This document shows, piece after piece, positions 1 to 64,000 of a stretch of DNA of 64,000 nt; positions within the stretch are counted from its first letter, which is position 1, and each line of letters begins with the position of its first letter. The translations under genes and the position numbers were made by a program. The notes under the pieces are model-generated. The model had not been told where the DNA came from and searched no databases. It saw only the letters and a program-made list of their open reading frames with translations. The stretch is from NCBI RefSeq assembly GCF_005871165.1, contig NZ_SWKP01000006.1, forward strand, positions 124,001 through 188,000. The letters run 5' to 3'. This stretch comes from Maricaulis alexandrii. GTDB lineage: Bacteria > Pseudomonadota > Alphaproteobacteria > Caulobacterales > Maricaulaceae.

Positions 1-268
1 GCTGGCCGGCTTCCTCGAGCACGGTTTTGAGACGGTCGACTTCACCGCGCAAACGGTTGAATTCGTCCTCATCCCCTGTCGCCTTGGCCTTGCCGATCTG
101 CTTGGACAGGGCATTGCGCTCGGTCTCGGCGTCCTGGTGCTTGGTGAGGGCCTCACGACGGTTCGCATCCAGCTCCAGCAGGGAGGCTGATTGCGGCTCG
201 AGGCCCCGCAGGGCAAGGCCCTGGTCGAACGCTTCAGGATTGTCGCGGATCAGCTTGATGTCGTGCAT
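1..268 (-). CDS. serS: Seryl-tRNA synthetase, N-terminal part (cut by window edge)
   Basis: Only the first 89 codons are in the window. The product would charge tRNA-Ser with serine in the cytoplasm. The translation starts MHDIKLIRDNPEAFDQGL, the usual opening of SerRS. It continues into the charged helices (ELDANRREALTKHQDAE, then KQIGKAKATGDEDEF) that form the long antiparallel coiled-coil arm binding the tRNA-Ser variable loop. The catalytic class II core lies outside the window. It follows tatC on the same strand after 79 bases, the order tatABC-serS being common in alphaproteobacteria, so co-transcription is likely. Identity is confident from the N-terminus and context. Confidence 0.93.
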   Translation of the reverse strand, partial: MHDIKLIRDNPEAFDQGLALRGLEPQSASLLELDANRREALTKHQDAETERNALSKQIGKAKATGDEDEFNRLRGEVDRLKTVLEEAGQ

Positions 269-347
269 GGGAATAACCGGTGCGGGTTGGAGGAATATCG
301 CAGGCGGCTATAGCCCTGCCCGCGGCCGCCGTAAACCGCGCGTCGCC

Positions 348-1160
348 TCAGGACTCCTCGTCTTCGAGCGGTTTCGGTTCCATCCACCCCATCCCGACAA
401 TCGAGAGGAAGTAGAGCAGCAGCAAGGCACCCCCGAGCATGAGCTGGCTGATCGGGTCCGGCGGCGTCGCAAAGGCGGCGAAGAGGGCAATGCCAACCAC
501 AGCAAAGCGCCAGCCCTTGAGCAGGGTGGCCCCGCGCAGGATGCCGGCCTTGGCCAGCAGCATGAGGAAGACCGGCATCTGGAAGGAAATCCCGAAAACC
601 AGCATCAGCGTGGTGATCAAACTCATATAGTCGGACACGTTGAGCAGAAGCTCGATCCGCGTCCCGGCCAGTTCCGGCACCTGTTCCTGCCCCAGCGAAA
701 AGCGCATCACCATGGGCAGGACAAAGAAATAGACGAAGGCCACACCCACGCCGAACAGCACGGGCGACATGGCGAGGAAGGGCGCGAAAGCGCCGCGCTC
801 ATTCTTGTACAGGCCCGGCGCCACGAAACCGTAGATCTGCCAAGCAATCACCGGGAAGCCGATAATGATCGCGCCGACGAGGGAGAGTTTCAGCCGGACG
901 AAGAAAAACTCCAGCGGCGCAAAGAAATTGGCGGTCAGATCCAGCTCTTCCACCGGCACGCCGCGCACTGAGGCGGCGGCATCGCGATACGGCAAAAGCA
1001 GCCATTGATAGATCTGGCCGGAGAAAATGAAGCAGACGATGAAGCCGACCGACAGGAAGGCCAGGATCACGACCAGGCGCGAGCGCAGCTCGATCAGATG
1101 ATCCAGCAGCGGGGCGCGGCTTGCCTCGACTTCGTCCGTGTCATGTTCCAGCTGGGCCAT
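348..1160 (-). CDS. tatC: Twin-arginine translocase subunit TatC
   Basis: 270 residues, about the normal length for TatC. This polytopic inner-membrane protein is the receptor for twin-arginine signal peptides and works with TatB and TatA to export folded proteins. The N-terminal cytoplasmic segment contains the conserved LLDHLIELRSRL, followed by hydrophobic segments consistent with six transmembrane helices. It is third in tatA-tatB-tatC with only 2 bases separating it from tatB, so translation is probably coupled. The C-terminus ends in a short charged tail (PKPLEDEES). A likely client, an amidase with an RR signal peptide, is encoded at 44185-45903. Confidence 0.96.
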   Translation of the reverse strand: MAQLEHDTDEVEASRAPLLDHLIELRSRLVVILAFLSVGFIVCFIFSGQIYQWLLLPYRDAAASVRGVPVEELDLTANFFAPLEFFFVRLKLSLVGAIIIGFPVIAWQIYGFVAPGLYKNERGAFAPFLAMSPVLFGVGVAFVYFFVLPMVMRFSLGQEQVPELAGTRIELLLNVSDYMSLITTLMLVFGISFQMPVFLMLLAKAGILRGATLLKGWRFAVVGIALFAAFATPPDPISQLMLGGALLLLYFLSIVGMGWMEPKPLEDEES

Positions 1161-1162
1161 GC

Positions 1163-1564
1163 CTAACCGTCAATCCTGCCCGACTTGCTTGCAGCCGCGG
1201 TCTTCTTGGGGGCTTCAACCTTGGCGCTCTCATCCGGTTTGGCGGGCGCATCAGCCTTCGCCGGCGCGTCCGGCTTGGCCAGCGTCTCCGACTGGACGTC
1301 CTTGGCCACCTTGTCGAACTCGCCCTTGATCTGGTTCACCGGATTGGCCTGTTTGAGCGCCTCGATTTCCTTGCGCAGCTCGGACAATTCGGTCTCGCGA
1401 CCGATTTCCTCAAAGGAGTTCTGGAATTCTTTGGCCAGACCGCGGGCCTGGTTCATGAGCTGGCCCACGCGGCGCATCATGACAGGCAATTGCTGCGGCC
1501 CGACGACGACCAGCGCCAGAACGAGCACAACCAGCAATTCCGGCATGCCGATGCCGGGGCTCAT
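1163..1564 (-). CDS. tatB: Twin-arginine translocase subunit TatB
   Basis: 133 residues. TatB partners TatC in the signal-peptide receptor complex. The protein shows the family plan: a short periplasmic start (MSPGIGMPELLVV), one membrane helix ending at the conserved GP (VVVGPQQLP), then an amphipathic helix with MMRRVGQLMNQAR. A charged helical region follows, and then a low-complexity Ala/Lys/Pro tail (repeats of the type KPDAPAKAD). The longer amphipathic/coiled region and the GPQQLP motif separate it from TatA. It lies 3 bases after tatA and 2 bases before tatC. Confidence 0.95.
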   Translation of the reverse strand: MSPGIGMPELLVVLVLALVVVGPQQLPVMMRRVGQLMNQARGLAKEFQNSFEEIGRETELSELRKEIEALKQANPVNQIKGEFDKVAKDVQSETLAKPDAPAKADAPAKPDESAKVEAPKKTAAASKSGRIDG

Positions 1565-1567
1565 GGC

Positions 1568-1786
1568 CTAGCTCCCGGTCTTTTCGTCGTCGCGGGTTTC
1601 AGCGCCGAGCGAACCAGAGGCGTCATTGGACGTTTCCTCGGTATTCTCCTCGTCACGCAGCCCTTTGCGGAAGCTGGTGATGCCCTTGGCGAAATCGCCC
1701 ATGACCGAAGCGATCTTTCCCCGGCCGCCAAACAGCAGGACGGCGAGAAGAAGGACCAGCAGAATTTGCCACATACCCGGAGCCAT
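1568..1786 (-). CDS. tatA: Twin-arginine translocase subunit TatA
   Basis: 72 residues, typical of TatA, the pore-forming subunit that oligomerises at the TatBC receptor. A single N-terminal membrane helix ([15 protein letters not shown]) is followed by the FG hinge (FGGRGKI) and an amphipathic helix containing [14 protein letters not shown], then an acidic tail. First gene of tatABC. About 100 bases separate it from the end of scpB upstream, the largest gap in this minus-strand run, so a separate promoter there is possible but I cannot identify one with confidence. Confidence 0.95.
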
Positions 1787-1889
1787 AGGCTTCTCCGTCT
1801 CTAGAACACGTCAAATGGGTCTACTGCGTTTGCCGCGTGGCGTCCAACCCGTCAATCACGCTCACGGACAATCTATCGCATGTGCTGCG

Positions 1890-2699
1890 TTACGCGGCAC
1901 CATCGGGCTCGTCATCATCGCCGTCCATGAAATCGACATGGAAAGCATGCGCTTCTTCGTCGTCGAGCGGATCTTCCAGCAATTCCATCTGATCGGGACG
2001 CGACGGGTCCGGCACGGTGAAATCCGGCGGCAGGCGCGCATCCAGCAGGCCGGCGGCCTTCAGGTCGGACATTCCCGGCAGATCGCCGATCGTCTCGAGC
2101 GAGAAATATTCGAGGAATTGCGGGGTGGTGCCATAGGTGACCGGGCGTCCCGGCGTGCGGCGACGGCCGCGCGGGCGGATCCAGCGCAATTCGAACAACA
2201 GGTCCAGCGTACCCTTGGACACGGCCACGCCCCGGATTTCCTCGATCTCGGCCCGCGTCACCGGCTGGTGATAGGCAATGATGGACAGCGTCTCCAGCGC
2301 CGCCTGGGACAGTTTGCGCGGTTCCTGCCGGACTTCCGTCAGGACATCGGCCAGGTCCGGCGCGGTCTCGAAGCGCCAGCGTCCTCCCACCTCGATGAGA
2401 CGGACACCCCGCTCGGCATACTCCGCCGACAGGGCCGCCAGCAATTCCTGGATATTGGCCTCGGACGGCAGACGACCGATCAGCGTTTCCTCATCCAGCG
2501 GCTCATTGGCCGCAAAGAGGAGCGCTTCGAGGATGCGCAAATTGCGCTTCTCGGTGTTCACCGCGAGATGAACCCCCAGCGATTTCGACGCCTCCTCATC
2601 AGCCATGGCCGACGGGCCCTGGTGATTGGCACGTTCGCGCAGCGCTTCGATGGCGCTAGAAATCGGGTCGGTCGTGCCCGTCTCGGTTTCGTCAGTCAT
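1890..2699 (-). CDS. scpB: Segregation and condensation protein ScpB
   Basis: 269 residues from the ATG at 2699 (MTDETETG). A longer in-frame extension upstream lies inside scpA and has no family resemblance, so I rejected it. ScpB is the winged-helix (kite) subunit of the SMC-ScpA-ScpB condensin that compacts and segregates chromosomes. The region LRILEALLFAANEPLDEETL followed by QAALETLSIIAYHQPVTRAEIEEIRG is the recognisable ScpB core. The C-terminal 60 residues are acidic and probably disordered. The start overlaps the end of scpA by 8 bases, which indicates translational coupling. Confidence 0.95.
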   Translation of the reverse strand: MTDETETGTTDPISSAIEALRERANHQGPSAMADEEASKSLGVHLAVNTEKRNLRILEALLFAANEPLDEETLIGRLPSEANIQELLAALSAEYAERGVRLIEVGGRWRFETAPDLADVLTEVRQEPRKLSQAALETLSIIAYHQPVTRAEIEEIRGVAVSKGTLDLLFELRWIRPRGRRRTPGRPVTYGTTPQFLEYFSLETIGDLPGMSDLKAAGLLDARLPPDFTVPDPSRPDQMELLEDPLDDEEAHAFHVDFMDGDDDEPDGAA

Positions 2700-3513
2700 G
2701 CGGTGCGTCTCTCTCCGTGGCGCGCACATACAGCGGCGCATAGGCCTCACGCTGACGCAATCGTGCATGGCCCTCCTTGGTGATTTCAAGCGCGGCCAAC
2801 ATGGAACTTGCCCGGACGGACCGCAAAGGCGGCGGATCCGCGCCCAGCTCCCCGGGGCCGGGAAGCAAGCTGTCCAAGTCTTTCCACTCCCGAATCTCGG
2901 GCATCAGCGTTTCAAGACGCTCTCTTGCAGTTTCCAGACCGTAAACCTTGGGCGTGGGAGGTCGATAGCTTGACCGGGCCTGCCGGATGCGGCGTTGCGA
3001 ATAGGCCGACAACAGGTCGTGAAGGTCGGCAGCATAGATCACGGACCGGGTCGACCGCACCCCTTCCGGCGCCCCGCGCATATGCACATCCGTGTGCAGG
3101 AGTGGCTGCGCGAACAGCGCTTCACCGGCGGCCCGCATTGCCTCCAGCCGGCGCAGACGGAAGGCCAGCGCAGCCGCCAGCACTTCAGCAGGCGCGTCGT
3201 CCTCATCCTTTTTCGGCTTGGGAAGCAGGAGCTTGGACTTCAGGAAGGCCAGCCAGGCGGCCATGACCAGATAGTCGGCAGCCAGATCCAGACGACGCTG
3301 GCGCGCTGCTTCCATGAATTGGAGATACTGCTCGGCCAGTTCGAGAATGGAAATCTTTGCGAGATCGATCTTCTTCTTGCGCGCCAGGGCGAGCAGAAGG
3401 TGGAGCGGCCCCTCGAACCCGTCGAGATCGACGATCAGCGCATCGGTTTCCGCCTCCTCGGCGGCCTCGAACCGGACGTCTTCCTCGAATTCCTCGATCA
3501 AGCCTTGCTCCAA
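2692..3513 (-). CDS. scpA: Segregation and condensation protein ScpA
   Basis: 273 residues. ScpA is the kleisin that bridges the SMC heads and binds ScpB. The diagnostic segment FEGPLHLLLALARKKKIDL sits near residue 33, followed by KISILELAEQYLQFM and the helix VMAAWLAFLKSKLLLP. The C-terminal winged-helix region is less conserved. The N-terminus has an acidic extension (EEFEEDVRFEAAEEAETD) before the FEGP motif. It lies 1 base after nagZ and overlaps scpB by 8 bases, the standard alphaproteobacterial nagZ-scpA-scpB-tat order. Confidence 0.95.
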   Translation of the reverse strand: MEQGLIEEFEEDVRFEAAEEAETDALIVDLDGFEGPLHLLLALARKKKIDLAKISILELAEQYLQFMEAARQRRLDLAADYLVMAAWLAFLKSKLLLPKPKKDEDDAPAEVLAAALAFRLRRLEAMRAAGEALFAQPLLHTDVHMRGAPEGVRSTRSVIYAADLHDLLSAYSQRRIRQARSSYRPPTPKVYGLETARERLETLMPEIREWKDLDSLLPGPGELGADPPPLRSVRASSMLAALEITKEGHARLRQREAYAPLYVRATERDAPHD

Positions 3514-3514
3514 A

Positions 3515-4543
3515 TCAGGACATCGCCGTCCCGCTTACCGGTGCCAAAAGATCATTGAGCCGCGATTCGGCCTCGTCCGGGTCGAATTCTTCGATACGGT
3601 CGCGCGCCGCTTCCGCTGCCAGGGCACGGTCCAGAGCCTTGCCGGTGAGCGTTGTGGCGCCTTCAGCGACCGCGATCATCTCGGCCATCTCGCCATTGCA
3701 GTGCAGCAGCATATCGCATCCGGCCGCCAGCGAACGCTCACCCCGTTCCCGGAAACTGCCGGACAGCGCCTTCATGGACAAATCATCCGTCATGATCAGC
3801 CCGTCGAACCCGATCTCGCCGCGAATGATCCTGCCGATCAGCTCTGCCGATTGGGTGGCCGGGTTTTCGTCATCGATATCGGCGTAGACAATATGGGCCG
3901 TCATCGCCATCGGCGCGTCATTGAGCGCCTTGAAGGGGGCGAAATCGGTTTCGGACAGCAGGCCGTGCTCTTCCGGCACAACCGGCAATTCCAGATGGCT
4001 GTCGGCCTGGGCCCGACCGTGTCCCGGAACATGCTTGATGATCGGCGCGACTCCGCCCGCCATCAGGCCTTCCATGGCCGCCCGGCCCAGATGGGCGATC
4101 GGTTCCGGCGTGGTGCCGAAGGCGCGATCGCCGATAATGGCATCAGCGCCTTCAATGCGCAGATCAGCCACCGGGGCACAATCGACATCAAGGCCGACGG
4201 TCCGGAGCTCATGCGCCAAGAGACGGTGATTGATGCGCGTGGCCTCGATGCCGGCTTCCTCATCTTTCAGGAAAAGATCACCGAAGACCTGGGCCGGCGG
4301 AGCCTTGCGCCAGGCCGGCGGTTTCAGGCGCGCCACACGGCCGCCTTCCTGGTCGATCAGGATCGGCGCATCGCGCCCGACACAATCGCGCAATTCCAGG
4401 GTCAGGCGCGACAGCTGGCGGACGCCTTCCACGTTGCGGGCAAACAGGATGAAGCCCCATGGGTCCGCATCACGGAAAAAGGCTTTCTCATCGGCACTGA
4501 GCGTCAGGCCCTGCAGCCCGTAGATTGCGGAAGACAGGCTCAT
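3515..4543 (-). CDS. nagZ: Beta-N-acetylhexosaminidase (glycoside hydrolase family 3)
   Basis: 342 residues, the usual size of the single-domain cytoplasmic NagZ. It removes N-acetylglucosamine from anhydro-muropeptides during peptidoglycan recycling. The family signature KHVPGHGRAQADSH is at residues 170-183; its Asp/His pair acts in general acid/base catalysis. The later DDLSM segment (within LIMTDDLSM) contains the nucleophilic Asp. The substrate-binding segment ILIDQEGGRVARL is at residues 61-73. There is no signal peptide, consistent with the cytosol. It overlaps the upstream SPOR gene by 4 bases (ATGA), so the two are probably translated together. Confidence 0.95.
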   Translation of the reverse strand: MSLSSAIYGLQGLTLSADEKAFFRDADPWGFILFARNVEGVRQLSRLTLELRDCVGRDAPILIDQEGGRVARLKPPAWRKAPPAQVFGDLFLKDEEAGIEATRINHRLLAHELRTVGLDVDCAPVADLRIEGADAIIGDRAFGTTPEPIAHLGRAAMEGLMAGGVAPIIKHVPGHGRAQADSHLELPVVPEEHGLLSETDFAPFKALNDAPMAMTAHIVYADIDDENPATQSAELIGRIIRGEIGFDGLIMTDDLSMKALSGSFRERGERSLAAGCDMLLHCNGEMAEMIAVAEGATTLTGKALDRALAAEAARDRIEEFDPDEAESRLNDLLAPVSGTAMS

Positions 4544-5397
4544 CGGCGGGCCACCAGACAGTCCTGGCCGCGCGACTGCAGGATCGAGCAGAAGTTGACG
4601 GCTTCATCCCGCGAGGCAAAGGCGGCGATGCGCAGGCGGTGATAGGTCCCCCGGTCGGGAATATCGACCTGCAGCACATCGGGCGCTGCGCCCGACGCAA
4701 CATCCGAAAAGCGCGTGCGGAAAGCGACCCAGGCCGCCTCGGCATCCGCTTCACTGCGGAAGGAAGCAATCTGGACGACCCATCCGCCGCTGAGATCAAC
4801 CGTCGGACCGGAGGATTCCGGGGACGCCGGTTCGGGCTGGGGTTCCGGATCGGGAGTCTGGACCGGTGTCTGGACTTCCGGCTGCGGGGCGGGTTCCGGA
4901 TCCGGATCGGGCTGGCGTTCCGGGCGGGCCGGCGCCGGGCGCGGCGTCACATCCGGCTGGGTCTCGCGATTGTCAGGTGCGGCAGCCTCGTCAGCATCCA
5001 CCGTCTCCACCCGCAGGGCCGGCCGGGAGTCCTCGATGGGTTCTTCCGGTGCCGGTCGCAGGGAGACATCCTCATCGCCGGTTTCCGCATCACCGGTCAA
5101 ACGGTCATAGACACCCAGCTCTGTGCCCGGCGTTTCCTCGCCGCCCGGATCGACCGGACGTTCGCGATAGGGTTCTTCGTTCGCCACGAGTCGCGGCGCA
5201 CCATCACGACCGCTTTCACGCAGGCCCTGATTGTAGGCGCTCCAGACAACCCCCAGAAACAGGATGAAGACCGCCAGCGCTGCGGTCAGCAGAAGCGGGC
5301 CGCGGCGGGCATCTTCCTCGCGCGCATCAAAGGTTGCGTATTCATCCGTCGGCGGGGCGTAGGCGCCGATCCGCTCGTCTTCGTCCTGGTCCGTCAT
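4540..5397 (-). CDS. SPOR-domain membrane protein
   Basis: 285 residues. The N-terminus is cytoplasmic and acidic (MTDQDEDERIGAY). One membrane helix follows at about residues 35-57 (LLLTAALAVFILFLGVVWS), then a long low-complexity Pro/Glu/Asp linker rich in PEPQPE-type repeats. A C-terminal SPOR domain begins near residue 207 (GGWVVQIASFRSEADAEAAW) and ends LQSRGQDCLVARR. SPOR domains bind denuded peptidoglycan glycans at division sites, so this is probably a division or cell-wall protein with its SPOR domain in the periplasm. It heads the nagZ-scpAB-tatABC run. In many alphaproteobacteria argS lies directly upstream; here there is only a 116-base gap before dgt. Confidence 0.9.
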   Translation of the reverse strand: MTDQDEDERIGAYAPPTDEYATFDAREEDARRGPLLLTAALAVFILFLGVVWSAYNQGLRESGRDGAPRLVANEEPYRERPVDPGGEETPGTELGVYDRLTGDAETGDEDVSLRPAPEEPIEDSRPALRVETVDADEAAAPDNRETQPDVTPRPAPARPERQPDPDPEPAPQPEVQTPVQTPDPEPQPEPASPESSGPTVDLSGGWVVQIASFRSEADAEAAWVAFRTRFSDVASGAAPDVLQVDIPDRGTYHRLRIAAFASRDEAVNFCSILQSRGQDCLVARR

Positions 5398-5513
5398 GCG
5401 TGTCCCGGCGTCTCAGATTACGTGTGTCACGCGAATCGCATGGCACTGTTCAAACGATAGCATTGTCCGGCCTTTAGGTTCACTCGGCCGCATGGTCTTC
5501 CCACTGTTCTGAC

Positions 5514-6704
5514 TCAGAAATATCCCTGAACCGTGAACAGCCGGCGATGCTCTTCCACAGCAAAGCGGTCGGTCATCCCGGCGATGTAGTCACAGACATG
5601 CCGCGCCGACCCGGCGGTCCCCGCCCCGCTCATCCCGGCCTGGACGTCATTCGGCAGAACGCCGGGGTCGCGGAGATACAGATCGAACAACTCTCCCATC
5701 ACTCGGCTGGCCTGGCTCATCATGCGATTGACCTTGTAGTGCCGGTACATGTTGGCAAAGAGATGGCGGCGCAGGGCTGCCAGATGCAGGGTCATCTCTT
5801 CGGTAAAGGCCACGACCGGAGCGTCCAGGGCCCGAATGTCTGCCGCACTTGCCGGTTTGGCGGCCTCCAGGCGTGACCGGGTCTCGGTCAGCACATCGGC
5901 CACCATCACGCCGATCAGGTCCCGCACGGCCTCGTGAATGATGATGGCGCGGTCGGCGTCCGGCCAGCGTTCCATCGCCCGTTTGAAGATGTCGCCCACC
6001 AAGGGCAGTTCCAACAGCGGCTCCAGCTCCAGCAGGCCGGAGCGAAGCCCGTCATCAATATCGTGATTATTGTAGGCAATATCGTCGGCCAGAGCGGCGA
6101 TCTGGGCTTCCAGCCCGGCATGCGTGTGAAGCTCCAGCTCGTCCAGCCCGTCATAGGCGCGGAAGGCCCAGGCCAGATCCTCGCGGGATGTCTCGGACGT
6201 CAGCAGCGGGCCATTGTGCTTGACCACACCCTCCAGGGTTTCCCAGGTCAGATTGAGCCCTTCGAACTCGGGGTAACGGGTCTCCAGCTTGGTCACGACG
6301 CGCAGCGTCTGGGCATTGTGATCGAACCCGCCAAAGTCCTTCATTTTCTCGGCGAGGACCCGCTCGCCTTCATGACCGAAGGGGGGATGGCCCAGATCAT
6401 GGGCCAAAGCCAGGGCTTCCGCGAGATCCTCGTCCCCGCCCAGCATGCGCGACAGGGTGCGCGCAATCTGGGAGACTTCCAGGGAGTGGGTCAGTCGCGT
6501 GCGGTACTGATCGCCCTCATGGGCCACGAAAACCTGGGTCTTTTCTTTCAGCCGGCGAAAAGCGGCGGAATGGATGATCCGGTCGCGATCGCGCTGGAAC
6601 GCATTGCGCATTTCGCTGTCGGCCGTCGGAAAGCGACGCCCGCGGGACTGGCCGGGATGACAGGCGAAACGGGCACGGGTCCGGTCGGTGGCCGCAATGG
6701 TCAT
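5514..6704 (-). CDS. dgt: Deoxyguanosinetriphosphate triphosphohydrolase-like protein
   Basis: 396 residues from the ATG at 6704 (MTIAATDRTRARF); an ATG six codons upstream is possible but has no ribosome-binding site. HD-superfamily dNTPases convert dNTPs to deoxynucleosides plus tripolyphosphate. The metal-binding HD residues are visible in RLTHSLEVSQIARTL and ALAHDLGHPPFGHEGE. DDIAYNNHDIDDGLRSG contains further conserved acidic residues. The N-terminal SRGRRFPTADSEMRNAFQRD is the typical type-2 dGTPase-like start. It is divergent from the Fe-S carrier gene at 6787, sharing an 82-base promoter region. The symbol is the conventional one; true substrate preference is unknown. Confidence 0.92.
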   Translation of the reverse strand: MTIAATDRTRARFACHPGQSRGRRFPTADSEMRNAFQRDRDRIIHSAAFRRLKEKTQVFVAHEGDQYRTRLTHSLEVSQIARTLSRMLGGDEDLAEALALAHDLGHPPFGHEGERVLAEKMKDFGGFDHNAQTLRVVTKLETRYPEFEGLNLTWETLEGVVKHNGPLLTSETSREDLAWAFRAYDGLDELELHTHAGLEAQIAALADDIAYNNHDIDDGLRSGLLELEPLLELPLVGDIFKRAMERWPDADRAIIIHEAVRDLIGVMVADVLTETRSRLEAAKPASAADIRALDAPVVAFTEEMTLHLAALRRHLFANMYRHYKVNRMMSQASRVMGELFDLYLRDPGVLPNDVQAGMSGAGTAGSARHVCDYIAGMTDRFAVEEHRRLFTVQGYF

Positions 6705-6786
6705 GTGGCTCGGGCCTTTCATCTACGCGTGTTGAGGTCCATATACGGGGAGACCAGTAAACACAAACACCCCGGACGGGTTTGCC

Positions 6787-7116
6787 ATGACAGCCAATGT
6801 CACGCTTTCGGCTTCGGCCGCCAAACAGATCAACACCATCCTCGCCGCCCAGACCGCCGGCACGCTGCTGCGGATCGGTGTCGAGGGCGGCGGGTGTTCC
6901 GGATTCTCCTACACTTTCGACCTGGACACGGCGGTGAATGCCGACGACCAGCTGATCGAACGTGACGGGGCCCAGGTCGTGATCGACGAGGCCTCACTGC
7001 CCTTTCTGGAAGGATCTGAGATCGACTATGTCGACGAACTGATCGGCGCGGCCTTCAAGATCCACAATCCCAATGCGACCGCTGCCTGCGGCTGTGGTAC
7101 AAGTTTCTCGATCTAA
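6787..7116 (+). CDS. erpA: Iron-sulfur cluster insertion protein, ErpA/IscA family
   Basis: 109 residues, standard A-type carrier length. These proteins receive Fe-S clusters from the assembly scaffold and deliver them to apo-enzymes. The three cluster-binding cysteines are all present: Cys37 in GGGCSGF, and Cys101 and Cys103 in ACGCGTSF. FLEGSEIDYVDELIGAAFKI is the family's conserved central-to-C-terminal region. I favour ErpA over IscA because in alphaproteobacteria the ErpA-type gene sits beside dgt, as here, and no isc/suf genes are nearby, but the two are hard to separate by eye. Confidence 0.88.
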   Translation: MTANVTLSASAAKQINTILAAQTAGTLLRIGVEGGGCSGFSYTFDLDTAVNADDQLIERDGAQVVIDEASLPFLEGSEIDYVDELIGAAFKIHNPNATAACGCGTSFSI

Positions 7117-7132
7117 CAATCGGGGGACGAGC

Positions 7133-7486
7133 ATGAGCTATGTCAGCGGATTTGTGGCGGCCGTTCCGGTCGCGAACAAGCAAGCCTTCATTGACCACGC
7201 CAAGGTGGCGGCTGAGATTTTCAAGGATCACGGCGCGCTCGAGATCACCGAGAACTGGGGTGTGGACGTGCCCGATGGCGCGGTGACCTCCTTCCCGATG
7301 GCCGTGAAGTGCGAACCGGGTGAAGTGGTCGTACTCTCCTGGATCAAGTGGCCGGACAGGGCGAGTTGCGACCAAGCCATGGCCGCCATGATGGACGATC
7401 CGCGCATGGACCCGGAAACGATGGCCATGCCATTTGACGGCCAGCGCATGATTTTCGGCGGATTTGAAACCGTTTTTGCCGCGTAG
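7133..7486 (+). CDS. DUF1428 family protein
   Basis: 117 residues from the ATG at 7133, preceded by a GGGGGA ribosome-binding site. The sequence (MSYVSGFVAAVPVANKQ at the start, FPMAVKCEPGEVVVLSWIKWP in the middle, DPRMDPETMAMPFDGQRMI near the end) matches the DUF1428 family, small ferredoxin-like dimeric alpha/beta-barrel proteins related to YbaA of E. coli. No biochemical role is established. It is 16 bases after the Fe-S carrier and 15 before the nitroreductase on the same strand, so the three may be one transcript. Confidence 0.85.
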   Translation: MSYVSGFVAAVPVANKQAFIDHAKVAAEIFKDHGALEITENWGVDVPDGAVTSFPMAVKCEPGEVVVLSWIKWPDRASCDQAMAAMMDDPRMDPETMAMPFDGQRMIFGGFETVFAA

Positions 7487-7501
7487 ACTTCCGGAGTTTT
7501 C

Positions 7502-8182
7502 ATGTCCCTCAGTGTTTCTGATGCGCTTGAGCGCCGCATTTCCACGCGCGCCTTTCTCGACACGCCGGTCAGCGAAGCGCAGGTCCGCGATCTGTTGAAG
7601 ACGGCCAGCCGGTCACCGTCCGGCGGCAATCTCCAACCCTGGCAAGTCAATGTCGTGACCGGCGAGGCGCGGCAGCGCGTCATCGAAGCGGCGCAGGCCA
7701 GCCAGGCGGAAAATCCGCTGGGTGAGCCGGAACTCGAGTATCAAGTTTACCCCAAACCCATAGTCGACCCGTGGCGCGCGCGCCGCTTTGCCTGTGGCGA
7801 GGCCATGTACGCCTCCATCGGTGTGCCGCGCGAGGACAAGACGGCCCGCCTGCTGCAGTTTGCGCGCAATTTCGAGTTCTTCGGAGCCCCGGTCGGCCTG
7901 TTTGTATCCCTGCACAAATCCATGCAGCCGGGCCAATGGTCCGATTGCGGCATGTTCATCCAGTCCTTCCTGCTGGCGGCTGAGGAAGCCGGCCTGGCGA
8001 CCTGTGCGCAGGAATTCTGGGCCGCCTTCCCGACGGCCGTGAAAACCAGCGTCGGCATCTCCGACGATTACACCCTGTTCTGCGGTATTGCCCTGGGCCA
8101 TGCCGATCCGGACGCCCCCATCAACACGACGCGCACGGAGCGCGCGCCGGTTGATGAGTTTGCGGCGTTCGAGGGGTTCTGA
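7502..8182 (+). CDS. Nitroreductase family oxidoreductase
   Basis: 226 residues. FMN-dependent nitroreductases reduce nitroaromatics, quinones or related acceptors with NAD(P)H. The N-terminal FMN-binding region is clear: ALERRISTRAF, then ASRSPSGGNLQPWQVNVV. The C-terminal CGIALGHADPDAPINTTRTERAP is also typical. It probably acts as a cytoplasmic homodimer. It follows the DUF1428 gene closely and ends 1 base before a convergent peptidase gene. The physiological substrate cannot be read from the sequence. Confidence 0.9.
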   Translation: MSLSVSDALERRISTRAFLDTPVSEAQVRDLLKTASRSPSGGNLQPWQVNVVTGEARQRVIEAAQASQAENPLGEPELEYQVYPKPIVDPWRARRFACGEAMYASIGVPREDKTARLLQFARNFEFFGAPVGLFVSLHKSMQPGQWSDCGMFIQSFLLAAEEAGLATCAQEFWAAFPTAVKTSVGISDDYTLFCGIALGHADPDAPINTTRTERAPVDEFAAFEGF

Positions 8183-8183
8183 C

Positions 8184-9434
8184 CTATTCCGCCAGGCGCG
8201 CGATGAACCAGTCCCGCACCTCGGGGCCCGCCGCGTCTTCCAACAGGTCGAGCATTTGCGGGGTCGTGCGGACCGGCTGGGCCATATAGCGGTGCATGAA
8301 ATCGGCGAAGGCGGCTTCACCGATCTCCTTCTCCAGTGCATCCAGGGCCAGAGGGCCCTGACGATACATGACGAAGAAGGAGGGCCGTTCTGTGATCTCC
8401 GGCGTCCAGACCGGTGTCAGATCCCGGCCATCCAGCTGATCCCGGTAGTGCGTCAGGCGCGCCTCATAGGCGTCTTCGCCGAAACGTGCCCGCAAGCCGA
8501 CGTTGGCCATCTGGTCGGCGAAGCTTTCATTGAGCCAGTTCTCGATCGTCATAGCATTGCCGTGGCTCCAATAATGGGAGAGCTCGTGGCAGATGAACTG
8601 GGTCAGGCTTTCCGGTGACGTCTCGGAAACATCGGTCAGGGCGATCAGCGTGCCGCGGGAATAGCCGCCTTCATCACGGTCATTGACGGTGATCGAGGCC
8701 TTGGGAAGCGGACCGCCGGGCCCGGCCCAGTCATTCAGGAAGGTCGTGCAGAAATCCAGAGCTTCCACGACCGGTGTGAGGTCAGCCTCGGCCCGGGCAG
8801 CGCGCGTGTCATAGATGACATACCCGTCCGCCTCGACGCTGGTGTAATCCGCCATCAGCGTGAAGGCGAGATCGAGGGCCGGCTGATCCTGCTCTATGCG
8901 GAAACCGTCATCCGTGCGCTCGATCCGCTGCATCGTGACCCCGGCCCAATCACCGGCGATCGCGATATCGAGCTCTGCCGTGATCAGGGATTCAAAACGG
9001 GTGTCGAACGGCATCCAGAAACTGTCGACCGTCAGCTCGACCTTGTGCGCATCCAGCGTGTTGATGGGCATGTCCGGCGCTTCGGGAAAGAGCGGCCCGG
9101 CATAGGCCATCTCGATCGCACGGTCGGCACCGCCCTCGGACGGGATCAGGTGGATCGTGTAGGCCTGCAGGGCCCCGTCAAACCCCGCCATTTCCTCGAC
9201 ATCGACCGACGCAACCCCGGGTCCGCCGATCTCGGCGATGCCCAAAGCGGTGTTCAATGCGAAGGTGACGCTGTCGAGATCGTCCTCAAATGCGGTGATG
9301 GTCCAGTCGAGGCTGAGCGTGCCGGCCTCCGGCTGAATCGTCATCTCGCCATCATAGTGAAAACGGGCATCTTGCGCCCACGCAGCCGAGGCAAGGCCGC
9401 AGGCCGCCAGCGCGGCCAGTCCGGTCCGGATCAT
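8184..9434 (-). CDS. Exported M1-like (gluzincin) metallopeptidase
   Basis: 416 residues with an N-terminal signal peptide (GLAALAACGLASAAWAQ), so probably periplasmic. The C-terminal half carries HELSHYWSHG, a zinc-binding HExxH motif, followed by WLNESFAD, where the Glu of NES would be the third ligand, as in M1 aminopeptidases. The second His and this Glu are separated by 15 residues instead of the usual 18. The N-terminal half is a beta-rich domain similar to the M1 N-terminal sandwich. It lacks an obvious GAMEN exopeptidase motif, so an aminopeptidase activity is uncertain. Monocistronic by position, converging with the nitroreductase gene. Confidence 0.75.
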   Translation of the reverse strand: MIRTGLAALAACGLASAAWAQDARFHYDGEMTIQPEAGTLSLDWTITAFEDDLDSVTFALNTALGIAEIGGPGVASVDVEEMAGFDGALQAYTIHLIPSEGGADRAIEMAYAGPLFPEAPDMPINTLDAHKVELTVDSFWMPFDTRFESLITAELDIAIAGDWAGVTMQRIERTDDGFRIEQDQPALDLAFTLMADYTSVEADGYVIYDTRAARAEADLTPVVEALDFCTTFLNDWAGPGGPLPKASITVNDRDEGGYSRGTLIALTDVSETSPESLTQFICHELSHYWSHGNAMTIENWLNESFADQMANVGLRARFGEDAYEARLTHYRDQLDGRDLTPVWTPEITERPSFFVMYRQGPLALDALEKEIGEAAFADFMHRYMAQPVRTTPQMLDLLEDAAGPEVRDWFIARLAE

Positions 9435-9497
9435 TCCAGTCCCCCATCTGTCTTCTGCACCCGTGATGCCCGAAGGCCCGTCATCGGATGCAGAGGA

Positions 9498-9848
9498 TCA
9501 AGCCCCGCAGCTGAACTGACCGTCGCAAAACGCGTTGGCAATGGCAAGCCAGCCGAACAGGCTGACCAGCCAGATGATGGGAATGGCAATCATCCATTTG
9601 AGGCCGGAAAAACGCTTGCCCATGGCCACACGAACCCAGCCGGTCAGAACAGCCAGGGCCGCCGCCACCGGACCGGCCATGGAGTAAAGCGCAAACGCCT
9701 TGGCCGCGACTTCGCCCTCCGTGCCCGGAGAGGCCAGGATCATCAGGCCGGGGAACCACAGGCCGGTGGTCACAAAGCCGAAGGCAATGACCACGAGGGT
9801 CGCCAGGCTGGGCCAGATCAGGGAGAGGCGTTTGGGTGTGTCACTCAT
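9498..9848 (-). CDS. Small membrane protein of unknown function
   Basis: 116 residues from the ATG at 9848 (MSDTPKRLSLIW). I see three hydrophobic segments: about residues 9-33, 44-62 and 78-100 (MIAIPIIWLVSLFGWLAIANA). The C-terminus carries two cysteines (AFCDGQFSCGA). I do not recognise a named family. It is upstream of the M1-like peptidase gene on the same strand (63-base gap) and divergent from xth. Confidence 0.6.
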   Translation of the reverse strand: MSDTPKRLSLIWPSLATLVVIAFGFVTTGLWFPGLMILASPGTEGEVAAKAFALYSMAGPVAAALAVLTGWVRVAMGKRFSGLKWMIAIPIIWLVSLFGWLAIANAFCDGQFSCGA

Positions 9849-9947
9849 TCTCGTCCGGCGGATCGCATCGCGCACCGCCCTCCCCGCTTTCCTCGTGGCC
9901 GAAACGGCTTAAGCTGCCGCTCTCCACGCCGACATGAAGACTTCACC

Positions 9948-10736
9948 ATGACCCTGACAATTGCTTCCTGGAACGTCAATTCGATCAAGGCCCGCCTGCC
10001 CAATGTTCTGGAATGGCTGGAAGAAGCCAAGCCGGACGTCGCCTGCCTGCAGGAGATCAAGACAGTCGATGAGGGCTTCCCCCGGCTGGAGATCGAGGCG
10101 CTCGGTTATAATGTCGAGACCCACGGGCAAAAGACCTATAACGGCGTCGCCATCCTTTCGAAGTATCCGATCGAGGAAGTGAATCCCCGCCTGCCCGGCG
10201 ATGATGAGGATGAACAGGCGCGCTATCTTGAAGTCGTGATCTCGGCGGAGAGTGGGCCAGTGCGGATCGCCTCGATCTACCTGCCCAATGGCAATCCGGC
10301 ACCGGGTCCGAAATATGATTACAAACTGGCCTGGATGGAGCGCCTTCACCGGCACGCCAAGGGCCTGCTGGCCTTCGAGGAACCGCTCATCCTGGCCGGT
10401 GATTATAATTGCATCCCACGCGACAGCGATTGCTGGGACATTGCGGAATGGGAGCGTGATGCGCTCGCCCTGCCGCAGACCCGCGCCGCCTTCAAGGCGC
10501 TGAAATGGCTGGGCCTGACCGAGGCCTTCGAACAGCTCGACGGGCGCGGTCACCAGTACACATTCTACGACTACCAAGCCGGCCGCTGGCAAAAGGGTCA
10601 CGGTATCCGGATCGATCACCTCCTGTGCTCGCCGCAAGCGGCGGATCAGCTGGAGAAGATCGAGATCCACACCAAGACTCGCGGCAAAGCGAAGGCGTCG
10701 GATCACATTCCGATCGTAGGCACCTTTTCGCTCTGA
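9948..10736 (+). CDS. xth: Exodeoxyribonuclease III
   Basis: 262 residues starting at the ATG at 9948. Exonuclease III-type AP endonucleases cut 5' to abasic sites in base-excision repair and remove 3' blocks. The endonuclease/exonuclease/phosphatase fold motifs are all visible: SWNVNSIKARL, CLQEIKT with the metal-binding Glu, IYLPNG, AGDYNCIP with the catalytic Asp/Asn, IRIDHLLCSP, and the C-terminal SDHIPIVG with the catalytic His. Length matches the family. In alphaproteobacteria xth often lies near erpA and dgt, as it does here. Confidence 0.94.
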   Translation: MTLTIASWNVNSIKARLPNVLEWLEEAKPDVACLQEIKTVDEGFPRLEIEALGYNVETHGQKTYNGVAILSKYPIEEVNPRLPGDDEDEQARYLEVVISAESGPVRIASIYLPNGNPAPGPKYDYKLAWMERLHRHAKGLLAFEEPLILAGDYNCIPRDSDCWDIAEWERDALALPQTRAAFKALKWLGLTEAFEQLDGRGHQYTFYDYQAGRWQKGHGIRIDHLLCSPQAADQLEKIEIHTKTRGKAKASDHIPIVGTFSL

Positions 10737-10747
10737 CGCCTCCCGGA

Positions 10748-11776
10748 TCAGTCGCAGCTGCCCCGCCGCACCAGATCGCCATCACAGAAGGCGAGCGGAC
10801 CATTATAGCCGCGCAAGGACCGCTGATAGGACCGCCATTCACCGGCTTGCCAGACATAGCGCCCGTTCGACTGCACCCATTGCCCCGAGGCGTGACATTC
10901 CGTGATCAGGAGTTCCCGTTCGACACGTGAATTCCGGCAATGCTCCGTCCAGCTTCCGCCGGGCAGGCTCGCCTGAGCCGGCTGCGATGCTGGCTGGGGC
11001 GTCGGCCGGGGTGCCGGCGCCGGCGTGACCGGAGCGGGCGGATTGGGGCGCGGCGGCGTCGTTCCCGGGTTCGAACCGCAGTCAGCAGAGGCGACCAGCC
11101 GGCCATCGCAATTGGACAGGGTGAAGAAGGGGAGATTGGTGTCGAAACTCGCCCTCACCCAGCCGCCGCGCGAGGTCTGGCAATTGGCGACCAGGAGACG
11201 GTCTTCCCAGCGCGCATTGGTGCAGGTGTGCTGCCAGCTGCCGGAGGGGAAGCCCGCCGGCATGTTCGGTGAGGGTGTGGGGTTCGGAGACGGGCGAGGT
11301 TCCGGGCGCGGCGCCGATGCATGGCACCGGCCTTCAATCACCAGCTCTCCTCCGCACAGCTCAAGCGGACCGGACCCGCGTGCCAGGTCATAGCGCAGTT
11401 CACGACTTTCGCCGCCATAGTAGCAATAGGCCACCATGACGGACCCATCGAAGCGGGCAAAGTCACAAGGCTCGCGTCGCCAGCTACCGCCAAGGGCGTG
11501 CATGGAGGCCGCATTCCGGCAGTCCGCAGCGCCCACCAGATCGCCATTGCAGTTCTGGACCACCGCCACCCCGGAACGAGTATCCCAGCGGGTATAGGCT
11601 GGCTGCCCGCGTGTGTCGTGGCAGCGGGCAACGATGATATCGCCTTCCCACACGATGCTGGGACAGGTCTGCGCCCACGACCCGCTGGGCAATTGCCCAG
11701 CTGACTGGGCGTGTGCATCGGAGCCCGAAAACAGGCCCAAAAGGGCCGCACCCAAAACCAGTATTATGCGGATCAT
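10748..11776 (-). CDS. Secreted protein with four CVNH-like (cyanovirin-N type) repeats
   Basis: 342 residues with a signal peptide (ILVLGAALLGLFSGSDAHAQ). The mature part has four related units at about residues 30-86, 95-151, 176-233 and 272-341. Each has the pattern GSW-x(3-5)-C near its start, a middle Cys within an AxC/TEC strand, and C-x-G-x-L-V-x(4-5)-C at its end. Units 2-3 and 3-4 are separated by Pro-rich linkers (153-174, 234-268). The pattern resembles the CVNH domain, a mannose-binding lectin fold built from two such repeats, so the protein could contain two lectin modules. Ligand binding is inference. The start is divergent from nothing close; the downstream selD lies on the same strand but 100 bases away. 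Confidence 0.7.
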   Translation of the reverse strand: MIRIILVLGAALLGLFSGSDAHAQSAGQLPSGSWAQTCPSIVWEGDIIVARCHDTRGQPAYTRWDTRSGVAVVQNCNGDLVGAADCRNAASMHALGGSWRREPCDFARFDGSVMVAYCYYGGESRELRYDLARGSGPLELCGGELVIEGRCHASAPRPEPRPSPNPTPSPNMPAGFPSGSWQHTCTNARWEDRLLVANCQTSRGGWVRASFDTNLPFFTLSNCDGRLVASADCGSNPGTTPPRPNPPAPVTPAPAPRPTPQPASQPAQASLPGGSWTEHCRNSRVERELLITECHASGQWVQSNGRYVWQAGEWRSYQRSLRGYNGPLAFCDGDLVRRGSCD

Positions 11777-11877
11777 GACCTATCGCCCCCGTGTTCCGAC
11801 CTGAGGCATTAAGGGCAGACTTCGTATGACCACGCAATGAATGGTTGAAACAAAAGGAATTTTCGCGCTTTCCGGGT

Positions 11878-12930
11878 CTAGGCTACCCGAACGCCCGCGG
11901 GCCCGACTTCGACATGGCCGATAATGGCGGCACCGGAATGACCTGTGGCCGCAAACTCCGCGAGAACGGCATCAACAGCTTCCGGGGCACAAGCGACCAA
12001 AAGACCGCCGGAGGTCTGAGGATCGCAGAGCAGGGTCTGGTCGGTGTCGGACCAGTCAGCCGGGGTCTGAACACCGGCTTCGATGGCTTTCCAATTGCGT
12101 CCCGAAGCGCCGGTCTTGATACCCTCCCCGGCCATGCGGCGGGCCGTCTCGAAGACGGGAAGCTTTTTGCGATCCACCACAGCGCGGACACCAGCGCCCT
12201 GAGCCATTTCAGACAGATGGCCCAGAAGTCCGAAACCCGTGACATCGGTCAGGGCATGGACGCCTTGCATCCGGCTCAGGGCCTGTCCCGGCGTGTTGAG
12301 GCGCGTTGTGGAGGCTACCATTTCGGCATAGGCCTCGGGCGGCAGGATCTCTTTCTTGAGCGCGGCGGAATAGATGCCGATCCCCAGCGGCTTGCCAAGG
12401 ATAAGGACATCGCCCGGCTTGGCCCCGGCATTGGTCAGCAGCTTGTCCGGATGAACCGTGCCGAGGGCGACCAGGCCATAGATCGGTTCGGCGGCATCGA
12501 TGGAATGCCCACCGGCAATCGGGGCGCCGGCGGTTTCGGCCACGGTGCGGCCGCCCTCGAGAATGGCCCGCACCGTCTCGCGCGGCAGGTCATTGACCGG
12601 CATGCCGACAATGGCGAGGCAGAAGATCGGCGTCGCCCCCATGGCGTAAATGTCTGACAGCGCATTGGTTGCCGCGATCTGGCCGAAGACGAATGGGTCA
12701 TCGACGATGGGTGTGAAGAAATCCGTCGTGGCGACCAGGGCCGTCTCGCCATTGATCCGGTAGACTGCGGCATCATCACGCGTGGCGGCGTCCACAAGCA
12801 GGTCTTTGGGCATGGGAAAGGCGGACGGTGCCCCGAGGATTTCCGTCAGGACACCCGGGTCCAGCTTGCAACCGCACCCCCCGCCATGGGCCAGAGAGGT
12901 GAGCCGGACCGGGCTTGTGTCATCCATCAT
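11878..12930 (-). CDS. selD: Selenide, water dikinase (selenophosphate synthetase)
   Basis: 350 residues from the ATG at 12930; the upstream in-frame region overlaps the divergent mnmH start and was rejected. SelD makes monoselenophosphate from selenide and ATP. The N-terminal LTSLAHGGGCGCK carries the catalytic Cys19 and Lys22 (equivalent to Cys17 and Lys20 in E. coli), so this is a cysteine enzyme and needs no in-frame UGA. ATTDFFTPIVDDPFVFGQIA, YAMGATP, GHSIDAAEP and LTDVTGFGLLGHL are the conserved AIRS-family segments. The divergent neighbour mnmH uses selenophosphate, which explains the pairing. Confidence 0.95.
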   Translation of the reverse strand: MMDDTSPVRLTSLAHGGGCGCKLDPGVLTEILGAPSAFPMPKDLLVDAATRDDAAVYRINGETALVATTDFFTPIVDDPFVFGQIAATNALSDIYAMGATPIFCLAIVGMPVNDLPRETVRAILEGGRTVAETAGAPIAGGHSIDAAEPIYGLVALGTVHPDKLLTNAGAKPGDVLILGKPLGIGIYSAALKKEILPPEAYAEMVASTTRLNTPGQALSRMQGVHALTDVTGFGLLGHLSEMAQGAGVRAVVDRKKLPVFETARRMAGEGIKTGASGRNWKAIEAGVQTPADWSDTDQTLLCDPQTSGGLLVACAPEAVDAVLAEFAATGHSGAAIIGHVEVGPAGVRVA

Positions 12931-12978
12931 GCCGTTCTTCCCCGTTTTGGTTAGTGTGGGGCTCTTGTCCACGACAGG

Positions 12979-14043
12979 ATGTCCATGCCCCACCTCGCCC
13001 ACACCAATGACCTATCCGCGGCCGGATTGGAACGCTTCGATGCCATCATTGATGTGAGAAGCCCCTCCGAATTCGCCGGGGACCACCTGCCCGGCGCGAT
13101 CAATCTCCCCGTTCTGGACGATGCGGAGCGGGCCCGGGTCGGCACGCATTATACCCAGGTCTCCGTGTTCGAGGCCCGGCGGATGGGCGCGGCCCTGGTC
13201 TCGCGCAATATTGCCCGGCACCTGGAGACGGCACTGGCCGACAAGCCCAAGCAATTCCGTCCTCTGGTCTATTGCTGGCGGGGCGGGATGCGGTCCCAGT
13301 CCATGGCCCTGGTATTGGCCTCGGTCGGCTGGAAACCCGTGCTGGTTGAGGGCGGTTACCGGACCTGGCGGCGGCAGGTGGTCGAGCTCCAGGACGCCCT
13401 CGTCCTGCCGCGCCTCATCGTGCTGGATGGTCAGACCGGCACGGCCAAGACCGCCATACTGCAGGCGCTGTCGGACGCCGGCGAACAGGTGATTGATCTG
13501 GAAGGCCTGGCCCGTCACCGCGGCTCGATTTTCGGGGATTTCCCGGGCGCCGACCAGCCCAGCCAGAAAGCCTTCGAAACAGCCCTCCACGCGATCACAC
13601 GGTCACTCGATCCGGAACGTCCCGTCTATGTGGAAGCGGAGTCCCGGCAGGTCGGCAAACGCCGCGTTCCCCCGGGATTGTGGGCCGCCATGCAGAGTGC
13701 GCCGCGCCTGGTTATCCATGCGACGGTCGGCGCTCGCGCCGAGTATCTGGTGACGGCTTATCCCGATCTGCTGGCCGACAGGGCCAAGCTCAAGGATGCG
13801 ATCAACGGACTGCGTCCCTTCCATGCGAAAGCCCGCATCGAGGACTGGCTATCCCGCGCCGATCAAGGTGCCTGGACGGACCTCGCAGCCGAGCTTGTCA
13901 CCGAGCATTACGACCCGGCTTATGACAGGGCCCGCAAGCGGCAGACCCCGCCCGCCCCGGACGCCATCATCCGGCTGGACCGCCTGGATGCCGCGGGCCG
14001 CGATGCCGCGGTGGCACAAATCCTCAGGAAATCCGTCTTTTAA
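12979..14043 (+). CDS. mnmH: tRNA 2-selenouridine synthase
   Basis: 354 residues (symbol synonyms selU, ybbB). The enzyme exchanges sulfur for selenium in 2-thiouridine at the wobble position of tRNA-Lys, -Glu and -Gln, through a geranylated intermediate. The N-terminal rhodanese domain has DVRSPSEFAGDHLPGAIN and the active-site Cys99 in YCWRGGMRS. The C-terminal domain has a P-loop-like GQTGTAKTAI at residues 151-160 (Ala in place of the usual second Gly). It is divergent from selD with 48 bases between the starts, so a shared, overlapping promoter pair is likely. No selA/selB or selenocysteine tRNA is seen in this window. Confidence 0.94.
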   Translation: MSMPHLAHTNDLSAAGLERFDAIIDVRSPSEFAGDHLPGAINLPVLDDAERARVGTHYTQVSVFEARRMGAALVSRNIARHLETALADKPKQFRPLVYCWRGGMRSQSMALVLASVGWKPVLVEGGYRTWRRQVVELQDALVLPRLIVLDGQTGTAKTAILQALSDAGEQVIDLEGLARHRGSIFGDFPGADQPSQKAFETALHAITRSLDPERPVYVEAESRQVGKRRVPPGLWAAMQSAPRLVIHATVGARAEYLVTAYPDLLADRAKLKDAINGLRPFHAKARIEDWLSRADQGAWTDLAAELVTEHYDPAYDRARKRQTPPAPDAIIRLDRLDAAGRDAAVAQILRKSVF

Positions 14044-14993
14044 GAGAAAGACTTGGCGGCCATTCGTTCAACGAAGCCCGTGACCTCGTCAGGGATGATG
14101 ATGAGCGGCATGTGACCGTGATTGGGGACCGCCTCGATGACGGCATGGGGCAGCCGGGCCGTCAGTGCAGAAATCTGCTCCGGCGCAACCAGGATCAGGT
14201 CATCCTCACCGTAGAACATGCCGACCGGAACGGAAATCTCGCCGATCCGGGCGGTGACGCTGTCCATGTCCTTTTCCACGGCATGCAGGTCCGTGGCTGC
14301 AGCATAGAAGGCGCGCGGGCGCAGGCCGAGCAGCCCCCCGCCCCGCGTGCGGAAATCCGCCGGCGCCGGATCGGGACCGAACACGATGGACAAGGTCTTC
14401 TCACCGGTCCGGATCGCCATCGGTGTGGCGATGGTGTGGGCCACGAAATTGCGGATGCCCGGATTGGCAATATTGATCCCGGAAAAGGCGTCGGACGGCG
14501 CTTCAGGCGCCTGGACCAAGGCGGAAATCAGGGCCAGGCCGGCCACCCGGTCAGGATGGTTCACCGCCAGCGCCAGAGACACCGCCCCGCCCAGCGAATG
14601 GCCGACCAGAAGGGGTTTCCCGATCCCCTCCTTTTCAAGCCAGGCAGCAATCATGGCAGCCTGGTTCGGGATGCGGGCCTGTTCATCCCCGTCCCGTTCC
14701 GACCAGCCACATCCCGGACGGTCCAAGGCAATGGCGCGAAACCCCTTCTCCGCCAGCTTGTCCAGCATCGCATAGGTGAAATTGTAGTGGCTGCCGGCCA
14801 GGCCATGGATCATCACGACCGGCTGGCCTTCCCCCTTTTCGACCCAGTGCAAGCGGCCACCGGGGACGTCTGTGAACTTGCCCGTCGGCGGCAAGGCGGC
14901 TTCGGCCTTCTTGGCGACTGTCTGCGTGAACCACCAGGCCAGCACCACGATGGCGACAAGAATTCCGACAATGATTGCAGCGAGATAAGCCAT
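14040..14993 (-). CDS. Membrane-anchored alpha/beta hydrolase
   Basis: 317 residues. An N-terminal hydrophobic helix (YLAAIIVGILVAIVVLAWWF) anchors an alpha/beta hydrolase domain. MIHGLAGSHYNF is the oxyanion-hole region, VGHSLGGAVSLALA carries the nucleophile Ser, YGEDDLI the acid Asp, and PNHGHMPLI the catalytic His. It is last of three minus-strand genes (monooxygenase, SDR, hydrolase), 10 bases after the SDR. In that setting an esterase or lactonase acting on the monooxygenase product is plausible but not proven. Its end overlaps mnmH convergently by 4 bases. Confidence 0.85.
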   Translation of the reverse strand: MAYLAAIIVGILVAIVVLAWWFTQTVAKKAEAALPPTGKFTDVPGGRLHWVEKGEGQPVVMIHGLAGSHYNFTYAMLDKLAEKGFRAIALDRPGCGWSERDGDEQARIPNQAAMIAAWLEKEGIGKPLLVGHSLGGAVSLALAVNHPDRVAGLALISALVQAPEAPSDAFSGINIANPGIRNFVAHTIATPMAIRTGEKTLSIVFGPDPAPADFRTRGGGLLGLRPRAFYAAATDLHAVEKDMDSVTARIGEISVPVGMFYGEDDLILVAPEQISALTARLPHAVIEAVPNHGHMPLIIIPDEVTGFVERMAAKSFS

Positions 14994-15003
14994 GGAGATT
15001 TCC

Positions 15004-15827
15004 CTACTTCATGCGCGAGGCCAACAGGCCTTCCACCTTGCCCCAATAGGAGACCGGGAAGAGGCGTTCCAACCAGGCCAGGACGTGGGCATCATTTCCG
15101 ACCAGGACACGGCCGCGGCGGCGTGCGACGCCCTTGAGGATGATAGCGGCGGCCTTTGAGGGCGGCATAACCAGCGCCTTGTTGGCCCGCTCCCGACCCG
15201 CCGCGACCTCGGATTCATCTGCCCCGTCAGGCATTCTCGCACTGGTGGCGATGGAGGTGGCGATACCGCCGGGATGGATAGTCGTTACGCCGACCGTACT
15301 GTCCTTCAGCTCGTGCCGCAGGGCGTTGGAAAAGCCCCGAACCGCGAACTTGGCGCTGGAATAGGCCGTCTGGCCGGGCGGGGCGACGATCCCGAAGATG
15401 CTGGAAATATTGACGATCTGGGCCTTGTCGGCCTTTTTGAGGAGCGGCAGGAAAGCCCGCGTCATGCGCACCACGCCGAAGAAATTGATCGACATCAACC
15501 AGTCGAAATTCTCCGCGCTTGCTTCCTCGAATGTGCCGCCCAAAGCCACGCCGGCATTGTTGAAGAGCAGCGCAATCGACGCGCATTTTAATGTAACGGC
15601 CTCAGCCAGCGCCTTGATCGCTTCCGGATCGGCGACGTCGAGCGTGTAAGTGTCGACTTCGACGCCATGCGCCCGCGCTTTTTCCGCAACCGCCTCGAGA
15701 CCCGCCTCATTGATATCCGTCAGGATGAGATGACACCCGCGCTCCGCCAGCCCCTCGGCCAGGGCGGCACCGATGCCCGAGGCCGCGCCCGTGATCAGGG
15801 CGCGTTCCCCTGCCAGCGACCAGATGC

Positions 15828-15831
<4 letters not shown>
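15004..15831 (-). CDS. Short-chain dehydrogenase/reductase
   Basis: 275 residues. Classical SDR features: NAD(P)-binding TGAASGIGAALAEGL near residue 15, the NNAGVA motif, a catalytic Ser in IVNISSIFG, and YSSAK as the YxxxK active site. Acidic LTDINEAG after beta-strand 2 suggests a preference for NAD(H). The C-terminal end (LERLFPVSYWGKVEGLLASRMK) is extended as in SDRs that sit with flavin monooxygenases. Its ATG overlaps the end of the Baeyer-Villiger-type monooxygenase by 4 bases. A role in alcohol/ketone interconversion for that enzyme is inference. Confidence 0.9.
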
Positions 15832-17327
<1,496 letters not shown>

Positions 17328-17519
17328 CTGATCTCCCCGATAGGCTTTGTTATCTGCAAAAAGTGAACACCGTTCGCGCGCTTTCCGCAAGCGTCCGTTT
17401 CCGGTCGGGACTGGACGCGGCCGAAAGATTCCGAATATTCGAAATGCAAGCGCACCTCTGGACATTGATGATCCACCGCCTAACTGATGCGCCACGCTTT
17501 GGTCGAGGAGATAAAACGC
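17328..17519. promoter_or_regulatory. Divergent promoter region with central palindrome
   Basis: This 192-base region lies between the divergent starts of the monooxygenase operon and the Old Yellow Enzyme gene. It contains a perfect 10-bp palindrome, CGAATATTCG, at 17432-17441, close to its middle, in otherwise GC-rich DNA. A GGTCGAGGAG ribosome-binding site precedes the ATG at 17520. The palindrome is a candidate operator controlling both directions; no regulator gene lies beside it. Confidence 0.4.
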
Positions 17520-18620
17520 ATGACCGACACGTCCGCCCTCTTCCGCCCCTGGTCCCTGGGATCACTGGAGCTGGAGAACCGCATTGTCATGGCCCCCATG
17601 ACGCGCTCGAAATCCCCCGAAGGCATTCCGGGCCAGCCCGTGGCCGACTATTATCGCCGCCGCGCGGAAAACGCTGTGGGCCTGATCATCACGGAGGGCA
17701 CGACGGTTGACCGTCCGGGTGCCAGCTTCGACCCGGCCATACCGAACTTTCATAACCCGGACTCCCTGGCCGGCTGGAAGCATGTCGTGGACACCGTGCA
17801 CAAGGCCGGCGGCAAGATTGCGCCGCAGCTCTGGCATGTCGGGCTTGCCCGCCGTCCGGGCACCGGCCCGCATCCGGAAGCCGCCTCTGACAGCCCGTCC
17901 GGCATCCTGCCCGGCGGCAAGGAAGTCGGTGAGCCGATGAGCGCGGAAGACATTGCCGATACGATCGACGCCTTCGCCAAAGCGGCCAAGGCCGCTGCCG
18001 AGATCGGCTTCGATGCGATCGAACTGCACGGCGCCCATGGCTATCTGCTCGACCAGTTCTTCTGGGACGGCATGAACCAGCGCGATGACCGGTTCGGCGG
18101 TGGTCTGGTGGAACGCACCACGATCGTGCAGGAAATCGTCAAGAAAGTCCGCGAGAACATCCCGGCCGACCTACCGCTCATCCTGCGTTTCTCGCAGTGG
18201 AAACAGCAGGACTACAATGCCCGCCTCGCCCAGACGCCGGACGAGCTGGCCGAATTCCTGGGCCCGCTCTCCGATGCCGGTGTGGATGTCTTCCACTGCT
18301 CCACCCGCCGTTTCTGGATCCCCGAATTCGTGGGCTCCGAGCTCAACCTAGCCGGCTGGACCAAGAAGCTGATCGGCAAGCCGACCATCACGGTGGGCTC
18401 TGTCGGTCTCAATTCCGACTTCCTCGGCTCCTTCATGGGCGAGAATTCGGAACAGTCCTCGCTGGACGGCCTGATCGAGCGGCTGGAAAACGACGAGTTC
18501 GACCTCGTCGCGGTCGGCCGCGCCCTGATCAACGATCCGGAATGGGCCGCCAAGGTCCGCGACGGCCGTTTCGACGAGCTGACCGATTTCAACGCGGAAA
18601 AGCTGAAAGAACTGGTCTGA
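17520..18620 (+). CDS. Old Yellow Enzyme family ene-reductase
   Basis: 366 residues from the ATG at 17520, which has GAGGAG upstream; an earlier in-frame ATG is less likely. These FMN proteins reduce activated C=C bonds of enals, enones or nitroalkenes using NAD(P)H. RPWSLGSLELENRIVMAPMTRSK at the N-terminus, HVGLARRP, ELHGAHGYLLDQFFWDGMNQRDDRFGG and the C-terminal VAVGRALINDPEWAAKV are all typical of the alkene-reductase/NemA group (quoted segments are family landmarks). It is divergent from the Baeyer-Villiger operon and followed by a strong terminator, so it is probably monocistronic. Confidence 0.92.
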   Translation: MTDTSALFRPWSLGSLELENRIVMAPMTRSKSPEGIPGQPVADYYRRRAENAVGLIITEGTTVDRPGASFDPAIPNFHNPDSLAGWKHVVDTVHKAGGKIAPQLWHVGLARRPGTGPHPEAASDSPSGILPGGKEVGEPMSAEDIADTIDAFAKAAKAAAEIGFDAIELHGAHGYLLDQFFWDGMNQRDDRFGGGLVERTTIVQEIVKKVRENIPADLPLILRFSQWKQQDYNARLAQTPDELAEFLGPLSDAGVDVFHCSTRRFWIPEFVGSELNLAGWTKKLIGKPTITVGSVGLNSDFLGSFMGENSEQSSLDGLIERLENDEFDLVAVGRALINDPEWAAKVRDGRFDELTDFNAEKLKELV

Positions 18621-18645
18621 CGGATCACGCCAGCTGAAACGGAAG

Positions 18646-18672
18646 CGCCCGGCCCTTCGGCCGGGCGTTTTT
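18646..18672 (+). terminator. Rho-independent terminator after the ene-reductase gene
   Basis: A 9-bp perfect stem (CGCCCGGCC pairing with GGCCGGGCG, 18646-18654 and 18659-18667) with a CTTC loop is followed by five T. It lies 26 bases after the stop codon. Confidence 0.88.
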
Positions 18673-18893
18673 GGTTTGGGGAACCGCGCTCTCTCCGGCC
18701 AGGCGATGCTTGGCCCTCAAAAGAGCCTCCGCATAAAAAACTCGAAACTCAGTCCGCCAAGTCTCTGATTTTCCGACAATTGCCCCTGCAAACAAATACA
18801 ATTTGAAACACTTCATAGGGCCGGACTTAACAGCTCTGACTGGATAATCAGGGTGCGCTGGACCGGTAAGGCGCGCTGAACAGGACGGGTCAC

Positions 18894-20312
18894 GTGCCCC
18901 ACAACGCCGTAGTTGATCGGATCAAGGACGTCCTCTCAGGACGCCCCGACATCGATATAGGCAATTTCCAGTGGGTGAACCTGGAAATGGTCAAGGACGA
19001 GGTCGGCGATCAGTGGGAGACGATCCGGACCAAGATCTATAATGCAGCCCATACCTTTCTGGAGAAGCGCATCAGTGACGACGACGTGCTGATCCGGTGC
19101 CGCGGCGGCTTTGTGCTCTTTTTCGCCGAGCTGCAAGGCGAAGACGCTGACGAACGCACCCAAGCCCTGTCGACCGAACTGAACCGCTTTTTTCTGGGCG
19201 ACCGGATACTGGGCAAGCTGGCCATTGAAGCCACGTCCCGGACCGTCAAAACCAGTGACCTGGCCGATTTCGTCGCGAAATCCCTGACACCGGCTGCTGC
19301 CAATGACAGGACAGACCTTCCGGAAGACCGCCGCGCGGCGGCCGCCGCGACCTGGCGCCCGATCCAGAGCGAATCCCGAACGTCTTCCGCCCCGAACCTG
19401 TCATCCGCCCAGGCGCAGGCAGAGCAAGGGCCGGCCCGGCAGGACGGTGCCGCGCCGCGGATCAGCGATCAAAGCGACCTTCACCGGCCGCACCAGGACC
19501 ACGACCCGCTCATCGACCCGACGGCCGATCTGGCCGGTCTCACGACCCTGCCCTTCAAGATTCCGGACCCGGAATGGGAAGACATCATTTTCAAGCCCTG
19601 CTGGGATGCCCAGCACGAATATGTGACGGCCAATTTCTGCCTCCCGCGCCGCTCGCTGGACGGGCGGAATGTCTATGGACGCGCCACACTGGTCGGGAAT
19701 GATGATCCGGACCTGCTGGAGACCATGGACCATTGCGTAGCGGTCGCCGCCCAGCGCGGCTTCCTCAAAATGCTGACCGTCGGCCGCAAATGCGCCATCG
19801 TCATCCCGGTTCACTACCAGACCGTGATCGGCGTGCAGGACCGGATCCGCTATTTCTCCATCCTGCAATGCGTCCCCCTGCGCATGCGGAAATACTTCTA
19901 CATCCGTGTCGATGAAATCCCGGACGGTGCGCCGATCGGGCAGATGGAAGAATTGTTCCGGTCGATGAAACTGTTCGGCTCCAACCTGCTGGCGAAAGTC
20001 CCGGCCGGCACTGTGGATTTCGGCCGGTTTTCCGGGTGCCGGGTCGACATCTATTCGACATCGATGAAGCCGGAATGGAATGCGCTCGGCCTGCCGGACG
20101 GGGTCGCTTCGAAACTGGCGCAGCAGTCTGTTTCCATCCAGCGGGCAGGATGCCGGGGCGCGCTGACCCAGGTTGATTGCCCGGAACTGCTCCAGTTCGG
20201 ACTGGATGCCGGCTACGAGATTTTCACGGGAGATGTCGTCGGCAAGGACCAGTCACGACCCATGCCCTTGGTCCAGCTGCCTCGCCCGACCCTGCTGAAG
20301 CAGGCCAGCTGA
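18894..20312 (+). CDS. Degenerate GGDEF-EAL-like protein
   Basis: 472 residues from a GTG start. I do not recognise a named family, but two regions look like worn signalling domains. Residues 60-80 (DDDVLIRCRGGFVLFFAEL) align with the active-site hairpin of GGDEF domains, with the D-E of GGDEF lost. After a Ser/Ala/Gln-rich linker (about 130-210), residues from about 222 (LPFKIPDPEWEDIIFKPCWD) to the end (GLDAGYEIFTGDVVGK) resemble the strand pattern of EAL domains, without an EAL motif. No membrane segment. It could be a c-di-GMP sensor or a non-nucleotide protein-interaction module. It converges on the flagellin gene, 18 bases away. Confidence 0.5.
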   Translation: MPHNAVVDRIKDVLSGRPDIDIGNFQWVNLEMVKDEVGDQWETIRTKIYNAAHTFLEKRISDDDVLIRCRGGFVLFFAELQGEDADERTQALSTELNRFFLGDRILGKLAIEATSRTVKTSDLADFVAKSLTPAAANDRTDLPEDRRAAAAATWRPIQSESRTSSAPNLSSAQAQAEQGPARQDGAAPRISDQSDLHRPHQDHDPLIDPTADLAGLTTLPFKIPDPEWEDIIFKPCWDAQHEYVTANFCLPRRSLDGRNVYGRATLVGNDDPDLLETMDHCVAVAAQRGFLKMLTVGRKCAIVIPVHYQTVIGVQDRIRYFSILQCVPLRMRKYFYIRVDEIPDGAPIGQMEELFRSMKLFGSNLLAKVPAGTVDFGRFSGCRVDIYSTSMKPEWNALGLPDGVASKLAQQSVSIQRAGCRGALTQVDCPELLQFGLDAGYEIFTGDVVGKDQSRPMPLVQLPRPTLLKQAS

Positions 20313-20330
20313 CCCGAGCGCGTTACGCGC

Positions 20331-21170
20331 CTACCGGAAGAGACCCAAGAGAACCGACGGGCCCTGATTGGCAATAGACAGGGCCTGGATGCCCAATTGC
20401 TGCTTGACCTGCAGGGCCTGGAGTTCGGCCGAGGCCTTGGCGAGGTCGGCATCCACCAGATTGCCGATCCCGACTTCCAGCGTGTCCGTCAGCTTGTCGG
20501 TGAAGGTCCGCTGGATCTCCATCCGCTTGGAGGAGGCGCCCAGGCGGGCCAGCACGGAGCCAATATTGTCGATCGACTGATCCAGCTCGGTGATCGCCAG
20601 ATCGGCATTCACGAAGGCATTGATCGTGGAATCCTCGGACAGGATGATATTCGTTCCCGGACCGCCCGGCGGTCCGTAGGACAGGTCCTCGGCGGCAAAG
20701 CTCATGGAGCCGCCCTGGTCATTGGCCAGCACGGTCAGATCATTCGCGCCGGACTGGATCAGATTGATCCCGTTGAACTCAGCATTGTCGATGATCGTCT
20801 TCACCTGATCACGAAGCGCAACGAAATCCGCGTTCAGGGCATCGCGGCTGGACTGATCGAGCGAGCGGTCCGACGCCGCCAGCGCTTTTTCGCGCATCTC
20901 GATCAGGAGGTCGGAGATCGACTCGGTCGCGGCAATGGTGACGTCCATCACGCTGATGCCGCGATCCAGGGATTGCTTGACGACATTATAGCCGGCCACC
21001 TTGGCGCGCATGTTCTGCGCGATCGCATAGGTGGAGCCATTGTCCTTGGCGGAGGAGACCTTGAGCCCGGTGGAAATCTGGCGCTGAACCACCTCAAGAC
21101 GCGCATTGGTCTTGTTCAGGTTCTGCAGGGCGATCATCGCACCATAATTGGTGTTGACCGAGAAACTCAT
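20331..21170 (-). CDS. Flagellin
   Basis: 279 residues from the ATG at 21170, which has AGGAG at the right distance (the GTG two codons upstream is too close to it). The conserved N-terminal D0/D1 region is SVNTNYGAMIALQNLNKT and continues with QISTGLKVSSAKDNGSTYAIAQ. The C-terminal D1/D0 region has LGASSKRMEIQRTF and ends LQVKQQLGIQALSIANQ then GLFR. The central domain is short (about 100 residues), similar to the small flagellins of Caulobacter-like bacteria that build filaments from several paralogues. No other flagellar gene is in the window. The leader contains a GGCGG/CCGCC hairpin near 21203-21218. Confidence 0.93.
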   Translation of the reverse strand: MSFSVNTNYGAMIALQNLNKTNARLEVVQRQISTGLKVSSAKDNGSTYAIAQNMRAKVAGYNVVKQSLDRGISVMDVTIAATESISDLLIEMREKALAASDRSLDQSSRDALNADFVALRDQVKTIIDNAEFNGINLIQSGANDLTVLANDQGGSMSFAAEDLSYGPPGGPGTNIILSEDSTINAFVNADLAITELDQSIDNIGSVLARLGASSKRMEIQRTFTDKLTDTLEVGIGNLVDADLAKASAELQALQVKQQLGIQALSIANQGPSVLLGLFR

Positions 21171-21283
21171 GCCCACTCCTTCTGAGTGCTTGGCTTGGCC
21201 GGCGGCTTTTCCGCCAGTTACAGGTCCAGACTGTTTGCGTAGGCCGCAAAAGTCTGTCTCTCAATCGATTACGGGAGCAGAGG

Positions 21284-21298
21284 TTTACCATTGGTAAA
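21284..21298. promoter_or_regulatory. 15-bp palindrome upstream of flagellin
   Basis: TTTACCA-T-TGGTAAA is a perfect inverted repeat with 7-bp arms, about 115 bases upstream of the flagellin start and 125 bases before tRNA-Phe. It has the form of a dimeric repressor or activator site. No matching regulator is known to me. Confidence 0.4.
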
Positions 21299-21421
21299 GC
21301 AGCCGCTTGGCGCAATCGGGCCGCAGAGCGCAGAAATCGCTGAAAACGGGAATGGACAGGCCTGATCCATCCTCCTATAAACCGCGCTCTCGACAGCGGC
21401 CCAGCCGCCTGTCCGCCCGGC

Positions 21422-21497
21422 GCCCGGGTAGCTCAGTTGGTAGAGCAGCGGATTGAAAATCCGCGTGTCGGTGGTTCGAATCCGCCCCCGGGCACCA
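21422..21497 (+). tRNA. tRNA-Phe (GAA)
   Basis: 76 nt with encoded CCA. The acceptor stem GCCCGGG pairs with CCCGGGC; the D-loop is AGCTCAGTTGGTAGAGC; the anticodon stem-loop is GCGGATTGAAAATCCGC with anticodon GAA; the T-arm is GGTGGTTCGAATCCGCC. A TGGACA (21353-21358) and CTATAA (21375-21380) pair with a 16-bp spacer upstream is a plausible promoter. A 95-nt repeat also found after tRNA-Thr starts 8 bases after the CCA. Confidence 0.98.
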
Positions 21498-21504
21498 TTT
21501 TTGG

Positions 21505-21599
21505 TTATTCCCGCTCCGCTCGACCCGAGACTGGCACCAACCTTCTGTGCTGGGGTCGATGCTCACATGGAATGCGCTCAAGGCTGCTTGGCAATGAGC
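21505..21599 (+). repeat. tRNA-linked 95-nt structured repeat, copy 1
   Basis: Begins TTATTCCCGCTCCGCTCGAC and ends GGCAATGAGC, 7 bases after the CCA end of tRNA-Phe. A second copy of exactly the same length follows tRNA-Thr at 27298-27392; by eye 86 of 95 positions agree. The first half can fold (CGACCC with GGGTCG, inner GCAC/GTGC) and the second half has GCTCA pairing with TGAGC. Eight of the nine differences fall in the first half. It contains a 12-codon ORF (21559-21597) after a GGGG motif. Function unknown. Confidence 0.85.
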
Positions 21600-21743
21600 A
21601 TGTGGCGGAGGACTTTGATCTCACGGCAGTTTGCTTCGCTCACCGCTCCAATGAGGCGGCGCATCAGGCGCCGGCGCGCGGTCGCGTTTGCGGGCCGTTG
21701 GCCCCGGGGTGATGTGGCGTGTTCATGAAAGCGCTTCGCGCTG

Positions 21744-21904
21744 CCCCCTCATCCGGTCCTTCGGACCACCTTCTCCCGCGAGGGGAGAAGGAGGGCGTCA
21801 GAGCGAAGTGGACACTCCCTCTCCCCTTGCGGGCTGAAGAGCCCAAAGACAGTCCGGGGGACTGTCTGACGCGATGAAGGTGGCGCGCAGCGCCGGGTGA
21901 GGGG
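21744..21904. repeat. Nested palindromic intergenic element
   Basis: About 160 bases made of successive inverted repeats: GGTCCTTCGGACC, CTTCTCCC/GGGAGAAG, and AGACAGTCC/GGACTGTCT. All lie within an outer inverted pair, CCCCTCATCCGG at the left and CCGGGTGAGGGG at the right. The style is that of the mobile palindromic repeats dispersed between genes in many alphaproteobacterial genomes. Together with the tRNA-linked repeat it accounts for most of the 433-base gene-free stretch between tRNA-Phe and yacG; in 21600-21743 I see nothing else convincing. Confidence 0.65.
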
Positions 21905-21931
21905 TTGGCCGCGCAAGCGGCCCAGCAAGGC

Positions 21932-22099
21932 CTACTGATCTTCCTCGGACGGCGGATTGTCCTCCGCCACATCCGCGGGCTCTCCCGGGATCGCGTAGCT
22001 GTCATTCATCCACTTGCCCAGGTCGAGATCGGCGCAGCGTTTCGAGCAGAAGGGTTTGAAGTCGGGATGCGCCGGTTGGCGGCAGATCGGGCATTTCAT
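21932..22099 (-). CDS. yacG: YacG family zinc-binding protein (DNA gyrase inhibitor type)
   Basis: 55 residues, begun at the ATG at 22099 (an adjacent ATG at 22102 would add one Met). The zinc-binding cysteines are MKCPICRQPA and FKPFCSKRCADLDLGKWM, giving the C-x2-C...C-x3-C pattern of YacG, followed by the conserved W and the NDSYAIPGE segment. The tail is acidic. E. coli YacG binds GyrB and inhibits gyrase. It lies 23 bases downstream of the RNase E/G-type gene, the usual alphaproteobacterial order infA-maf-rng-yacG. It is short enough to be missed by a length-filtered gene search. Confidence 0.92.
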   Translation of the reverse strand: MKCPICRQPAHPDFKPFCSKRCADLDLGKWMNDSYAIPGEPADVAEDNPPSEEDQ

Positions 22100-22122
22100 C
22101 ATTCGGGTTTCCCCTTTTGGTC

Positions 22123-23196
22123 TCAGGCGCGGGCGACGCGTTCCTGGTCGCGGGCGAGATCGGTGTTCTCGCGCAGTTCGAAGCGCGGCCCGATCCGGTC
22201 GGTGAGTGCGGCTTTCCAGCCGATGCTGTCAGCGTCGAGCCAGGCGAAGACGTCCGGCCCGACCTCGAGCACCTGACGGCGACCACGGTCGGACAGGGCT
22301 TCCGCCTGCAGGCGGCGCAGGGCTTTCAACGCACAGGTTTCCACGGACAGGGCCCCCGTGTCATCCCGCAGGATTTCCGACAAGGCCCGGCCGCGGCGCT
22401 GGCGGGCCAGTTCCCCGACACAGAATTGCGAGAGCGGCGCGACATCGACCTTGGCCCGATCACGCTTGAAAGCACCGCGCATGGCCTGTTCCACGGCCTT
22501 GCGATCGGGCTGGCCGCGCATGTGGACGAAATCGATGGCGATGATGCCGCCCAGGCCGCGCAGGCGGACCTGACGCGCGGCTTCCTTGGCGGCGGAGACA
22601 TTGAGTTGGGAGGCCAGTTGGGCGGAATTGCCCTGCCCCTTGCGGCCATCGGCGTCGACATCAATGGTCGTCATGGCGCGCGTGGTCTCGATCCAGAGTG
22701 AACCACCGCCGGGAATGGGGGCACGCGGGTCGAGGGCCTCCTCGAACTCGGCTTCCAGATCGAAATTGGTCTCATCGGCCCAGACGGCTTCGGCATCGCC
22801 AAAGGCCTTCACCAGGCGCTGGGCCAGGATGGGCGCGGGCTCCAGGCATTCCGGGGCGTCGCCGTCCTCCACCTCGACCAGGGCGAGGTTGGGCCCTTTC
22901 TCGGCATAGGCTTCGCGCGTGACCCGGACGCCAAGGGCGGCGCCTTCATGCAGGCCGCGCGGGCGCCCGGACTTGCCGAAGGGCAGAAAGCCTTCCGGCC
23001 CGACACCGAGATCGACAAAGGCGGCATTGAGGGCCGGTTCGACGCGGCGCACGCGGCCGCGATAGATCTCGCCTTCAATGGCGCCCTGCCCGGCCTCGCT
23101 CCAGCGCTCCTGGTGCAGTTCCACGATGCGGCCATTCTCGACCACGGCGGCGCGGGTCTCGCCGATATTTTCCTCGATCAGGATCTGGCGGTTCAT
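22123..23196 (-). CDS. Ribonuclease E/G family protein (short form)
   Basis: 357 residues from the ATG at 23196; upstream in-frame codons overlap maf. RNase E/G endonucleases cut single-stranded AU-rich RNA. The S1-like region is represented by GEIYRGRVRRVEPALNAAFVDLG and GFLPFGK. The catalytic domain has QVRLRGLGGIIAIDFVHM, with the first metal-ligand Asp, and KVDVAPLSQF, with the second. The protein stops soon after; the CPxC Zn-link and small domain of E. coli RNase G (about 490 residues) are absent. It overlaps maf by 4 bases and precedes yacG. Confidence 0.88.
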   Translation of the reverse strand: MNRQILIEENIGETRAAVVENGRIVELHQERWSEAGQGAIEGEIYRGRVRRVEPALNAAFVDLGVGPEGFLPFGKSGRPRGLHEGAALGVRVTREAYAEKGPNLALVEVEDGDAPECLEPAPILAQRLVKAFGDAEAVWADETNFDLEAEFEEALDPRAPIPGGGSLWIETTRAMTTIDVDADGRKGQGNSAQLASQLNVSAAKEAARQVRLRGLGGIIAIDFVHMRGQPDRKAVEQAMRGAFKRDRAKVDVAPLSQFCVGELARQRRGRALSEILRDDTGALSVETCALKALRRLQAEALSDRGRRQVLEVGPDVFAWLDADSIGWKAALTDRIGPRFELRENTDLARDQERVARA

Positions 23197-23822
23197 GCGC
23201 CTGGCTCCTTCTGGGCGATGCAGGATGTCACCGGATAGCCCAGCCCGGCGAGAAGGTTGGCGGTTTCGTAGAGCGGCAGGCCGACCACACCGGTGAAAGA
23301 GCCGATCAGATTGACGATGAAACAGCCGGCCCGGCCCTGGATGGCATAACCGCCCGCCTTGCCGTGCCACTCGCCCGACGCGATATAGGCCTCGATCTCA
23401 TCCGTCGAGAGCGGCTTCATCTTCACCCGTGTCTCCACCACACGCGCCGCCATGCGCCCGTCGGGCGCGCGGGCGGCAATACCGGTGAAGACACGGTGAT
23501 TGCGGCCGGACATGAGTTTGAGACAGGCCCGGGCCTCATCCGCTTCCAGCGTCTTGGGCAGGATGCGGCGCCCCACGCCGACGACCGTGTCGGCCGCCAG
23601 AACGTAGGCGTCGTCACTGCCGGGATGCGCGGCACACTTTTCCTGCGCCAGGCGCAGGGCCAGCGGTCCGGGCAATTCACCGGGAATCTCGAACTCGTCG
23701 ATATGAGTGGGTTCAACCGCGTCCGGCGTCAGCCCGGCCCCGCGCAGCAAATCATGGCGGCGGGGCGAGGCAGAGGCCAGGATCAGGCGTGGACGCGGTT
23801 TGTCCGTTTCGGCAGACGTCAT
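23193..23822 (-). CDS. maf: Maf family nucleotide pyrophosphatase
   Basis: 209 residues. Maf proteins hydrolyse non-canonical or modified nucleoside triphosphates and are linked to septum control. The signature LILASASPRRHDLLRGAG is at the N-terminus; ADTVVGVGRRILPK and SGRNHRVFTG follow; KAGGYAIQGRAG carries further active-site residues, and IGSFTGVVGLPLYET is the typical C-terminal segment. Which Maf subgroup (dTTP/UTP or m7GTP type) cannot be decided safely. It is 19 bases after infA and overlaps the RNase gene by 4 bases. Confidence 0.94.
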   Translation of the reverse strand: MTSAETDKPRPRLILASASPRRHDLLRGAGLTPDAVEPTHIDEFEIPGELPGPLALRLAQEKCAAHPGSDDAYVLAADTVVGVGRRILPKTLEADEARACLKLMSGRNHRVFTGIAARAPDGRMAARVVETRVKMKPLSTDEIEAYIASGEWHGKAGGYAIQGRAGCFIVNLIGSFTGVVGLPLYETANLLAGLGYPVTSCIAQKEPGA

Positions 23823-23841
23823 CGCGCGTCCCGCACCGGGC

Positions 23842-24060
23842 TTACTTGAAGCGATAGGTGATCCGGCCCTTGGTCAGATCATAAGGCGTCATTTCGACAA
23901 GAACCTTGTCGCCGGCCAGTACGCGGATGCGGTTTTTGCGCATCTTGCCCGCCGTGTGGGCAATGATCTCATGGTCGTTCTCGAGCTTGACCCGGAAGGT
24001 CGCGTTGGGAAGAAGTTCAGTGACTTCGCCCGGGAACTCCAACAACTCTTCTTTCGCCAT
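23842..24060 (-). CDS. infA: Translation initiation factor IF-1
   Basis: 72 residues, exactly the IF-1 size. [20 protein letters not shown] at the start, then [21 protein letters not shown] and [16 protein letters not shown], form the single OB-fold (S1) domain that binds the ribosomal A site with IF-2 and IF-3. It heads infA-maf-RNase E/G-yacG. The 118 bases upstream separate it from the phosphatase gene and probably contain its promoter. Confidence 0.98.
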
Positions 24061-24178
24061 GCGGCTCCTCATTCGCCTTCTAAAGGCATGAAATTCATGG
24101 ATTGCAGCGCCGACTCGCCAGTCACCCGGCGGGCCAGAGCGCGCTATATAGTCCCTTGCATGGGGGAAAGTCGAGGCT

Positions 24179-24610
24179 TCAGGCGCTTTTTGCGCTGGCT
24201 TCCCACTGGGCGATGCGCGCCGCGATGGCATCGCGGGTCTCGCGATAGGCTGCAATGCGCATATCCCGATTGCCGCCGGTCTCGCTGGGATCAGGGATCG
24301 GCCAGGCCTGGAATTCGGCACCGGTGCGGGATGCATAGTCCCGCGCTGTCCGCTCGGCGGCGGTCGACAAGGAGACTACAAGCTGCGCGGCCGGCTCTCC
24401 GACACCATTGAGGGCGATGGGGGAAAAGTCCTCCAGGTCGATGCCTTTTTCCAGCATGACCGAGACCATGAAAGGGTCGACGAAAGCGGCCGGGATCACG
24501 CCGCAGGAGCGCGCTGAACCGGCCCCGAAGCGCTGGTCCCAGAGCGCGGCACCCATGGGCGAACGGATGGCATTGCGCCCGCAGACGAAAAGGACGGAGG
24601 GATGGCTCAT
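24179..24610 (-). CDS. Low-molecular-weight protein tyrosine phosphatase family protein
   Basis: 143 residues. The N-terminal P-loop [11 protein letters not shown] gives CX5RS with Cys10 and Arg16, the catalytic signature of LMW phosphatases and arsenate reductases. IPDPSE near residue 107 supplies the general-acid Asp. Residues of the type seen in true arsenate reductase (extra catalytic cysteines) are not obvious, so a phosphatase role is more likely. Its start overlaps the end of the UPF0262 gene by 4 bases; the two are commonly adjacent in alphaproteobacteria. Confidence 0.88.
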
Positions 24611-25089
24611 GCGGCCGCCCGCCGGTGAAGGGCGCAGATCAGGGTGAAGAGACGCCGTGCGGTATCAAAGTCGACCTCGATCTTGCCCTGCAGGCGCTCG
24701 CGCAGAAGCGTGGAGCCCTCATTATGGACTCCGCGGCGCCCCATATCGATGGCCTCGATCTGGGCCAGCGGCGCATCGCGGACGGCTTCGTAATAGCTTT
24801 CGCAGATCAGAAAATAATCCTTGATGATCCGGCGCAGCGGGCCGAGCGCGAACACGAAGGCCCGCACGGGTGTGTCGTCCTCCAGGCGGACGTCGAAGAC
24901 CAGGCGGTCATCCTCGATCGCCAGGCGCAAGGCGAAGGGGCCCTCGGCATCCCCGGACGGGCGGAACTGGTTGGACTCCAGCAGGTCGGCAATGGCCACG
25001 CGCCGCTCATGGTCGGCGTTCACATCGCCCGGCCCCATGCTGGCGGCATCAAGATCGATCCTGACGATCCGGTCCGGCGCTTCACTCAT
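24607..25089 (-). CDS. UPF0262 family protein
   Basis: 160 residues from the ATG at 25089 (MSEAPDRIVRIDLD). The central FDVRLEDDTPVRAFVFALGP and RIIKDYFLICESYYEAV, with the later GRRGVHNEGS, are the recognisable UPF0262 landmarks. The family is restricted mainly to alphaproteobacteria and has no defined function. It overlaps the DUF2948 gene by 8 bases and the phosphatase by 4 bases, so murA, DUF2948, UPF0262 and the phosphatase probably form one transcript. Confidence 0.9.
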   Translation of the reverse strand: MSEAPDRIVRIDLDAASMGPGDVNADHERRVAIADLLESNQFRPSGDAEGPFALRLAIEDDRLVFDVRLEDDTPVRAFVFALGPLRRIIKDYFLICESYYEAVRDAPLAQIEAIDMGRRGVHNEGSTLLRERLQGKIEVDFDTARRLFTLICALHRRAAA

Positions 25090-25531
25090 TGCTGCTCGCC
25101 TCGTCTGCATGCTCGGGCCGGCCGGACGCCCGCCAGCTTCCGCTGAGGTCGGCCATCACCACATCCAGGCATTCCACATCAAGCTGGAGCTCTCCGCCAC
25201 CGGAAAATACCAGCACGACCTGTCCGGCCGGTTCCTCGGCAGGGTCGAAGCGGATGGTCAGCAGATTGACGACGGCATCCTCCGCCCCCTGGCGGATATT
25301 GCGGCTGCGCGCGGCCAGGACACCGCCCAGCTGCAATCCGGCGCGGACCCGGCGATTGCGGCGCCCGGCCTCCCACTGGAAGCGGTTGAAGGCGATGGTG
25401 AAGCGCTTGTTGCGGCGGTCGAACTCGAAATCACCCAACAGGGCCACAGCATCCTGCAGGGCAGCCGAAATCGGCTCCAGGTCCTGCTGGTCAAAAGCGA
25501 CGAGGCGAAGGGGGATCGGATCTCGGCTCAC
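25082..25531 (-). CDS. DUF2948 family protein
   Basis: 149 residues. LRLVAFDQQDLEPISAALQDA at the start, RFTIAFNRFQWE in the middle and FSGGGELQLDVECLDVVMADL near the end match DUF2948, an alphaproteobacterial family of unknown function usually next to murA. No signal peptide or membrane segment. It lies 27 bases downstream of murA and overlaps the UPF0262 gene. Confidence 0.9.
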   Translation of the reverse strand: MSRDPIPLRLVAFDQQDLEPISAALQDAVALLGDFEFDRRNKRFTIAFNRFQWEAGRRNRRVRAGLQLGGVLAARSRNIRQGAEDAVVNLLTIRFDPAEEPAGQVVLVFSGGGELQLDVECLDVVMADLSGSWRASGRPEHADEASSNE

Positions 25532-25558
25532 GCTCTAAAGGCTCCTGCTGTGTCGTGA

Positions 25559-26824
25559 CTATTCAGCCTGGCGCTCGATGCGGGCTCCGCAGCCGGTCAG
25601 CTTGGCTTCCAAGCGTTCGAAACCACGATCGAGATGGTAGACCCGGTTGACCACGGTTTCACCTTCCGCGGCAAGTCCCGCAATGACCAGACTGACGGAG
25701 GCGCGCAGATCGGTCGCCATGACCGGCGCCCCTTTGAGGGTTTTCACGCCGCGCACCACGGCCTCATTTCCGTGCACGGTAATGTCGGCACCCAGGCGGG
25801 CCAGTTCCGGCGCGTGCATGAAGCGGTTCTCGAAAATCGTCTCGCGGATCACGGACGTGCCCGAGGCCAGCGTCATCAGCGCCATGAATTGGGCCTGCGC
25901 ATCGGTCGGGAAGCCCGGATAGGGCTGGGTCTCGATATCGACACTGTCCAGACCGCTGCCATTGCGGGCAATGCGGACGCCGTTCTCGACTGCTTCGACC
26001 GTGACCCCGGCCTTGGTCATGGCCGACCAGAGCGCCTTGTTGTGGGCATGGACGGCGCCGTCCAGCACGGCGTCCCCGCCGGCAGCGGCCACGGCCAGCG
26101 CATAGGTGGCGGTCTCGATCCGGTCACCCACAACGCGGTGGGTGATGCCCTTGAGCTTTTCGCGCCCCTGAATGCGGATCGTGCTGGTGCCGGCGCCGTC
26201 CACGACGGCGCCCATGGCGGTCAGACAATCGGCCAGATCGCCGATCTCCGGTTCGCGGGCCGCATTCTCGATCACGCTTTCCCCGCGGGCGAGCGCTGCG
26301 GCGAGCATGGCGTGCTCGGTCGCCCCGACAGAGGCGAAGGGCAGATCGATCTCGGCACCGACCAGACCGCCCTTGGGCGCGGTCGCCTCGACATAGCCTT
26401 CCGACAGTTCGATTGTCGCCCCCAGCGCCTCGAGCGCCTTGAGATGCAGATCGACCGGACGCGCCCCGATGGCGCATCCGCCCGGCAGGGAGACCTTGGC
26501 CTTGCCTTCGCGCGCGATCAGCGGACCGAGTACGTTGAAGGTCGCGCGCATTTTCCGCACCAGATCATAGGATGCGTAGGTATCGGAGAATTCGGCGGCG
26601 TGAAGATTGAGCTGCGCGTTCGGCGCTTCCTCGACCGTGACGCCGAGACTGGCCAGCAAATGCCCCATGAACCGCGAATCGGCGAGGCGCGGCATATTGG
26701 TCAGCGTCATCGGCTCGTCGGTGAGCAAGGCTGCCGCCATGAGTTTCAGAGCCGAATTCTTGGCGCCGCTGATCGGAATACGGCCTTCCAGCCGCGTGCC
26801 GCCCTGGATGACGATACGGTCCAT
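25559..26824 (-). CDS. murA: UDP-N-acetylglucosamine 1-carboxyvinyltransferase
   Basis: 421 residues from the ATG at 26824, preceded by GGGAG; the GTG two codons upstream is too close to that site. MurA transfers enolpyruvyl from PEP to UDP-GlcNAc, the first committed step of peptidoglycan synthesis. Features: [20 protein letters not shown] at the start with the catalytic Lys, [15 protein letters not shown], and the active-site Cys117 in [17 protein letters not shown], the fosfomycin target (Cys115 in E. coli), so not the Asp-type resistant form. First gene of the murA-DUF2948-UPF0262-phosphatase cluster. Confidence 0.97.
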
Positions 26825-26887
26825 GCTCACTCCCTTACCGATTGCCTGTCCGGATGCCCGACATCCAGAGGGTGGAAACCGGCGGCA

Positions 26888-27109
26888 TTATGACGATTTC
26901 GCGGGTTTTTCTGAGGCGCTTTGTGCAGGCGCACTGTCATTGCCTGCCTCATCAGCCGTCCCCGACGCAGCCGGCTTCTTCGCCGCAGCCTTGCGCCGGC
27001 GCAGATTGGCGCGCAGGGCCTCGGCCAGGCGTTCTTCCTTGGAACCGGCTTCAGGCTTGGCGGCCCGCTTGCGCGCCGCCGGCCCGGATGTGTTTTCTGC
27101 ATCACTCAT
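26888..27109 (-). CDS. Small basic hypothetical protein
   Basis: 73 residues, rich in Ala, Lys, Arg and Glu. The core KEERLAEALRANLRRRKA is a short basic amphipathic helix of a kind seen in many small alphaproteobacterial proteins. The rest is low complexity and probably disordered. It lies 63 bases upstream of murA on the same strand. I cannot give a function. Confidence 0.65.
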   Translation of the reverse strand: MSDAENTSGPAARKRAAKPEAGSKEERLAEALRANLRRRKAAAKKPAASGTADEAGNDSAPAQSASEKPAKSS

Positions 27110-27152
27110 GCAATTGGTCCTGCCGAACGCTGCACATCACGTCAAGACACTC

Positions 27153-27180
27153 TTGGCGTGGCGGGCCCGGTGCGTTATAT
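27153..27180 (+). promoter_or_regulatory. Candidate sigma-70 promoter for tRNA-Thr
   Basis: TTGGCG (27153-27158) and TTATAT (27175-27180) with a 16-bp spacer, 33 bases before the mature 5' end of tRNA-Thr. Confidence 0.5.
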
Positions 27181-27213
27181 GCCCGGCTCTCGTTGCCGAC
27201 AGGCACCCGGTGC

Positions 27214-27288
27214 GCCGCTATAGCTCAGGGGTAGAGCGTTCCCTTGGTAAGGGAGAGGTCGAGTGTTCAATTCACTCTAGCGGCACCA
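27214..27288 (+). tRNA. tRNA-Thr (GGT)
   Basis: 75 nt with encoded CCA. The acceptor stem GCCGCTA pairs with TAGCGGC; the D-arm is AGCTCAGGGGTAGAGC; the anticodon arm TCCCTTGGTAAGGGA has anticodon GGT; the T-arm is GAGTGTTCAATTCACTC. It is followed after 9 bases by the second copy of the 95-nt repeat. Confidence 0.97.
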
Positions 27289-27297
27289 TTTTCCTGA

Positions 27298-27392
27298 TTA
27301 TTCCCGTTCCGCTCGACCCGAGCCTGTCACCGACCAACGGTGTTGGGGTCGATGCTCACATGGAATGCGCTCAAGGCTGCTGGGCAATGAGC
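27298..27392 (+). repeat. tRNA-linked 95-nt structured repeat, copy 2
   Basis: Begins TTATTCCCGTTCCGCTCGAC and ends GGCAATGAGC, 9 bases after the CCA of tRNA-Thr. Same length, orientation and spacing as copy 1 after tRNA-Phe. In the last 53 bases only one base differs. The inner stem is kept by shifted pairing (CACC/GGTG here, GCAC/GTGC in copy 1). The embedded 12-codon ORF is at 27352-27390 and differs by one residue. Confidence 0.85.
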
Positions 27393-27499
27393 TAAATAGC
27401 TCCGGCCAATACCCCGAGGAATTTTGGCGCTTTGGCAAACCGTGCTAACGAGACGGCCCGAGTTTGAACCCCGTGTAGTAACCCAACCCCGTCAGTGCC

Positions 27500-27694
27500 T
27501 TGAAACCCTTTACAGCGACCCTGCTCGACACGCCGCCCAAGCGGTCGACTTCCCGATCCCGTCCCGATCAAGCCGAATCGAAGGCTCCGGAACAAGATGA
27601 CCCGTCGCGTCCGGCGCGTGGCGTGATCAATGGGTTGGCGATCATGACGGTGTTCTGGATTCTCGTCGCGCTGGCCTATTTCTTCCTGCGCTGA
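27500..27694 (+). CDS. Small single-pass membrane protein
   Basis: 64 residues from a TTG start. The N-terminal 43 residues are polar and Pro/Ser/Arg rich; the C-terminus is one hydrophobic helix (GLAIMTVFWILVALAYFFLR), giving a tail-anchored topology. No family is recognised. It lies between the tRNA-Thr repeat and a convergent membrane regulator gene. The unusual start codon lowers confidence, though the clean membrane helix supports it. Confidence 0.5.
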   Translation: MKPFTATLLDTPPKRSTSRSRPDQAESKAPEQDDPSRPARGVINGLAIMTVFWILVALAYFFLR

Positions 27695-27721
27695 CGGCCC
27701 GCTCTCTCGGCCGGGCTAGCC

Positions 27722-28276
27722 TCAATTGCCGTCCCGCTGCACTTCAAACTCGACCTCGCCGCCCTCACTGTCTTGGACGATGAATTCGATTTCGCGTTCC
27801 ATCGGCGGGAACAGCAAGCGAATTGCCGCCAAAGCGACAGCCACCAGAAGAACAGCGGCCACGGCCAAACGCCAAGGGTTCCGGCGCACAAACCGGATGG
27901 CCGAATCCGGCTTGTTTTTCATCACGGATGATACCGACTCCAACGGCTCGATGGCCACGGCGAGGCTGTAGCCGATCCGCGGATGTGTCTTGATGGCGCC
28001 CGCGTCGCCCAGCAGCCGGCGCAGGCGGGATATGGATTGCGTCAGCGCCTCATCACTCCCCTCCCCGTCCCAGACCAGGTCGAGAAACTCATCGCGGGAA
28101 ATCACGTCCGGCGCCCGCTGGGTCAACAGGGCCAGCACGCCAGACAGTCGCGGCTCCAGCCGGTCTTCGCGGCCCTCGCGCCAGACCCGTCCCGACTTCA
28201 GCTCGCAGACCGCTTGGCCGACACGGACACAGGACGTCACAGCGGTGTGGGAGGCGATGGGAAGGCGATCAGACAT
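27722..28276 (-). CDS. ToxR/CadC-like membrane-anchored transcriptional regulator
   Basis: 184 residues from the ATG at 28276. The N-terminal half is an OmpR/PhoB-type winged helix: ELKSGRVWREGREDRLEP, then LLTQRAPDVISRDEFLDLVW and the recognition-helix region SDEALTQSISRLRRLLGD, ending in THPRIGYSL. A membrane helix follows near residues 130-155 (WRLAVAAVLLVAVALAAIRLLF), and a short periplasmic tail of about 30 residues. This is the ToxR/CadC plan with a very small sensor part. It is divergent from the beta-lactamase-fold hydrolase gene at 28370, its likeliest target. Confidence 0.82.
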   Translation of the reverse strand: MSDRLPIASHTAVTSCVRVGQAVCELKSGRVWREGREDRLEPRLSGVLALLTQRAPDVISRDEFLDLVWDGEGSDEALTQSISRLRRLLGDAGAIKTHPRIGYSLAVAIEPLESVSSVMKNKPDSAIRFVRRNPWRLAVAAVLLVAVALAAIRLLFPPMEREIEFIVQDSEGGEVEFEVQRDGN

Positions 28277-28280
28277 GTTT

Positions 28281-28293
28281 CGAAACGTTTTCG
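28281..28293. promoter_or_regulatory. Palindrome between regulator and hydrolase genes
   Basis: CGAAA-CGT-TTTCG is an inverted repeat with 5-bp arms located 5 bases upstream of the regulator's start codon, in the 93-base divergent region. It is a candidate autoregulatory site; the evidence is only position and symmetry. Confidence 0.35.
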
Positions 28294-28369
28294 TCAGGTC
28301 AGGCAGCGCCGCCAAACGTAGCGGATCAGGCTTTCCCGCACCTTCCGCGAAAATGAAAGGAAATCAAGC

Positions 28370-29437
28370 ATGACCCGTTTCGCATGTCTGGCCCTGGGCC
28401 TGAGCCTGCTGGCCGTTCCCCCGGCGGCCTCCGCCCAGCCGGGCGAGCCGCCCGCGATGTCACAAGAGCAGGTCCAGCCCCGTCTCGACGTGGCCTTCGA
28501 CCGTTTGGTGGAGGCCGGCTTCACCGGCTTTGTCATGATCGCGCACCAGGGCCAGACCGTGTATGCCCGCGGTGAGGACAGCGCCGAAATGGAATTCGGC
28601 CCCGACACACCGATCGACATCCTCTCCATGAGCAAGAGTTTCACCGGCATGGTGCTGGCCCGCCTGATCGAGGACGGGCAGCTGACCCCGGACACGAATC
28701 TGGCTGACCTGTTCGGACCGGTCCCGGCCGACAAGGCGGACATCACCGTCCACCAGATGCTGACGCATTCGGCCGGCCTGCCGCATGCGCTGGGCGAGGA
28801 CACCGAGTATCTGGATCGCGACGCCTATCTCGCCCGCGCCTGGGAGACCCCGCTCCTGTTCGAGCCGGGCGCACGCTACGAGTATTCCAATGTCGGCTAC
28901 TCCCTCTTGGCGGCGGTCGTGGAAGTCATCACGGGCGAAGACTATGACACCTATCTGCGCCGGAATTTTCTCGAACCGGCCGGCCTGACGCACACCGGCT
29001 ACGAATCGCAATGCTGTGACAGCCTGGCGGCTGAGGCGGTGACCGCGACGTCCTGGGGCGGGAACCGTGCCTCCTGGCACCTGATCGGCAATGGCGGCAT
29101 GCTGTCGACACCGTCCGACATGCTGGCCTGGGTGCTGGCCTATGAGCGGGGTGAGTTGGCCGGTCCGGCAGCGACAGAACGCGCCCATCAGCCCTATCAA
29201 CGCGAAGGCGAGAATGCGCCCAGCCATTATGGATATGGCCTGGTCGTGGAGGATTTGCCGGATCTGGGCCGGGTCTACTGGCACAATGGCGGCAGCCGGG
29301 CCTTCAACGGCCATTGGCGCTACTATGCCGACCATGATGTGGCGATCTTCGTCACATCGGACCAGTGGGACGTGGATCCGGACAGCGCAGAGCGGGCGCT
29401 GGCGCGAGCCCTGCTGGCAGCCGAAACGGCTGACTAG
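28370..29437 (+). CDS. Exported serine hydrolase, beta-lactamase/class C family
   Basis: 355 residues with a signal peptide (LALGLSLLAVPPAASAQ). Three active-site elements of the class C/DD-peptidase fold are present: SMSK (SxxK) within DILSMSKSFTGM, YSN within YEYSNVGYSLLA, and HNGG within YWHNGGSRAF. Such proteins include esterases, D-aminopeptidases and beta-lactamases; sequence alone does not say which. It has AAAGGA upstream of the ATG and is divergent from a ToxR-like regulator gene. Confidence 0.9.
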   Translation: MTRFACLALGLSLLAVPPAASAQPGEPPAMSQEQVQPRLDVAFDRLVEAGFTGFVMIAHQGQTVYARGEDSAEMEFGPDTPIDILSMSKSFTGMVLARLIEDGQLTPDTNLADLFGPVPADKADITVHQMLTHSAGLPHALGEDTEYLDRDAYLARAWETPLLFEPGARYEYSNVGYSLLAAVVEVITGEDYDTYLRRNFLEPAGLTHTGYESQCCDSLAAEAVTATSWGGNRASWHLIGNGGMLSTPSDMLAWVLAYERGELAGPAATERAHQPYQREGENAPSHYGYGLVVEDLPDLGRVYWHNGGSRAFNGHWRYYADHDVAIFVTSDQWDVDPDSAERALARALLAAETAD

Positions 29438-29527
29438 CCCCGGCGGGCAAGGCCGGGCGTCTTTCCCGTCTGGACGCAGACGCCCGGCCCGCCTAGTTTG
29501 CCCGCGTTCGACGGGGGATTGCCGGGC

Positions 29528-29983
29528 ATGTTTCGTTCTGATGTTTTCCGGGCCGTGATGGCGCTGGCCGTGACGGGATCGGCTGCGGGTGCGCTGATCG
29601 TGTTCACGCCGGAATTGCGGGCGACCGGTCTTCTGCCGGACCCGGCTCCCCAGCGCGATGTCGTCTACACCTTCATCAACATCACCGATGATCTGGATAC
29701 ACGCCAGGCCTGCCCGCTGGATTTGGCCGCTGCCCGCGACAAGGTCGAGACCGGCCTGGGCCAAACCGTCCGCCCCGTTTACAGCCCGATCGCGGACGGG
29801 CCGGACGTCCTCGTCCATGAGGTCGAAGCCGTGCGACGCAATGGCGATTGCCAATGGTCGAGCACGGTTCTGATCGGTGGCCGGCTGGAGGGCCCGCATG
29901 ACGACCAGCCGGACGCGGCCCTGTCGAGCCTGGAACGGGCCAGCCGGTCGGCGCGTCCGCTGCTTCTGGATGTCCGTCCCTGA
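29528..29983 (+). CDS. Exported hypothetical protein
   Basis: 151 residues from the ATG at 29528, preceded by GGGGGA. The N-terminus looks like an uncleaved anchor or signal (FRAVMALAVTGSAAGALIVF). Two cysteines (QACPLDL and NGDCQWSS) could form a disulphide in the periplasm. No family recognised. It stands 90 bases after the serine hydrolase and 47 before the iminopeptidase on the same strand. Confidence 0.6.
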   Translation: MFRSDVFRAVMALAVTGSAAGALIVFTPELRATGLLPDPAPQRDVVYTFINITDDLDTRQACPLDLAAARDKVETGLGQTVRPVYSPIADGPDVLVHEVEAVRRNGDCQWSSTVLIGGRLEGPHDDQPDAALSSLERASRSARPLLLDVRP

Positions 29984-30030
29984 TGCAATCCCGCTTGGCG
30001 GGCATTGCCGGGCAGGGCTAGCCTGATCGC

Positions 30031-31053
30031 ATGACCCATTACTTTCCGGATACCGAACCGCGTTTCACCGGACGCCTGGCCGTCACGGACGGTCATGAGC
30101 TGGCCTATGACCTGTGCGCCAAGGCCGATGGCATCCCCCTGCTCTTCCTGCATGGCGGCCCCGGTTCCGGCGCGGCGCCCAAATACCGGCGCATGTTCGA
30201 TCCGGACGTGTTCAACCTGGTCCTGTTCGACCAGCGCGGCTGCGGCCGGTCCACGCCGCATCTGGACCTCGAAGCGAATACGACGTCCCACCTGATTGCG
30301 GACATCGAAGCCCTGCGCACGCATCTGGGTATCGACCGCTGGACCGTGTTCGGCCCGTCCTGGGGATCGACCCTCGCCCTGGCCTATGCGCAGGCGCATC
30401 CGGACCGGGTGTCCGGCCTGGTCGTGGAAGGCATTTTCCTGGGCCGCCCGGCCGATATTGACTGGACCCAAGGCCCCAACGGGTCCCGCATGGCATTCCC
30501 GGACGCGTTCGAACACTTCATCGCGCCGGTACCGGACGCGGCCCGCGCCTCCGTTCGCGCCACGATGGACTGGTATTTCGAGGCCATGCTGGCGGAAGTC
30601 GCCGACGGGCTGAAACAGCTGGATGCCGCCCTGGCCGACCCGGAGGCTTCACTGGAAGCCCTGCGCCGTTCGGCGCTCTACCGCTGGACCGAGTATGAGG
30701 ACCGGCTCTCCTATCTGGACAATCCGGCCGAGGCCGTCCGCGAGGGCTTGCAGGCCCGCGGCGCCAAGTTTGTCGCCGCGCATTCACTGATCGAGGCGCA
30801 CTATTTCCGCCATGACTGTTTCCTGGAACCGGACCAGTTGCTGCGCGATGCGCATCGCCTGGCCGGCGTCCCGATGCATATCCTGCAATCGCGCTATGAC
30901 ATGGTCTGCCCGGCCAGCGCGGCCTTCGAACTGGCCGCAGCCTGCCCGCATGCCGGTTTCGATCTGGTGCCGGTCAACGGGCATGGCATGACCGAGACGA
31001 CCCAGATCGTGCTCAATCGGATCATGGCCGACCTGGTCACCAAGATCGGCTAA
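30031..31053 (+). CDS. Proline iminopeptidase-like alpha/beta hydrolase (S33)
   Basis: 340 residues. Prolyl iminopeptidases release N-terminal proline from peptides. LFLHGGPGSGAAPKYRRMFDP is the HGGP oxyanion motif region; LFDQRGCGRSTPH is the conserved DQRGxGRS; FGPSWGSTLALAYAQAHPDRV holds the nucleophile in GxSWGxxL (Pro in place of the usual Gly before Ser). RYDMVCP gives the acid Asp and VNGHGM the catalytic His. No signal peptide, so cytoplasmic. Its stop overlaps the convergent DUF2793 gene by 4 bases. Confidence 0.88.
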   Translation: MTHYFPDTEPRFTGRLAVTDGHELAYDLCAKADGIPLLFLHGGPGSGAAPKYRRMFDPDVFNLVLFDQRGCGRSTPHLDLEANTTSHLIADIEALRTHLGIDRWTVFGPSWGSTLALAYAQAHPDRVSGLVVEGIFLGRPADIDWTQGPNGSRMAFPDAFEHFIAPVPDAARASVRATMDWYFEAMLAEVADGLKQLDAALADPEASLEALRRSALYRWTEYEDRLSYLDNPAEAVREGLQARGAKFVAAHSLIEAHYFRHDCFLEPDQLLRDAHRLAGVPMHILQSRYDMVCPASAAFELAAACPHAGFDLVPVNGHGMTETTQIVLNRIMADLVTKIG

Positions 31054-31778
31054 AGGGACGCGGTCAGTCGCAGGAGGTGCAGCGCCAGCGCCACGCGCCC
31101 GCCCGTGAAATCCCCGCCATTTGCGGTCAGCGTGACCGGTGTGTCGGAATAGAAGGGGCGCGGACCGATCACGCCGATATTGGCACTCCCCTGCGCCGTG
31201 CCGAGCGAGCCGCCAAAAGCACTGGTCTCACCGGCCAGCCCGCAATTGAAACTCGCCGCCCCGGTGATGGTCTCCGCGACGCGCACGCTGACGCCCAACA
31301 GAATGGACCGATCGGGAATGAGCTGGCTGGACACCACACTGGCACCGGACACATCCGTCAGGGTCTCACTGATGATCTGGGCTTCAAGACCGGCCCCGGC
31401 GAGCCCCAGCGCCAGCGGCTGGCGCACGGGCGCGCTGTGCCAGACACCAGACAGGCCGTCATACCGCACGGGTCGGCCTTCATCGCGGACATGAACAGAC
31501 CAGCCCTCCCTCGGCGCCAGCATCTGCCAGGCCCCATCCCGGAAGACCGCAAGAGAGCCGGTCGCCGCAGCCGACCAATCATCACCGACCGCGCCGTCCG
31601 GCAGGATCCAGGCCTGACCATTCTCCGGTCCGGCCGGCTGGGCCTGCAGGCTGCGGCTTTCCACGCAGGCCTGGGTCAGGCTGTCCAGCCGCAGGAGGGC
31701 TTCATTCACGGTGACATGTTTTTGCGCCTGGGCCGGCTGGATCAGGGGCAGGTCGAGATTCGGACTGGTTTCACTCAT
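31050..31778 (-). CDS. DUF2793 domain protein (phage/GTA-associated family)
   Basis: 242 residues. The N-terminal LDLPLIQPAQAQKHVTVNEALLRLD is the diagnostic opening of DUF2793, followed by AWILPDGAVGDDWSAA and APREGWSVHVRDEG, also typical. The C-terminal part is beta-rich with Gly/Ser/Thr, like a small surface or tail-fibre domain (SILLGVSVRVAETITGAASF). In alphaproteobacteria the family is found with prophage or gene-transfer-agent genes, but here it stands alone. No signal peptide. Confidence 0.85.
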   Translation of the reverse strand: MSETSPNLDLPLIQPAQAQKHVTVNEALLRLDSLTQACVESRSLQAQPAGPENGQAWILPDGAVGDDWSAAATGSLAVFRDGAWQMLAPREGWSVHVRDEGRPVRYDGLSGVWHSAPVRQPLALGLAGAGLEAQIISETLTDVSGASVVSSQLIPDRSILLGVSVRVAETITGAASFNCGLAGETSAFGGSLGTAQGSANIGVIGPRPFYSDTPVTLTANGGDFTGGRVALALHLLRLTASL

Positions 31779-31949
31779 CAGGGCTCTCCAAGGCTTTCCC
31801 TGAGACTGGCGGACAGGTCCGGACCTGCGGATAGCGCGCGCAACTGTCCCTGATCTGCATCCGGACTTGACCTTCGAAGGCTTGGTGCCTTTTCTCCTGC
31901 GCGTGTGGCGCTCTCTGGCCGGGGAGGCGCGCGAGGAGAGGACAGCACG

Positions 31950-33377
31950 ATGAGTGACACTATCCGCGCCCTGGCTGCGGGATTTCCGGCTATTGAATCA
32001 TCCGCCTGGCAAGGCCTGGCGGAAAAAGCGCTTCGCGGCGCCGCGTTCGAAACCCTGGATCGCGAGACGATTGACGGGATCACACGCGGCCCGGTTTTCT
32101 TTGACCGCCCCGATGGCGCCCACGCTGTGGACGCAGCTCCACGCGATCTCCACCTGCCCTGGGGCATGCGCCAGACCCTGGTGGAAGCCGATCCGGAAGG
32201 CGCCAACAAGGCCGCCCTGGAGGATCTGATGGGCGGCGTCTCCGAACTGGAACTGCGCCTGCACTCCAAGGGCACGCACGGGCTGAAGGCCAATGAGATC
32301 GAGCTGCTGGACACGGCCCTGAAAGGCGTCGACCTGTCCCTGGCGCCGGTCCATCTGGACAGTCTGGACGGCCAGGGCCATCACGCCCATCTCCTGCTCA
32401 CCCTGTTCGCCCGCCGCCGTCTCGATGGTGAGACGCTGGAAGGCGGGCTGGGCCTGCATCCGGTGGAACGCGCGGCCCGCCAGGGCGTGGCGCTGGACGA
32501 TCAATGCCGGCCCAAGGCGATAGAGCTGGTCGAACTCAGCCAGGCGGCCTTCCCGAAACTGAAAGTCTTCCGCCTCGATGCCTCGCTCGCGTTCGAGGCT
32601 GGCGGGTCGGAAACCCAGGAACTGGCTCTGATGGCCGCCTCCGCCGCGACCTATATGCGCTGGATGATGGAGGCGGGCCTGGATGCCGATACCGCTGCCG
32701 GCCTGATCGAAGCGCGCCTGACGGCCGATGCCGACATCCATCTGACCATTGCCAAGCTGCGCGCCGCACGCCGCCTTTTCGCGCGCATCACGCAGAGCTT
32801 CGGCGCCACGGGCGATGCGACACGGCTCAGCCTGCACGCCAGCACCGCGGCCCGCATGCTGTCGGCCCGGGATCCCTGGACCAATCTCATCCGCAATGCC
32901 TGTGCCGGGTTTGCAGCCGCTGCCGGCGGTGCCGACGCCATCACGGTCCGCCCGCTGACCGAGGCTATCGGACGCCCGACCGGCTTTGCCCGCCGCGTGG
33001 CGCGCAATCTCCACATCCTGCTGGCCGAGGAAAGCCATCTCGGTGCCGTCACCGACCCGGCTGCCGGCTCCTATCTGCATGAAAGCCTGTCGGACGGTCT
33101 GGCCCGGGAGGCCTGGGCGCTGTTCCAGACGATCGAAGCCAAGGGCGGACTGGTCGAAGCCTTCGCCAAGGGCTGGCTGCAAGAGGACATTTTCGAGGTC
33201 CGAGACAAGCGCCTGGCCCTGATCGAGGACGGCCAGACGCCGATCCTGGGGGTGACGCAATATGTCGATCCGGACCCGCGGGCGGTTGAGACGCTGGACA
33301 CCTGGCCGGACCTGGACGAACCGGAGGGCGCGCTGATGCCGATGCGGCTGGCGGCTGATTTCGAGGAGGCCAAGTGA
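31950..33377 (+). CDS. mutA: Methylmalonyl-CoA mutase, small (beta) subunit
   Basis: 475 residues from the ATG at 31950. It pairs with MutB to convert methylmalonyl-CoA to succinyl-CoA during propionyl-CoA use. It has the mutase TIM-barrel features: [55 protein letters not shown] and AEESHLGAVTDPAAGSY. Like other small subunits it lacks the DxHxxG cobalamin motif and is the non-catalytic partner. Its TGA overlaps the ATG of an unexpected 123-codon gene by one base; mutB normally follows directly. Confidence 0.93.
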   Translation: MSDTIRALAAGFPAIESSAWQGLAEKALRGAAFETLDRETIDGITRGPVFFDRPDGAHAVDAAPRDLHLPWGMRQTLVEADPEGANKAALEDLMGGVSELELRLHSKGTHGLKANEIELLDTALKGVDLSLAPVHLDSLDGQGHHAHLLLTLFARRRLDGETLEGGLGLHPVERAARQGVALDDQCRPKAIELVELSQAAFPKLKVFRLDASLAFEAGGSETQELALMAASAATYMRWMMEAGLDADTAAGLIEARLTADADIHLTIAKLRAARRLFARITQSFGATGDATRLSLHASTAARMLSARDPWTNLIRNACAGFAAAAGGADAITVRPLTEAIGRPTGFARRVARNLHILLAEESHLGAVTDPAAGSYLHESLSDGLAREAWALFQTIEAKGGLVEAFAKGWLQEDIFEVRDKRLALIEDGQTPILGVTQYVDPDPRAVETLDTWPDLDEPEGALMPMRLAADFEEAK

Positions 33378-33748
33378 TGTGCGAGCTTCCTTACGAGCCG
33401 TCCGATTGGGCGGAGTTCTCCTGCGTTATGGATCGACCAGCGCAAGCTATTGATGTTGGTCCCGGTGGTGCGGTGTTTGCGCAGTCTGGTGCGGCTGCCT
33501 TGGCCCAAAACCTGACACTTCCCCGGCCGATTATTTGGACCGCCGTTGACGGCGAGCGACGAGCTGGTTTGGTCGTTCAAGCAGAACTTCACGCAAATGA
33601 CTCAAACACGGTGATTCTGGGCGTGGTTGAGCCTAGCGGTCAAAATAATGTGTTGCTGCTTGAAGAGGCCAGCTTGCTCGATGAACCAAGCGATGAGTGG
33701 TTCCGACTGGCTCGCGCGAGTGCGAACTTCGAGGAGGCCGCCCAATGA
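33377..33748 (+). CDS. Orphan protein inserted between mutA and mutB
   Basis: 123 residues. No family recognised and no motifs or membrane segments seen. It is compositionally different from its neighbours, with many ATT, GTT, TTT, CAA and AAT codons and lower GC. It overlaps mutA by 1 base (TGATG) and mutB by 4 bases (ATGA), so it is translationally placed inside the operon. Its last codons (NFEEAAQ) echo the end of MutA (DFEEAK) because TTCGAGGAGGCC occurs both at 33359-33370 and 33728-33739. The duplicate supplies a GAGGAGG ribosome-binding site for each downstream start. Confidence 0.6.
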
Positions 33749-35889
33749 GCACTTTCCCCGATTTCACCACGATCGATCTGGGCGACGCCCAGCCCGCCGG
33801 TGCCGGTTCGCGTGAACCGCTGACCACCGCTGAAGGCATTCCCGTCCAGTCGCAATACCGGGCGAGCGATGCCGAGGGTATCGACTTCCTGGGCTCGGTC
33901 CCGGGCGCGGCGCCCTTCGTGCGCGGCCCCTATCCGACCATGTATCTGCAGCGGCCCTGGACGATCCGGCAATATGCCGGTTTCTCCACCGCCGAGGATT
34001 CCAACGCCTTCTATCGCCGCAATCTGGCCGCCGGTCAGAAGGGCCTCTCGGTGGCCTTCGACCTGGCCACGCACCGCGGCTATGACAGTGACCATCCGCG
34101 TGTGGCGGGCGATGTCGGCATGGCCGGTGTCGCCATCGACAGCATTTATGACACGCGCACCCTGTTCGACGGCATTCCGCTGGACGAGATGTCGGTCTCG
34201 ATGACGATGAATGGCGCCGTCCTGCCGGTGATGGCGCTCTATATCGTGGCGGCCGAGGAACAGGGCGTCAGTGCGGAGAAACTCTCCGGGACCATCCAGA
34301 ACGACATCCTCAAGGAATTCATGGTCCGCAACACCTATATCTACCCGCCCCTGCCCTCCATGCGGATCATCTCGGACATTTTCGAGTACACCTCGACGCA
34401 CATGCCGCGGTTCAACTCGATCTCGATCTCCGGCTATCACATGCAGGAAGCCGGAGCGCCGGCGGATCTGGAACTGGCCTATACGATCGCGGACGGTCTG
34501 GAATACATCCAGACTGGGATTGATGCCGGGCTCGATGTCGACGCCTTCGCGCCGCGCCTCTCCTTCTTCTTCGGCATCGGCATGAATGTCTTCATGGAGA
34601 TCGCCAAGCTGCGCGCCGCGCGCCTGCTCTGGGCGAAGTTGGTGAAGGAACGTTTCAATCCAAAGTCCGACAAGTCGATCTGTCTGCGCACGCACTGCCA
34701 GACCTCCGGCTGGTCGCTGGCGGCGCAGGACGTGTTCAACAATGTCGGCCGCACGGCGCTGGAAGCCATCGCCGCCGTGGACGGACACACCCAATCCCTG
34801 CACACCAACTCGCTGGACGAGGCGCTGGCCCTGCCGACGGATTTCTCCGCCCGCATCGCCCGCAACACCCAGCTTTTGCTGGCGGGTGAGGCGCATCTGT
34901 GTGATGCGATCGATCCCTGGGGCGGCAGCCATTACATCGAACGCCTGACCCATGATCTGGCCGCCCGCGCGCTGGACCATATCGCCGAGGTCGATGAACA
35001 GGGCGGCATGGCCAAGGCCATCGAGGCCGGCATTCCCAAGCTTCGCATCGAGGAAGCCGCCGCGCGTACCCAGGCCCTGATCGACAGTGGCCGCCAGACC
35101 ATCGCCGGCGTCAACAAATTCCGCCTTGCCGAAGAGGAAGATGTCCCGGTCCTCAAGGTCGACAATTACCTGGTGCGCAAACAGCAGATCGAGAAGCTGG
35201 AAAAGCTGCGCGCCGAACGCGATCCGGCCGCCGTGCAGAGCACGCTGGAGGATATCACCCGGGCGGCAGAGTCCGGCGAAGGCAATCTGCTCGATCTGGC
35301 TGTCAAAGCGGCCCGCGCCAAAGCCACGGTCGGCGAGATTTCCGATGCAATGGAAAAGGCCTTCAACCGCCATGTCGCGGAAATCCGTGCCGTGAAGGGT
35401 GTTTATGGCGAGGCCGCCGGTGATGATGACCGGGTCGCCAAGGCGAAAGCGATGGCGGAAGCCTATGCCAAGCGTCATGGCAAGAAGCCGAAAATCCTGA
35501 TCGCCAAGCTGGGCCAGGACGGCCATGACCGCGGCCAGAAAGTGGTCGCCTCGGCCTATATGGATCTGGGCTGGGATGTGGTCATCGGCCCGCTCTTCCA
35601 GACGCCGGAAGAAGCCGCCGAACTGGCCGCGCAGGAGAATGTCGACGCGGCCGCGGCCTCGTCTCTCGCTGCCGGACACCTCACCCTGGTACCGCAATTG
35701 CGCGATGCCCTGCGCGATCAGGGGCGCGAGGACATTCTGGTGATCGTCGGCGGGGTGATCCCGCCGGATGATGAGCCGGTCCTGCGCCAGATGGGCGCGG
35801 CTGCGGTCTTCCCGCCAGGCACGATCATCGCCGATAGTGCGGTGGTCATGCTGGAACGCATGGGCATGGATAAGGCAGAGCTGGCCTAG
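33745..35889 (+). CDS. mutB: Methylmalonyl-CoA mutase, large (alpha) subunit
   Basis: 714 residues from the ATG at 33745. This is the catalytic, adenosylcobalamin-dependent subunit. The barrel domain has [35 protein letters not shown], and [24 protein letters not shown]. The C-terminal cobalamin-binding domain has [20 protein letters not shown] (the DxHxxG His is the lower cobalt ligand), then [16 protein letters not shown] and VGGVIPPDD. Length is that of typical alpha subunits. The start is read through a 4-base overlap with the orphan gene. No meaB/argK chaperone or epimerase gene is in the window. Confidence 0.97.
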
Positions 35890-35962
35890 ACCGGTTCAAT
35901 GTTCATCGCACGGTCAGCCGGGGTATGGCAGGATGATGGAACTGACTCAGCGAGGTTCCATC

Positions 35963-36439
35963 ATGAAGCGCATCCTAGTCACCCTGACCCTGCTGGCCGT
36001 AGCCGCTTGTGCCTCTGCCCCGACCCAGTACGAAGCCGCCAATGGATCAGACCGCGGCTTCTCTGAAACACGGATCGAGCAGGACCGCTATCGCGTCCGC
36101 TTTGCAGCGGGGTCGGATACGACCTTCCAGCAGGCCGAGGACTATGCCCTGCGACGGGCCGCCGAACTGACCCTGCGCGAAGGCCGGGACTGGTTCCAGG
36201 TCGTCAGCCGGCATCATGAGGGCAATGACCGCAATCCGGTCGGTGTGGGCGGCTCGGTCGGGCACACCTGGGGGTCAGGCGGTTTCTCGGGAAGTGGTGT
36301 CGGCATCGGCATCCGGATTGACGGCAATGCCGGCGACAAGGAGGTCGTGCTGGAAGTCCTGCTGCGTGACGGCCCCCGCCCTGAACAGGGCGATGCCTAT
36401 GATGCCCGGGCCATCCTGGAATACGCCGCGGACAATTAA
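35963..36439 (+). CDS. Lipoprotein of the CC0125/CC1285 type
   Basis: 158 residues from the ATG at 35963. The signal ends in LAVAAC, a lipobox giving lipidated Cys at about residue 15. RYRVRFAAGSDTTFQQAEDYALRRAAELTLREGRDWFQVV is the recognisable core of a lipoprotein family found in Caulobacter and relatives (quoted as landmarks RVRFAAG, LRRAAELTL, DWFQVV). A Gly/Ser-rich stretch follows (GSVGHTWGSGGFSGSGVGIG). Function unknown; probably outer-membrane anchored. It follows mutB by 73 bases and may be read from it. Confidence 0.8.
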   Translation: MKRILVTLTLLAVAACASAPTQYEAANGSDRGFSETRIEQDRYRVRFAAGSDTTFQQAEDYALRRAAELTLREGRDWFQVVSRHHEGNDRNPVGVGGSVGHTWGSGGFSGSGVGIGIRIDGNAGDKEVVLEVLLRDGPRPEQGDAYDARAILEYAADN

Positions 36440-36452
36440 TCAGGGCAGACGC

Positions 36453-36815
36453 CTAGTCCAGCAGACCCAGCTCGCGCTGTTTCTTCTGGCTGAGACCGGA
36501 CGCCACAATGCGATGGCTTTCCGCGATGTAGACTTTCAGGTCCTCATCGCTCAGCCCCGGTTCGGCATAATGCTGGATCCAGGTCATGCCGCGCGAGGCC
36601 AGATAGGGTGCCGGTCGCAGGCCCGGCTGTTCCTTGAGGATTTCAAAGGACAGGTCAGAGACCTTGAAGGAGAAGCGTGGCCCCTCCTCTGCGTCAAACC
36701 CGGCCACAACGAAGACTTTGCCGCCGACCTTCCAGACATCCGAACCGCCCCATTGCACGACGTGTGATGTGGCCGGCATGGTCTGGCAGAATGTGTTGAA
36801 AGCGATCTGGTCCAA
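36453..36815 (-). CDS. MmcQ/YjbR family protein
   Basis: 120 residues. The family has a double-wing DNA-binding-like fold. Landmarks: FCQTMPATSHVVQWGGSDVWKVGGKVFVVA at the N-terminus, then FSFKVSDLSFEILKEQPGLRPAPYLASRGMTWIQ with the conserved pattern P-x-Y-x-A-x(3)-W, and the helix LSDEDLKVYIAESHRIVASGL near the C-terminus. A nucleic-acid role has been proposed for relatives but is not shown. It lies 4 bases downstream of the HhH-domain gene. Confidence 0.88.
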   Translation of the reverse strand: MDQIAFNTFCQTMPATSHVVQWGGSDVWKVGGKVFVVAGFDAEEGPRFSFKVSDLSFEILKEQPGLRPAPYLASRGMTWIQHYAEPGLSDEDLKVYIAESHRIVASGLSQKKQRELGLLD

Positions 36816-36819
36816 GGGG

Positions 36820-37395
36820 TCAGTCCGTCAGGGACTTGGCCTGTTCCACCCATTGATCGCGCGCGATCCGGCCACGGCCATTGATGCGGTCATCCCAGAC
36901 ATCGACATCCGTCTCGGTCCATTCCGCAATCTGCGCAATCGTCGTCACGCCGCCGGCCTGCAGGGCCGCAGCCGCTTTCGGGCCCAGGCCCTTGATCCTG
37001 GTCAGATCATCCTGGCCGGCCGGGCTTGCCGGTTTGGGGATAGACTTGGCTTTCGGCTTGGCTGCTGCTTTCGGTTTCGCAGCCGCCTTCGCCTCGGATT
37101 TGGCTGCGGGTTTTGCAGCGGCGGCCGGCTTGCTTTCAGGCTCGGGCGCGGGCTCGGGCTTGGCCTCGACAACCGGCGCTTCCGGCGTTGCTTCGGCGGT
37201 GACGGACTTCACGGAGGCTTCGCCCAGACGGCGAGCGAGGTTTTCGTTTTCCTGCCGCAGACGCGCATTCTCGGCCAAGGCCTTGTCGGCCTCGGCGCTG
37301 CGGGCATCACCGCTCCAGATCTGGTAGCCGATGAAGACACCGGCCGCGATCGCCGCGAGCAAAAGAAGACCCATTTGCCAGACCAGGTAGAACAT
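36820..37395 (-). CDS. Membrane-anchored helix-hairpin-helix protein
   Basis: 191 residues. One N-terminal membrane helix (LVWQMGLLLLAAIAAGVFIGYQIW), a short coiled-coil (ADKALAENARLRQENENLARRL), an Ala/Lys/Pro/Glu low-complexity linker (about 75-145), and a C-terminal helix-hairpin-helix domain. The last contains LTRIKGLGPKAAAALQAGGV followed by TTIAQIAEWTETDVDVWDDRI. The same HhH module occurs fused to respiratory or ribosomal proteins in other bacteria. Here it is tethered to the membrane. It sits between the BON-like gene (3 bases) and the MmcQ gene. Confidence 0.72.
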   Translation of the reverse strand: MFYLVWQMGLLLLAAIAAGVFIGYQIWSGDARSAEADKALAENARLRQENENLARRLGEASVKSVTAEATPEAPVVEAKPEPAPEPESKPAAAAKPAAKSEAKAAAKPKAAAKPKAKSIPKPASPAGQDDLTRIKGLGPKAAAALQAGGVTTIAQIAEWTETDVDVWDDRINGRGRIARDQWVEQAKSLTD

Positions 37396-37398
37396 GCG

Positions 37399-38448
37399 CT
37401 AACCCCCGAAAGTCGAAACTGAGAACCGGATGACCCGGTCCTGATCTTGTACCAATACCACGGACACCCGCGGATTTTCCGCCACGCCATTGCCGAGCAG
37501 GACCGACACCTCATCAAGGCGGGCCGCATCAAGACCGGCGGCCAGGGCTTCACGGAGCACGCTGACCGTCAGCTGGGTATCGGACGGGCAGGCTTGGAAA
37601 ACCCGTCCCACCCGCCGCAGGGACACGGCCGTCAGCGGGCTGGGCGCCGCACCTTCACGGTCGAACCGCAGCGTATCGGCGCCTTGGGCGGCCCGGATGA
37701 TGGCGGCACAGGCTGCCACATCAGGAATATGCGCGTCCGGCGGCATGCCGGCCGGCGTCAGGATCCAGGCCCCCTGATAGGGCTCCGGCAGGTTGCGGAG
37801 CGCGCTTGCCACGGATTGGACCGTCTGCGGATTGGCCGCTTCCCCGACAAGGACGCCATACTGGCCCTGGAGGACCAGCGCACCCCGGTCCAGCCGGGCC
37901 AACTGGCCCAGAAGCCGGGTCGCCGCATCTTGCCAGGCCGGCGAGGCCGAACCGCCCGGCACCAGGGTCAGATCGGTATCCGCCCCATGGGTGAATTGCG
38001 ATTCCGCAAACTGCGTCAGCGCCGAGCGCGCTGCAGCGGTGGTGGCATCACCGCGCAACAGGACGCGCCCATTCAGGGCCACGTCGGCGCGAAAGACAAA
38101 GCCCTGCTCAAGCCGGGCATCGATGGTTTCATCAATGACGCGTGTCACACCGCCCGCAACGCGCCCGCCCGACCAGGTCGACGCGGCCACGGTCGACAGG
38201 GCATCGGCCCGGGCCGTATCCGTGGGCGCCGCACCCGTGACGATGGCGGTTTGGCCATCCATCCGGACATGCGCCCAGTCATGTCCGCGCAGGCTGAGCG
38301 CGCTTTCGGCTCCGGCCTGAAGGCGGGCCTCGATCGCGCCGATCGAGAACGGGCCGACGGAAAACAGCAAAACAGCCGTGCTCAGGATCGCCGCAGCCGA
38401 AATCAGCAGGACGTTGCGAACCCGGGTCGTCATCTCAAAATTCTTCAT
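37399..38448 (-). CDS. Exported protein with BON-like repeats
   Basis: 349 residues if started at the ATG at 38448; another ATG five codons later (38433) is equally possible. A signal/anchor helix (NVLLISAAAILSTAVLLFSVG) precedes a region with two BON-like units. The first has the pattern SLRGHDWAHVRMDGQTAIVTG followed by ADALSTVAA; the second has ADVALNGRVLLRGDATT then ARSALTQFAE. BON domains occur in periplasmic and outer-membrane stress proteins and in front of OmpA domains. The C-terminal part has two cysteines and no clear OmpA motif. Upstream of, and 3 bases from, the HhH gene. Confidence 0.6.
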   Translation of the reverse strand: MKNFEMTTRVRNVLLISAAAILSTAVLLFSVGPFSIGAIEARLQAGAESALSLRGHDWAHVRMDGQTAIVTGAAPTDTARADALSTVAASTWSGGRVAGGVTRVIDETIDARLEQGFVFRADVALNGRVLLRGDATTAAARSALTQFAESQFTHGADTDLTLVPGGSASPAWQDAATRLLGQLARLDRGALVLQGQYGVLVGEAANPQTVQSVASALRNLPEPYQGAWILTPAGMPPDAHIPDVAACAAIIRAAQGADTLRFDREGAAPSPLTAVSLRRVGRVFQACPSDTQLTVSVLREALAAGLDAARLDEVSVLLGNGVAENPRVSVVLVQDQDRVIRFSVSTFGG

Positions 38449-38586
38449 CGCGTGAAAACACCATCCCCGCGCAGGGTTCAATCAGTTGAATTCGGCGGTT
38501 TCAGGGCAACCGGCTATTTCGGACGTAGCATTAAAAAACGCGCCTCTCCAGAGGGCAGAATGCCGCTTTGTAACCCCAACGTGAAA

Positions 38587-38612
38587 GGGCCGGAGCATAC
38601 GCCCCGGCCCTT
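38587..38612 (-). terminator. Rho-independent terminator after the TonB-dependent receptor gene
   Basis: Read on the minus strand, GGGCCGG pairs with CCGGCCC around a 10-base loop, followed by TTTC. It lies 27 bases after the receptor's stop codon. Confidence 0.7.
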
Positions 38613-38638
38613 CCGCGATTGAAAGCCGTTTGACGGGC

Positions 38639-41185
38639 TTAGTAGCGGGCGCGCAGCGTCAGACCATAGGTCCGCGGCTGGCCGAGGAAGGCATTGAACG
38701 AACCCGACTGGAACGGGCCGTCAAAACCGACCTGGATGTAGTCTTCGTCGAACAGGTTGCGACCCCAGGCCTCAAGCGACCAGCTGCCGTCTTCCGAACC
38801 GATACCGACGCGGCCATTGAAGATCGCGTAGGCTTCCTGGACCTTTTCCGGATCCAGGTCGGAACCCGTGTTCTGCTCGGACATCCAGCGACCGTCGAGG
38901 TGGGCCAGCCAGGTCAGGCCGTTCTCGAACTCACCTTCATAGGTGATCGCACCGGACGCATACCATTCCGGAGACAGGGAGAACTGACGGCCGGAGAGCA
39001 CGTCCACGTCCGGCGTACCGGTCGGGGCGAACTCGTCATAGGAAGCGTCGGCGTAGGTGATGCCACCCTGGACGGTCAGGCCTTCCATGGATTCCGGATA
39101 CCACAGCAGTTCCAGTTCACCGCCCTGCGTCGAGGCCCCGTCGATCGAGGTCACGAAGAAGGACAGACCGTTGAACGTGTTGAGCTGGTAGTTCTCGAAG
39201 TCCGAACGGAACAGGTAGAAGTTCGCCAGCAGCGAGTCGTTGAACCACTCGGTCTTGATACCGATCTCGAAGCTGTCGACCGTCTCCGGCGCGAAGGCGG
39301 CCGGGTAGGTTTCCGGATCAGCCAGCACGTTGGTGAAGTTCACCGCGGAGGAACCGGCCTGCGTGAAGCGGTCCAGGTTGAAGCCACCCGCCTTGTAGCC
39401 ACGCGAATACGTGCCATAGGCCAGCAGGTCTTCGTTGAAACGGTGCGAGACGGACGCCATGCCCGACAGCTCGTTCTCTTCGAACGACTGGGTGTGGCTG
39501 ATCATCGAGAACACGTCACGGCTCTGCGGCAGGCACGAGAAGGTGCCCAGCTGGGCCAGGCTGGCGGCCGGCAGGCCGGACGCACCAGACAGGACCGTCA
39601 GGAAGGTCTGGGCCTGCGGCGTGGAGAAGTCGAGAGCCGGACCCACCGCGTGTTCCCACACAGCACAAGCCGGGCTTTCGCTGTCACCCCAATCGAAGGT
39701 GGCCATCTTTTCCGTGGACGTGTGACGCAGACCGAAGGTCAGGTCCGTGCTGTCCGTGATCCGCCACGTATTGTGCGTGAAGAAGGACAGGCTTTCGGTA
39801 CCTTGCGTATAGGTGTCGCCATTGACGTTCCAGGCACCGGCCGGAATGCCCGAACCCGCCGTCAGGCCGGTGAAGCCGGGAACCGGATTGCCGAGGAAGG
39901 CCGACACGCCGGCAGCCGCATTGGCGATGTCGACGATCGTTGTCGGCGAAGTACCACCGGAGGCCAGCAGCGACAGGAAGGGTTCAAAGTGCACGCCGGT
40001 CAGGATAGCGTCACGACGAACCAGCGTCTCGTTGGCGTAATAGGTGCCGAACATCCAGTCGAAATTATCCGTGGAGCCGGACACGCGCGCTTCGAACGTG
40101 GTGGAGGCGAAATCGACCGTATTGTCTTCCGGCAGGCGATAGACAGCGTCCATGCCCGTGAAGTCGGTGTCTTGGCCGGACATCAGGGAGAAGTCGCGGT
40201 CAGAAGCGATCACGGTGAGATCGAAATTGTCGAAATTCCAGTTCAGTTCGCCCTGGATGCCGTAGTCTTCGATTTCCTGCGTGGTGTCGCGGTTGGAATT
40301 GACGACGCGGGCAAACGGATCTTCCGAACCCGGCATTTCACGGCCACCCGGGACCAGCGCATTGACGATCGGTGCCGTCGGGCCGGAGACGAGGCTCGGC
40401 GCCGCGCAGCAGTCTTCGTCGCGGCTGGTGTAGTCGGCGCCCAGAAGCAGGCTCACATCGTCGGACAGATCAAACAGGATCTGACCGCGCATCGTGTAGA
40501 AGTTCTGGTTGGCGTCTTCCGTTTCGGTCCGCGGACCGGAGAAGGTGTTCACCGTCTGGAAGCCGTCACGTTCGCGCTGGGCGCCGTAAAGGCGCACGGC
40601 GACGCTGTCGCTCAGACCACCGGTGACGCCACCGGCCAGGCCCCAGCCATCGGCACCGCCGCCGGAGATCGTGGCTTCGGCGTGGGCACCGAACTCATAT
40701 TCCGGGCGCTTGGTGTTGATGTTGATAATACCGGCCGAGGTGTTGGCACCGAACAGGGTGCCCTGCGGGCCGCGCAGCACTTCGATCGAGGACAGTTCGC
40801 CCAGATCGCCGAAGCTGATCCCGTTGCGCGAACGCGGCACGCCGTCGATCACGACACCGACGGAGGATTCCAGACCCGGGTTGTCACCCACGGTCCCGAT
40901 GCCACGGATACGGGCCGTGGTGGAATATTCGTTCGAGGTCGAGGTGACGTTCAGGCCCGGCGCGATGACGGCGAGGTCCTTGATGTCGCTCACACCGGCA
41001 TTGGTGAGAAGCTCTTCATTATAGGCCGTGACGGCAACCGGCACGTCCTGGATGCCCTGCTCACGCTTCTGCGCCGTCACGGTGATGACGTCGACGCTGC
41101 GAGCTTCCTGGGCGGCAGCCTGGCCCGCAGTCAGGGCGATGGCTGAAGTTGCGGCAAGCAAAAGGGTGCGATGAATCGCTGACAT
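38639..41185 (-). CDS. TonB-dependent outer-membrane receptor
   Basis: 848 residues with a signal peptide (LLLAATSAIALTAGQAAAQ). A TonB-box-like VDVITVTAQKRE is followed by the plug: VPVAVTAYNEELLTNAGV, DLAVIAPGLNV, RIRGIGTVGDNPG, VIDGVPRSRNG and IEVLRGPQGTLFGANTSAGIINI. The rest is a 22-strand-type beta-barrel ending in the aromatic C-terminal strand TYGLTLRARY. These receptors import siderophores, vitamins, or oligosaccharides and other polymers; nothing in the sequence fixes the ligand. It is divergent from a secreted S9 peptidase gene, which hints at peptide scavenging. Followed by a terminator. Confidence 0.95.
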   Translation of the reverse strand: MSAIHRTLLLAATSAIALTAGQAAAQEARSVDVITVTAQKREQGIQDVPVAVTAYNEELLTNAGVSDIKDLAVIAPGLNVTSTSNEYSTTARIRGIGTVGDNPGLESSVGVVIDGVPRSRNGISFGDLGELSSIEVLRGPQGTLFGANTSAGIININTKRPEYEFGAHAEATISGGGADGWGLAGGVTGGLSDSVAVRLYGAQRERDGFQTVNTFSGPRTETEDANQNFYTMRGQILFDLSDDVSLLLGADYTSRDEDCCAAPSLVSGPTAPIVNALVPGGREMPGSEDPFARVVNSNRDTTQEIEDYGIQGELNWNFDNFDLTVIASDRDFSLMSGQDTDFTGMDAVYRLPEDNTVDFASTTFEARVSGSTDNFDWMFGTYYANETLVRRDAILTGVHFEPFLSLLASGGTSPTTIVDIANAAAGVSAFLGNPVPGFTGLTAGSGIPAGAWNVNGDTYTQGTESLSFFTHNTWRITDSTDLTFGLRHTSTEKMATFDWGDSESPACAVWEHAVGPALDFSTPQAQTFLTVLSGASGLPAASLAQLGTFSCLPQSRDVFSMISHTQSFEENELSGMASVSHRFNEDLLAYGTYSRGYKAGGFNLDRFTQAGSSAVNFTNVLADPETYPAAFAPETVDSFEIGIKTEWFNDSLLANFYLFRSDFENYQLNTFNGLSFFVTSIDGASTQGGELELLWYPESMEGLTVQGGITYADASYDEFAPTGTPDVDVLSGRQFSLSPEWYASGAITYEGEFENGLTWLAHLDGRWMSEQNTGSDLDPEKVQEAYAIFNGRVGIGSEDGSWSLEAWGRNLFDEDYIQVGFDGPFQSGSFNAFLGQPRTYGLTLRARY

Positions 41186-41458
41186 ACTCTATCTTCCTCC
41201 CGTTGGTCGGCAGCTTGGGACTGCCTGTCGTTCACATCCGTTTTCCTAAGTCGGGTATGGATGCTGGCGGACATTGGTAGAAATCGGCACAGAGGTGAAG
41301 CCACTTTTCTGCATTTTTGGCCGTTCGCACCTGCAGCGGCGACATTTTCCGGCGTTTTCCCACCCTGTGTTGCATACCTGTCACAACTGGCAGGGCCCGG
41401 CATTGCGGAGGATCGGAAAACCGCCCTACATTTGGTCCTGCTTCAGGGGAGAACGCGT

Positions 41459-43510
41459 GTGACGAATCGTATTGCAGCATTAATCATTGCGGCCTTGGCC
41501 GTCAGCCCGGCTTGGGCCCAGCCGCCACACCCGATCCAGCCTGTCGACGTGTTTGAGCTGGAAGCGGCGTCCGATCCGCAAATTACATCGGACGGTATGC
41601 TGGTGGCTTATGTGCGCCGCACAAACGACTTCGATACGGACCGCACACAATCCGCGATCTGGCTGGTCTCCGCTGATGGTCAGACTCACCGCGCCCTGCC
41701 GACGTCCGCTGGTGAAAGCCACTCCCCTGTCTGGTCGCCGGACGGCCGTCATCTGGCCTTTGTCATGGCCAGCGATACCGGCACATCGCTGCAGATCTTT
41801 GACCGGTCCAGCGGTGACATCCGCAAACTGACCAATCTCGACACCGGTCTGAGCGCCCTCGCCTGGTCGCCCGACGGCAGCCAGCTGGCCTGGTCGGCCT
41901 TCATCCCGACAGCCGGCGTGGCACCGGCAAACCTGCCCGATCATGGGGATCGGGACTGGGCGGCGGCAGCCTTGGTCGAGGACCGGCTGAATTTCCGCTT
42001 TGACGGGAGCGGCGATATTCCGACCGGCAATCTGCAACTCTTCATCATGTCGGCCGAGGGCGGCGAGGTGCGGCAGCTGACGAATGATACCCTGGGCGCG
42101 TCCGGTGATTTCGCCTGGGCGGCTGACGGGCAAAGCCTGGTCTTTTCCGCCGACCGGCGCCCCGATGGCGAAGGTCAGGCACCCGACACGGAACTCTTCC
42201 GCCTGTCTCTGGAGACCGGCGAGATCACCCAATTGACCGACCGGGCCGGCCCTGACGGCCACCCCCGCCCCTCACCGGACGGATCGCAGCTGGCCTATCT
42301 GGGCTTTGACGACCGTCGAATGGGCTATCACAACACGGAGCTCTACCTGGCCGGGCCGGATGCCGCAGCACCGCGCGCCCTGACCAGGGAGCTGGACCGC
42401 TCGATCAATGGGTTTGAGTGGAGCGGCGACGGACAGTCCCTTTATGTCCAGTACGACAATGAAGGCGGCACGGAAGTCGCCCGTCTCAGTCTGGATGGCG
42501 AAGTCGAGGTCGTCGCGGACACGCTGATCGGGCCGACTTTCGGGCGAGCCTATACAGGCGGAAGCTTCTCCGTGTCGGACAATGACGTGCTGGCGATAAC
42601 CGCCGGCAATTCCACACACCCGTCCGAGATTGCGACCGGTCCGGCCGGCGAGGCCTTGACCGTCGTGACCGATCTCAATGCCGACATCCTGCCCGGGCTG
42701 ACACTGTCACAAGCGGAGGAAATCCGCTGGGCCTCACCCCATGACGGCCGGGAAATCCAGGGCTGGGTACTCTATCCGCCCGAATTCGACCCGGCGAATG
42801 AATACCCGCTTTTGCTGGAAATCCATGGCGGTCCGTTTTCCGCATACGGGCCCAGCTTCTCGGCCGAATTCCAGCTTTATGCTGCGGCGGGCTATGTCGT
42901 GGTCTACACCAATCCGCGCGGCTCAACCTCCTACGGCTATGAGTTCGCGAACCTGATCCATCATGACTATCCGGGGAATGATTATGACGACCTGATGGGC
43001 GCGGTGGATCACATGATCGACCGGGGCTTCATCGATGAGGACCGGCTGTTCGTGACCGGCGGGTCTGGCGGCGGTGTGCTGACCGCCTGGATCATCGGTA
43101 ATACGGACCGGTTCGCCGCGGCCGCGGTGGTCAAACCGGTGATCAACTGGGCCAGCTTCGTCCTCTATTCGGACCTGCCGCAATTCTTCTACCGCTACTG
43201 GTTCGCCAGCGCGCCTTGGGAAGACCCGGACGAGTACTGGCGCCGCTCGCCGCTCTCCCTGGTCGGCAATGTGGAGACCCCGACCCTGATGATGGTGGGC
43301 GGAGCCGATGTCCGCACACCACGCGCAGAGACCGAACAATACTATTCGGCCCTGCATTTGCGCGGCGTGCCGACCCGGCTGGTCGTGATCCCGGACAGTT
43401 TCCACTCCATCTCCAATTCGCGGCCGAGCCGCTTGTTGAGCAAGGTGGGGGAAATCCTGCGCTGGTTCGAGATGTATGATCCCGGCGCCGACGACGCGGC
43501 GGAAAACTAG
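41459..43510 (+). CDS. Secreted S9 family (prolyl-oligopeptidase-like) peptidase
   Basis: 683 residues from a GTG at 41459, after AGGGGAG. Signal peptide IAALIIAALAVSPAWAQ. The N-terminal part is a beta-propeller with WD40/TolB-like blades (VWSPDGRHLAFVM, AWSPDGSQLAWS, FAWAADGQSLVFS, PRPSPDGSQLAYLG). The C-terminal hydrolase domain has EIHGGPFSAYG, NPRGSTSYG, and the nucleophile in TGGSGGGVLTAWI (Gly for the usual Tyr after Ser). The acid Asp is in GGADVRTP and the His in DSFHSIS. Such enzymes cleave oligopeptides outside the cytoplasm. Divergent from the TonB receptor with 273 bases between. Confidence 0.93.
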   Translation: MTNRIAALIIAALAVSPAWAQPPHPIQPVDVFELEAASDPQITSDGMLVAYVRRTNDFDTDRTQSAIWLVSADGQTHRALPTSAGESHSPVWSPDGRHLAFVMASDTGTSLQIFDRSSGDIRKLTNLDTGLSALAWSPDGSQLAWSAFIPTAGVAPANLPDHGDRDWAAAALVEDRLNFRFDGSGDIPTGNLQLFIMSAEGGEVRQLTNDTLGASGDFAWAADGQSLVFSADRRPDGEGQAPDTELFRLSLETGEITQLTDRAGPDGHPRPSPDGSQLAYLGFDDRRMGYHNTELYLAGPDAAAPRALTRELDRSINGFEWSGDGQSLYVQYDNEGGTEVARLSLDGEVEVVADTLIGPTFGRAYTGGSFSVSDNDVLAITAGNSTHPSEIATGPAGEALTVVTDLNADILPGLTLSQAEEIRWASPHDGREIQGWVLYPPEFDPANEYPLLLEIHGGPFSAYGPSFSAEFQLYAAAGYVVVYTNPRGSTSYGYEFANLIHHDYPGNDYDDLMGAVDHMIDRGFIDEDRLFVTGGSGGGVLTAWIIGNTDRFAAAAVVKPVINWASFVLYSDLPQFFYRYWFASAPWEDPDEYWRRSPLSLVGNVETPTLMMVGGADVRTPRAETEQYYSALHLRGVPTRLVVIPDSFHSISNSRPSRLLSKVGEILRWFEMYDPGADDAAEN

Positions 43511-44136
43511 GCCTTGGCGCTGGGCCGGTTTGCGACGGCCTCGTACCAGCGGTGCAAGGCCTCGTATTCCTCGGGAACCGGCAGTTTGATCCAGCGGCAG
43601 AAATCGATCAGCGTCAGACCGGCAATATCGGCGGCGCTGAAAGTCTCGCCGGCGAGGAAAGCGCTCTCCTGAAGGCGCTCGTCCATCACCTTGAGAAAGG
43701 CGGCGGCGCGGGCGCGGCCGCGTTCGGCGAGTTCGGGGATCTGGGCATAACGTTCTGAGCCGGTAATGGCGTTGTTCTTGAAGAATTCGGACGTGTTCCG
43801 CAGGGCTTCGGCAACGCCCATCATGCCTTCGCTCTCGACCCGGACCCACCATTCGGCGACCAGGGCCTTCTCGGTCGGGGTCGTGCCCAACAGGGGCGGG
43901 TCGGGATAAACCTCCTCGAAATAGCGGGCGATGGAGGCATTGTCGCAAAGCACGGTGCCGTCCTCCAGCTGCAGCGCCGGTACGGTGCAGCGGGGATTGA
44001 TGGCCCGGAACCAGTCCTCGAATTGTTCCTGCGTCCCCAGATCGACCTGAACGGTTTCGACCTCGATCCCCTTCTCCGCCATGAAGATGCGAGCACGGCG
44101 CGGATTGGGTGCGCGGGTGTAATCGTAGAATTTCAT
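43507..44136 (-). CDS. Glutathione S-transferase family protein
   Basis: 209 residues from the ATG at 44136, preceded by GGGGAGAG. The thioredoxin-like domain begins MKFYDYTRAPNPRRARIFMAEKG, with NPRCTVPALQLEDGTVLCDNASIARY carrying the cis-Pro and glutathione-binding Asp-Asn region (Asn before Ala in place of the more usual Ser motif is close to the family). The helical C-terminal domain has FLAGETFSAADIAGLTLIDF. The substrate is unknown. It converges with the S9 peptidase gene, overlapping by 4 bases. Confidence 0.9.
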   Translation of the reverse strand: MKFYDYTRAPNPRRARIFMAEKGIEVETVQVDLGTQEQFEDWFRAINPRCTVPALQLEDGTVLCDNASIARYFEEVYPDPPLLGTTPTEKALVAEWWVRVESEGMMGVAEALRNTSEFFKNNAITGSERYAQIPELAERGRARAAAFLKVMDERLQESAFLAGETFSAADIAGLTLIDFCRWIKLPVPEEYEALHRWYEAVANRPSAKA

Positions 44137-44184
44137 GTCTCTCCCCATGGACCGTTACCGGTCCGTTTTATTGTGAAAATTCAA

Positions 44185-45903
44185 TCAGCTGAAGTCTGAA
44201 GGTCGTTCGTCCGAAACGCCGAGGCGCGCCTCCAGGGCCCGCCCCAGCGCGATCAGATTACCTTCCTCGAACAAGGGCGCCCACAGGCTGGTGGTCTGCG
44301 GAACACGGAAGCGCGGCCCATCAGCACCGGGCTGTTCACCACCGAAAATCGTCCGCGAGGGCTGGTCGGAGAAGCCGGAGCGGAAGGCCAGTTGCGGATG
44401 GCCGGTATAATTGGTAATGACCAGCATGCCGCCGGCATAATTGGGCCCGATCATCGCATCAAGCCCTTGGAAAATCTCATGCATATCCTGCATCACCTGA
44501 CGGCGGAGCCGGTCGATATTGATCAGGTCGACCGCTGAGATGAAACGGGCCCGGCGCCAGGTATTGGGCCAGGCGGCCGGGGCCTGCCAGCTCAGCGTAT
44601 CATCCTCGCCGGACAGGGTCAGATGCTCGAAGGCGGCCGCGGATTCCGCTTCCACAACGGCGTAGAGCGCATCGATCGGACGCTCGGGCAGCGTGACCTC
44701 GACCAGGTCCACACCGGCATCACGGGCGGCCTGCAAAGCGGCCCGATCGGCATCAGAACCGGACTCAAACCATGCCGGGACATAACCGACACGCATGCCC
44801 CGCACATCCATTCCGGCATCAATATCCAATCCCATCGGGATCGATCCGGCATCGGCTGCATCATGGCCATTGATCGCGGACAGGACGAAGCCGGTGTCCT
44901 CTACCGCGCGGCCGATCGGACCGATCTTGTCGAGCGACCAGCACAGCGCCATGGCCCCGGCCCGGGACACGCGCCCGAAGGTCGGGCGCAGCCCGGTCGT
45001 GCCACAGCGATTGGAGGGCGAAACGATGGACCCCAGCGTCTCGGTTCCGATGGCAAAGCCGACCAGGCCGGCCGCAGTCGCGGACGCGGAACCGGCACTG
45101 GAGCCGGAGGAGCCTTCATTCGGGTTAAAGGGATTGCGCGTCAGCCCGTCGAACCAGCGATCCCCATAGGCAATGGCACCATTGGTCGTCTTGCCCAGCA
45201 GAACGGCCCCGGCCTCGCGCAGAAGGCCGGCAATATGGGCGTCGGTGTCCGCGACCCGGTCCCGCCAGGGTTCGGCCCCCCAGGTGGCGGGAATGCCGGC
45301 GACATCGATAATGTCCTTCATGCCGTAGGGAATGCCGTGCAGCGGACCGCGATAGCGTCCGGCGGCCAGATCGGCATCACAGGCATCCGCCTCGGCCCGG
45401 GCCACATCCGCAGTGACTGTCACGAAGCACTCCAGCCGGCCGGCATGCTGGTCGATGCGGGACAGGTAGATCTCGGTAAGACGGCGTGAGGACAGCGCCC
45501 CGCTGGCAATCCAGGCGGAGAGTTTCCAGACCGGTGCAAAGGCGATGTCGGAATCGTTCGACGGCAGCGGACCGGGCTCGGTGCCGGACGGTGTCAGGCC
45601 GGCGATCTGGTCGCGGAAGCCGATACCGGGCAGGCGCGGATCGAAGACGGTGGCCGGGGACAGATCATTGGGTTTGTCGACGGCCCGCAGGCGGGATTTC
45701 TGGGCGATCCAGTCGTCGATTTCCAGCACGACCTGTTCGCGCTCGGCATCCGTATAGCTGATGTCGAACAAGGCCTCGGCACACTGGACGGTCTCGGCGG
45801 TGACGCGCTCCTGGCCGAAAGCGGCACCGGCCGTGCCGGCGGTCATGGCCGCGATGGTGCCGCCCATGAGCAGATTGCGGCGGCCAGAATCGAATGCGGT
45901 CAT
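44185..45903 (-). CDS. Tat-exported amidase (amidase signature family)
   Basis: 572 residues from the ATG at 45903, preceded by GGGGGAAA. The signal has twin arginines (SGRRNLLMGGTIAAMTAGTAGAAFGQ in outline; key residues RRNLL), so export by the TatABC encoded at 0.3-1.8 kb is likely. The amidase triad is visible: catalytic Lys in PYGMKDIIDVAG, the Gly/Ser-rich SSGSSAGSASATAAGL with the cis-Ser, and the nucleophile in GTETLGSIVSP. Such enzymes hydrolyse amides, including peptide amides and acyl-amino acids. The physiological substrate is unknown. It precedes the GST gene on the same strand by 48 bases. Confidence 0.92.
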   Translation of the reverse strand: MTAFDSGRRNLLMGGTIAAMTAGTAGAAFGQERVTAETVQCAEALFDISYTDAEREQVVLEIDDWIAQKSRLRAVDKPNDLSPATVFDPRLPGIGFRDQIAGLTPSGTEPGPLPSNDSDIAFAPVWKLSAWIASGALSSRRLTEIYLSRIDQHAGRLECFVTVTADVARAEADACDADLAAGRYRGPLHGIPYGMKDIIDVAGIPATWGAEPWRDRVADTDAHIAGLLREAGAVLLGKTTNGAIAYGDRWFDGLTRNPFNPNEGSSGSSAGSASATAAGLVGFAIGTETLGSIVSPSNRCGTTGLRPTFGRVSRAGAMALCWSLDKIGPIGRAVEDTGFVLSAINGHDAADAGSIPMGLDIDAGMDVRGMRVGYVPAWFESGSDADRAALQAARDAGVDLVEVTLPERPIDALYAVVEAESAAAFEHLTLSGEDDTLSWQAPAAWPNTWRRARFISAVDLINIDRLRRQVMQDMHEIFQGLDAMIGPNYAGGMLVITNYTGHPQLAFRSGFSDQPSRTIFGGEQPGADGPRFRVPQTTSLWAPLFEEGNLIALGRALEARLGVSDERPSDFS

Positions 45904-46088
45904 GGATTTCCCCCCGATTATCCTCGCCGGAAAACTGGGCTGGTCCGGGGTCCAGTTCAATCCCGGCCATCGCGTGGATGAACACTTTCACCCACAAATT
46001 GCCTTAATCCGCCCCATTTCACTTCACAATTGATCATTAACCCTAATTCACGTGCCCATCCGGGCTCTTCAATGCGGGGGGAGAGGCC

Positions 46089-47018
46089 ATGCCCTTGGAT
46101 CAAACTATCCTGGACCGGAATGAGTTCCGTGACGATGACATCGTCGAACTGCGTCCGGACATCGCCGAATTTCGAGATACGCGGTCACCGGCCGCCATGA
46201 TTGCGCTGTCGCGCGCCTCGGCCATCGCCCGCGCACGGCTCGCCGATCTGCGCAAATTCCGCCGCACCTGGGGCGGCGCCGTGGACGATACCGCCGGCAC
46301 CGACGCCAAGCCGGCGATCAAACCGATCGACCGCGCGGCCATCTACCCGCAATCCCACATCCTGCACTTTTCCGTGCTGGCCACGCTGGTCCTGTTCGAG
46401 GGCCTGGCCAATGCCTATTTCTTCTCGAAGGGCTCCGATCTGGGTCTGCTGGGCGGCTGGCTGCAAGCCATCACCGTCTCCTTCACCAATGTGATCGCCG
46501 CCTTCTTCCTGGTCGGCTTCATCGGCCTGCGCCACATGTCCAACCGTCACAAGCCGATCCTGGCCGGTCTGGCCGCCGTGGGTGTGGGCATCACCGTGAT
46601 CGCCCTGCTGATGCTGAACCTGACCGCCTCGCACTTCCGCGACCTGCTGGAATTCAATGCGGCGACGCTGGCGCTGGGCGGTGCGGAAACCACCGGCACC
46701 GTGCTGACGCCGGTCACCGAGGCGCGCACCAACCCGTTCGGCATCGAGACGCTGGAAGCGCTGCTGCTCTTCGTGCTGGGCTCGACATTTGCCGTCATCG
46801 CCGCCTTCAAGGGCCGCACATTCGACGATGCCATTCCCGGCTATGGCGGTGTCACCCGCCGCCTGGAAACCGCGTCCCGCGACCTGGAAAAGGCGCTGGA
46901 AGCCGGCTGGAAAGACGCCAAGAAACTCTCCCAGGGTGAGCTGGAAGACCTGGTCGAGGCGAAAAACCTGCTGGACGAGATCTGCAACGATCTGGCCGGA
47001 CCGGGCGAGCAGCGTTAA
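46089..47018 (+). CDS. Multi-pass membrane protein of unknown family
   Basis: 309 residues. The first 90 residues are soluble and charged, with a helical Ala/Arg-rich stretch (ALSRASAIARARLADLRKFRR). Four hydrophobic segments follow: about 98-113 (FSVLATLVLFEGLANAYF), 125-152, 160-181 and 225-243 (ALLLFVLGSTFAVIAAF). The C-terminal 60 residues form a charged helix (ETASRDLEKALEAGWKDAKKL). No named family. 57 bases later, on the same strand, comes a vWA-like protein; the pair probably acts together at the inner membrane. Confidence 0.65.
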   Translation: MPLDQTILDRNEFRDDDIVELRPDIAEFRDTRSPAAMIALSRASAIARARLADLRKFRRTWGGAVDDTAGTDAKPAIKPIDRAAIYPQSHILHFSVLATLVLFEGLANAYFFSKGSDLGLLGGWLQAITVSFTNVIAAFFLVGFIGLRHMSNRHKPILAGLAAVGVGITVIALLMLNLTASHFRDLLEFNAATLALGGAETTGTVLTPVTEARTNPFGIETLEALLLFVLGSTFAVIAAFKGRTFDDAIPGYGGVTRRLETASRDLEKALEAGWKDAKKLSQGELEDLVEAKNLLDEICNDLAGPGEQR

Positions 47019-47075
47019 GCTTGTTTCCACTGGCGGCGCGAAGCCGCCAGCGGGGACACCAGCGACGGAGGGGGC

Positions 47076-47861
47076 ATGTCCGGACGCGACGCCATCGGGC
47101 TTTTCAATCTGGCAATCATTGCGGTGGTCGTTGGCGCCATCAGCTATGCCGCCTTTGTCCTCAAACCGGCCGAGTATGACAGCCAGACCCTGTGCTTGGC
47201 CGACACGGTGCCGCCGCACCGCGTGGTGGTGATCGACAAGACCGATCTCTACTCCCCGCAGCAGGCCGACAGTATCGCCGATCTGATCCTGCATGAACGG
47301 GATGCCCTTGCGGTCGGCGAACGCCTTTCCCTGTACGAACTCAATGAAAGCGGCGAACTGCGCAATACCAACCGGTTCTCGCTGTGCAATCCGGGTGCGG
47401 GCGAGCAGGTGAACCCGCTCTATCGCAATCCCGAACGCATCCAGGCGCGCTATGAGGCCCTGTTCGCGGATCCGCTGGACCGGGCCCTGGCCGATCTGGT
47501 GACCCCCAAGGACGCGCCCTCTTCCCCGATCATCGAGGCTCTGGCCCGCCTGGGCCTGGATCCCGCCTTCGACCGCACGGCCCCGGGCCGACGCATCGTG
47601 CTGGTCTCCGACATGCTGCAGAATTCGGACGTGTTCTCGGTCTATGGCCGCCGTCGCGCCTTCGAGAACCGGGTTCCGCCGGTCGAAGAAGTGGCCGCCG
47701 CCATCCGCGACACCTATGGCGACAGCCTGCGGGGTGTTCAGCTGGAAATCCGCCTCATCCCCCGGGAAAACTGGGAGATGGAACAGCGCGGCATCCTGAT
47801 GGACTACTGGAATGCGGTCTTCCAGCAATTGGGCATTCGCGCCTACTGGGCCGACATCTGA
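47076..47861 (+). CDS. vWA-like protein with N-terminal membrane anchor
   Basis: 261 residues from the ATG at 47076, preceded by GGAGGGGG. One N-terminal membrane helix (NLAIIAVVVGAISYAAFVL). The rest resembles a von Willebrand factor A fold: VVVIDKTDLYS at the first strand, where a DxTxxYS pattern would stand for the MIDAS DxSxS; SSPIIEALARLG at the Thr/Ser-helix position; and RRIVLVSDMLQNS at the SD strand. The MIDAS assignment is inference. It follows the multi-pass membrane protein gene and ends 128 bases before an alpha-CTD-like gene. Confidence 0.65.
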   Translation: MSGRDAIGLFNLAIIAVVVGAISYAAFVLKPAEYDSQTLCLADTVPPHRVVVIDKTDLYSPQQADSIADLILHERDALAVGERLSLYELNESGELRNTNRFSLCNPGAGEQVNPLYRNPERIQARYEALFADPLDRALADLVTPKDAPSSPIIEALARLGLDPAFDRTAPGRRIVLVSDMLQNSDVFSVYGRRRAFENRVPPVEEVAAAIRDTYGDSLRGVQLEIRLIPRENWEMEQRGILMDYWNAVFQQLGIRAYWADI

Positions 47862-47898
47862 CCCCCTCTGCGCAGTTTTCCACATCCCAGACCCGTGG

Positions 47899-47969
47899 AT
47901 GCATAGGATATGCATTCACCTGAATCAGCCGGTGCCACACAATATCTTGTGTTCGGTGATTTGATCACC
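47899..47969 (+). promoter_or_regulatory. Cluster of three inverted repeats upstream of the alpha-CTD-like gene
   Basis: Within 71 bases: ATGCAT at 47899-47904 and again at 47910-47915 around AGGAT; ACACAA (47937-47942) with TTGTGT (47947-47952); and GGTGA (47955-47959) with TCACC (47965-47969). The density of symmetric elements directly before a start codon suggests operator or RNA-structure control. Confidence 0.45.
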
Positions 47970-47988
47970 GCTATCGATTGGGTGAGCC

Positions 47989-48315
47989 ATGCCGTTTCCG
48001 GCGCTGAAACATGACCGGTCCGCAGAGGGTCTGACGGCCGAGGCCCGGGTCCTGGCCGACAAGGACATCCTTACCTTCTGTGCCCGTCAGCCGCACCTGC
48101 TCGAACTGGCCTATTGCCTGGCCGACCATGGTCACACCCATGTCGGGCATGTGGCCCAACTCAGCCTCTACACCATCATGGATTTCGCCGGCGGCCACCG
48201 GGCCCTGGCTGAGGAACTGCAGCACCGCTTCAATCATGCCGGGCTCGGCCTGGGGCTTGATCTGCCCGGATGGCGGGCTCCGGCGGGTGATGAAATTGCC
48301 CCGCTGATCGACTGA
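47989..48315 (+). CDS. Stand-alone RNA polymerase alpha C-terminal-domain-like protein
   Basis: 108 residues. The part from about residue 38 lines up by eye with the alpha-CTD of RpoA: LELAYCLADHGHTHVGHVAQ corresponds to the first helices (SANCL...YIGDLVQ). GGHRALAEELQHRFNHAGL corresponds to the (HhH)2 helices (FGRKSLNEIKEVL...MGL). GLGLDLPGWRAPA matches the terminal LGMEVPGWPPE. The first 35 residues are not alpha-NTD. The alpha-CTD binds UP elements and activators; a free copy could modulate transcription or be a paralogous DNA-binding protein. The residues that contact UP DNA are not obviously preserved. Confidence 0.6.
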   Translation: MPFPALKHDRSAEGLTAEARVLADKDILTFCARQPHLLELAYCLADHGHTHVGHVAQLSLYTIMDFAGGHRALAEELQHRFNHAGLGLGLDLPGWRAPAGDEIAPLID

Positions 48316-48389
48316 CACACCAGGCATTGCCCTGCGGGGTCAGCAGCCTATCTTCCCGGTCAAGGACATAACCAACCGGGACGACCGCC

Positions 48390-49061
48390 ATGATAACGGT
48401 GCATCACCTCAACAACTCCCGCTCCCAACGCGTGCTCTGGCTGCTGGAAGAGATCGGAACCGATTACACGATCGAGAAATACATGCGCGATGCCCAGACC
48501 ATGCGCGCACCCGCCTCTCTCAAAGCGGTCCATCCGCTGGGCAAGTCACCGGTGATCACGGACGGGGACATCACCGTCGCCGAGTCCGGCGCGATCGTTG
48601 AATACCTGGTTGATACCTATGCGACCCAGCTCAAGCCGGATGCCGGCACCCCCGCCCATCGCGCCTATGTCTACTGGATGCATTTTTCCGAAGGTTCGGC
48701 CATGCCGCCCATGCTGATCCGGCTCCTGGTCGACCAGATCGGCAAGGCCAAGATGCCCTTCTTCGCCAAACCGATTGCCAAATCCATCGTGGCCCGTTTG
48801 CGTGCCTTCGTGGATCCGGAGATCGACAATATTTTCCGCTATATCGAGGACGTACTCGGTCAATCGGACTGGCTGGCTGGCGACAGCTTCACCGCCGCCG
48901 ACATCCAGATGAGCTTCCCGCTGGAAGCGGCCTCGGCTCGGGCCGGTATCGACAAGACAACCTATCCCAACATCCATGCCTGGCTGGACCGGATTCATTC
49001 CCGCCCCGCCTATGCGCGCGCCCTGGAAAAGGGTGGTGAATACGGGATTGTCGGCAGCTAG
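48390..49061 (+). CDS. Glutathione S-transferase family protein
   Basis: 223 residues. The N-terminal domain has MITVHHLNNSRSQRVLWLLEEIG, VHPLGKSPVITDGDITVAESGAIVEYLV, with Ser in SRSQR and the ESGAI glutathione-binding motif. The C-terminal helical domain has LAGDSFTAADIQMSFPLEAA, the N-capping box region. It matches the GST3/YfcG-like group seen widely in alphaproteobacteria. Cytoplasmic. Distinct from the GST at 43507-44136 (low similarity by eye). Followed by a bidirectional terminator shared with the converging M28 peptidase. Confidence 0.92.
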   Translation: MITVHHLNNSRSQRVLWLLEEIGTDYTIEKYMRDAQTMRAPASLKAVHPLGKSPVITDGDITVAESGAIVEYLVDTYATQLKPDAGTPAHRAYVYWMHFSEGSAMPPMLIRLLVDQIGKAKMPFFAKPIAKSIVARLRAFVDPEIDNIFRYIEDVLGQSDWLAGDSFTAADIQMSFPLEAASARAGIDKTTYPNIHAWLDRIHSRPAYARALEKGGEYGIVGS

Positions 49062-49089
49062 AGCGCCACGATTGCGAGACGCCAAGAAA

Positions 49090-49119
49090 AAAGGCGGGCC
49101 GGTCATCCGGTCCGCCTTT
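49090..49119. terminator. Bidirectional Rho-independent terminator
   Basis: AAAGGCGGGCCGG pairs with CCGGTCCGCCTTT (one G-U position) around a TCAT loop. A-rich and T-rich flanks suit both the GST gene (plus) and the M28 peptidase gene (minus). Confidence 0.8.
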
Positions 49120-49143
49120 CTGCTGTCTCGGTTGGGGCCGGGC

Positions 49144-50544
49144 CTAGTCGTCGGCCGCGTCCCGGAAGTCCACGTCCAGCTCGGCGGCGAGATAGACCAG
49201 GGCGGCATAGGCCGCGACGTTCTGGGCCAGCTCGTCCGGGTCAATCTTGTCGAGCGTGTCATCCGGCGTGTGGTGCAGGTCGAAATAGTCCGTGCCGTTC
49301 TGGTTGAGACGGACGGTCGGCACGCCGGCGGCCGCCAGCGGGATGATATCCGGCCCGCCACCGGGCACATCGGACCCGCCGCGGATGATCCCCAGCGGCG
49401 CAATGATGCGGCCGATCTCGTCGACGGCCGGATTGGCCTCGCCGGACACGTTGGACACCAATTGCCAGATCGTCCGGGCGCCAAAGTCGGATTCGGTGGC
49501 CAGGACATGGTTCTCCAGCTCGTCGGCATGCTGTTCGGCATAGGCAAAGGCGCCCAGAAGACCGACTTCCTCGGCCCCGAACATGACCACACGGATGGTG
49601 CGGCGCGGACGCTCGGGCAGATCGGCGATCAAGGCCGCCGCGGCCGTCGTAATGGCCACACCGGCGCCGTCATCGACCGCACCCGTACCCAGATCCCAGC
49701 TGTCCAGATGGCCGCCGATCAGGACGATCTCTTCCGGATTTTCCCGGCCGGTCAGTTCCAGCACGACATTGCCGCTGGTCACTTCACCATGCCATCCGGC
49801 GGTGGAGTCGATGCTCAGCGCGATCGGCGTACCCGAATTGTGCAGGCGGCGCAGATGGTCGGCATCGGGATTGGAGACGGCGATCACCGGGATTTCGGCC
49901 CAGCGGCCATTCATGGCGCTCATCATGCCCGTATGCGGGAAACGGTGGCTGTCCGAGCCCACCGAGCGCACGACCAGGGCTTCCGCCCCGGCACGCTCGG
50001 CATGCTGCCAGCCGATGCGGCGACGCTGATTGGCGGGCCCGTAACCGGCACCGGTCTGGCTGGGGACCATGATGTCGCCATCGATGAAGGCAATCCGGCC
50101 CTCCAGAGCGCCATCCTCAACCGCGATCAGGTCATCCACCGTGCGGAAATAGACGATCTCCGCCTCGAACTCCCCCGTGCCGGACCCGCCCAGGGCGGTG
50201 CCGTAGAGGTCCTGCTCATAGGGCGCGGTCATGGTGATGCTCAGCTCGCCACGATCCCAGAAGGGCATGGTGAAGCCTTCCACGTCCACCCGGTCGAACC
50301 CCAGCTCGGTGCCGAGCGCCTCACCCCAGGCACGGGCCCGGGCTTCGGCTTCGGAACCGGCCAGGCGCGGCCCGACGTCCGTGGTCAGGGATTCCACGAT
50401 CTCGTAACCCAGATCACTCTCCAGCGCGGTCTCGACCAGAGCCTGCGCCGTGGCGGCGTTTTCCGCCGGGATCTCGAAGCGCTCCTGACCCATTGTTTCC
50501 GCAGACAGAAAAACGGTCATTCCAAGCGCGATAATTGCTTTCAT
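49144..50544 (-). CDS. Secreted M28 family zinc peptidase
   Basis: 466 residues from the ATG at 50544, with a signal peptide ending near SAETMGQ. An N-terminal region contains a PA-like insertion (GRIAFIDGDIMV to NPDADHLRRL). The zinc-peptidase domain has its ligands in GGHLDSWDLGTGAVDDGAG (His, Asp), MFGAEEVGLLGAF (Glu-Glu), TESDFGA (Asp) and DYFDLHHTPDDTLDKID (His). M28 members include aminopeptidases and carboxypeptidases; the secreted PA-containing form suggests extracellular peptide degradation. Single gene on the minus strand, divergent from pirin. Confidence 0.93.
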   Translation of the reverse strand: MKAIIALGMTVFLSAETMGQERFEIPAENAATAQALVETALESDLGYEIVESLTTDVGPRLAGSEAEARARAWGEALGTELGFDRVDVEGFTMPFWDRGELSITMTAPYEQDLYGTALGGSGTGEFEAEIVYFRTVDDLIAVEDGALEGRIAFIDGDIMVPSQTGAGYGPANQRRRIGWQHAERAGAEALVVRSVGSDSHRFPHTGMMSAMNGRWAEIPVIAVSNPDADHLRRLHNSGTPIALSIDSTAGWHGEVTSGNVVLELTGRENPEEIVLIGGHLDSWDLGTGAVDDGAGVAITTAAAALIADLPERPRRTIRVVMFGAEEVGLLGAFAYAEQHADELENHVLATESDFGARTIWQLVSNVSGEANPAVDEIGRIIAPLGIIRGGSDVPGGGPDIIPLAAAGVPTVRLNQNGTDYFDLHHTPDDTLDKIDPDELAQNVAAYAALVYLAAELDVDFRDAADD

Positions 50545-50659
50545 CGGGACCTCCCCACACATTGGACGGACGCCACTATGATGGCCTGAAGCGCTGGCGC
50601 AAGTGATGCCGGTGTAATCCGAGACGGAAGCCGGGACAGCCCGGCCAGGGAGAGATGCG

Positions 50660-51562
50660 ATGACAACGACACTGACACGGATCATCAAGGGACGGACCCG
50701 CGATCTGGGCGGTTTTGAAGTGAAACGCGTCCTGCCCGCCCCCGGCCACCGGATGGTCGGCCCGTTCATCTTCTTCGACCAGATGGGTCCGGCCCGGTTC
50801 GAGCCGGGCCATGGCATTGATGTCCGCCCGCACCCGCATATCGGTCTGGCCACGGTGACCTATCTGTTCGACGGCGCGCTGGGCCATCGCGACAGTCTGG
50901 GCGTGGAACAGGTGATCCGCCCGGGTGATGTGAACTGGATGACGGCCGGGCGCGGCGTGGTGCACTCCGAACGCACACCGCCGGAAGAACGCGAGGCCGG
51001 ACACGACATGTTCGGCATCCAGACCTGGGTGGCGCTGCCGGAAGACAAGCAGGACATGGAGCCGGCCTTTTTCCACCATGGTGCCGACAGCCTGCCGCGC
51101 TTCACGCGGGACGGGATCGATTATGTGCTCATCCTGGGCACGGCCTGGGATGAGACGTCACCGGTCGAGGTCTTCTCGCCGATCGTCTACCTGCATGGAG
51201 AAGCACCGGCCGGCTCGACCAGCCGGATCGATTTGGAGCATGAGGAAGTCTCCATCTATCTGGTGACCGGCGATATCAGCATCGACGGCCAATCCCTCGT
51301 GCCCGGCGAAATGGCGGTGCTGGAGCCCGGTGCGAGCGCCGAACTGAGCGCAAAGGCCGACAGCCGGATCATGATTTCCGGCGGCGCGCCCCTGGGGCCG
51401 CGCCTGATCGACTGGAATCTGGTCTCAACCGACCAGGCCCATATCGACCAGGCCCGTCAGGACTGGGCGATGGCGGCCGAGACGAACTTCCCGGAGACAG
51501 GCCGTTTCACCCTGCCGCCGCACGAGCACGAGCACATTCCCCTGCCCGCCAAGCCGGGCTAG
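50660..51562 (+). CDS. Pirin family protein
   Basis: 300 residues, a bicupin. VGPFIFFDQMGPARFEPG and DVRPHPHIGLATVTYLFDG carry the first two metal-binding His residues; GHRDSLG the third; GDVNWMTAGRGVVHSE the Glu/His region, as in pirins with quercetinase activity. The C-terminal cupin has IYLVTGDISIDGQSL and SGGAPLGPRLIDWNLVST. Bacterial pirins bind iron and have been linked to quercetin cleavage or enzyme regulation; the role here is unknown. Start has GGGAGAG upstream. Monocistronic by position. Confidence 0.93.
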   Translation: MTTTLTRIIKGRTRDLGGFEVKRVLPAPGHRMVGPFIFFDQMGPARFEPGHGIDVRPHPHIGLATVTYLFDGALGHRDSLGVEQVIRPGDVNWMTAGRGVVHSERTPPEEREAGHDMFGIQTWVALPEDKQDMEPAFFHHGADSLPRFTRDGIDYVLILGTAWDETSPVEVFSPIVYLHGEAPAGSTSRIDLEHEEVSIYLVTGDISIDGQSLVPGEMAVLEPGASAELSAKADSRIMISGGAPLGPRLIDWNLVSTDQAHIDQARQDWAMAAETNFPETGRFTLPPHEHEHIPLPAKPG

Positions 51563-51568
51563 CGCGTG

Positions 51569-52684
51569 CTATTCTGAAGCGGCCGGCGCTTCCCGGCCGC
51601 GACCGGTGACGTAATAGGTCGCGAAACTGGCCAGCCAGTGACCGCCGGCATAATCATCCCCGGTCACGGAAGCGGTCCCGGTTTCGCCATGCGCCTGGGC
51701 GGCGGCCAGCAGGGACGGGATGCGGGCATCCCCCTCCGGCAGGGCATGGGCGATAGCGTCGAGATTCCAGGCCCGCGACAGGTTCACACCGTCCAGATGG
51801 ACCAGCTTGCCGTCACTCGGATCGAGCACCTGACCAGGCTCCAGCCAGTCCGCGCTGCCATCCGTCGGGATGCCCGGCAGGAAGTCCGTCAGCCAGGCTG
51901 CGAACTCGGCCTGCGGCAGAACGCGACGCATCAGGTCCGCCTCCATCAGACAGGGTGAGAGGAAGTCCTCGCCGGAGGGTTCATATCCGATCGGGCAGTT
52001 CACATCCCCTTCGTGAAAAGACAGGGTTTTCTCGACCAGCATCACCTCGAGTTCCTCATCCCCGGCGGTCCGGGCCCAGTCCAGCGCCAGGGCAAAGCCG
52101 AAGGCGGACTGGTTGTGGGTACCGATCCGGATCGGGTAGAGCAGGTTCGGCAGCCAGCTGCGATACCGTTCGGCCACGACCTCGACCAAGGGGGTCAGGG
52201 CGGTGCGCCAGCGCTCGGCTCGCGGATCATCCCATTCACGCAATTCCATATCCAGCTGAAGCAACCAGGCCAGGCCATAGGGGCGTTCATAGGAGGCCCG
52301 GCCCTCACCCTGGAAATAAGCCACTTCGCCGATCATGGTGTCCGCATTGAGATTGGCGTCCAGCGCAGCCGTCGCCGCCTCGGCCAGCGGATTGTCCGGA
52401 TCCTCGCGCAGCAGGCGGACAATCAGCCAATGGCCATGCACGGCCGAATGCCAGTCATAGCAACCGTAAAAGGCCGGATGGAGTTCGCGCGGGGTGAGCG
52501 CGTCCGAATCCGACTGCAGCACGTGAGAGATCTTGTTCGGGTATTCGCGCTGCACGCAGTCCAGGGCAAGCTGGAGAAAGTGCTGATTTTGATTTGTCAT
52601 GGCCTCATCAGCCTGTGCTTGAGCGATGTCGCTGCAATGAAACGTAAAAATCGCAATGGCGCTCAAAAATGTTCGCGATAACAT
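51569..52684 (-). CDS. DUF2891 family exported protein
   Basis: 371 residues with a hydrophobic N-terminus (LSAIAIFTFHCSDIAQAQA) that looks like a signal peptide. LTPRELHPAFYGCYDWHSAVHGHWLIVRLLR, AYFQGEGRASYERPYGLAWLLQL and GYEPSGEDFLSPCLMEADLMRRV are landmark segments of DUF2891, an alpha/alpha-toroid-like family with conserved His, Trp and Glu residues suggestive of carbohydrate binding or hydrolysis. The ending YAGGHWLASFATYYVTGRG is also typical. Function not established. An alternative start at the internal ATG before TNQNQHF would drop the signal peptide. Confidence 0.85.
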   Translation of the reverse strand: MLSRTFLSAIAIFTFHCSDIAQAQADEAMTNQNQHFLQLALDCVQREYPNKISHVLQSDSDALTPRELHPAFYGCYDWHSAVHGHWLIVRLLREDPDNPLAEAATAALDANLNADTMIGEVAYFQGEGRASYERPYGLAWLLQLDMELREWDDPRAERWRTALTPLVEVVAERYRSWLPNLLYPIRIGTHNQSAFGFALALDWARTAGDEELEVMLVEKTLSFHEGDVNCPIGYEPSGEDFLSPCLMEADLMRRVLPQAEFAAWLTDFLPGIPTDGSADWLEPGQVLDPSDGKLVHLDGVNLSRAWNLDAIAHALPEGDARIPSLLAAAQAHGETGTASVTGDDYAGGHWLASFATYYVTGRGREAPAASE

Positions 52685-52908
52685 GGACTTCCCCGGGCTT
52701 TGCTTTCAATTTCCCTCGTGCCGTAAGGGCTTTTCCACCCCCCGGCGATCTGCTACCGCGATCATACAAAAGCATTCGGATTGACTGGCAAGCTTATTGC
52801 TGGAGTCCGGACATAAACGCGCGTGACGGATGCTCTGCAGACCGTTCGCCACGAGGAAAGTGACCCATCCGGACGGCCCAAGGCCCCGGATTCACTGGGG
52901 GAAGACAA

Positions 52909-54534
52909 ATGTCCAATACAGAGGTCCGCGACGGCGGGCTCGAGGGTCTGGGTATCAAGGCCGGTCAGGTGAATCTGAACTGGAATGAAGCCCGTCTTTA
53001 TGAAGAAGCCGTCCGGCGTGGCGAAGGCGAGGTTGCGGAAGGCGGCCCGCTCGTCGTGAAGACCGGCGCCCATACGGGCCGGTCCGCCAAGGACAAGTTC
53101 ACGGTCCGCGATGCGGAGACCGAGGACCAAGTCTGGTGGGACAGCAATGCCGCCATCACACCGGAGAATTTCGAAGCCCTGTGGCAGGATTTCCAGGCCC
53201 ACATGGAAGGCAAGGAAGTCTTCGTCCAGCAATTGTTCGGCGGTGCCGATCTCGATCATCGCCTGCCCGTGCGCGTGGTCAATGAACTGGCCTGGCACTC
53301 GCTCTTCATCCGGCACCTGCTTCGCGTGCCGGAGGCTGACGAATATGCCGGTTTCGACGCCAAATTCACGATCATCAACCTGCCGAGCTTCAAGGCCGAT
53401 CCAGCCCGTCATGGCTGCCGGTCGGAGACGGTGATCGCGGTCGACTTCAATCGCCGCATGGTGCTGATCGGTGGTACATCCTATGCCGGCGAGACCAAGA
53501 AGTCGGTCTTCACCATCCTCAATTATCTGCTGCCCAAGAAGAAGATCATGCCGATGCACTGCTCGGTGAATGTCGGCGACAGGGATGACGCCGCGATCTT
53601 CTTCGGCCTGTCGGGAACCGGAAAGACCACCCTCTCCGCCGACGCCTCCCGCACCCTGGTGGGCGATGACGAGCATGGCTGGTCGGAGAACGGACTCTTC
53701 AATTTCGAGGGCGGTTGCTACGCCAAGATGATCCGCCTGTCGGCCGAGGCCGAGCCGGAAATCTTCGCGACCACCAAGATGTGGGGCACGGTGCTGGAAA
53801 ACGTGGTCATGGACCCGGTCTCCCGCCAGCTCGACCTCGATGACGGATCCCTGGCCGAGAATAGCCGCGGCGCCTATCCGATGAGCGCCATTCCGAACGC
53901 GTCGGAGACCGGACGCTGTGGCCAGCCGAAAAACCTGGTCATGCTGACCTGCGACGCGTTCGGTGTCATGCCGCCGATCGCCAAGCTGACCCCGGCGCAG
54001 GCCATGTACCATTTCCTGTCCGGCTATACCGCCAAGGTGGCCGGCACGGAAAAGGGCGTGACCGAGCCGTCGGCGACCTTCTCGACCTGTTTCGGGGCGC
54101 CCTTCATGCCGCGTCACCCCAGCGAGTACGGCAATCTGCTGCGCGAGCTGATCGCCGAACATGATGTGGATTGCTGGCTGGTCTCCACCGGCTGGACGGG
54201 CGGCGCCTATGGGGCCGGCCAGCGCATGCCGATCAAGGCCACGCGCGGCCTGCTCAATGCGGCCCTGGACGGATCGCTGAATGCGGCCCAGTTCCGCGAA
54301 GACCCCAATTTCGGCTTCATGGTGCCGGTCTCCGTGCCGGGCGTGGATGACAGCATCCTCGACCCGCGTTCCACCTGGTCGGACCCCGCAGCCTATGACG
54401 CCCAGGCCGCCAAGCTGGTCGCCATGTTCGTCGAAAATTTCAAAACCTTCGACGCCCATGTCAGCCCGGAAGTCCGGGCCGCCGCGCCGAAACTGCGCGA
54501 ACGCGCCAAGACGCTGGAAACAGCCGCAGAATAG
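52909..54534 (+). CDS. pckA: Phosphoenolpyruvate carboxykinase (ATP)
   Basis: 541 residues. PckA converts oxaloacetate and ATP to PEP, the entry to gluconeogenesis. Key segments: [10 protein letters not shown] near the N-terminus, [21 protein letters not shown] with the catalytic Lys, MHCSVNVG, the P-loop [15 protein letters not shown], and [22 protein letters not shown] with the metal-binding Asp pair. [15 protein letters not shown] completes the active site. With methylmalonyl-CoA mutase at 32-36 kb it can route propionyl-CoA carbon to sugars. The 224 bases upstream contain no other gene; a TTGACT at 52781 has no well-spaced -10 partner. Confidence 0.97.
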
Positions 54535-54560
54535 CGTTTCCACAGAGCGCGACAGGAACA

Positions 54561-54587
54561 GCCCCGGCCGATCGGCCGGGGCTTTTT
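54561..54587 (+). terminator. Rho-independent terminator after pckA
   Basis: GCCCCGGCCGATCGGCCGGGGC is a near-perfect palindrome (stem GCCCCGGCCG/CGGCCGGGGC) followed by TTTTT, 26 bases after the stop codon. Confidence 0.9.
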
Positions 54588-54769
54588 CATGCCCGGAAAC
54601 CGGTGAGGCAAGATTTTTCTGTTAGGAATATCTTGAGAGAAAATATTGCACGAATGACAGCTGAAACCGGGTTGTCACAAAAAAACTGTTTGACCCAGGC
54701 TCTCAAATGCGCCTTTCTTGGCACGAATTCGCAAACGCAGCACAACGCCGCGTCATGGAAACGACCGAC

Positions 54770-54919
54770 ATGCAACGCCAGTTGATGATCCTCGACAGCC
54801 TCACGACCCAGACCGCCACCGGTCTGTCCGGTCTCGGCTGCGCGATCGATGGCGGCCTCGGTACCATTACCATGATTACCACGACCTCCTGGACACGGGG
54901 GGCGGCCGGCGTGCGCTAG
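54770..54919 (+). CDS. thrL: Threonine operon leader peptide
   Basis: 49 codons from the ATG at 54770; in-frame ATGs at 54707, 54755 and 54785 are alternatives, so the true length is uncertain. The C-terminal part reads TITMITTTSWT (54863-54895): six Thr and two Ile codons in eleven, then stop TAG. This is what an attenuator leader for the thr operon should look like, compare the Thr/Ile-rich leader of E. coli thrABC. A terminator hairpin and competing hairpins follow, and thrA starts 114 bases later. Translation of this peptide is inferred, not shown. Confidence 0.8.
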   Translation: MQRQLMILDSLTTQTATGLSGLGCAIDGGLGTITMITTTSWTRGAAGVR

Positions 54920-54980
54920 CGGTTAATCAAGAACCGCAACACACCGAACCCGCTCCCCGGCCCCGGGAAGCGGGTTTTTT
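54918..54980 (+). promoter_or_regulatory. Attenuator of the thrABC operon
   Basis: Terminator: AACCCGCT (54947-54954) pairs with AGCGGGTT (54969-54976), inner CCCGG/CCGGG, followed by a run of T to 54980. Alternative: AGCGGTT (54918-54924), which overlaps the leader stop codon, can pair either with AACCGC (54932-54937) or, with one bulge, with the terminator's own 5' arm. A ribosome waiting at Thr codons leaves AGCGGTT free to form the antiterminator; one reaching the stop codon covers it and lets the terminator form. Mechanism is inference from the pairings. Confidence 0.75.
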
Positions 54981-55032
54981 CATGCCCGATTTTCAGACTT
55001 CACCTTCACCGACAGACCCAAGGACCCAGATC

Positions 55033-56817
55033 ATGCCCCTCGACCTCGATGCCCGAAAACCGCTGAAGCTTTGTGTGCTCAAATTCGGCAGTTCCGTTCT
55101 CCAGAAGCCGGATGACTATGCCCGCGCTGCCCACGAGATCTACCGCCATACGCGCAATGGCGAGAAAGTTGTCGCGGTGGTCTCCGCACTCGAGGGAGAA
55201 ACCGATTCCCTGTTCGCTGTCGGTGGCGATGTCGGGGAAGGATGTTCCGACGCCCTGCTCGCCCGCCTCGTGCGCTGCGGCGAGCTGAAGTCTGCAGCCC
55301 TGATGGGTCTGGCGCTGCAGCGCTCCGGCGTTCCGTCTGCCGTTCTGGATCCGCACGAGATGGATTTGCAGGCTGAAGGTGAAGCCCTGGACGCCAATCT
55401 GACCGGGCTGGATGCCGACCGGGTTCTCGCCCATTTCGAAAGCGCCGATGTCATCGTGGCACCCGGTTTCTTCGGTGAGGGCGTCGAGGGGCCCGTCACC
55501 CTGGGCCGCGGTGGGACCGACCTGACGGCGGTGGAGTTCTCGCACTGGCTGGGCGCCGACCGCGTCCGCCTGATCAAGGATGTCGACGGGGTCTATACGG
55601 ATGACCCGGCCAAGAACCCGGAGGCCGTCCGTCTCGACCAGCTGGACTATGATGAAGCGGCCAAGGTGAGCCGCGGCCTGGTACAGGAAAAGGCCATCTT
55701 CCGCGCCAAGCAGAACAATGTCGTGATCGAAGTCGCGGCCCTGGGCAGCCCGTTCGCCACGCGCATCGCCGCCGTGGAGAAACAGGCCGGCCCGGTGGAA
55801 ACGCCCAAGCGCCTGCGCGTCGCCGTCCTCGGCCACGGCGCTGTCGGTGCCGGTGTCTGCTCCCACTTGCTCGCCCATCCCGGCCGGTTCGAACTGGGCC
55901 CGGTCCTCGTGCGCGATCCGGACCAGCACGCCGCCAACGCCCCTGAGCTTCGCTTCACCAGTGATCCGGCCGAGGCCCTGGAGGGCAATCCGGACATCGT
56001 GGTTGAAGCCATGGGCGGCACGGACATCGCCCGCTCGCTGAGCCAGACCGTGCTGCGCGAGGGCCATCATCTCGTCTCCGCCAACAAGGCCGTCGTGGCC
56101 CTGGACCTGGAACGCCTGCACGATCTCGCCCGCCAGCATGGGCGGGAGCTGAAATACTCGGCCGCTGTCGGCGGCGGTGTGCCGGTGCTCGAACTGATCG
56201 ACCTGCTCGGCGCCCAGGGCTCCATCCTGTCCGTCGAGGGCGTGATGAACGGGACGTGCAATTTCATCTTCGGCCAAATGCAGAAAGGGGTCCGCCTCGC
56301 CGAAGCCGTCTCCGAGGCCCAGCGCCTGGGCTTTGCCGAGGCCGATCCGAGCACGGATCTGGACGGTCTCGACGCGGCCGACAAACTCTCCATCATCATC
56401 CGTCACGCCTTCGGCGTAACCCTGGCGCCCGACCAGATCGCCTGCGAGAGCCTGAATGATCTGAGCGCCCAGCGGATCAAGGCGGTTCAGGAACAGGGCC
56501 TGGTGTTCAAACAGGTGGCCCGTTGTGAAGTCACGGCCGACGGCCGGGTCGAGGCCCGGGTCGATATCGAGGCCCTGCCGCCGGAACATCCGTTTGCGGG
56601 CCTGGTGAATGAAGGCAATGGCTTTCTCATCCGCATGCCCCAGCGGACGGTCTCCGTGCAAGGCAAGGGCGCCGGACGCTGGCCCACTGCCGAAGCCGTG
56701 TTTGCCGACATCATGGACATCCAGCGCGCCTATCTGTCCGGGGATCTGCACGCGTCTCCCTTGCAGGAAACCCCGCTGAGCCGTATTCCGCGAATGTCGT
56801 CGGGACAGGTCGCATGA
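55033..56817 (+). CDS. thrA: Bifunctional aspartate kinase-homoserine dehydrogenase (compact, ACT-less)
   Basis: 594 residues from the ATG at 55033, which has AAGGA upstream; an in-frame ATG at 54982 sits at the attenuator and is less likely. The aspartokinase part (about 10-250) has KFGSS at 17-21 (usual KFGGTS), GRGGTDLTA at 158-166 and DVDGVYTDDP at 183-192. The homoserine dehydrogenase part starts at 261 with VAVLGHGAVGAG, then SANKAVVA (349-356), GVMNGTCNFI (403-412) and ADPSTDLDGLDAADKL. E. coli ThrA is about 820 residues with two ACT domains between the halves; here the halves are joined directly and no ACT domain follows. First gene of thrABC; overlaps thrB by 4 bases. Confidence 0.9.
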   Translation: MPLDLDARKPLKLCVLKFGSSVLQKPDDYARAAHEIYRHTRNGEKVVAVVSALEGETDSLFAVGGDVGEGCSDALLARLVRCGELKSAALMGLALQRSGVPSAVLDPHEMDLQAEGEALDANLTGLDADRVLAHFESADVIVAPGFFGEGVEGPVTLGRGGTDLTAVEFSHWLGADRVRLIKDVDGVYTDDPAKNPEAVRLDQLDYDEAAKVSRGLVQEKAIFRAKQNNVVIEVAALGSPFATRIAAVEKQAGPVETPKRLRVAVLGHGAVGAGVCSHLLAHPGRFELGPVLVRDPDQHAANAPELRFTSDPAEALEGNPDIVVEAMGGTDIARSLSQTVLREGHHLVSANKAVVALDLERLHDLARQHGRELKYSAAVGGGVPVLELIDLLGAQGSILSVEGVMNGTCNFIFGQMQKGVRLAEAVSEAQRLGFAEADPSTDLDGLDAADKLSIIIRHAFGVTLAPDQIACESLNDLSAQRIKAVQEQGLVFKQVARCEVTADGRVEARVDIEALPPEHPFAGLVNEGNGFLIRMPQRTVSVQGKGAGRWPTAEAVFADIMDIQRAYLSGDLHASPLQETPLSRIPRMSSGQVA

Positions 56818-57767
56818 AAGCCAAGCTCAATACCGCACGTGCCAGCGCACCGGCCAGTGTCGGCAATGTCGGCGTCGGATTCGATGTGCTCGGGCTCGCC
56901 TTCGATGCCGCCCGGGACACGGTCTCGGTCACGGTCGAGGCCCAGCGCGGTGTCCGCCTGGGTCAGGTGAGCGGCCTGGTCGACAGCCTGCCCGCCGCAA
57001 CCGACCGCAATTGCGCCCTTGCCGCGGCGGCCGCCGTGCTCGATGCCGCCAAGGCCGATTTCGGCCTGCGGGTCGATGTGCACAAGGGCGTGCCGCTGAG
57101 TGCCGGCATGGGCGGGTCCGCGGCGTCTGCCGTGGCCGCCGCCGGTGCCGCCAATGCGGTACTCGCCGAAGCCTTCTCGCCGGAGGCCCTGCTGCCTCTG
57201 GCCATGGAAGGCGAGAAAGTTTCCGCCGATCCGCCCCCCTGGGACAATGTCATGGCCGCCCTGCATGGCGGGCTCGTCCTGGCGGCACGGCTGGACCCTC
57301 CGCTTATCCGCAGGCTGCCCCTTCCCTCCGGGGTGGCCTGCATCCTTTTTCATCCCAAGCGGAAGATCGAAACCCAACAGGCCCGTGACCTGCTCGCCCC
57401 TGATGTGGCGCGCGGTACGGCGCTGGAGCATTCTCGCAACATGGCCGCCTTCGTGGCCGGCTGTGTCACCAATGATCTCGACCTCGTCGCCAGCGGTTTG
57501 AAGGACATCTTCATCGAGCCCCAGCGCCTGCCCCTGCTTCCGGAACTCGGTGATGTCCAGGCGGCCGCCCTGGAGGCGGGCGCACTCGGCTGTTCCTTCT
57601 CCGGATCGGGACCCTCCGTCTTTGCCTGGGCGCGCACCGAGGATCGGGACCGCGTGGAAAGCGCGATGGCCGCGGCCTTTGCCCTGGCCGATTGCGAAGC
57701 CAAGGCCTATGCCGCGCCGCTGGATTCGTCCGGCTTGCGGATCGAACTGCTCGAACAGGTGGGCTGA
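56814..57767 (+). CDS. thrB: Homoserine kinase (GHMP family)
   Basis: 317 residues. ThrB phosphorylates homoserine. ASAPASVGNVGVGFDVLGLAFD is the GHMP N-terminal motif, GVPLSAGMGGSAASAVAAAGA the ATP-binding PxxxGLGSS-like loop (here SAGMGGSAAS), and GCSFSGSGPSVFAWA the C-terminal GHMP motif. Most alphaproteobacteria instead use an aminoglycoside-phosphotransferase-like ThrB, so the GHMP type inside a thrABC operon is notable for this lineage. It starts within a 4-base overlap (ATGA) with thrA and ends 2 bases before thrC. Confidence 0.95.
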   Translation: MKAKLNTARASAPASVGNVGVGFDVLGLAFDAARDTVSVTVEAQRGVRLGQVSGLVDSLPAATDRNCALAAAAAVLDAAKADFGLRVDVHKGVPLSAGMGGSAASAVAAAGAANAVLAEAFSPEALLPLAMEGEKVSADPPPWDNVMAALHGGLVLAARLDPPLIRRLPLPSGVACILFHPKRKIETQQARDLLAPDVARGTALEHSRNMAAFVAGCVTNDLDLVASGLKDIFIEPQRLPLLPELGDVQAAALEAGALGCSFSGSGPSVFAWARTEDRDRVESAMAAAFALADCEAKAYAAPLDSSGLRIELLEQVG

Positions 57768-57769
57768 GC

Positions 57770-59068
57770 ATGCTGTACCAATCTACGCGGGGCCAGGCGC
57801 CCAAGGTGACCGCCGACGCAGCGCTGAAGGCCGGCGCCGCGCCCGATGGCGGCCTCTACCTGCCCGAAGCCCTGCCTGGGCTAAATCTCGCAGCGCTTGA
57901 GGCCACGACAGGCCTGGGCGATCTGGGCTGCATCATGCTGGCTCCCTTCTTTGCGGACTCCCCGCTGGACGGGCAGGCCCCGGCGATCTGCGCCGATGCG
58001 TTCAACTTCCCCGCCCCGCTGGTGCAGCCGGATCCGGATCAACACGACCTGCAAGTGCTGGAGCTGTTTCACGGCCCGACCGGCGCTTTCAAGGATTTCG
58101 GCGCGCGCTTCCTGTTCCGCTGTTTCTCGGCCCTGGGCCAGGGTGCGGAAACGCCCATCACGGTCCTGGTCGCGACCTCCGGCGATACCGGCGGGGCCGT
58201 CGGTTGTGCCGCGGAAGGCCTGCCGGGCACCCGCGCGGTCATCCTGTTTCCCAAGAGCCGGATCTCCGCTTTCCAGGAGCATCAATTGTGCTGCTGGGAA
58301 CCGCCGGTGGAAGCCCTGCGCGTGGAAGGTGATTTCGATACCTGCCAAGCCCTGGTGAAGGCCGCTTTCGCGGACAAGGCCCTGAGCGCGGAGCATGCCC
58401 TCACCTCGGCCAATTCCATCAGCATCGGCCGGCTCCTGCCGCAAATGGTCTACTGGGCCCGCGCCGCACTGGATGTGTACGCCCGGACCGGCAAAAAGCC
58501 GGGCCTGGTGATCCCCACCGGCAATCTGGGCAATGCGCTGGCCGCGCTGATGGCGCGGGAGCTGGGCCTGCCGATCGGACCGGTCGTGCTGGCGACCAAT
58601 GCCAATGCCACGCTGGCGGACTGGCACGCCTCCGGCCAGTATGAGGCCCGCCCCTCCATCGCCACGATCGCCAATGCCATGGACGTCGGCGCGCCGAGCA
58701 ATTTTGAACGGTTGGCCGGTCTGGCCGAGGCCCGTATCGATGGCGTGGAGCGGGTGACGGATGAGGCGATCCGCGCCCGGATGAAGCAGGTTTTCGAGAC
58801 GACCGGCTATGTCGCCTGCCCGCACACCGCCACGGCCCTGGAAGCCCATGCCCGTATTCCGGCAGACCAGAAAGCCGAACGCCCCTGGGTGCTCGGTGCC
58901 ACCGCCCATCCGGCCAAGTTCGCCGATGTGGTGGAACCGGTCATCGGCCGGACGGTCGATCTGCCGCCAGCCCTCGCCGACGTTCTGGAGCGGCCGGTGC
59001 GCGTCCGGGATATTCCCGGCTCATCGGACGCGCTGGCCCGGGCTCTGGAGAGCGGTGTTCCGGCCTGA
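57770..59068 (+). CDS. thrC: Threonine synthase
   Basis: 432 residues. ThrC, PLP-dependent, converts O-phosphohomoserine to threonine. Opening MLYQSTRGQAPKVTADAALK, FHGPTGAFKDFGARF with the PLP-binding Lys, TSGDTGGAVG for phosphate binding, ANSISIGRLLPQMVYWARA and IPTGNLGNALAALMARELGLP are all characteristic of the class I (E. coli-like) enzymes. Last gene of thrABC; the next gene is on the opposite strand and starts 2 bases after its stop, with no clear terminator between. Confidence 0.96.
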   Translation: MLYQSTRGQAPKVTADAALKAGAAPDGGLYLPEALPGLNLAALEATTGLGDLGCIMLAPFFADSPLDGQAPAICADAFNFPAPLVQPDPDQHDLQVLELFHGPTGAFKDFGARFLFRCFSALGQGAETPITVLVATSGDTGGAVGCAAEGLPGTRAVILFPKSRISAFQEHQLCCWEPPVEALRVEGDFDTCQALVKAAFADKALSAEHALTSANSISIGRLLPQMVYWARAALDVYARTGKKPGLVIPTGNLGNALAALMARELGLPIGPVVLATNANATLADWHASGQYEARPSIATIANAMDVGAPSNFERLAGLAEARIDGVERVTDEAIRARMKQVFETTGYVACPHTATALEAHARIPADQKAERPWVLGATAHPAKFADVVEPVIGRTVDLPPALADVLERPVRVRDIPGSSDALARALESGVPA

Positions 59069-59070
59069 GT

Positions 59071-59418
59071 CTAGCGGGTCACGGTGTAGCGGACACCGCC
59101 ACCGGCCCGGACCTGCATGCGCTGCGTTGCACTGCCCATCCCGACCGTGCCGGCGGCGACATCCCAGCATCCGGCCGAAACGGTGAAGCGATAGGATCGA
59201 CCGGCAGGGATGACCATGCCCCGGGGCAAACGATTGGGCCCGTACCAGGACGCGCTGCAGCGCGACATGGTAACGATTTCGATCGGGCCATTGGCCCGGT
59301 TGATGATCTCGATGACGCCGGTGGGGTCCCCCGGACGCACCAGTGGCCCGACACTCACACACCCTGTCAGGATGATCCCGGCCATTGCGATCACAGCCAG
59401 TTTCACACTCATTTTCAT
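59071..59418 (-). CDS. Small lipoprotein of unknown function
   Basis: 115 residues. The signal ends in ILTGC, a lipobox, giving lipidated Cys20. The mature protein is beta-rich with two further cysteines (MSRCSAS and SAGCWDV). It has no recognised family; GVIEIINRANGPIEIV resembles the opening of periplasmic beta-sandwich proteins that bind or cap other proteins, but this is weak. Converges with thrC and is divergent from the histidine kinase gene with 166 bases between. Confidence 0.7.
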   Translation of the reverse strand: MKMSVKLAVIAMAGIILTGCVSVGPLVRPGDPTGVIEIINRANGPIEIVTMSRCSASWYGPNRLPRGMVIPAGRSYRFTVSAGCWDVAAGTVGMGSATQRMQVRAGGGVRYTVTR

Positions 59419-59584
59419 GAGGCTTCCCCCTCTCCCTGCCCTGGCCCGATTGCCATTGGACTTGGGCGCATACTAGCGCTGTAATACCCGCCCAATATCC
59501 CCCGTTCCGGGGAGCGCAGGGGGAGAAGGGACCGCGTACAAGACCTGTTCAGTGACGCCGTCCCGTCAGGAGTAAACCAGCCTC

Positions 59585-61480
59585 ATGTCCCAGGCCCGAG
59601 CCCATACACCCTGGATGACGCCCAACACGCGTCTGGCCCTGGTCCTGACAATCGGCATGCTGGCAACTGCCCTGGCCAGCTGGGCCGTGATGCGGCCGGC
59701 TGAACCCGGCCAGCCCTACCGATCATTGCTGGAGGTCTCTCCGGTCTACTGGATCCAGATTGTCACCGGCTTCGGTGCGCTGGCGATTTCCGGCTGGGTC
59801 TGGGCTTTGCGCCCGCGCGACACGGCGGCCCGCCTGTTCGCGCTGAGCGGCCTGGCCACATTGTGCTTCACCTATGCGCCCATTCCTTTCCGCTTTGCCC
59901 AAGCGGGAGTCGGCGATGACGTGGCCACAGGCCTGATCACGCTCAACGCCGCAGGGGCGTCAGTCTTCGGCATTGTGATGGTGGCTCTGTTCATCAACTA
60001 TCCGGCCCGCCTGCCCGCCCATCGCAGTCTGACCCTGGCGGCGGTCCTCGTCTTCGGCGGATGGACCCTGTTCGATCTGACCATGGCGTTCAGCACTGGC
60101 TCCTTCAACGGTCTCAATCTGCATCTGATCACCGTGCTGGAAATGCTGTTGATCTGTGTCGCCGTCTCGGCACAGGTCCTGGCAACAGACCGGGATCCCA
60201 AGGCTCGGGCTGTGGCTATCTGGTTCGGCCTGGCGGTTCTGTTCGGCGCCGGTGGCTTCATCACGCTGACCGCCATTCCTGGCGCGCTCAGAAGACCGCC
60301 CATCCTGGAAGCCCAGTATTCCTTTGCCTTCTTCCTCCTGATCTATATCGGGGTGGCCGCCGGCCTGCGCCAGTTCCGCCTGTTCGAACTGGGCGACTGG
60401 GCCTATCGCATTCTGTTTTACGTCGCCGGTGCTGCCCTGCTGCTGGTCCTGGACGGCGCGCTGGTATCCCTGGTTTCGCTGGAGCCGTCCTCCGCTTTCG
60501 GTATCTCCCTTCTGGCCGTCGCCCTGGTCTACCTCCCCTTGCGCGACCTGATCGGGCGCCGGCTCTTGCCCCGGCCGGGACTGAAGGAAGACGAGCTCTT
60601 CCTGTCGGTTGTCGACATCGCGTTTGGCAGGTCGGATCGTGACCGGCATGCCCGTTGGCGGACCCTTCTCGACCGGCTCTTCTCTCCGCTGGAGATCGCG
60701 ACCGGATCCGACGCAAGCGATGAACCCCGGCTGGGTGAGGACGGCGTGGAACTCCATGTACCTGCCCTGGCCGGCCATCCCGGCCTGACCCTGCGCTATC
60801 CTTGGCAGGGTCGCGCCCTGTTCTCACCGCGCCATGTCGACACCGTGCGCCAGTTGATCTCGCTGATGGCCCGCGCAGAGGAAAGCCGGCAGGCCTATGA
60901 TCGCGGCGTCGCCGAGGAGCGCGGCCGGATCGCACGCGACATGCACGACAATATCGGTGCCCAATTGCTGGGCGCGCTGCATTCGGGCGATCGCGACCGC
61001 AAGGATGTCATGATCCGCGAAACCCTCACCGACCTGCGCGATATCATCAACAATGCCTCCAAGCCGGGTCTCGACCTGGACGAAACCTTGGCCGATCTTC
61101 GTATGGAAACCGCCGATCGCCTGGCGGCGGTCGGGATCGCGCTGGATTGGCACAACGCCATCGGCCAAGCCCCCGATTTATCGACTTCGGCCACCCACGC
61201 CCTGCGTTCAATCTTGCGCGAAGCCGTCAGCAATACGATCCGGCATTCCGGCGCCGAAAAACTGGAAGTGCATCTCGACCGGGCCGGCGACAGGGTCAAA
61301 CTGGTGATTGCCGATGATGGCCGCGGATATGACGTCTCCAGACAGGGACGGGGCAATGGCCTGTCCAACATGAAGACCCGAGCCACCGGGCTGGCCGGTG
61401 AACTGACCGTGGACGCCTCCGAGACGGGCACGCGGATAGAATTGGTGTTTGCGCTGAAGTCGCGGGAGATCCCCTCATGA
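59585..61480 (+). CDS. Sensor histidine kinase, NarX/DesK type
   Basis: 631 residues. The N-terminal 330 residues hold eight or so hydrophobic segments, from ALVLTIGMLATALASWAV to GISLLAVALVYLPL, a polytopic membrane sensor. A short cytoplasmic linker leads to the HisKA_3-type dimerisation helix with ERGRIARDMHDNIGAQLL (phospho-accepting His454). The ATPase domain has LREAVSNTIRHSGA (N box), IADDGRGYDV (G1) and GNGLSNMKTRA (G2). It overlaps the response-regulator gene by 4 bases. What the membrane part senses is unknown. Confidence 0.93.
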   Translation: MSQARAHTPWMTPNTRLALVLTIGMLATALASWAVMRPAEPGQPYRSLLEVSPVYWIQIVTGFGALAISGWVWALRPRDTAARLFALSGLATLCFTYAPIPFRFAQAGVGDDVATGLITLNAAGASVFGIVMVALFINYPARLPAHRSLTLAAVLVFGGWTLFDLTMAFSTGSFNGLNLHLITVLEMLLICVAVSAQVLATDRDPKARAVAIWFGLAVLFGAGGFITLTAIPGALRRPPILEAQYSFAFFLLIYIGVAAGLRQFRLFELGDWAYRILFYVAGAALLLVLDGALVSLVSLEPSSAFGISLLAVALVYLPLRDLIGRRLLPRPGLKEDELFLSVVDIAFGRSDRDRHARWRTLLDRLFSPLEIATGSDASDEPRLGEDGVELHVPALAGHPGLTLRYPWQGRALFSPRHVDTVRQLISLMARAEESRQAYDRGVAEERGRIARDMHDNIGAQLLGALHSGDRDRKDVMIRETLTDLRDIINNASKPGLDLDETLADLRMETADRLAAVGIALDWHNAIGQAPDLSTSATHALRSILREAVSNTIRHSGAEKLEVHLDRAGDRVKLVIADDGRGYDVSRQGRGNGLSNMKTRATGLAGELTVDASETGTRIELVFALKSREIPS

Positions 61481-62124
61481 AACGCGTCCTGATCGTCGAA
61501 GACATAGCCCAGACCCGCGAATGGCTCGGTGACATTGTGCAGACCGCCTTTCCCGACAGCCGGATCGAGGAAGCCTCCAGCATGCGCGCCGGACTGGCTG
61601 CCGCGGCGGCCTCCGATTTCGACCTCGCCCTCATCGATCTCGGCCTGCCCGACGGGTCCGGACTGGAAGTCCTGCGCAGCTTGACCCTGGTCTGCCCGGG
61701 CGCGATCCCGATCGTGACCACGGTGATGGGGGATGATGCGCATATCGTTGCGGCCCTTTCGGCCGGCGCGCAGGGCTATCTGCTCAAGGAGAATCCGGCC
61801 GAGCTTCTCACCACGCAATTGCGCCGGCTGGCTGATGGCCTGCCGGCCCTGTCGCCTTCAATTGCCCGACGGATCATGGAACATTTCCGCTTCACCGGCC
61901 CGGCGGCCGACCCGGAGGAGGACCTGACCGGCCGCGAAAGGGAGGTTTTGGCCCTCATCGGACGGGGGCATCGCAATGTCGATGTCGCTCAGGCCCTCGA
62001 TCTCGCCGAAAGCACGGTCGCCAGTCATATTAAATCCATCTATCGCAAGCTCGGAATCTCGTCGCGCGCTGAAGCGTCCTGGCACGCGACCCGAATGGGG
62101 CTTACCTCGAATTCCCGTTCATAA
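61477..62124 (+). CDS. LuxR-type (NarL family) response regulator
   Basis: 215 residues. The receiver domain has VLIVEDI with the acidic pair, the phospho-acceptor Asp54 in LALIDLGLPDGSG, a Thr in PIVTTVMGDD, and the Lys in GYLLKENPAELL. The C-terminal LuxR helix-turn-helix is LTGREREVLALIGRGHRNVDV through LAESTVASHIKSIYRKLGI. Cognate to the preceding kinase. A pilus gene cluster starts 214 bases downstream, so control of that cluster is a reasonable guess. Confidence 0.95.
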   Translation: MKRVLIVEDIAQTREWLGDIVQTAFPDSRIEEASSMRAGLAAAAASDFDLALIDLGLPDGSGLEVLRSLTLVCPGAIPIVTTVMGDDAHIVAALSAGAQGYLLKENPAELLTTQLRRLADGLPALSPSIARRIMEHFRFTGPAADPEEDLTGREREVLALIGRGHRNVDVAQALDLAESTVASHIKSIYRKLGISSRAEASWHATRMGLTSNSRS

Positions 62125-62338
62125 TAAACGGTTTACCTTAATGCGTGTGAACCATGTGAACCGCAGCTGAACAAATCGGGCGCAAAACCGTCCGAACCAT
62201 GGCGGAAATCGGGCCGCAAATTCGCGGTTCGGCCTTTTTCTGCCCTGTTTTTAGCCTGAAACGCCCCCCAATTCAGTAGCGTTGCCGATCCGGATGGATG
62301 GCGGCGCAGAGAGAAACCGAGCCTATTGGGGGCTGCAA

Positions 62339-62896
62339 TTGACCAAGACCATTCTTACTTCGGCCGTCGCCGCCGCAGCCCTGCTGTCCGGTTCGGCCTT
62401 CGCCCAGAACAATCAACTTTCCTATGATTTGAGCGCGCAAGTCAGCTCGGTCTGCGGTGTGTACAATTCCACCGGTTCCAGCATCGATGTCGATTTCGGC
62501 GACCTGTCAAACACGGAAACCACGGCCACGGTCGAGCAATCCGCCGGTACGGCTTCCTATGCCTGTAACTCGCCGAACGGTTTCACCCGCACGATCAGCT
62601 CGACCAATGGCGGCTATCTGTATCGCAGCGGCACCAATGGCGGGACGCAGAACCAGATCGCCTATGAGATGCGCCATACCGGGACCAATGGCCTGAACAT
62701 GAACTGGACCCAGCTGACCGGCGCCGCCAATGCCGATCTGAGCGGGAACAGCTTCCTGACCGGCGTGACCGGCAATGTCGACTTCCGCGTCTATGGCGTG
62801 CGCTCGACCAATGCCTCGGCCGACGGTGCCAGCTATACCTTCGTTTTTGCGGGTGATTATTCGGATGTCGTGACGATCACCGTCACTGCCAAATAA
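62339..62896 (+). CDS. Spore-coat-U-like secreted pilin subunit
   Basis: 185 residues from a TTG at 62339, chosen because GGGGG lies just upstream and the signal peptide (TILTSAVAAAALLSGSAFAQ) begins there. An upstream ATG at 62282 would add 19 residues before the signal. The mature protein is a Ser/Thr/Asn/Gly-rich beta domain with two cysteines (SSVCGVY and SYACNSP). It ends YSDVVTITVTAK, like the donor-strand-complementing C-terminus of SCPU-domain pilins (YxDTVTVTVxY). Followed by a chaperone and an usher gene, hence a chaperone-usher fibre subunit. Confidence 0.75.
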   Translation: MTKTILTSAVAAAALLSGSAFAQNNQLSYDLSAQVSSVCGVYNSTGSSIDVDFGDLSNTETTATVEQSAGTASYACNSPNGFTRTISSTNGGYLYRSGTNGGTQNQIAYEMRHTGTNGLNMNWTQLTGAANADLSGNSFLTGVTGNVDFRVYGVRSTNASADGASYTFVFAGDYSDVVTITVTAK

Positions 62897-62914
62897 GCCG
62901 CAACGTGCTAGAAG

Positions 62915-62964
62915 CGTGCAGAGGCGGTTTGAAACTGCCTGCACGTCTCCGGCCCTCGGGCCGG
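62915..62964 (+). promoter_or_regulatory. Tandem hairpins between pilin and chaperone genes
   Basis: First hairpin, 62915-62945: CGTGCA-GGC-GTTT pairing with AAAC-GCC-TGCACG with small mismatches. Second, 62949-62964: CCGGCCC/GGGCCGG with a TC loop. Neither has a T-run. They may stabilise the pilin message or limit read-through so that pilin is made in excess over chaperone and usher. Confidence 0.55.
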
Positions 62965-62986
62965 TCTTCCGTCCGGAGCGCCTGTC

Positions 62987-63697
62987 ATGACTGTCTGGTC
63001 CCGTCCCATCGCCCGCCTGGCGGCTGCCATCATCGCCATGATCTGCGCCGCCGGCCTGGCCCTGGCCTATGAAGTCGAGCCGATGCGCCTGATCCTCGAT
63101 CTGGGCAGCAACCGGACCTCCACCGTCATCTCCATCACCAATACGCGCGAGACCCGCCTGCCGGTGGAGATCGTGATGAAGCGCCGGATCGTGCATCCGG
63201 ACGGTCGCCAGGAATTCGTGGTCGCGGACGAGGACTTCTCCGTCTTTCCGCCCCTCGCCCTGATCGAACCGGGTGAGAGCCAGGCCGTGCGCCTCACCTA
63301 TATCGGCGACCCCACGATCACGGACAGCCAGGCCTATGTCGCCGAAGTGCAGGAAGTCCCGGTCTCCCAGCCCGGCTTCACCGGTGTGGTCTTCGCCTAT
63401 AATTTCGGCGTCGCCGTCTATCTGCGCGCGGACGCGGCCGAGGCCGATGTTACGCTGACGGAGATCCGCCGCGAGGCCGACGGGCTGCACTTCCAGGCGG
63501 TCAATGAGGGTACGGACTTCGCCATGCTGTCCGACATGTCGCTACGCATCAGCCTTGGCAGCGAGACCCTGCGCCTCGAGCCCGCCCAACTGGCTGAACT
63601 GGTCGAGAACCCGATCATCCCGCCCCATTCGGTCCGCGACTTCCACCTGGCGATCACAGACCTGCCGGACGGCGACGTTCGGATCAGCTTGGACTAG
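62987..63697 (+). CDS. Periplasmic fimbrial chaperone (PapD-like)
   Basis: 236 residues with a signal peptide (AAAIIAMICAAGLALAY). The first Ig-like domain begins VEPMRLILDLGSNRTSTVISITNT, the usual G1-like start, with LPVEIVMKRRI and IEPGESQAVRLTYIG in the positions of the conserved subunit-binding strands. The second domain is shorter (VTLTEIRREADGLHFQAVNEG, then SVRDFHLAITD). It resembles chaperones of SCPU-type pili rather than classical PapD/FimC. It should hold pilin subunits in the periplasm for delivery to the usher, whose gene begins 20 bases later. Confidence 0.85.
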   Translation: MTVWSRPIARLAAAIIAMICAAGLALAYEVEPMRLILDLGSNRTSTVISITNTRETRLPVEIVMKRRIVHPDGRQEFVVADEDFSVFPPLALIEPGESQAVRLTYIGDPTITDSQAYVAEVQEVPVSQPGFTGVVFAYNFGVAVYLRADAAEADVTLTEIRREADGLHFQAVNEGTDFAMLSDMSLRISLGSETLRLEPAQLAELVENPIIPPHSVRDFHLAITDLPDGDVRISLD

Positions 63698-63717
63698 GCG
63701 CGCGCAGCGTGGGGGCC

Positions 63718-64000
63718 GTGCGAACTTTTCTCCTGACCACCGCCCTGCTGGTCCTGGCACCGGAGCCGGCCGAGGCCCGTCAGCCCGATCAGGCCTTCAC
63801 GGTCAGCCTGCCCCTCATCGTCGATGAGACACGCTACCCGTCCGTCCTGGTCGACACCACGACCCGTGAGCTGATCCGCATTTCGCCCACAGGCCTCGCG
63901 GCCGCGATCGACGGGCTGGTCAATGCGGAAACCCGGGAAGCGCTTCTGGCCCTGGGCTCTGCCCCTTTGCCCGTGGAACAGATCGCGGCCCTCGGCCTGG
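63718..64000 (+). CDS. Probable outer-membrane usher, N-terminal part (cut by window edge)
   Basis: 94 codons to the window end without a stop, from a GTG at 63718 preceded by GGGG (a GTG three codons earlier is possible). The signal peptide is MRTFLLTTALLVLAPEPAEA (first residue GTG-encoded). The mature start (FTVSLPLIVDETRYPSVLVD) and the helical LAAAIDGLVNAETREALLAL fit the N-terminal part of ushers accompanying SCPU pilins, and the position after a chaperone gene supports this. The barrel lies beyond the window, so identity is by context. Confidence 0.6.
   Translation, partial: MRTFLLTTALLVLAPEPAEARQPDQAFTVSLPLIVDETRYPSVLVDTTTRELIRISPTGLAAAIDGLVNAETREALLALGSAPLPVEQIAALGL

Follow-up and report, generated by a model that had tools for sequence, protein, structure and literature searches.

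We uncovered, behind the tRNA genes of Maricaulis alexandrii and its relatives, two unrelated repeats, R1 and R2, which on balance are probably small, structured and non-coding cassettes that build up in the trailers 3′ of tRNAs and pass from one such trailer to another. In the 64,000-nt stretch of M. alexandrii DNA analyzed here (the window; its genome is G000 below), R1 follows two different tRNA genes (Table 1). In the reading that we prefer, R1 and, independently, R2 would each be a non-coding cassette of ~80–125 bp, conserved in its fold, that lies in sense orientation in the tRNA 3′ trailer, having inserted or recombined at the 3′ edge of a tRNA gene or, less often, at another 3′ end. 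The tRNA 3′ end with its T-tract would be the likely docking or recombination sequence, and the cassettes would form a structured trailer on the tRNA transcript; spread at such edges would also account for the tRNA-3′-end-like repeats between the units of some arrays.

Table 1. Features of the two R1-bearing tRNA loci in the window
Feature	Position	Strand	Basis
tRNA-Phe (GAA), host of first array	21422..21497	+	ARAGORN; RF00005 71.8 bits
R1 copy A	21505..21599, CM core 21506-21586	+	BLAST; covariance model 92.8 bits
R1 copy A stems	P1 21507-21511/21569-21573, P2 21521-21526/21553-21558	+	covariation analysis
R2, unrelated to R1, here distal to R1	21615..21704	+	genome searches
tRNA-Thr (GGU), host of second copy	27214..27288	+	ARAGORN; RF00005 69.2 bits
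R1 copy B	27298..27392, CM core 27299-27379	+	BLAST; covariance model 95.7 bits
R1 copy B stems	P1 27300-27304/27362-27366, P2 27314-27319/27346-27351	+	covariation analysis

The preliminary description of the window had recognized R1 as two 95-nt copies on the same strand, starting 7 nt past the CCA of tRNA-Phe and 9 nt past that of tRNA-Thr and agreeing at 86 of 95 positions, all of which was borne out (BLAST identity 91%). Its count of a single difference in the 3′ 53 nt was one too low, as positions 46 and 85 both differ. In the 5′ half, the CGACCC/GGGTCG stem that it reported is present, but it overlooked the outermost pairing, AUUCC/GGAAU (P1), which displays the strongest covariation within R1. 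The GCTCA/TGAGC closing stem pairs perfectly in both window copies, as described; across 61 R1 units, 5-mers of this type pair at 5/5 positions in 13, at 4/5 in 39 and at 3/5 in 3, with the remaining 6 devoid of the motif by what is a weak, uncontrolled count.

R1 is a structured element. In alignment A1, an independent MAFFT alignment of 34 copies, both partners are changed in 25 paired cells against 6.7 in shuffles, with two of five covariation measures not above shuffles; in an alignment with relatives, the corresponding figures are 120 and 29. Alignment A4 was made to the covariance model derived from A1, so its pair counts are biased toward the modeled structure and A1 provides the independent count. 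The window copies, folded singly, outdo shuffled sequences by a modest margin only (z −1.4 and −2.3), so it is covariation that supports a structure. Conservation reaches at least 90% in columns outside P1, and the fold is kept across genera. P1 itself occurs in variants such as GTCTC/GAGAC, GATCC/GGATC and GCTTC/GAAGC. Integron attC sites are marked by AAC/GTT core boxes; R1 was ruled out as such a site, for the polarity of its P1 is reversed and the sequence of the stem is free to vary.

A genome-wide search of G000 recovered six R1 matches at E ≤ 5e-4, all six behind same-strand tRNAs, which places the copies beyond chance; a seventh match (E 3.35) is noise. Counting R1 and R2 together, 10 of the 41 tRNAs in G000 are followed by a unit whose start lies between +6 and +18 relative to the CCA, as are 5 of the 25 tRNAs examined in genome G015 (41 tRNA matches in the genome) and 2 of the 21 examined in G005 (37 matches). 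Not a single R1 or R2 on the opposite strand was detected in the 1300 nt that follow each of these 87 surveyed tRNAs, insofar as the retrieved stretches extend. Moreover, of 87 distinct R1/R2 arrays, 62 start ≤20 nt from a tRNA CCA on the same strand. The other 25 comprise 2 at 21–400 nt, 4 at a contig edge, 12 with no such association, and 7 after a tRNA-3′-end-like motif, a remnant class set by that motif in which L058 and L068 possibly represent R2 tails. Arrays lacking a tRNA are present in G010 and G018. Because deduplication relied on the sequence surrounding an array's first unit, a small number of copies at contig edges may recur among these loci. The plain match list of G000 gives the cleanest count of the linkage, as arrays were partly retrieved for lying at tRNAs. 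The preliminary description had held that matches mostly away from tRNAs, or loss of the predicted pairs, would remove the tRNA link; within the genus, the results came out the other way.

The arrays, which were assembled strand by strand, contain 1–4 units, and those dissected are in a single orientation. The first unit lies 8–12 nt past the CCA for R1 and mostly 3–7 nt for R2. Of nine R2 matches in G000, seven are at intact tRNAs, one at a tRNA 3′ half and one without a tRNA. R2 ends in a hairpin, GGGCC-GTT-GGCCC, and at two unit-bearing tRNAs of G000, Arg-CCU and Leu-CAA, it is this hairpin that appears as a terminator-like site at +80 to +82. An intrinsic terminator at R1 was discarded, as neither window copy has a terminator-like site. 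The tRNA-trailer niche is common to two unrelated repeats; R2, the arrays and the occurrence beyond the genus were all missing from the preliminary description.

The same data bear on the possibility that R1 and R2 are first of all functional 3′-trailer RNAs, with hairpins that take part in processing of tRNA 3′ ends, in protection or in termination, or that are released as small RNAs, and with copies moved only where similar tRNA 3′ ends undergo ordinary recombination. We regard this as tenable, if not probable. It draws on the strong covariation of P1 combined with the highly conserved columns outside it, on the use of a single strand throughout, and on the finding that, for just 6 of the 41 tRNAs in G000, the 250 nt searched contain a simple hairpin resembling a terminator. 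Further, several tRNA-less copies of family f2 begin shortly past a same-strand open frame, an uncontrolled observation in which long opposite-strand frames overlap several copies. However, only 10 of 41 tRNAs bear the units and orthologous tRNAs manage without them, making the units dispensable at any single tRNA; our searches detected neither repeat in one member of the genus, G003; and the window copies show no terminator-like site.

The reading of R1 and R2 as spreading cassettes is suggested by comparisons of orthologous tRNA loci between related species, wherein the differences are whole units adjoining the CCA, or an exchange of R1 for R2. Thus, at Thr-UGU, genome G001 has an R1 unit between the CCA with its T-tract and R2, where G000 has R2 alone; Thr-GGU has an additional R2 in G001; and Arg-ACG has an additional R2 with its tail in G015 relative to G018. 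Arg-UCU is followed by R1 in G000 and by R2 in G001, and tRNA-Phe by R1 and R2 in G000 as against a plain terminator-like hairpin in G001. In G014, an R2-R1-R1 array is common to Arg-CCG and Arg-ACG. Conversely, the one occupied/empty pair alignable on both flanks, Lys-CUU (G010 with R1, G015 without), shows no simple insertion because its spacers are similar in length. In favor of spread within genomes, the nearest relative among 41 tRNA-anchored R1 units lies behind another tRNA of the same genome for 10.5 (2.3 with shuffled labels; highest of 300, 10.0); it lies behind the same tRNA of another genome for 8.5 (null 4.3, highest 13.0). Among 48 R2 units, 13.5 have their nearest relative at the same tRNA of another genome (null 3.7, highest 13.3), and the 9.5 with one in the same genome fall inside the null (3.9, highest 14.2). 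In-place inheritance also contributes to the distribution of both repeats.

Some loci display a duplicate of the tRNA 3′ end beyond R1: L010 and L014 have an exact copy and L061 a near-exact one, but most other loci have none. A 26-nt stretch of the distal copy at L014 matches L213, an empty site, and the copy at L061 has two differences from its own tRNA while being identical to the same tRNA of G000. With tails below 25 nt excluded, the distal tail best matches its own host tRNA in 5 of 40 R1 and 1 of 40 R2 cases, and the host ranks at a median of 21.5 of about 39 (permutation p = 0.008 and 0.012). The motif CCA[TC]TT occurs in 18 of 61 R1 tails and 9 of 71 R2 tails. On the tail-versus-host scores we discarded the idea that tRNA-end duplication is general, retaining it for the three loci named. 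These duplicates recall a casposon- or CRISPR-like process, in which a Cas1-type enzyme inserts at the tRNA 3′ end with target duplication, and a casposase preferring a tRNA 3′ end is known (PMC6614799). We nevertheless consider such a process very improbable, for the duplicates are exceptional and Cas1 (PF01867) is present in only one of 19 Maricaulis genomes, G003, where our searches recovered no R1 or R2; as a driver, Cas1 is hence unsupported. A more speculative variant, in our estimate an unlikely one, is that tRNA 3′ ends serve as leaders of growing arrays, to which some bacterial system adds short structured cassettes at the CCA, with the newest unit tRNA-proximal. The tRNA end would then be duplicated as the inter-unit repeat in a CRISPR- or casposon-like growth that proceeds without Cas1; alternatively, the units might derive from a SINE-like element whose RNA has a tRNA-like 3′ end.

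The short hairpin, the many dispersed copies and the tandem arrays might also indicate REP/REPIN-type elements, moved by a Y1/RAYT transposase recognizing single-stranded DNA hairpins. We disfavor this and give it little probability: the array units are in one orientation without inverted doublets, and the distribution of Y1_Tnp (PF01797), which 5 of 19 Maricaulis genomes possess, does not follow R1 content. G000 has two such genes; G015, G018 and G013 have 4, 7 and 10 R1 copies without any; and G003 has two without R1. Y1/RAYT is therefore likewise unsupported as the driver. Equally doubtful is that the repeats are scars or attachment sites of islands integrated by tyrosine integrases. Islands classically integrate at tRNA genes (PMC4383910), and the arrays found behind tRNA 3′ halves (L032, L042 and L113) would be expected if islands inserted between a tRNA and its array. 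Yet what is repeated does not consist of tRNA sequence, unrelated tRNAs are followed by the same repeat, changes come in gene-less units of ~90–125 bp, and the fold is conserved across genera.

Returning to the options of the preliminary description, which are partly supported, a mobile element at tRNA 3′ ends is favored by the whole-unit differences between orthologs, the copies behind unrelated tRNAs, the shared tRNA-Arg array and the few end duplicates; against it stand the absence of duplicates from most loci, the Lys-CUU pair and the failure of the mobility genes tested to track the repeats. A recombination footprint is plausible for the array common to two tRNA-Arg genes. A tRNA-tail small RNA agrees with the position, strand and covarying structure, its transcription and accumulation being putative.

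Of 398 genomes sampled across the alphaproteobacterial order, 51 contain R1, according to searches that, as with all those covering more than 40 genomes, used stricter Infernal filters at which weak matches are lost. At gathering score, Rfam 15 detects tRNA alone in the whole window and in the loci of eight relatives; a known Rfam family for R1 was rejected, the best sub-threshold hit over it, on the opposite strand, scoring 16.8 bits where 115 are required. Two exact patterns had no match in viral contigs, and the 2 plasmid and 16 phage records recovered contain short, weak matches, none spanning >80% of the query. Among the open-licence literature matches listed, none describes repeats following tRNA genes in Maricaulis or related bacteria, which does not prove their absence from print. 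These observations add a strongly covarying structure, without an Rfam match in the sequences searched, to the tRNA 3′ trailers of one alphaproteobacterial order. Mobility of the units would make tRNA 3′ ends landing sites for elements of ~100 bp, far below the size of the islands known to use them; activity as RNA would mean that a family of structured trailer RNAs is supplied by tRNA transcription.

Islands that integrate at tRNA genes are kilobases long. They have an integrase, whereas R1 and R2 units of ~90–125 bp have no room for a gene; the likeness lies in the use of tRNA genes with the proximal tRNA left intact (PMC4383910). Casposons that integrate at tRNA 3′ ends (PMC6614799) share that target and, perhaps, an end duplication of the kind shown by a few R1 loci. 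They have genes and terminal inverted repeats; in R1, the P1 stem pairs two parts of the core, and no Cas1 accompanies R1 and R2. REP/REPIN elements are similarly short, non-coding, hairpin-forming, dispersed, gene-less and sometimes tandem, and have a cognate RAYT/Y1 transposase in the genome and doublets arranged as inverted repeats (PMC3116915); R1 and R2, in contrast, are concentrated behind Maricaulis tRNAs, in one orientation per array and without a tracking Y1 transposase. Finally, the leuZ 3′ETS of Escherichia coli is a tRNA-trailer RNA released as a small RNA from a single locus (PMC8166272), whereas R1 is one structured family behind many tRNAs; R1 and R2 likewise lie on the sense strand in the tRNA 3′ trailer, and their release by processing is conceivable.

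Both copies of the 95-nt structured repeat (R1) that the preliminary description had placed behind the tRNA-Phe and tRNA-Thr genes are real: they agree at 86 of 95 positions and start 7 nt (tRNA-Phe) and 9 nt (tRNA-Thr) after the CCA, the tRNA 3′ end, as claimed. A second repeat, R2, which is missing from the preliminary description and unrelated to R1 in sequence, occupies the same tRNA-trailer niche. A genome-wide search of the window's genome (G000) recovered six R1 matches at E <= 5e-4, the hosts (the tRNAs in front of the arrays) being Phe-GAA, Thr-GGU, Thr-CGU, Arg-UCU, Arg-CCG and Leu-GAG, the last with a partial copy placed after R2. The nine R2 matches (E <= 0.001) comprise seven in arrays after intact tRNAs (Phe, Leu-CAA, Thr-UGU, Leu-GAG, Arg-CCU twice, Ala-CGC), one after an apparent 3′ half of tRNA-Leu (locus L042) and one without a tRNA (L043). 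R1 or R2 starts at +6 to +18 of the CCA in 10 of the 41 called tRNAs of the G000 loci, and occurs at 5 of 25 tRNAs examined in genome G015 (41 tRNA matches in total) and 2 of 21 in G005 (37 in total); no opposite-strand R1 or R2 was seen up to 1300 nt downstream of the tRNAs of these three genomes within the fetched stretches.

Features of the window
Feature	Position	Remark
R1, copy A	21505-21599	behind tRNA-Phe
R2	21615-21704	shortly after R1 copy A
Hairpin-like stretch	21742-21791	3′ of R2; CTCATCCGGTCC...GGACCACCTTCTCCC...GGGGAGAAGG
R1, copy B	27298-27392	behind tRNA-Thr
tRNA-Ile candidate	58519-58605	called by ARAGORN, without RF00005 support at gathering score; likely false

Stretches like CCTCCCCCTCC...GGGGGAGG also come after R2 in other genomes. 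Simple terminator-like hairpins within 250 nt of the CCA were seen at only 6 of the 41 G000 tRNAs, so that most of its tRNA genes may end transcription in some other way.

Across all loci fetched for the array survey, nearly all from Maricaulis (the exceptions being L023, L025 and L026, which come from other genera), 160 occurrences reduce to 87 distinct arrays of one to four units, often spaced by about 120 bp. Sixty-two start within 20 nt of the CCA: 28 begin with R1, at 8–12 nt, and 34 with R2, 31 of them at 3–7 nt. Two more start at 21–400 nt, seven come after sequence with a tRNA-3′-end motif, four run into a contig edge, and the other 12 show no CCA within 400 nt, no such motif and no contig edge. 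Some units are separated by a tRNA-3′-end-like stretch (e.g., AAGGTGCGCCATTTTTC). Arrays behind tRNA 3′ halves (L032, L042, L113) or without a tRNA called nearby (L126/L133, with L228/L229) were also observed; both kinds look as though a genomic island had inserted itself between tRNA and array. The Arg-ACG unit of genome G010 (L085) starts R2-like and goes on as R1, apparently a chimera joined at the common CGCTCCGCTCG stretch. In L107, L108 and L136, R2 pairs about 86 bp apart lie after an apparent protein-gene end, without a tRNA.

A DNA pattern made from the repeat matched 12 stretches in named genomes, all Maricaulis. Within the genus, R1 is found in 16 of 19 genomes by BLAST and 18 by covariance model, and R2 in 15 by BLAST; in G003 neither R1 (by either method) nor R2 (BLAST) was found. 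The R1 model matches 25 of 137 genomes (4 of 19 genera) in the family and 51 of 398 (8 of 59 genera) in a sample of the order. A class-wide search that used a second model hit 4 of 385 genomes, the window's own among them; two of the four are from outside the order, namely G542 (45.7 bits; 10% contamination) and G506 (30.5 bits). In g7, g8 and g10, other genera of the family, 14 of the 20 R1-bearing loci examined have a same-strand tRNA within 400 nt upstream, one has a tRNA-like remnant and five have none, one of these at a contig edge. In f2, another family, the element is shorter (mostly 43–55 nt), keeps stem P1 with P2 reduced, and is often tandem with a period of about 45–65 bp. A same-strand tRNA lies within 200 nt upstream in 8 of 20 fetched f2 regions, which were chosen from high-scoring matches and so give no random estimate; one of the eight (L297) also carries a four-unit opposite-strand array that is not behind the tRNA. 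In an open-frame survey of 12 f2 regions, made without a control, several had a frame on the same strand that stops a short way ahead of the element. In f2 (L303, L311, L312, L314, L316) and in g8 (L257, L261, L279), a third, palindromic element, e.g., CCATTCATTTC ... GAAATGAATG enclosing a hairpin like ATCGATCC/GGATCGAT, starts almost at the CCA and precedes R1.

The R1 fold predicted from 34 MAFFT-aligned copies comprises P1 (RUUCC/GGAAY), P2 (CGACCC/GGGUCG), P3 and a short 3′ hairpin. Paired cells (94.3% versus 91.4%), cells changed on both sides (25 versus 6.7) and the covariation score (0.225 versus 0.169) were each reached by none of 500 shuffles, while pairs with a double change (6 versus 4.1; 57/500) and further pair types (20 versus 19.3; 217/500) were not above shuffles; slid controls of the structure paired at 27–50%. 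In an enlarged set with relatives, whose 80 distinct rows were aligned to the model and are thereby biased towards the structure, all five measures beat all 500 shuffles, with pairing at 94.3% versus 85.9%, 120 versus 29.2 double-changed cells and 15 versus 8.0 pairs with double changes. P1 varies as GTTCC/GGAAC, GTCTC/GAGAC, GTTTC/GAAAC, GATCC/GGATC, GCTTC/GAAGC, ATTCC/GGAAT, GGTTC/GAACC and others, while each column of CTC.CATG and GCTCA.GGCTG is at least 90% conserved. R2 looks structured too: 97% of predicted cells pair in 65 aligned copies, with the structure taken from the same alignment and without a shuffle control, as for its 40 double-changed cells, 38 of which belong to two base pairs in a single hairpin (GGCC/GGCC versus GGGC/GCCC). 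Folded by itself, the R2 stretch of the window did not outdo its shuffles (z +1.3). The compensatory changes, together with position and strand, are arguments for the importance of the folded form, be it as RNA within the tRNA trailer or as DNA that folds during movement. That R1 and R2 are primarily functional trailer RNAs seems to us rather unlikely; we lean, with some reserve, towards mobile structured cassettes residing in tRNA trailers.

At orthologous tRNAs of related genomes the differences are whole units. Thr-UGU carries R2 in G000, and R1 then R2 in G001, where the R1 unit sits between CCAGTTTT and TTGATCTCACG, the latter common to G000; Thr-GGU carries R1 in G000 versus R2, R1 and a partial R2 in G001; Arg-ACG carries R1 and a partial R2 in G018 versus R2, R1, R2 in G015; and Arg-UCU carries R1 in G000 versus R2 in G001, with flanks aligning on both sides. 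Behind Phe, a GC hairpin with a T-run stands in G001 in place of the R1 and R2 of G000; since this R1 is shared with G013, its loss in G001 is possible. Lys-CUU has R1 in G010 and lacks it in G015, with both flanks aligning; the spacers are of similar length, and hence this pair does not demonstrate simple insertion.

Nearest relatives, compared with 300 label shuffles, point to R1 spreading within genomes and to R2 being inherited in place. For 10.5 of 41 tRNA-anchored R1 units (null 2.3, highest 10.0) and 9.5 of 48 R2 units (null 3.9, highest 14.2; not beyond chance), the closest relative follows a different tRNA of the same genome; for 8.5 of 41 (null 4.3, highest 13.0) and 13.5 of 48 (null 3.7, highest 13.3), respectively, it is found at the same tRNA of another genome. 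In G014 a nearly identical R2-R1-R1 array lies behind Arg-CCG and Arg-ACG, the similarity running from the common acceptor end of both tRNAs to a point after the third unit. An array shared in this way by two tRNA-Arg genes could be due to homologous recombination between the 3′ ends of tRNAs; this does not easily account for spread among Phe, Thr, Arg, Leu and Lys, as these ends differ. A recombinase not yet recognised may be at work. Neither Y1_Tnp (PF01797; 5 of 19 genus genomes) nor Cas1 (PF01867; 1 of 19) occurs in step with R1.

A few loci carry a genuine duplication of the host tRNA end; taken over the whole set, it amounts to a minor trend. At L014 (Arg-ACG, G002), ATCCTCCCCGGTGCGCCA stands on either side of R1, its distal copy having a 26-nt match to the empty G005 site; L010 (Thr-UGU, G013) has an exact repeat of TCCCTCAGCCGGCACCATTT; and at L061 (Arg-UCU, G014) the repeat differs at two positions from the tRNA end of that locus and is identical to the Arg-UCU end of G000. 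When tails (sequence distal to the unit) of at least 25 nt from tRNA-anchored arrays were scored against hosts, the own host was the best match for 5 of 40 R1 and 1 of 40 R2 tails (median rank 21.5), and mean tail-host scores exceeded those of permuted hosts (p = 0.008 and 0.012).

Among the sequences searched there was no match of R1 or R2 to an Rfam family. At the level of DNA sequence, R1 and R2 occupy the position of a leuZ-type 3′ETS RNA. tRNA islands and some casposons share their target, but the genes of islands and casposons are absent from R1 and R2. REP/REPIN elements are somewhat alike in their workings, though R1 and R2 lack two of their defining features. In kind, we class R1 and R2 with the dispersed structured repeats, outside any named family.
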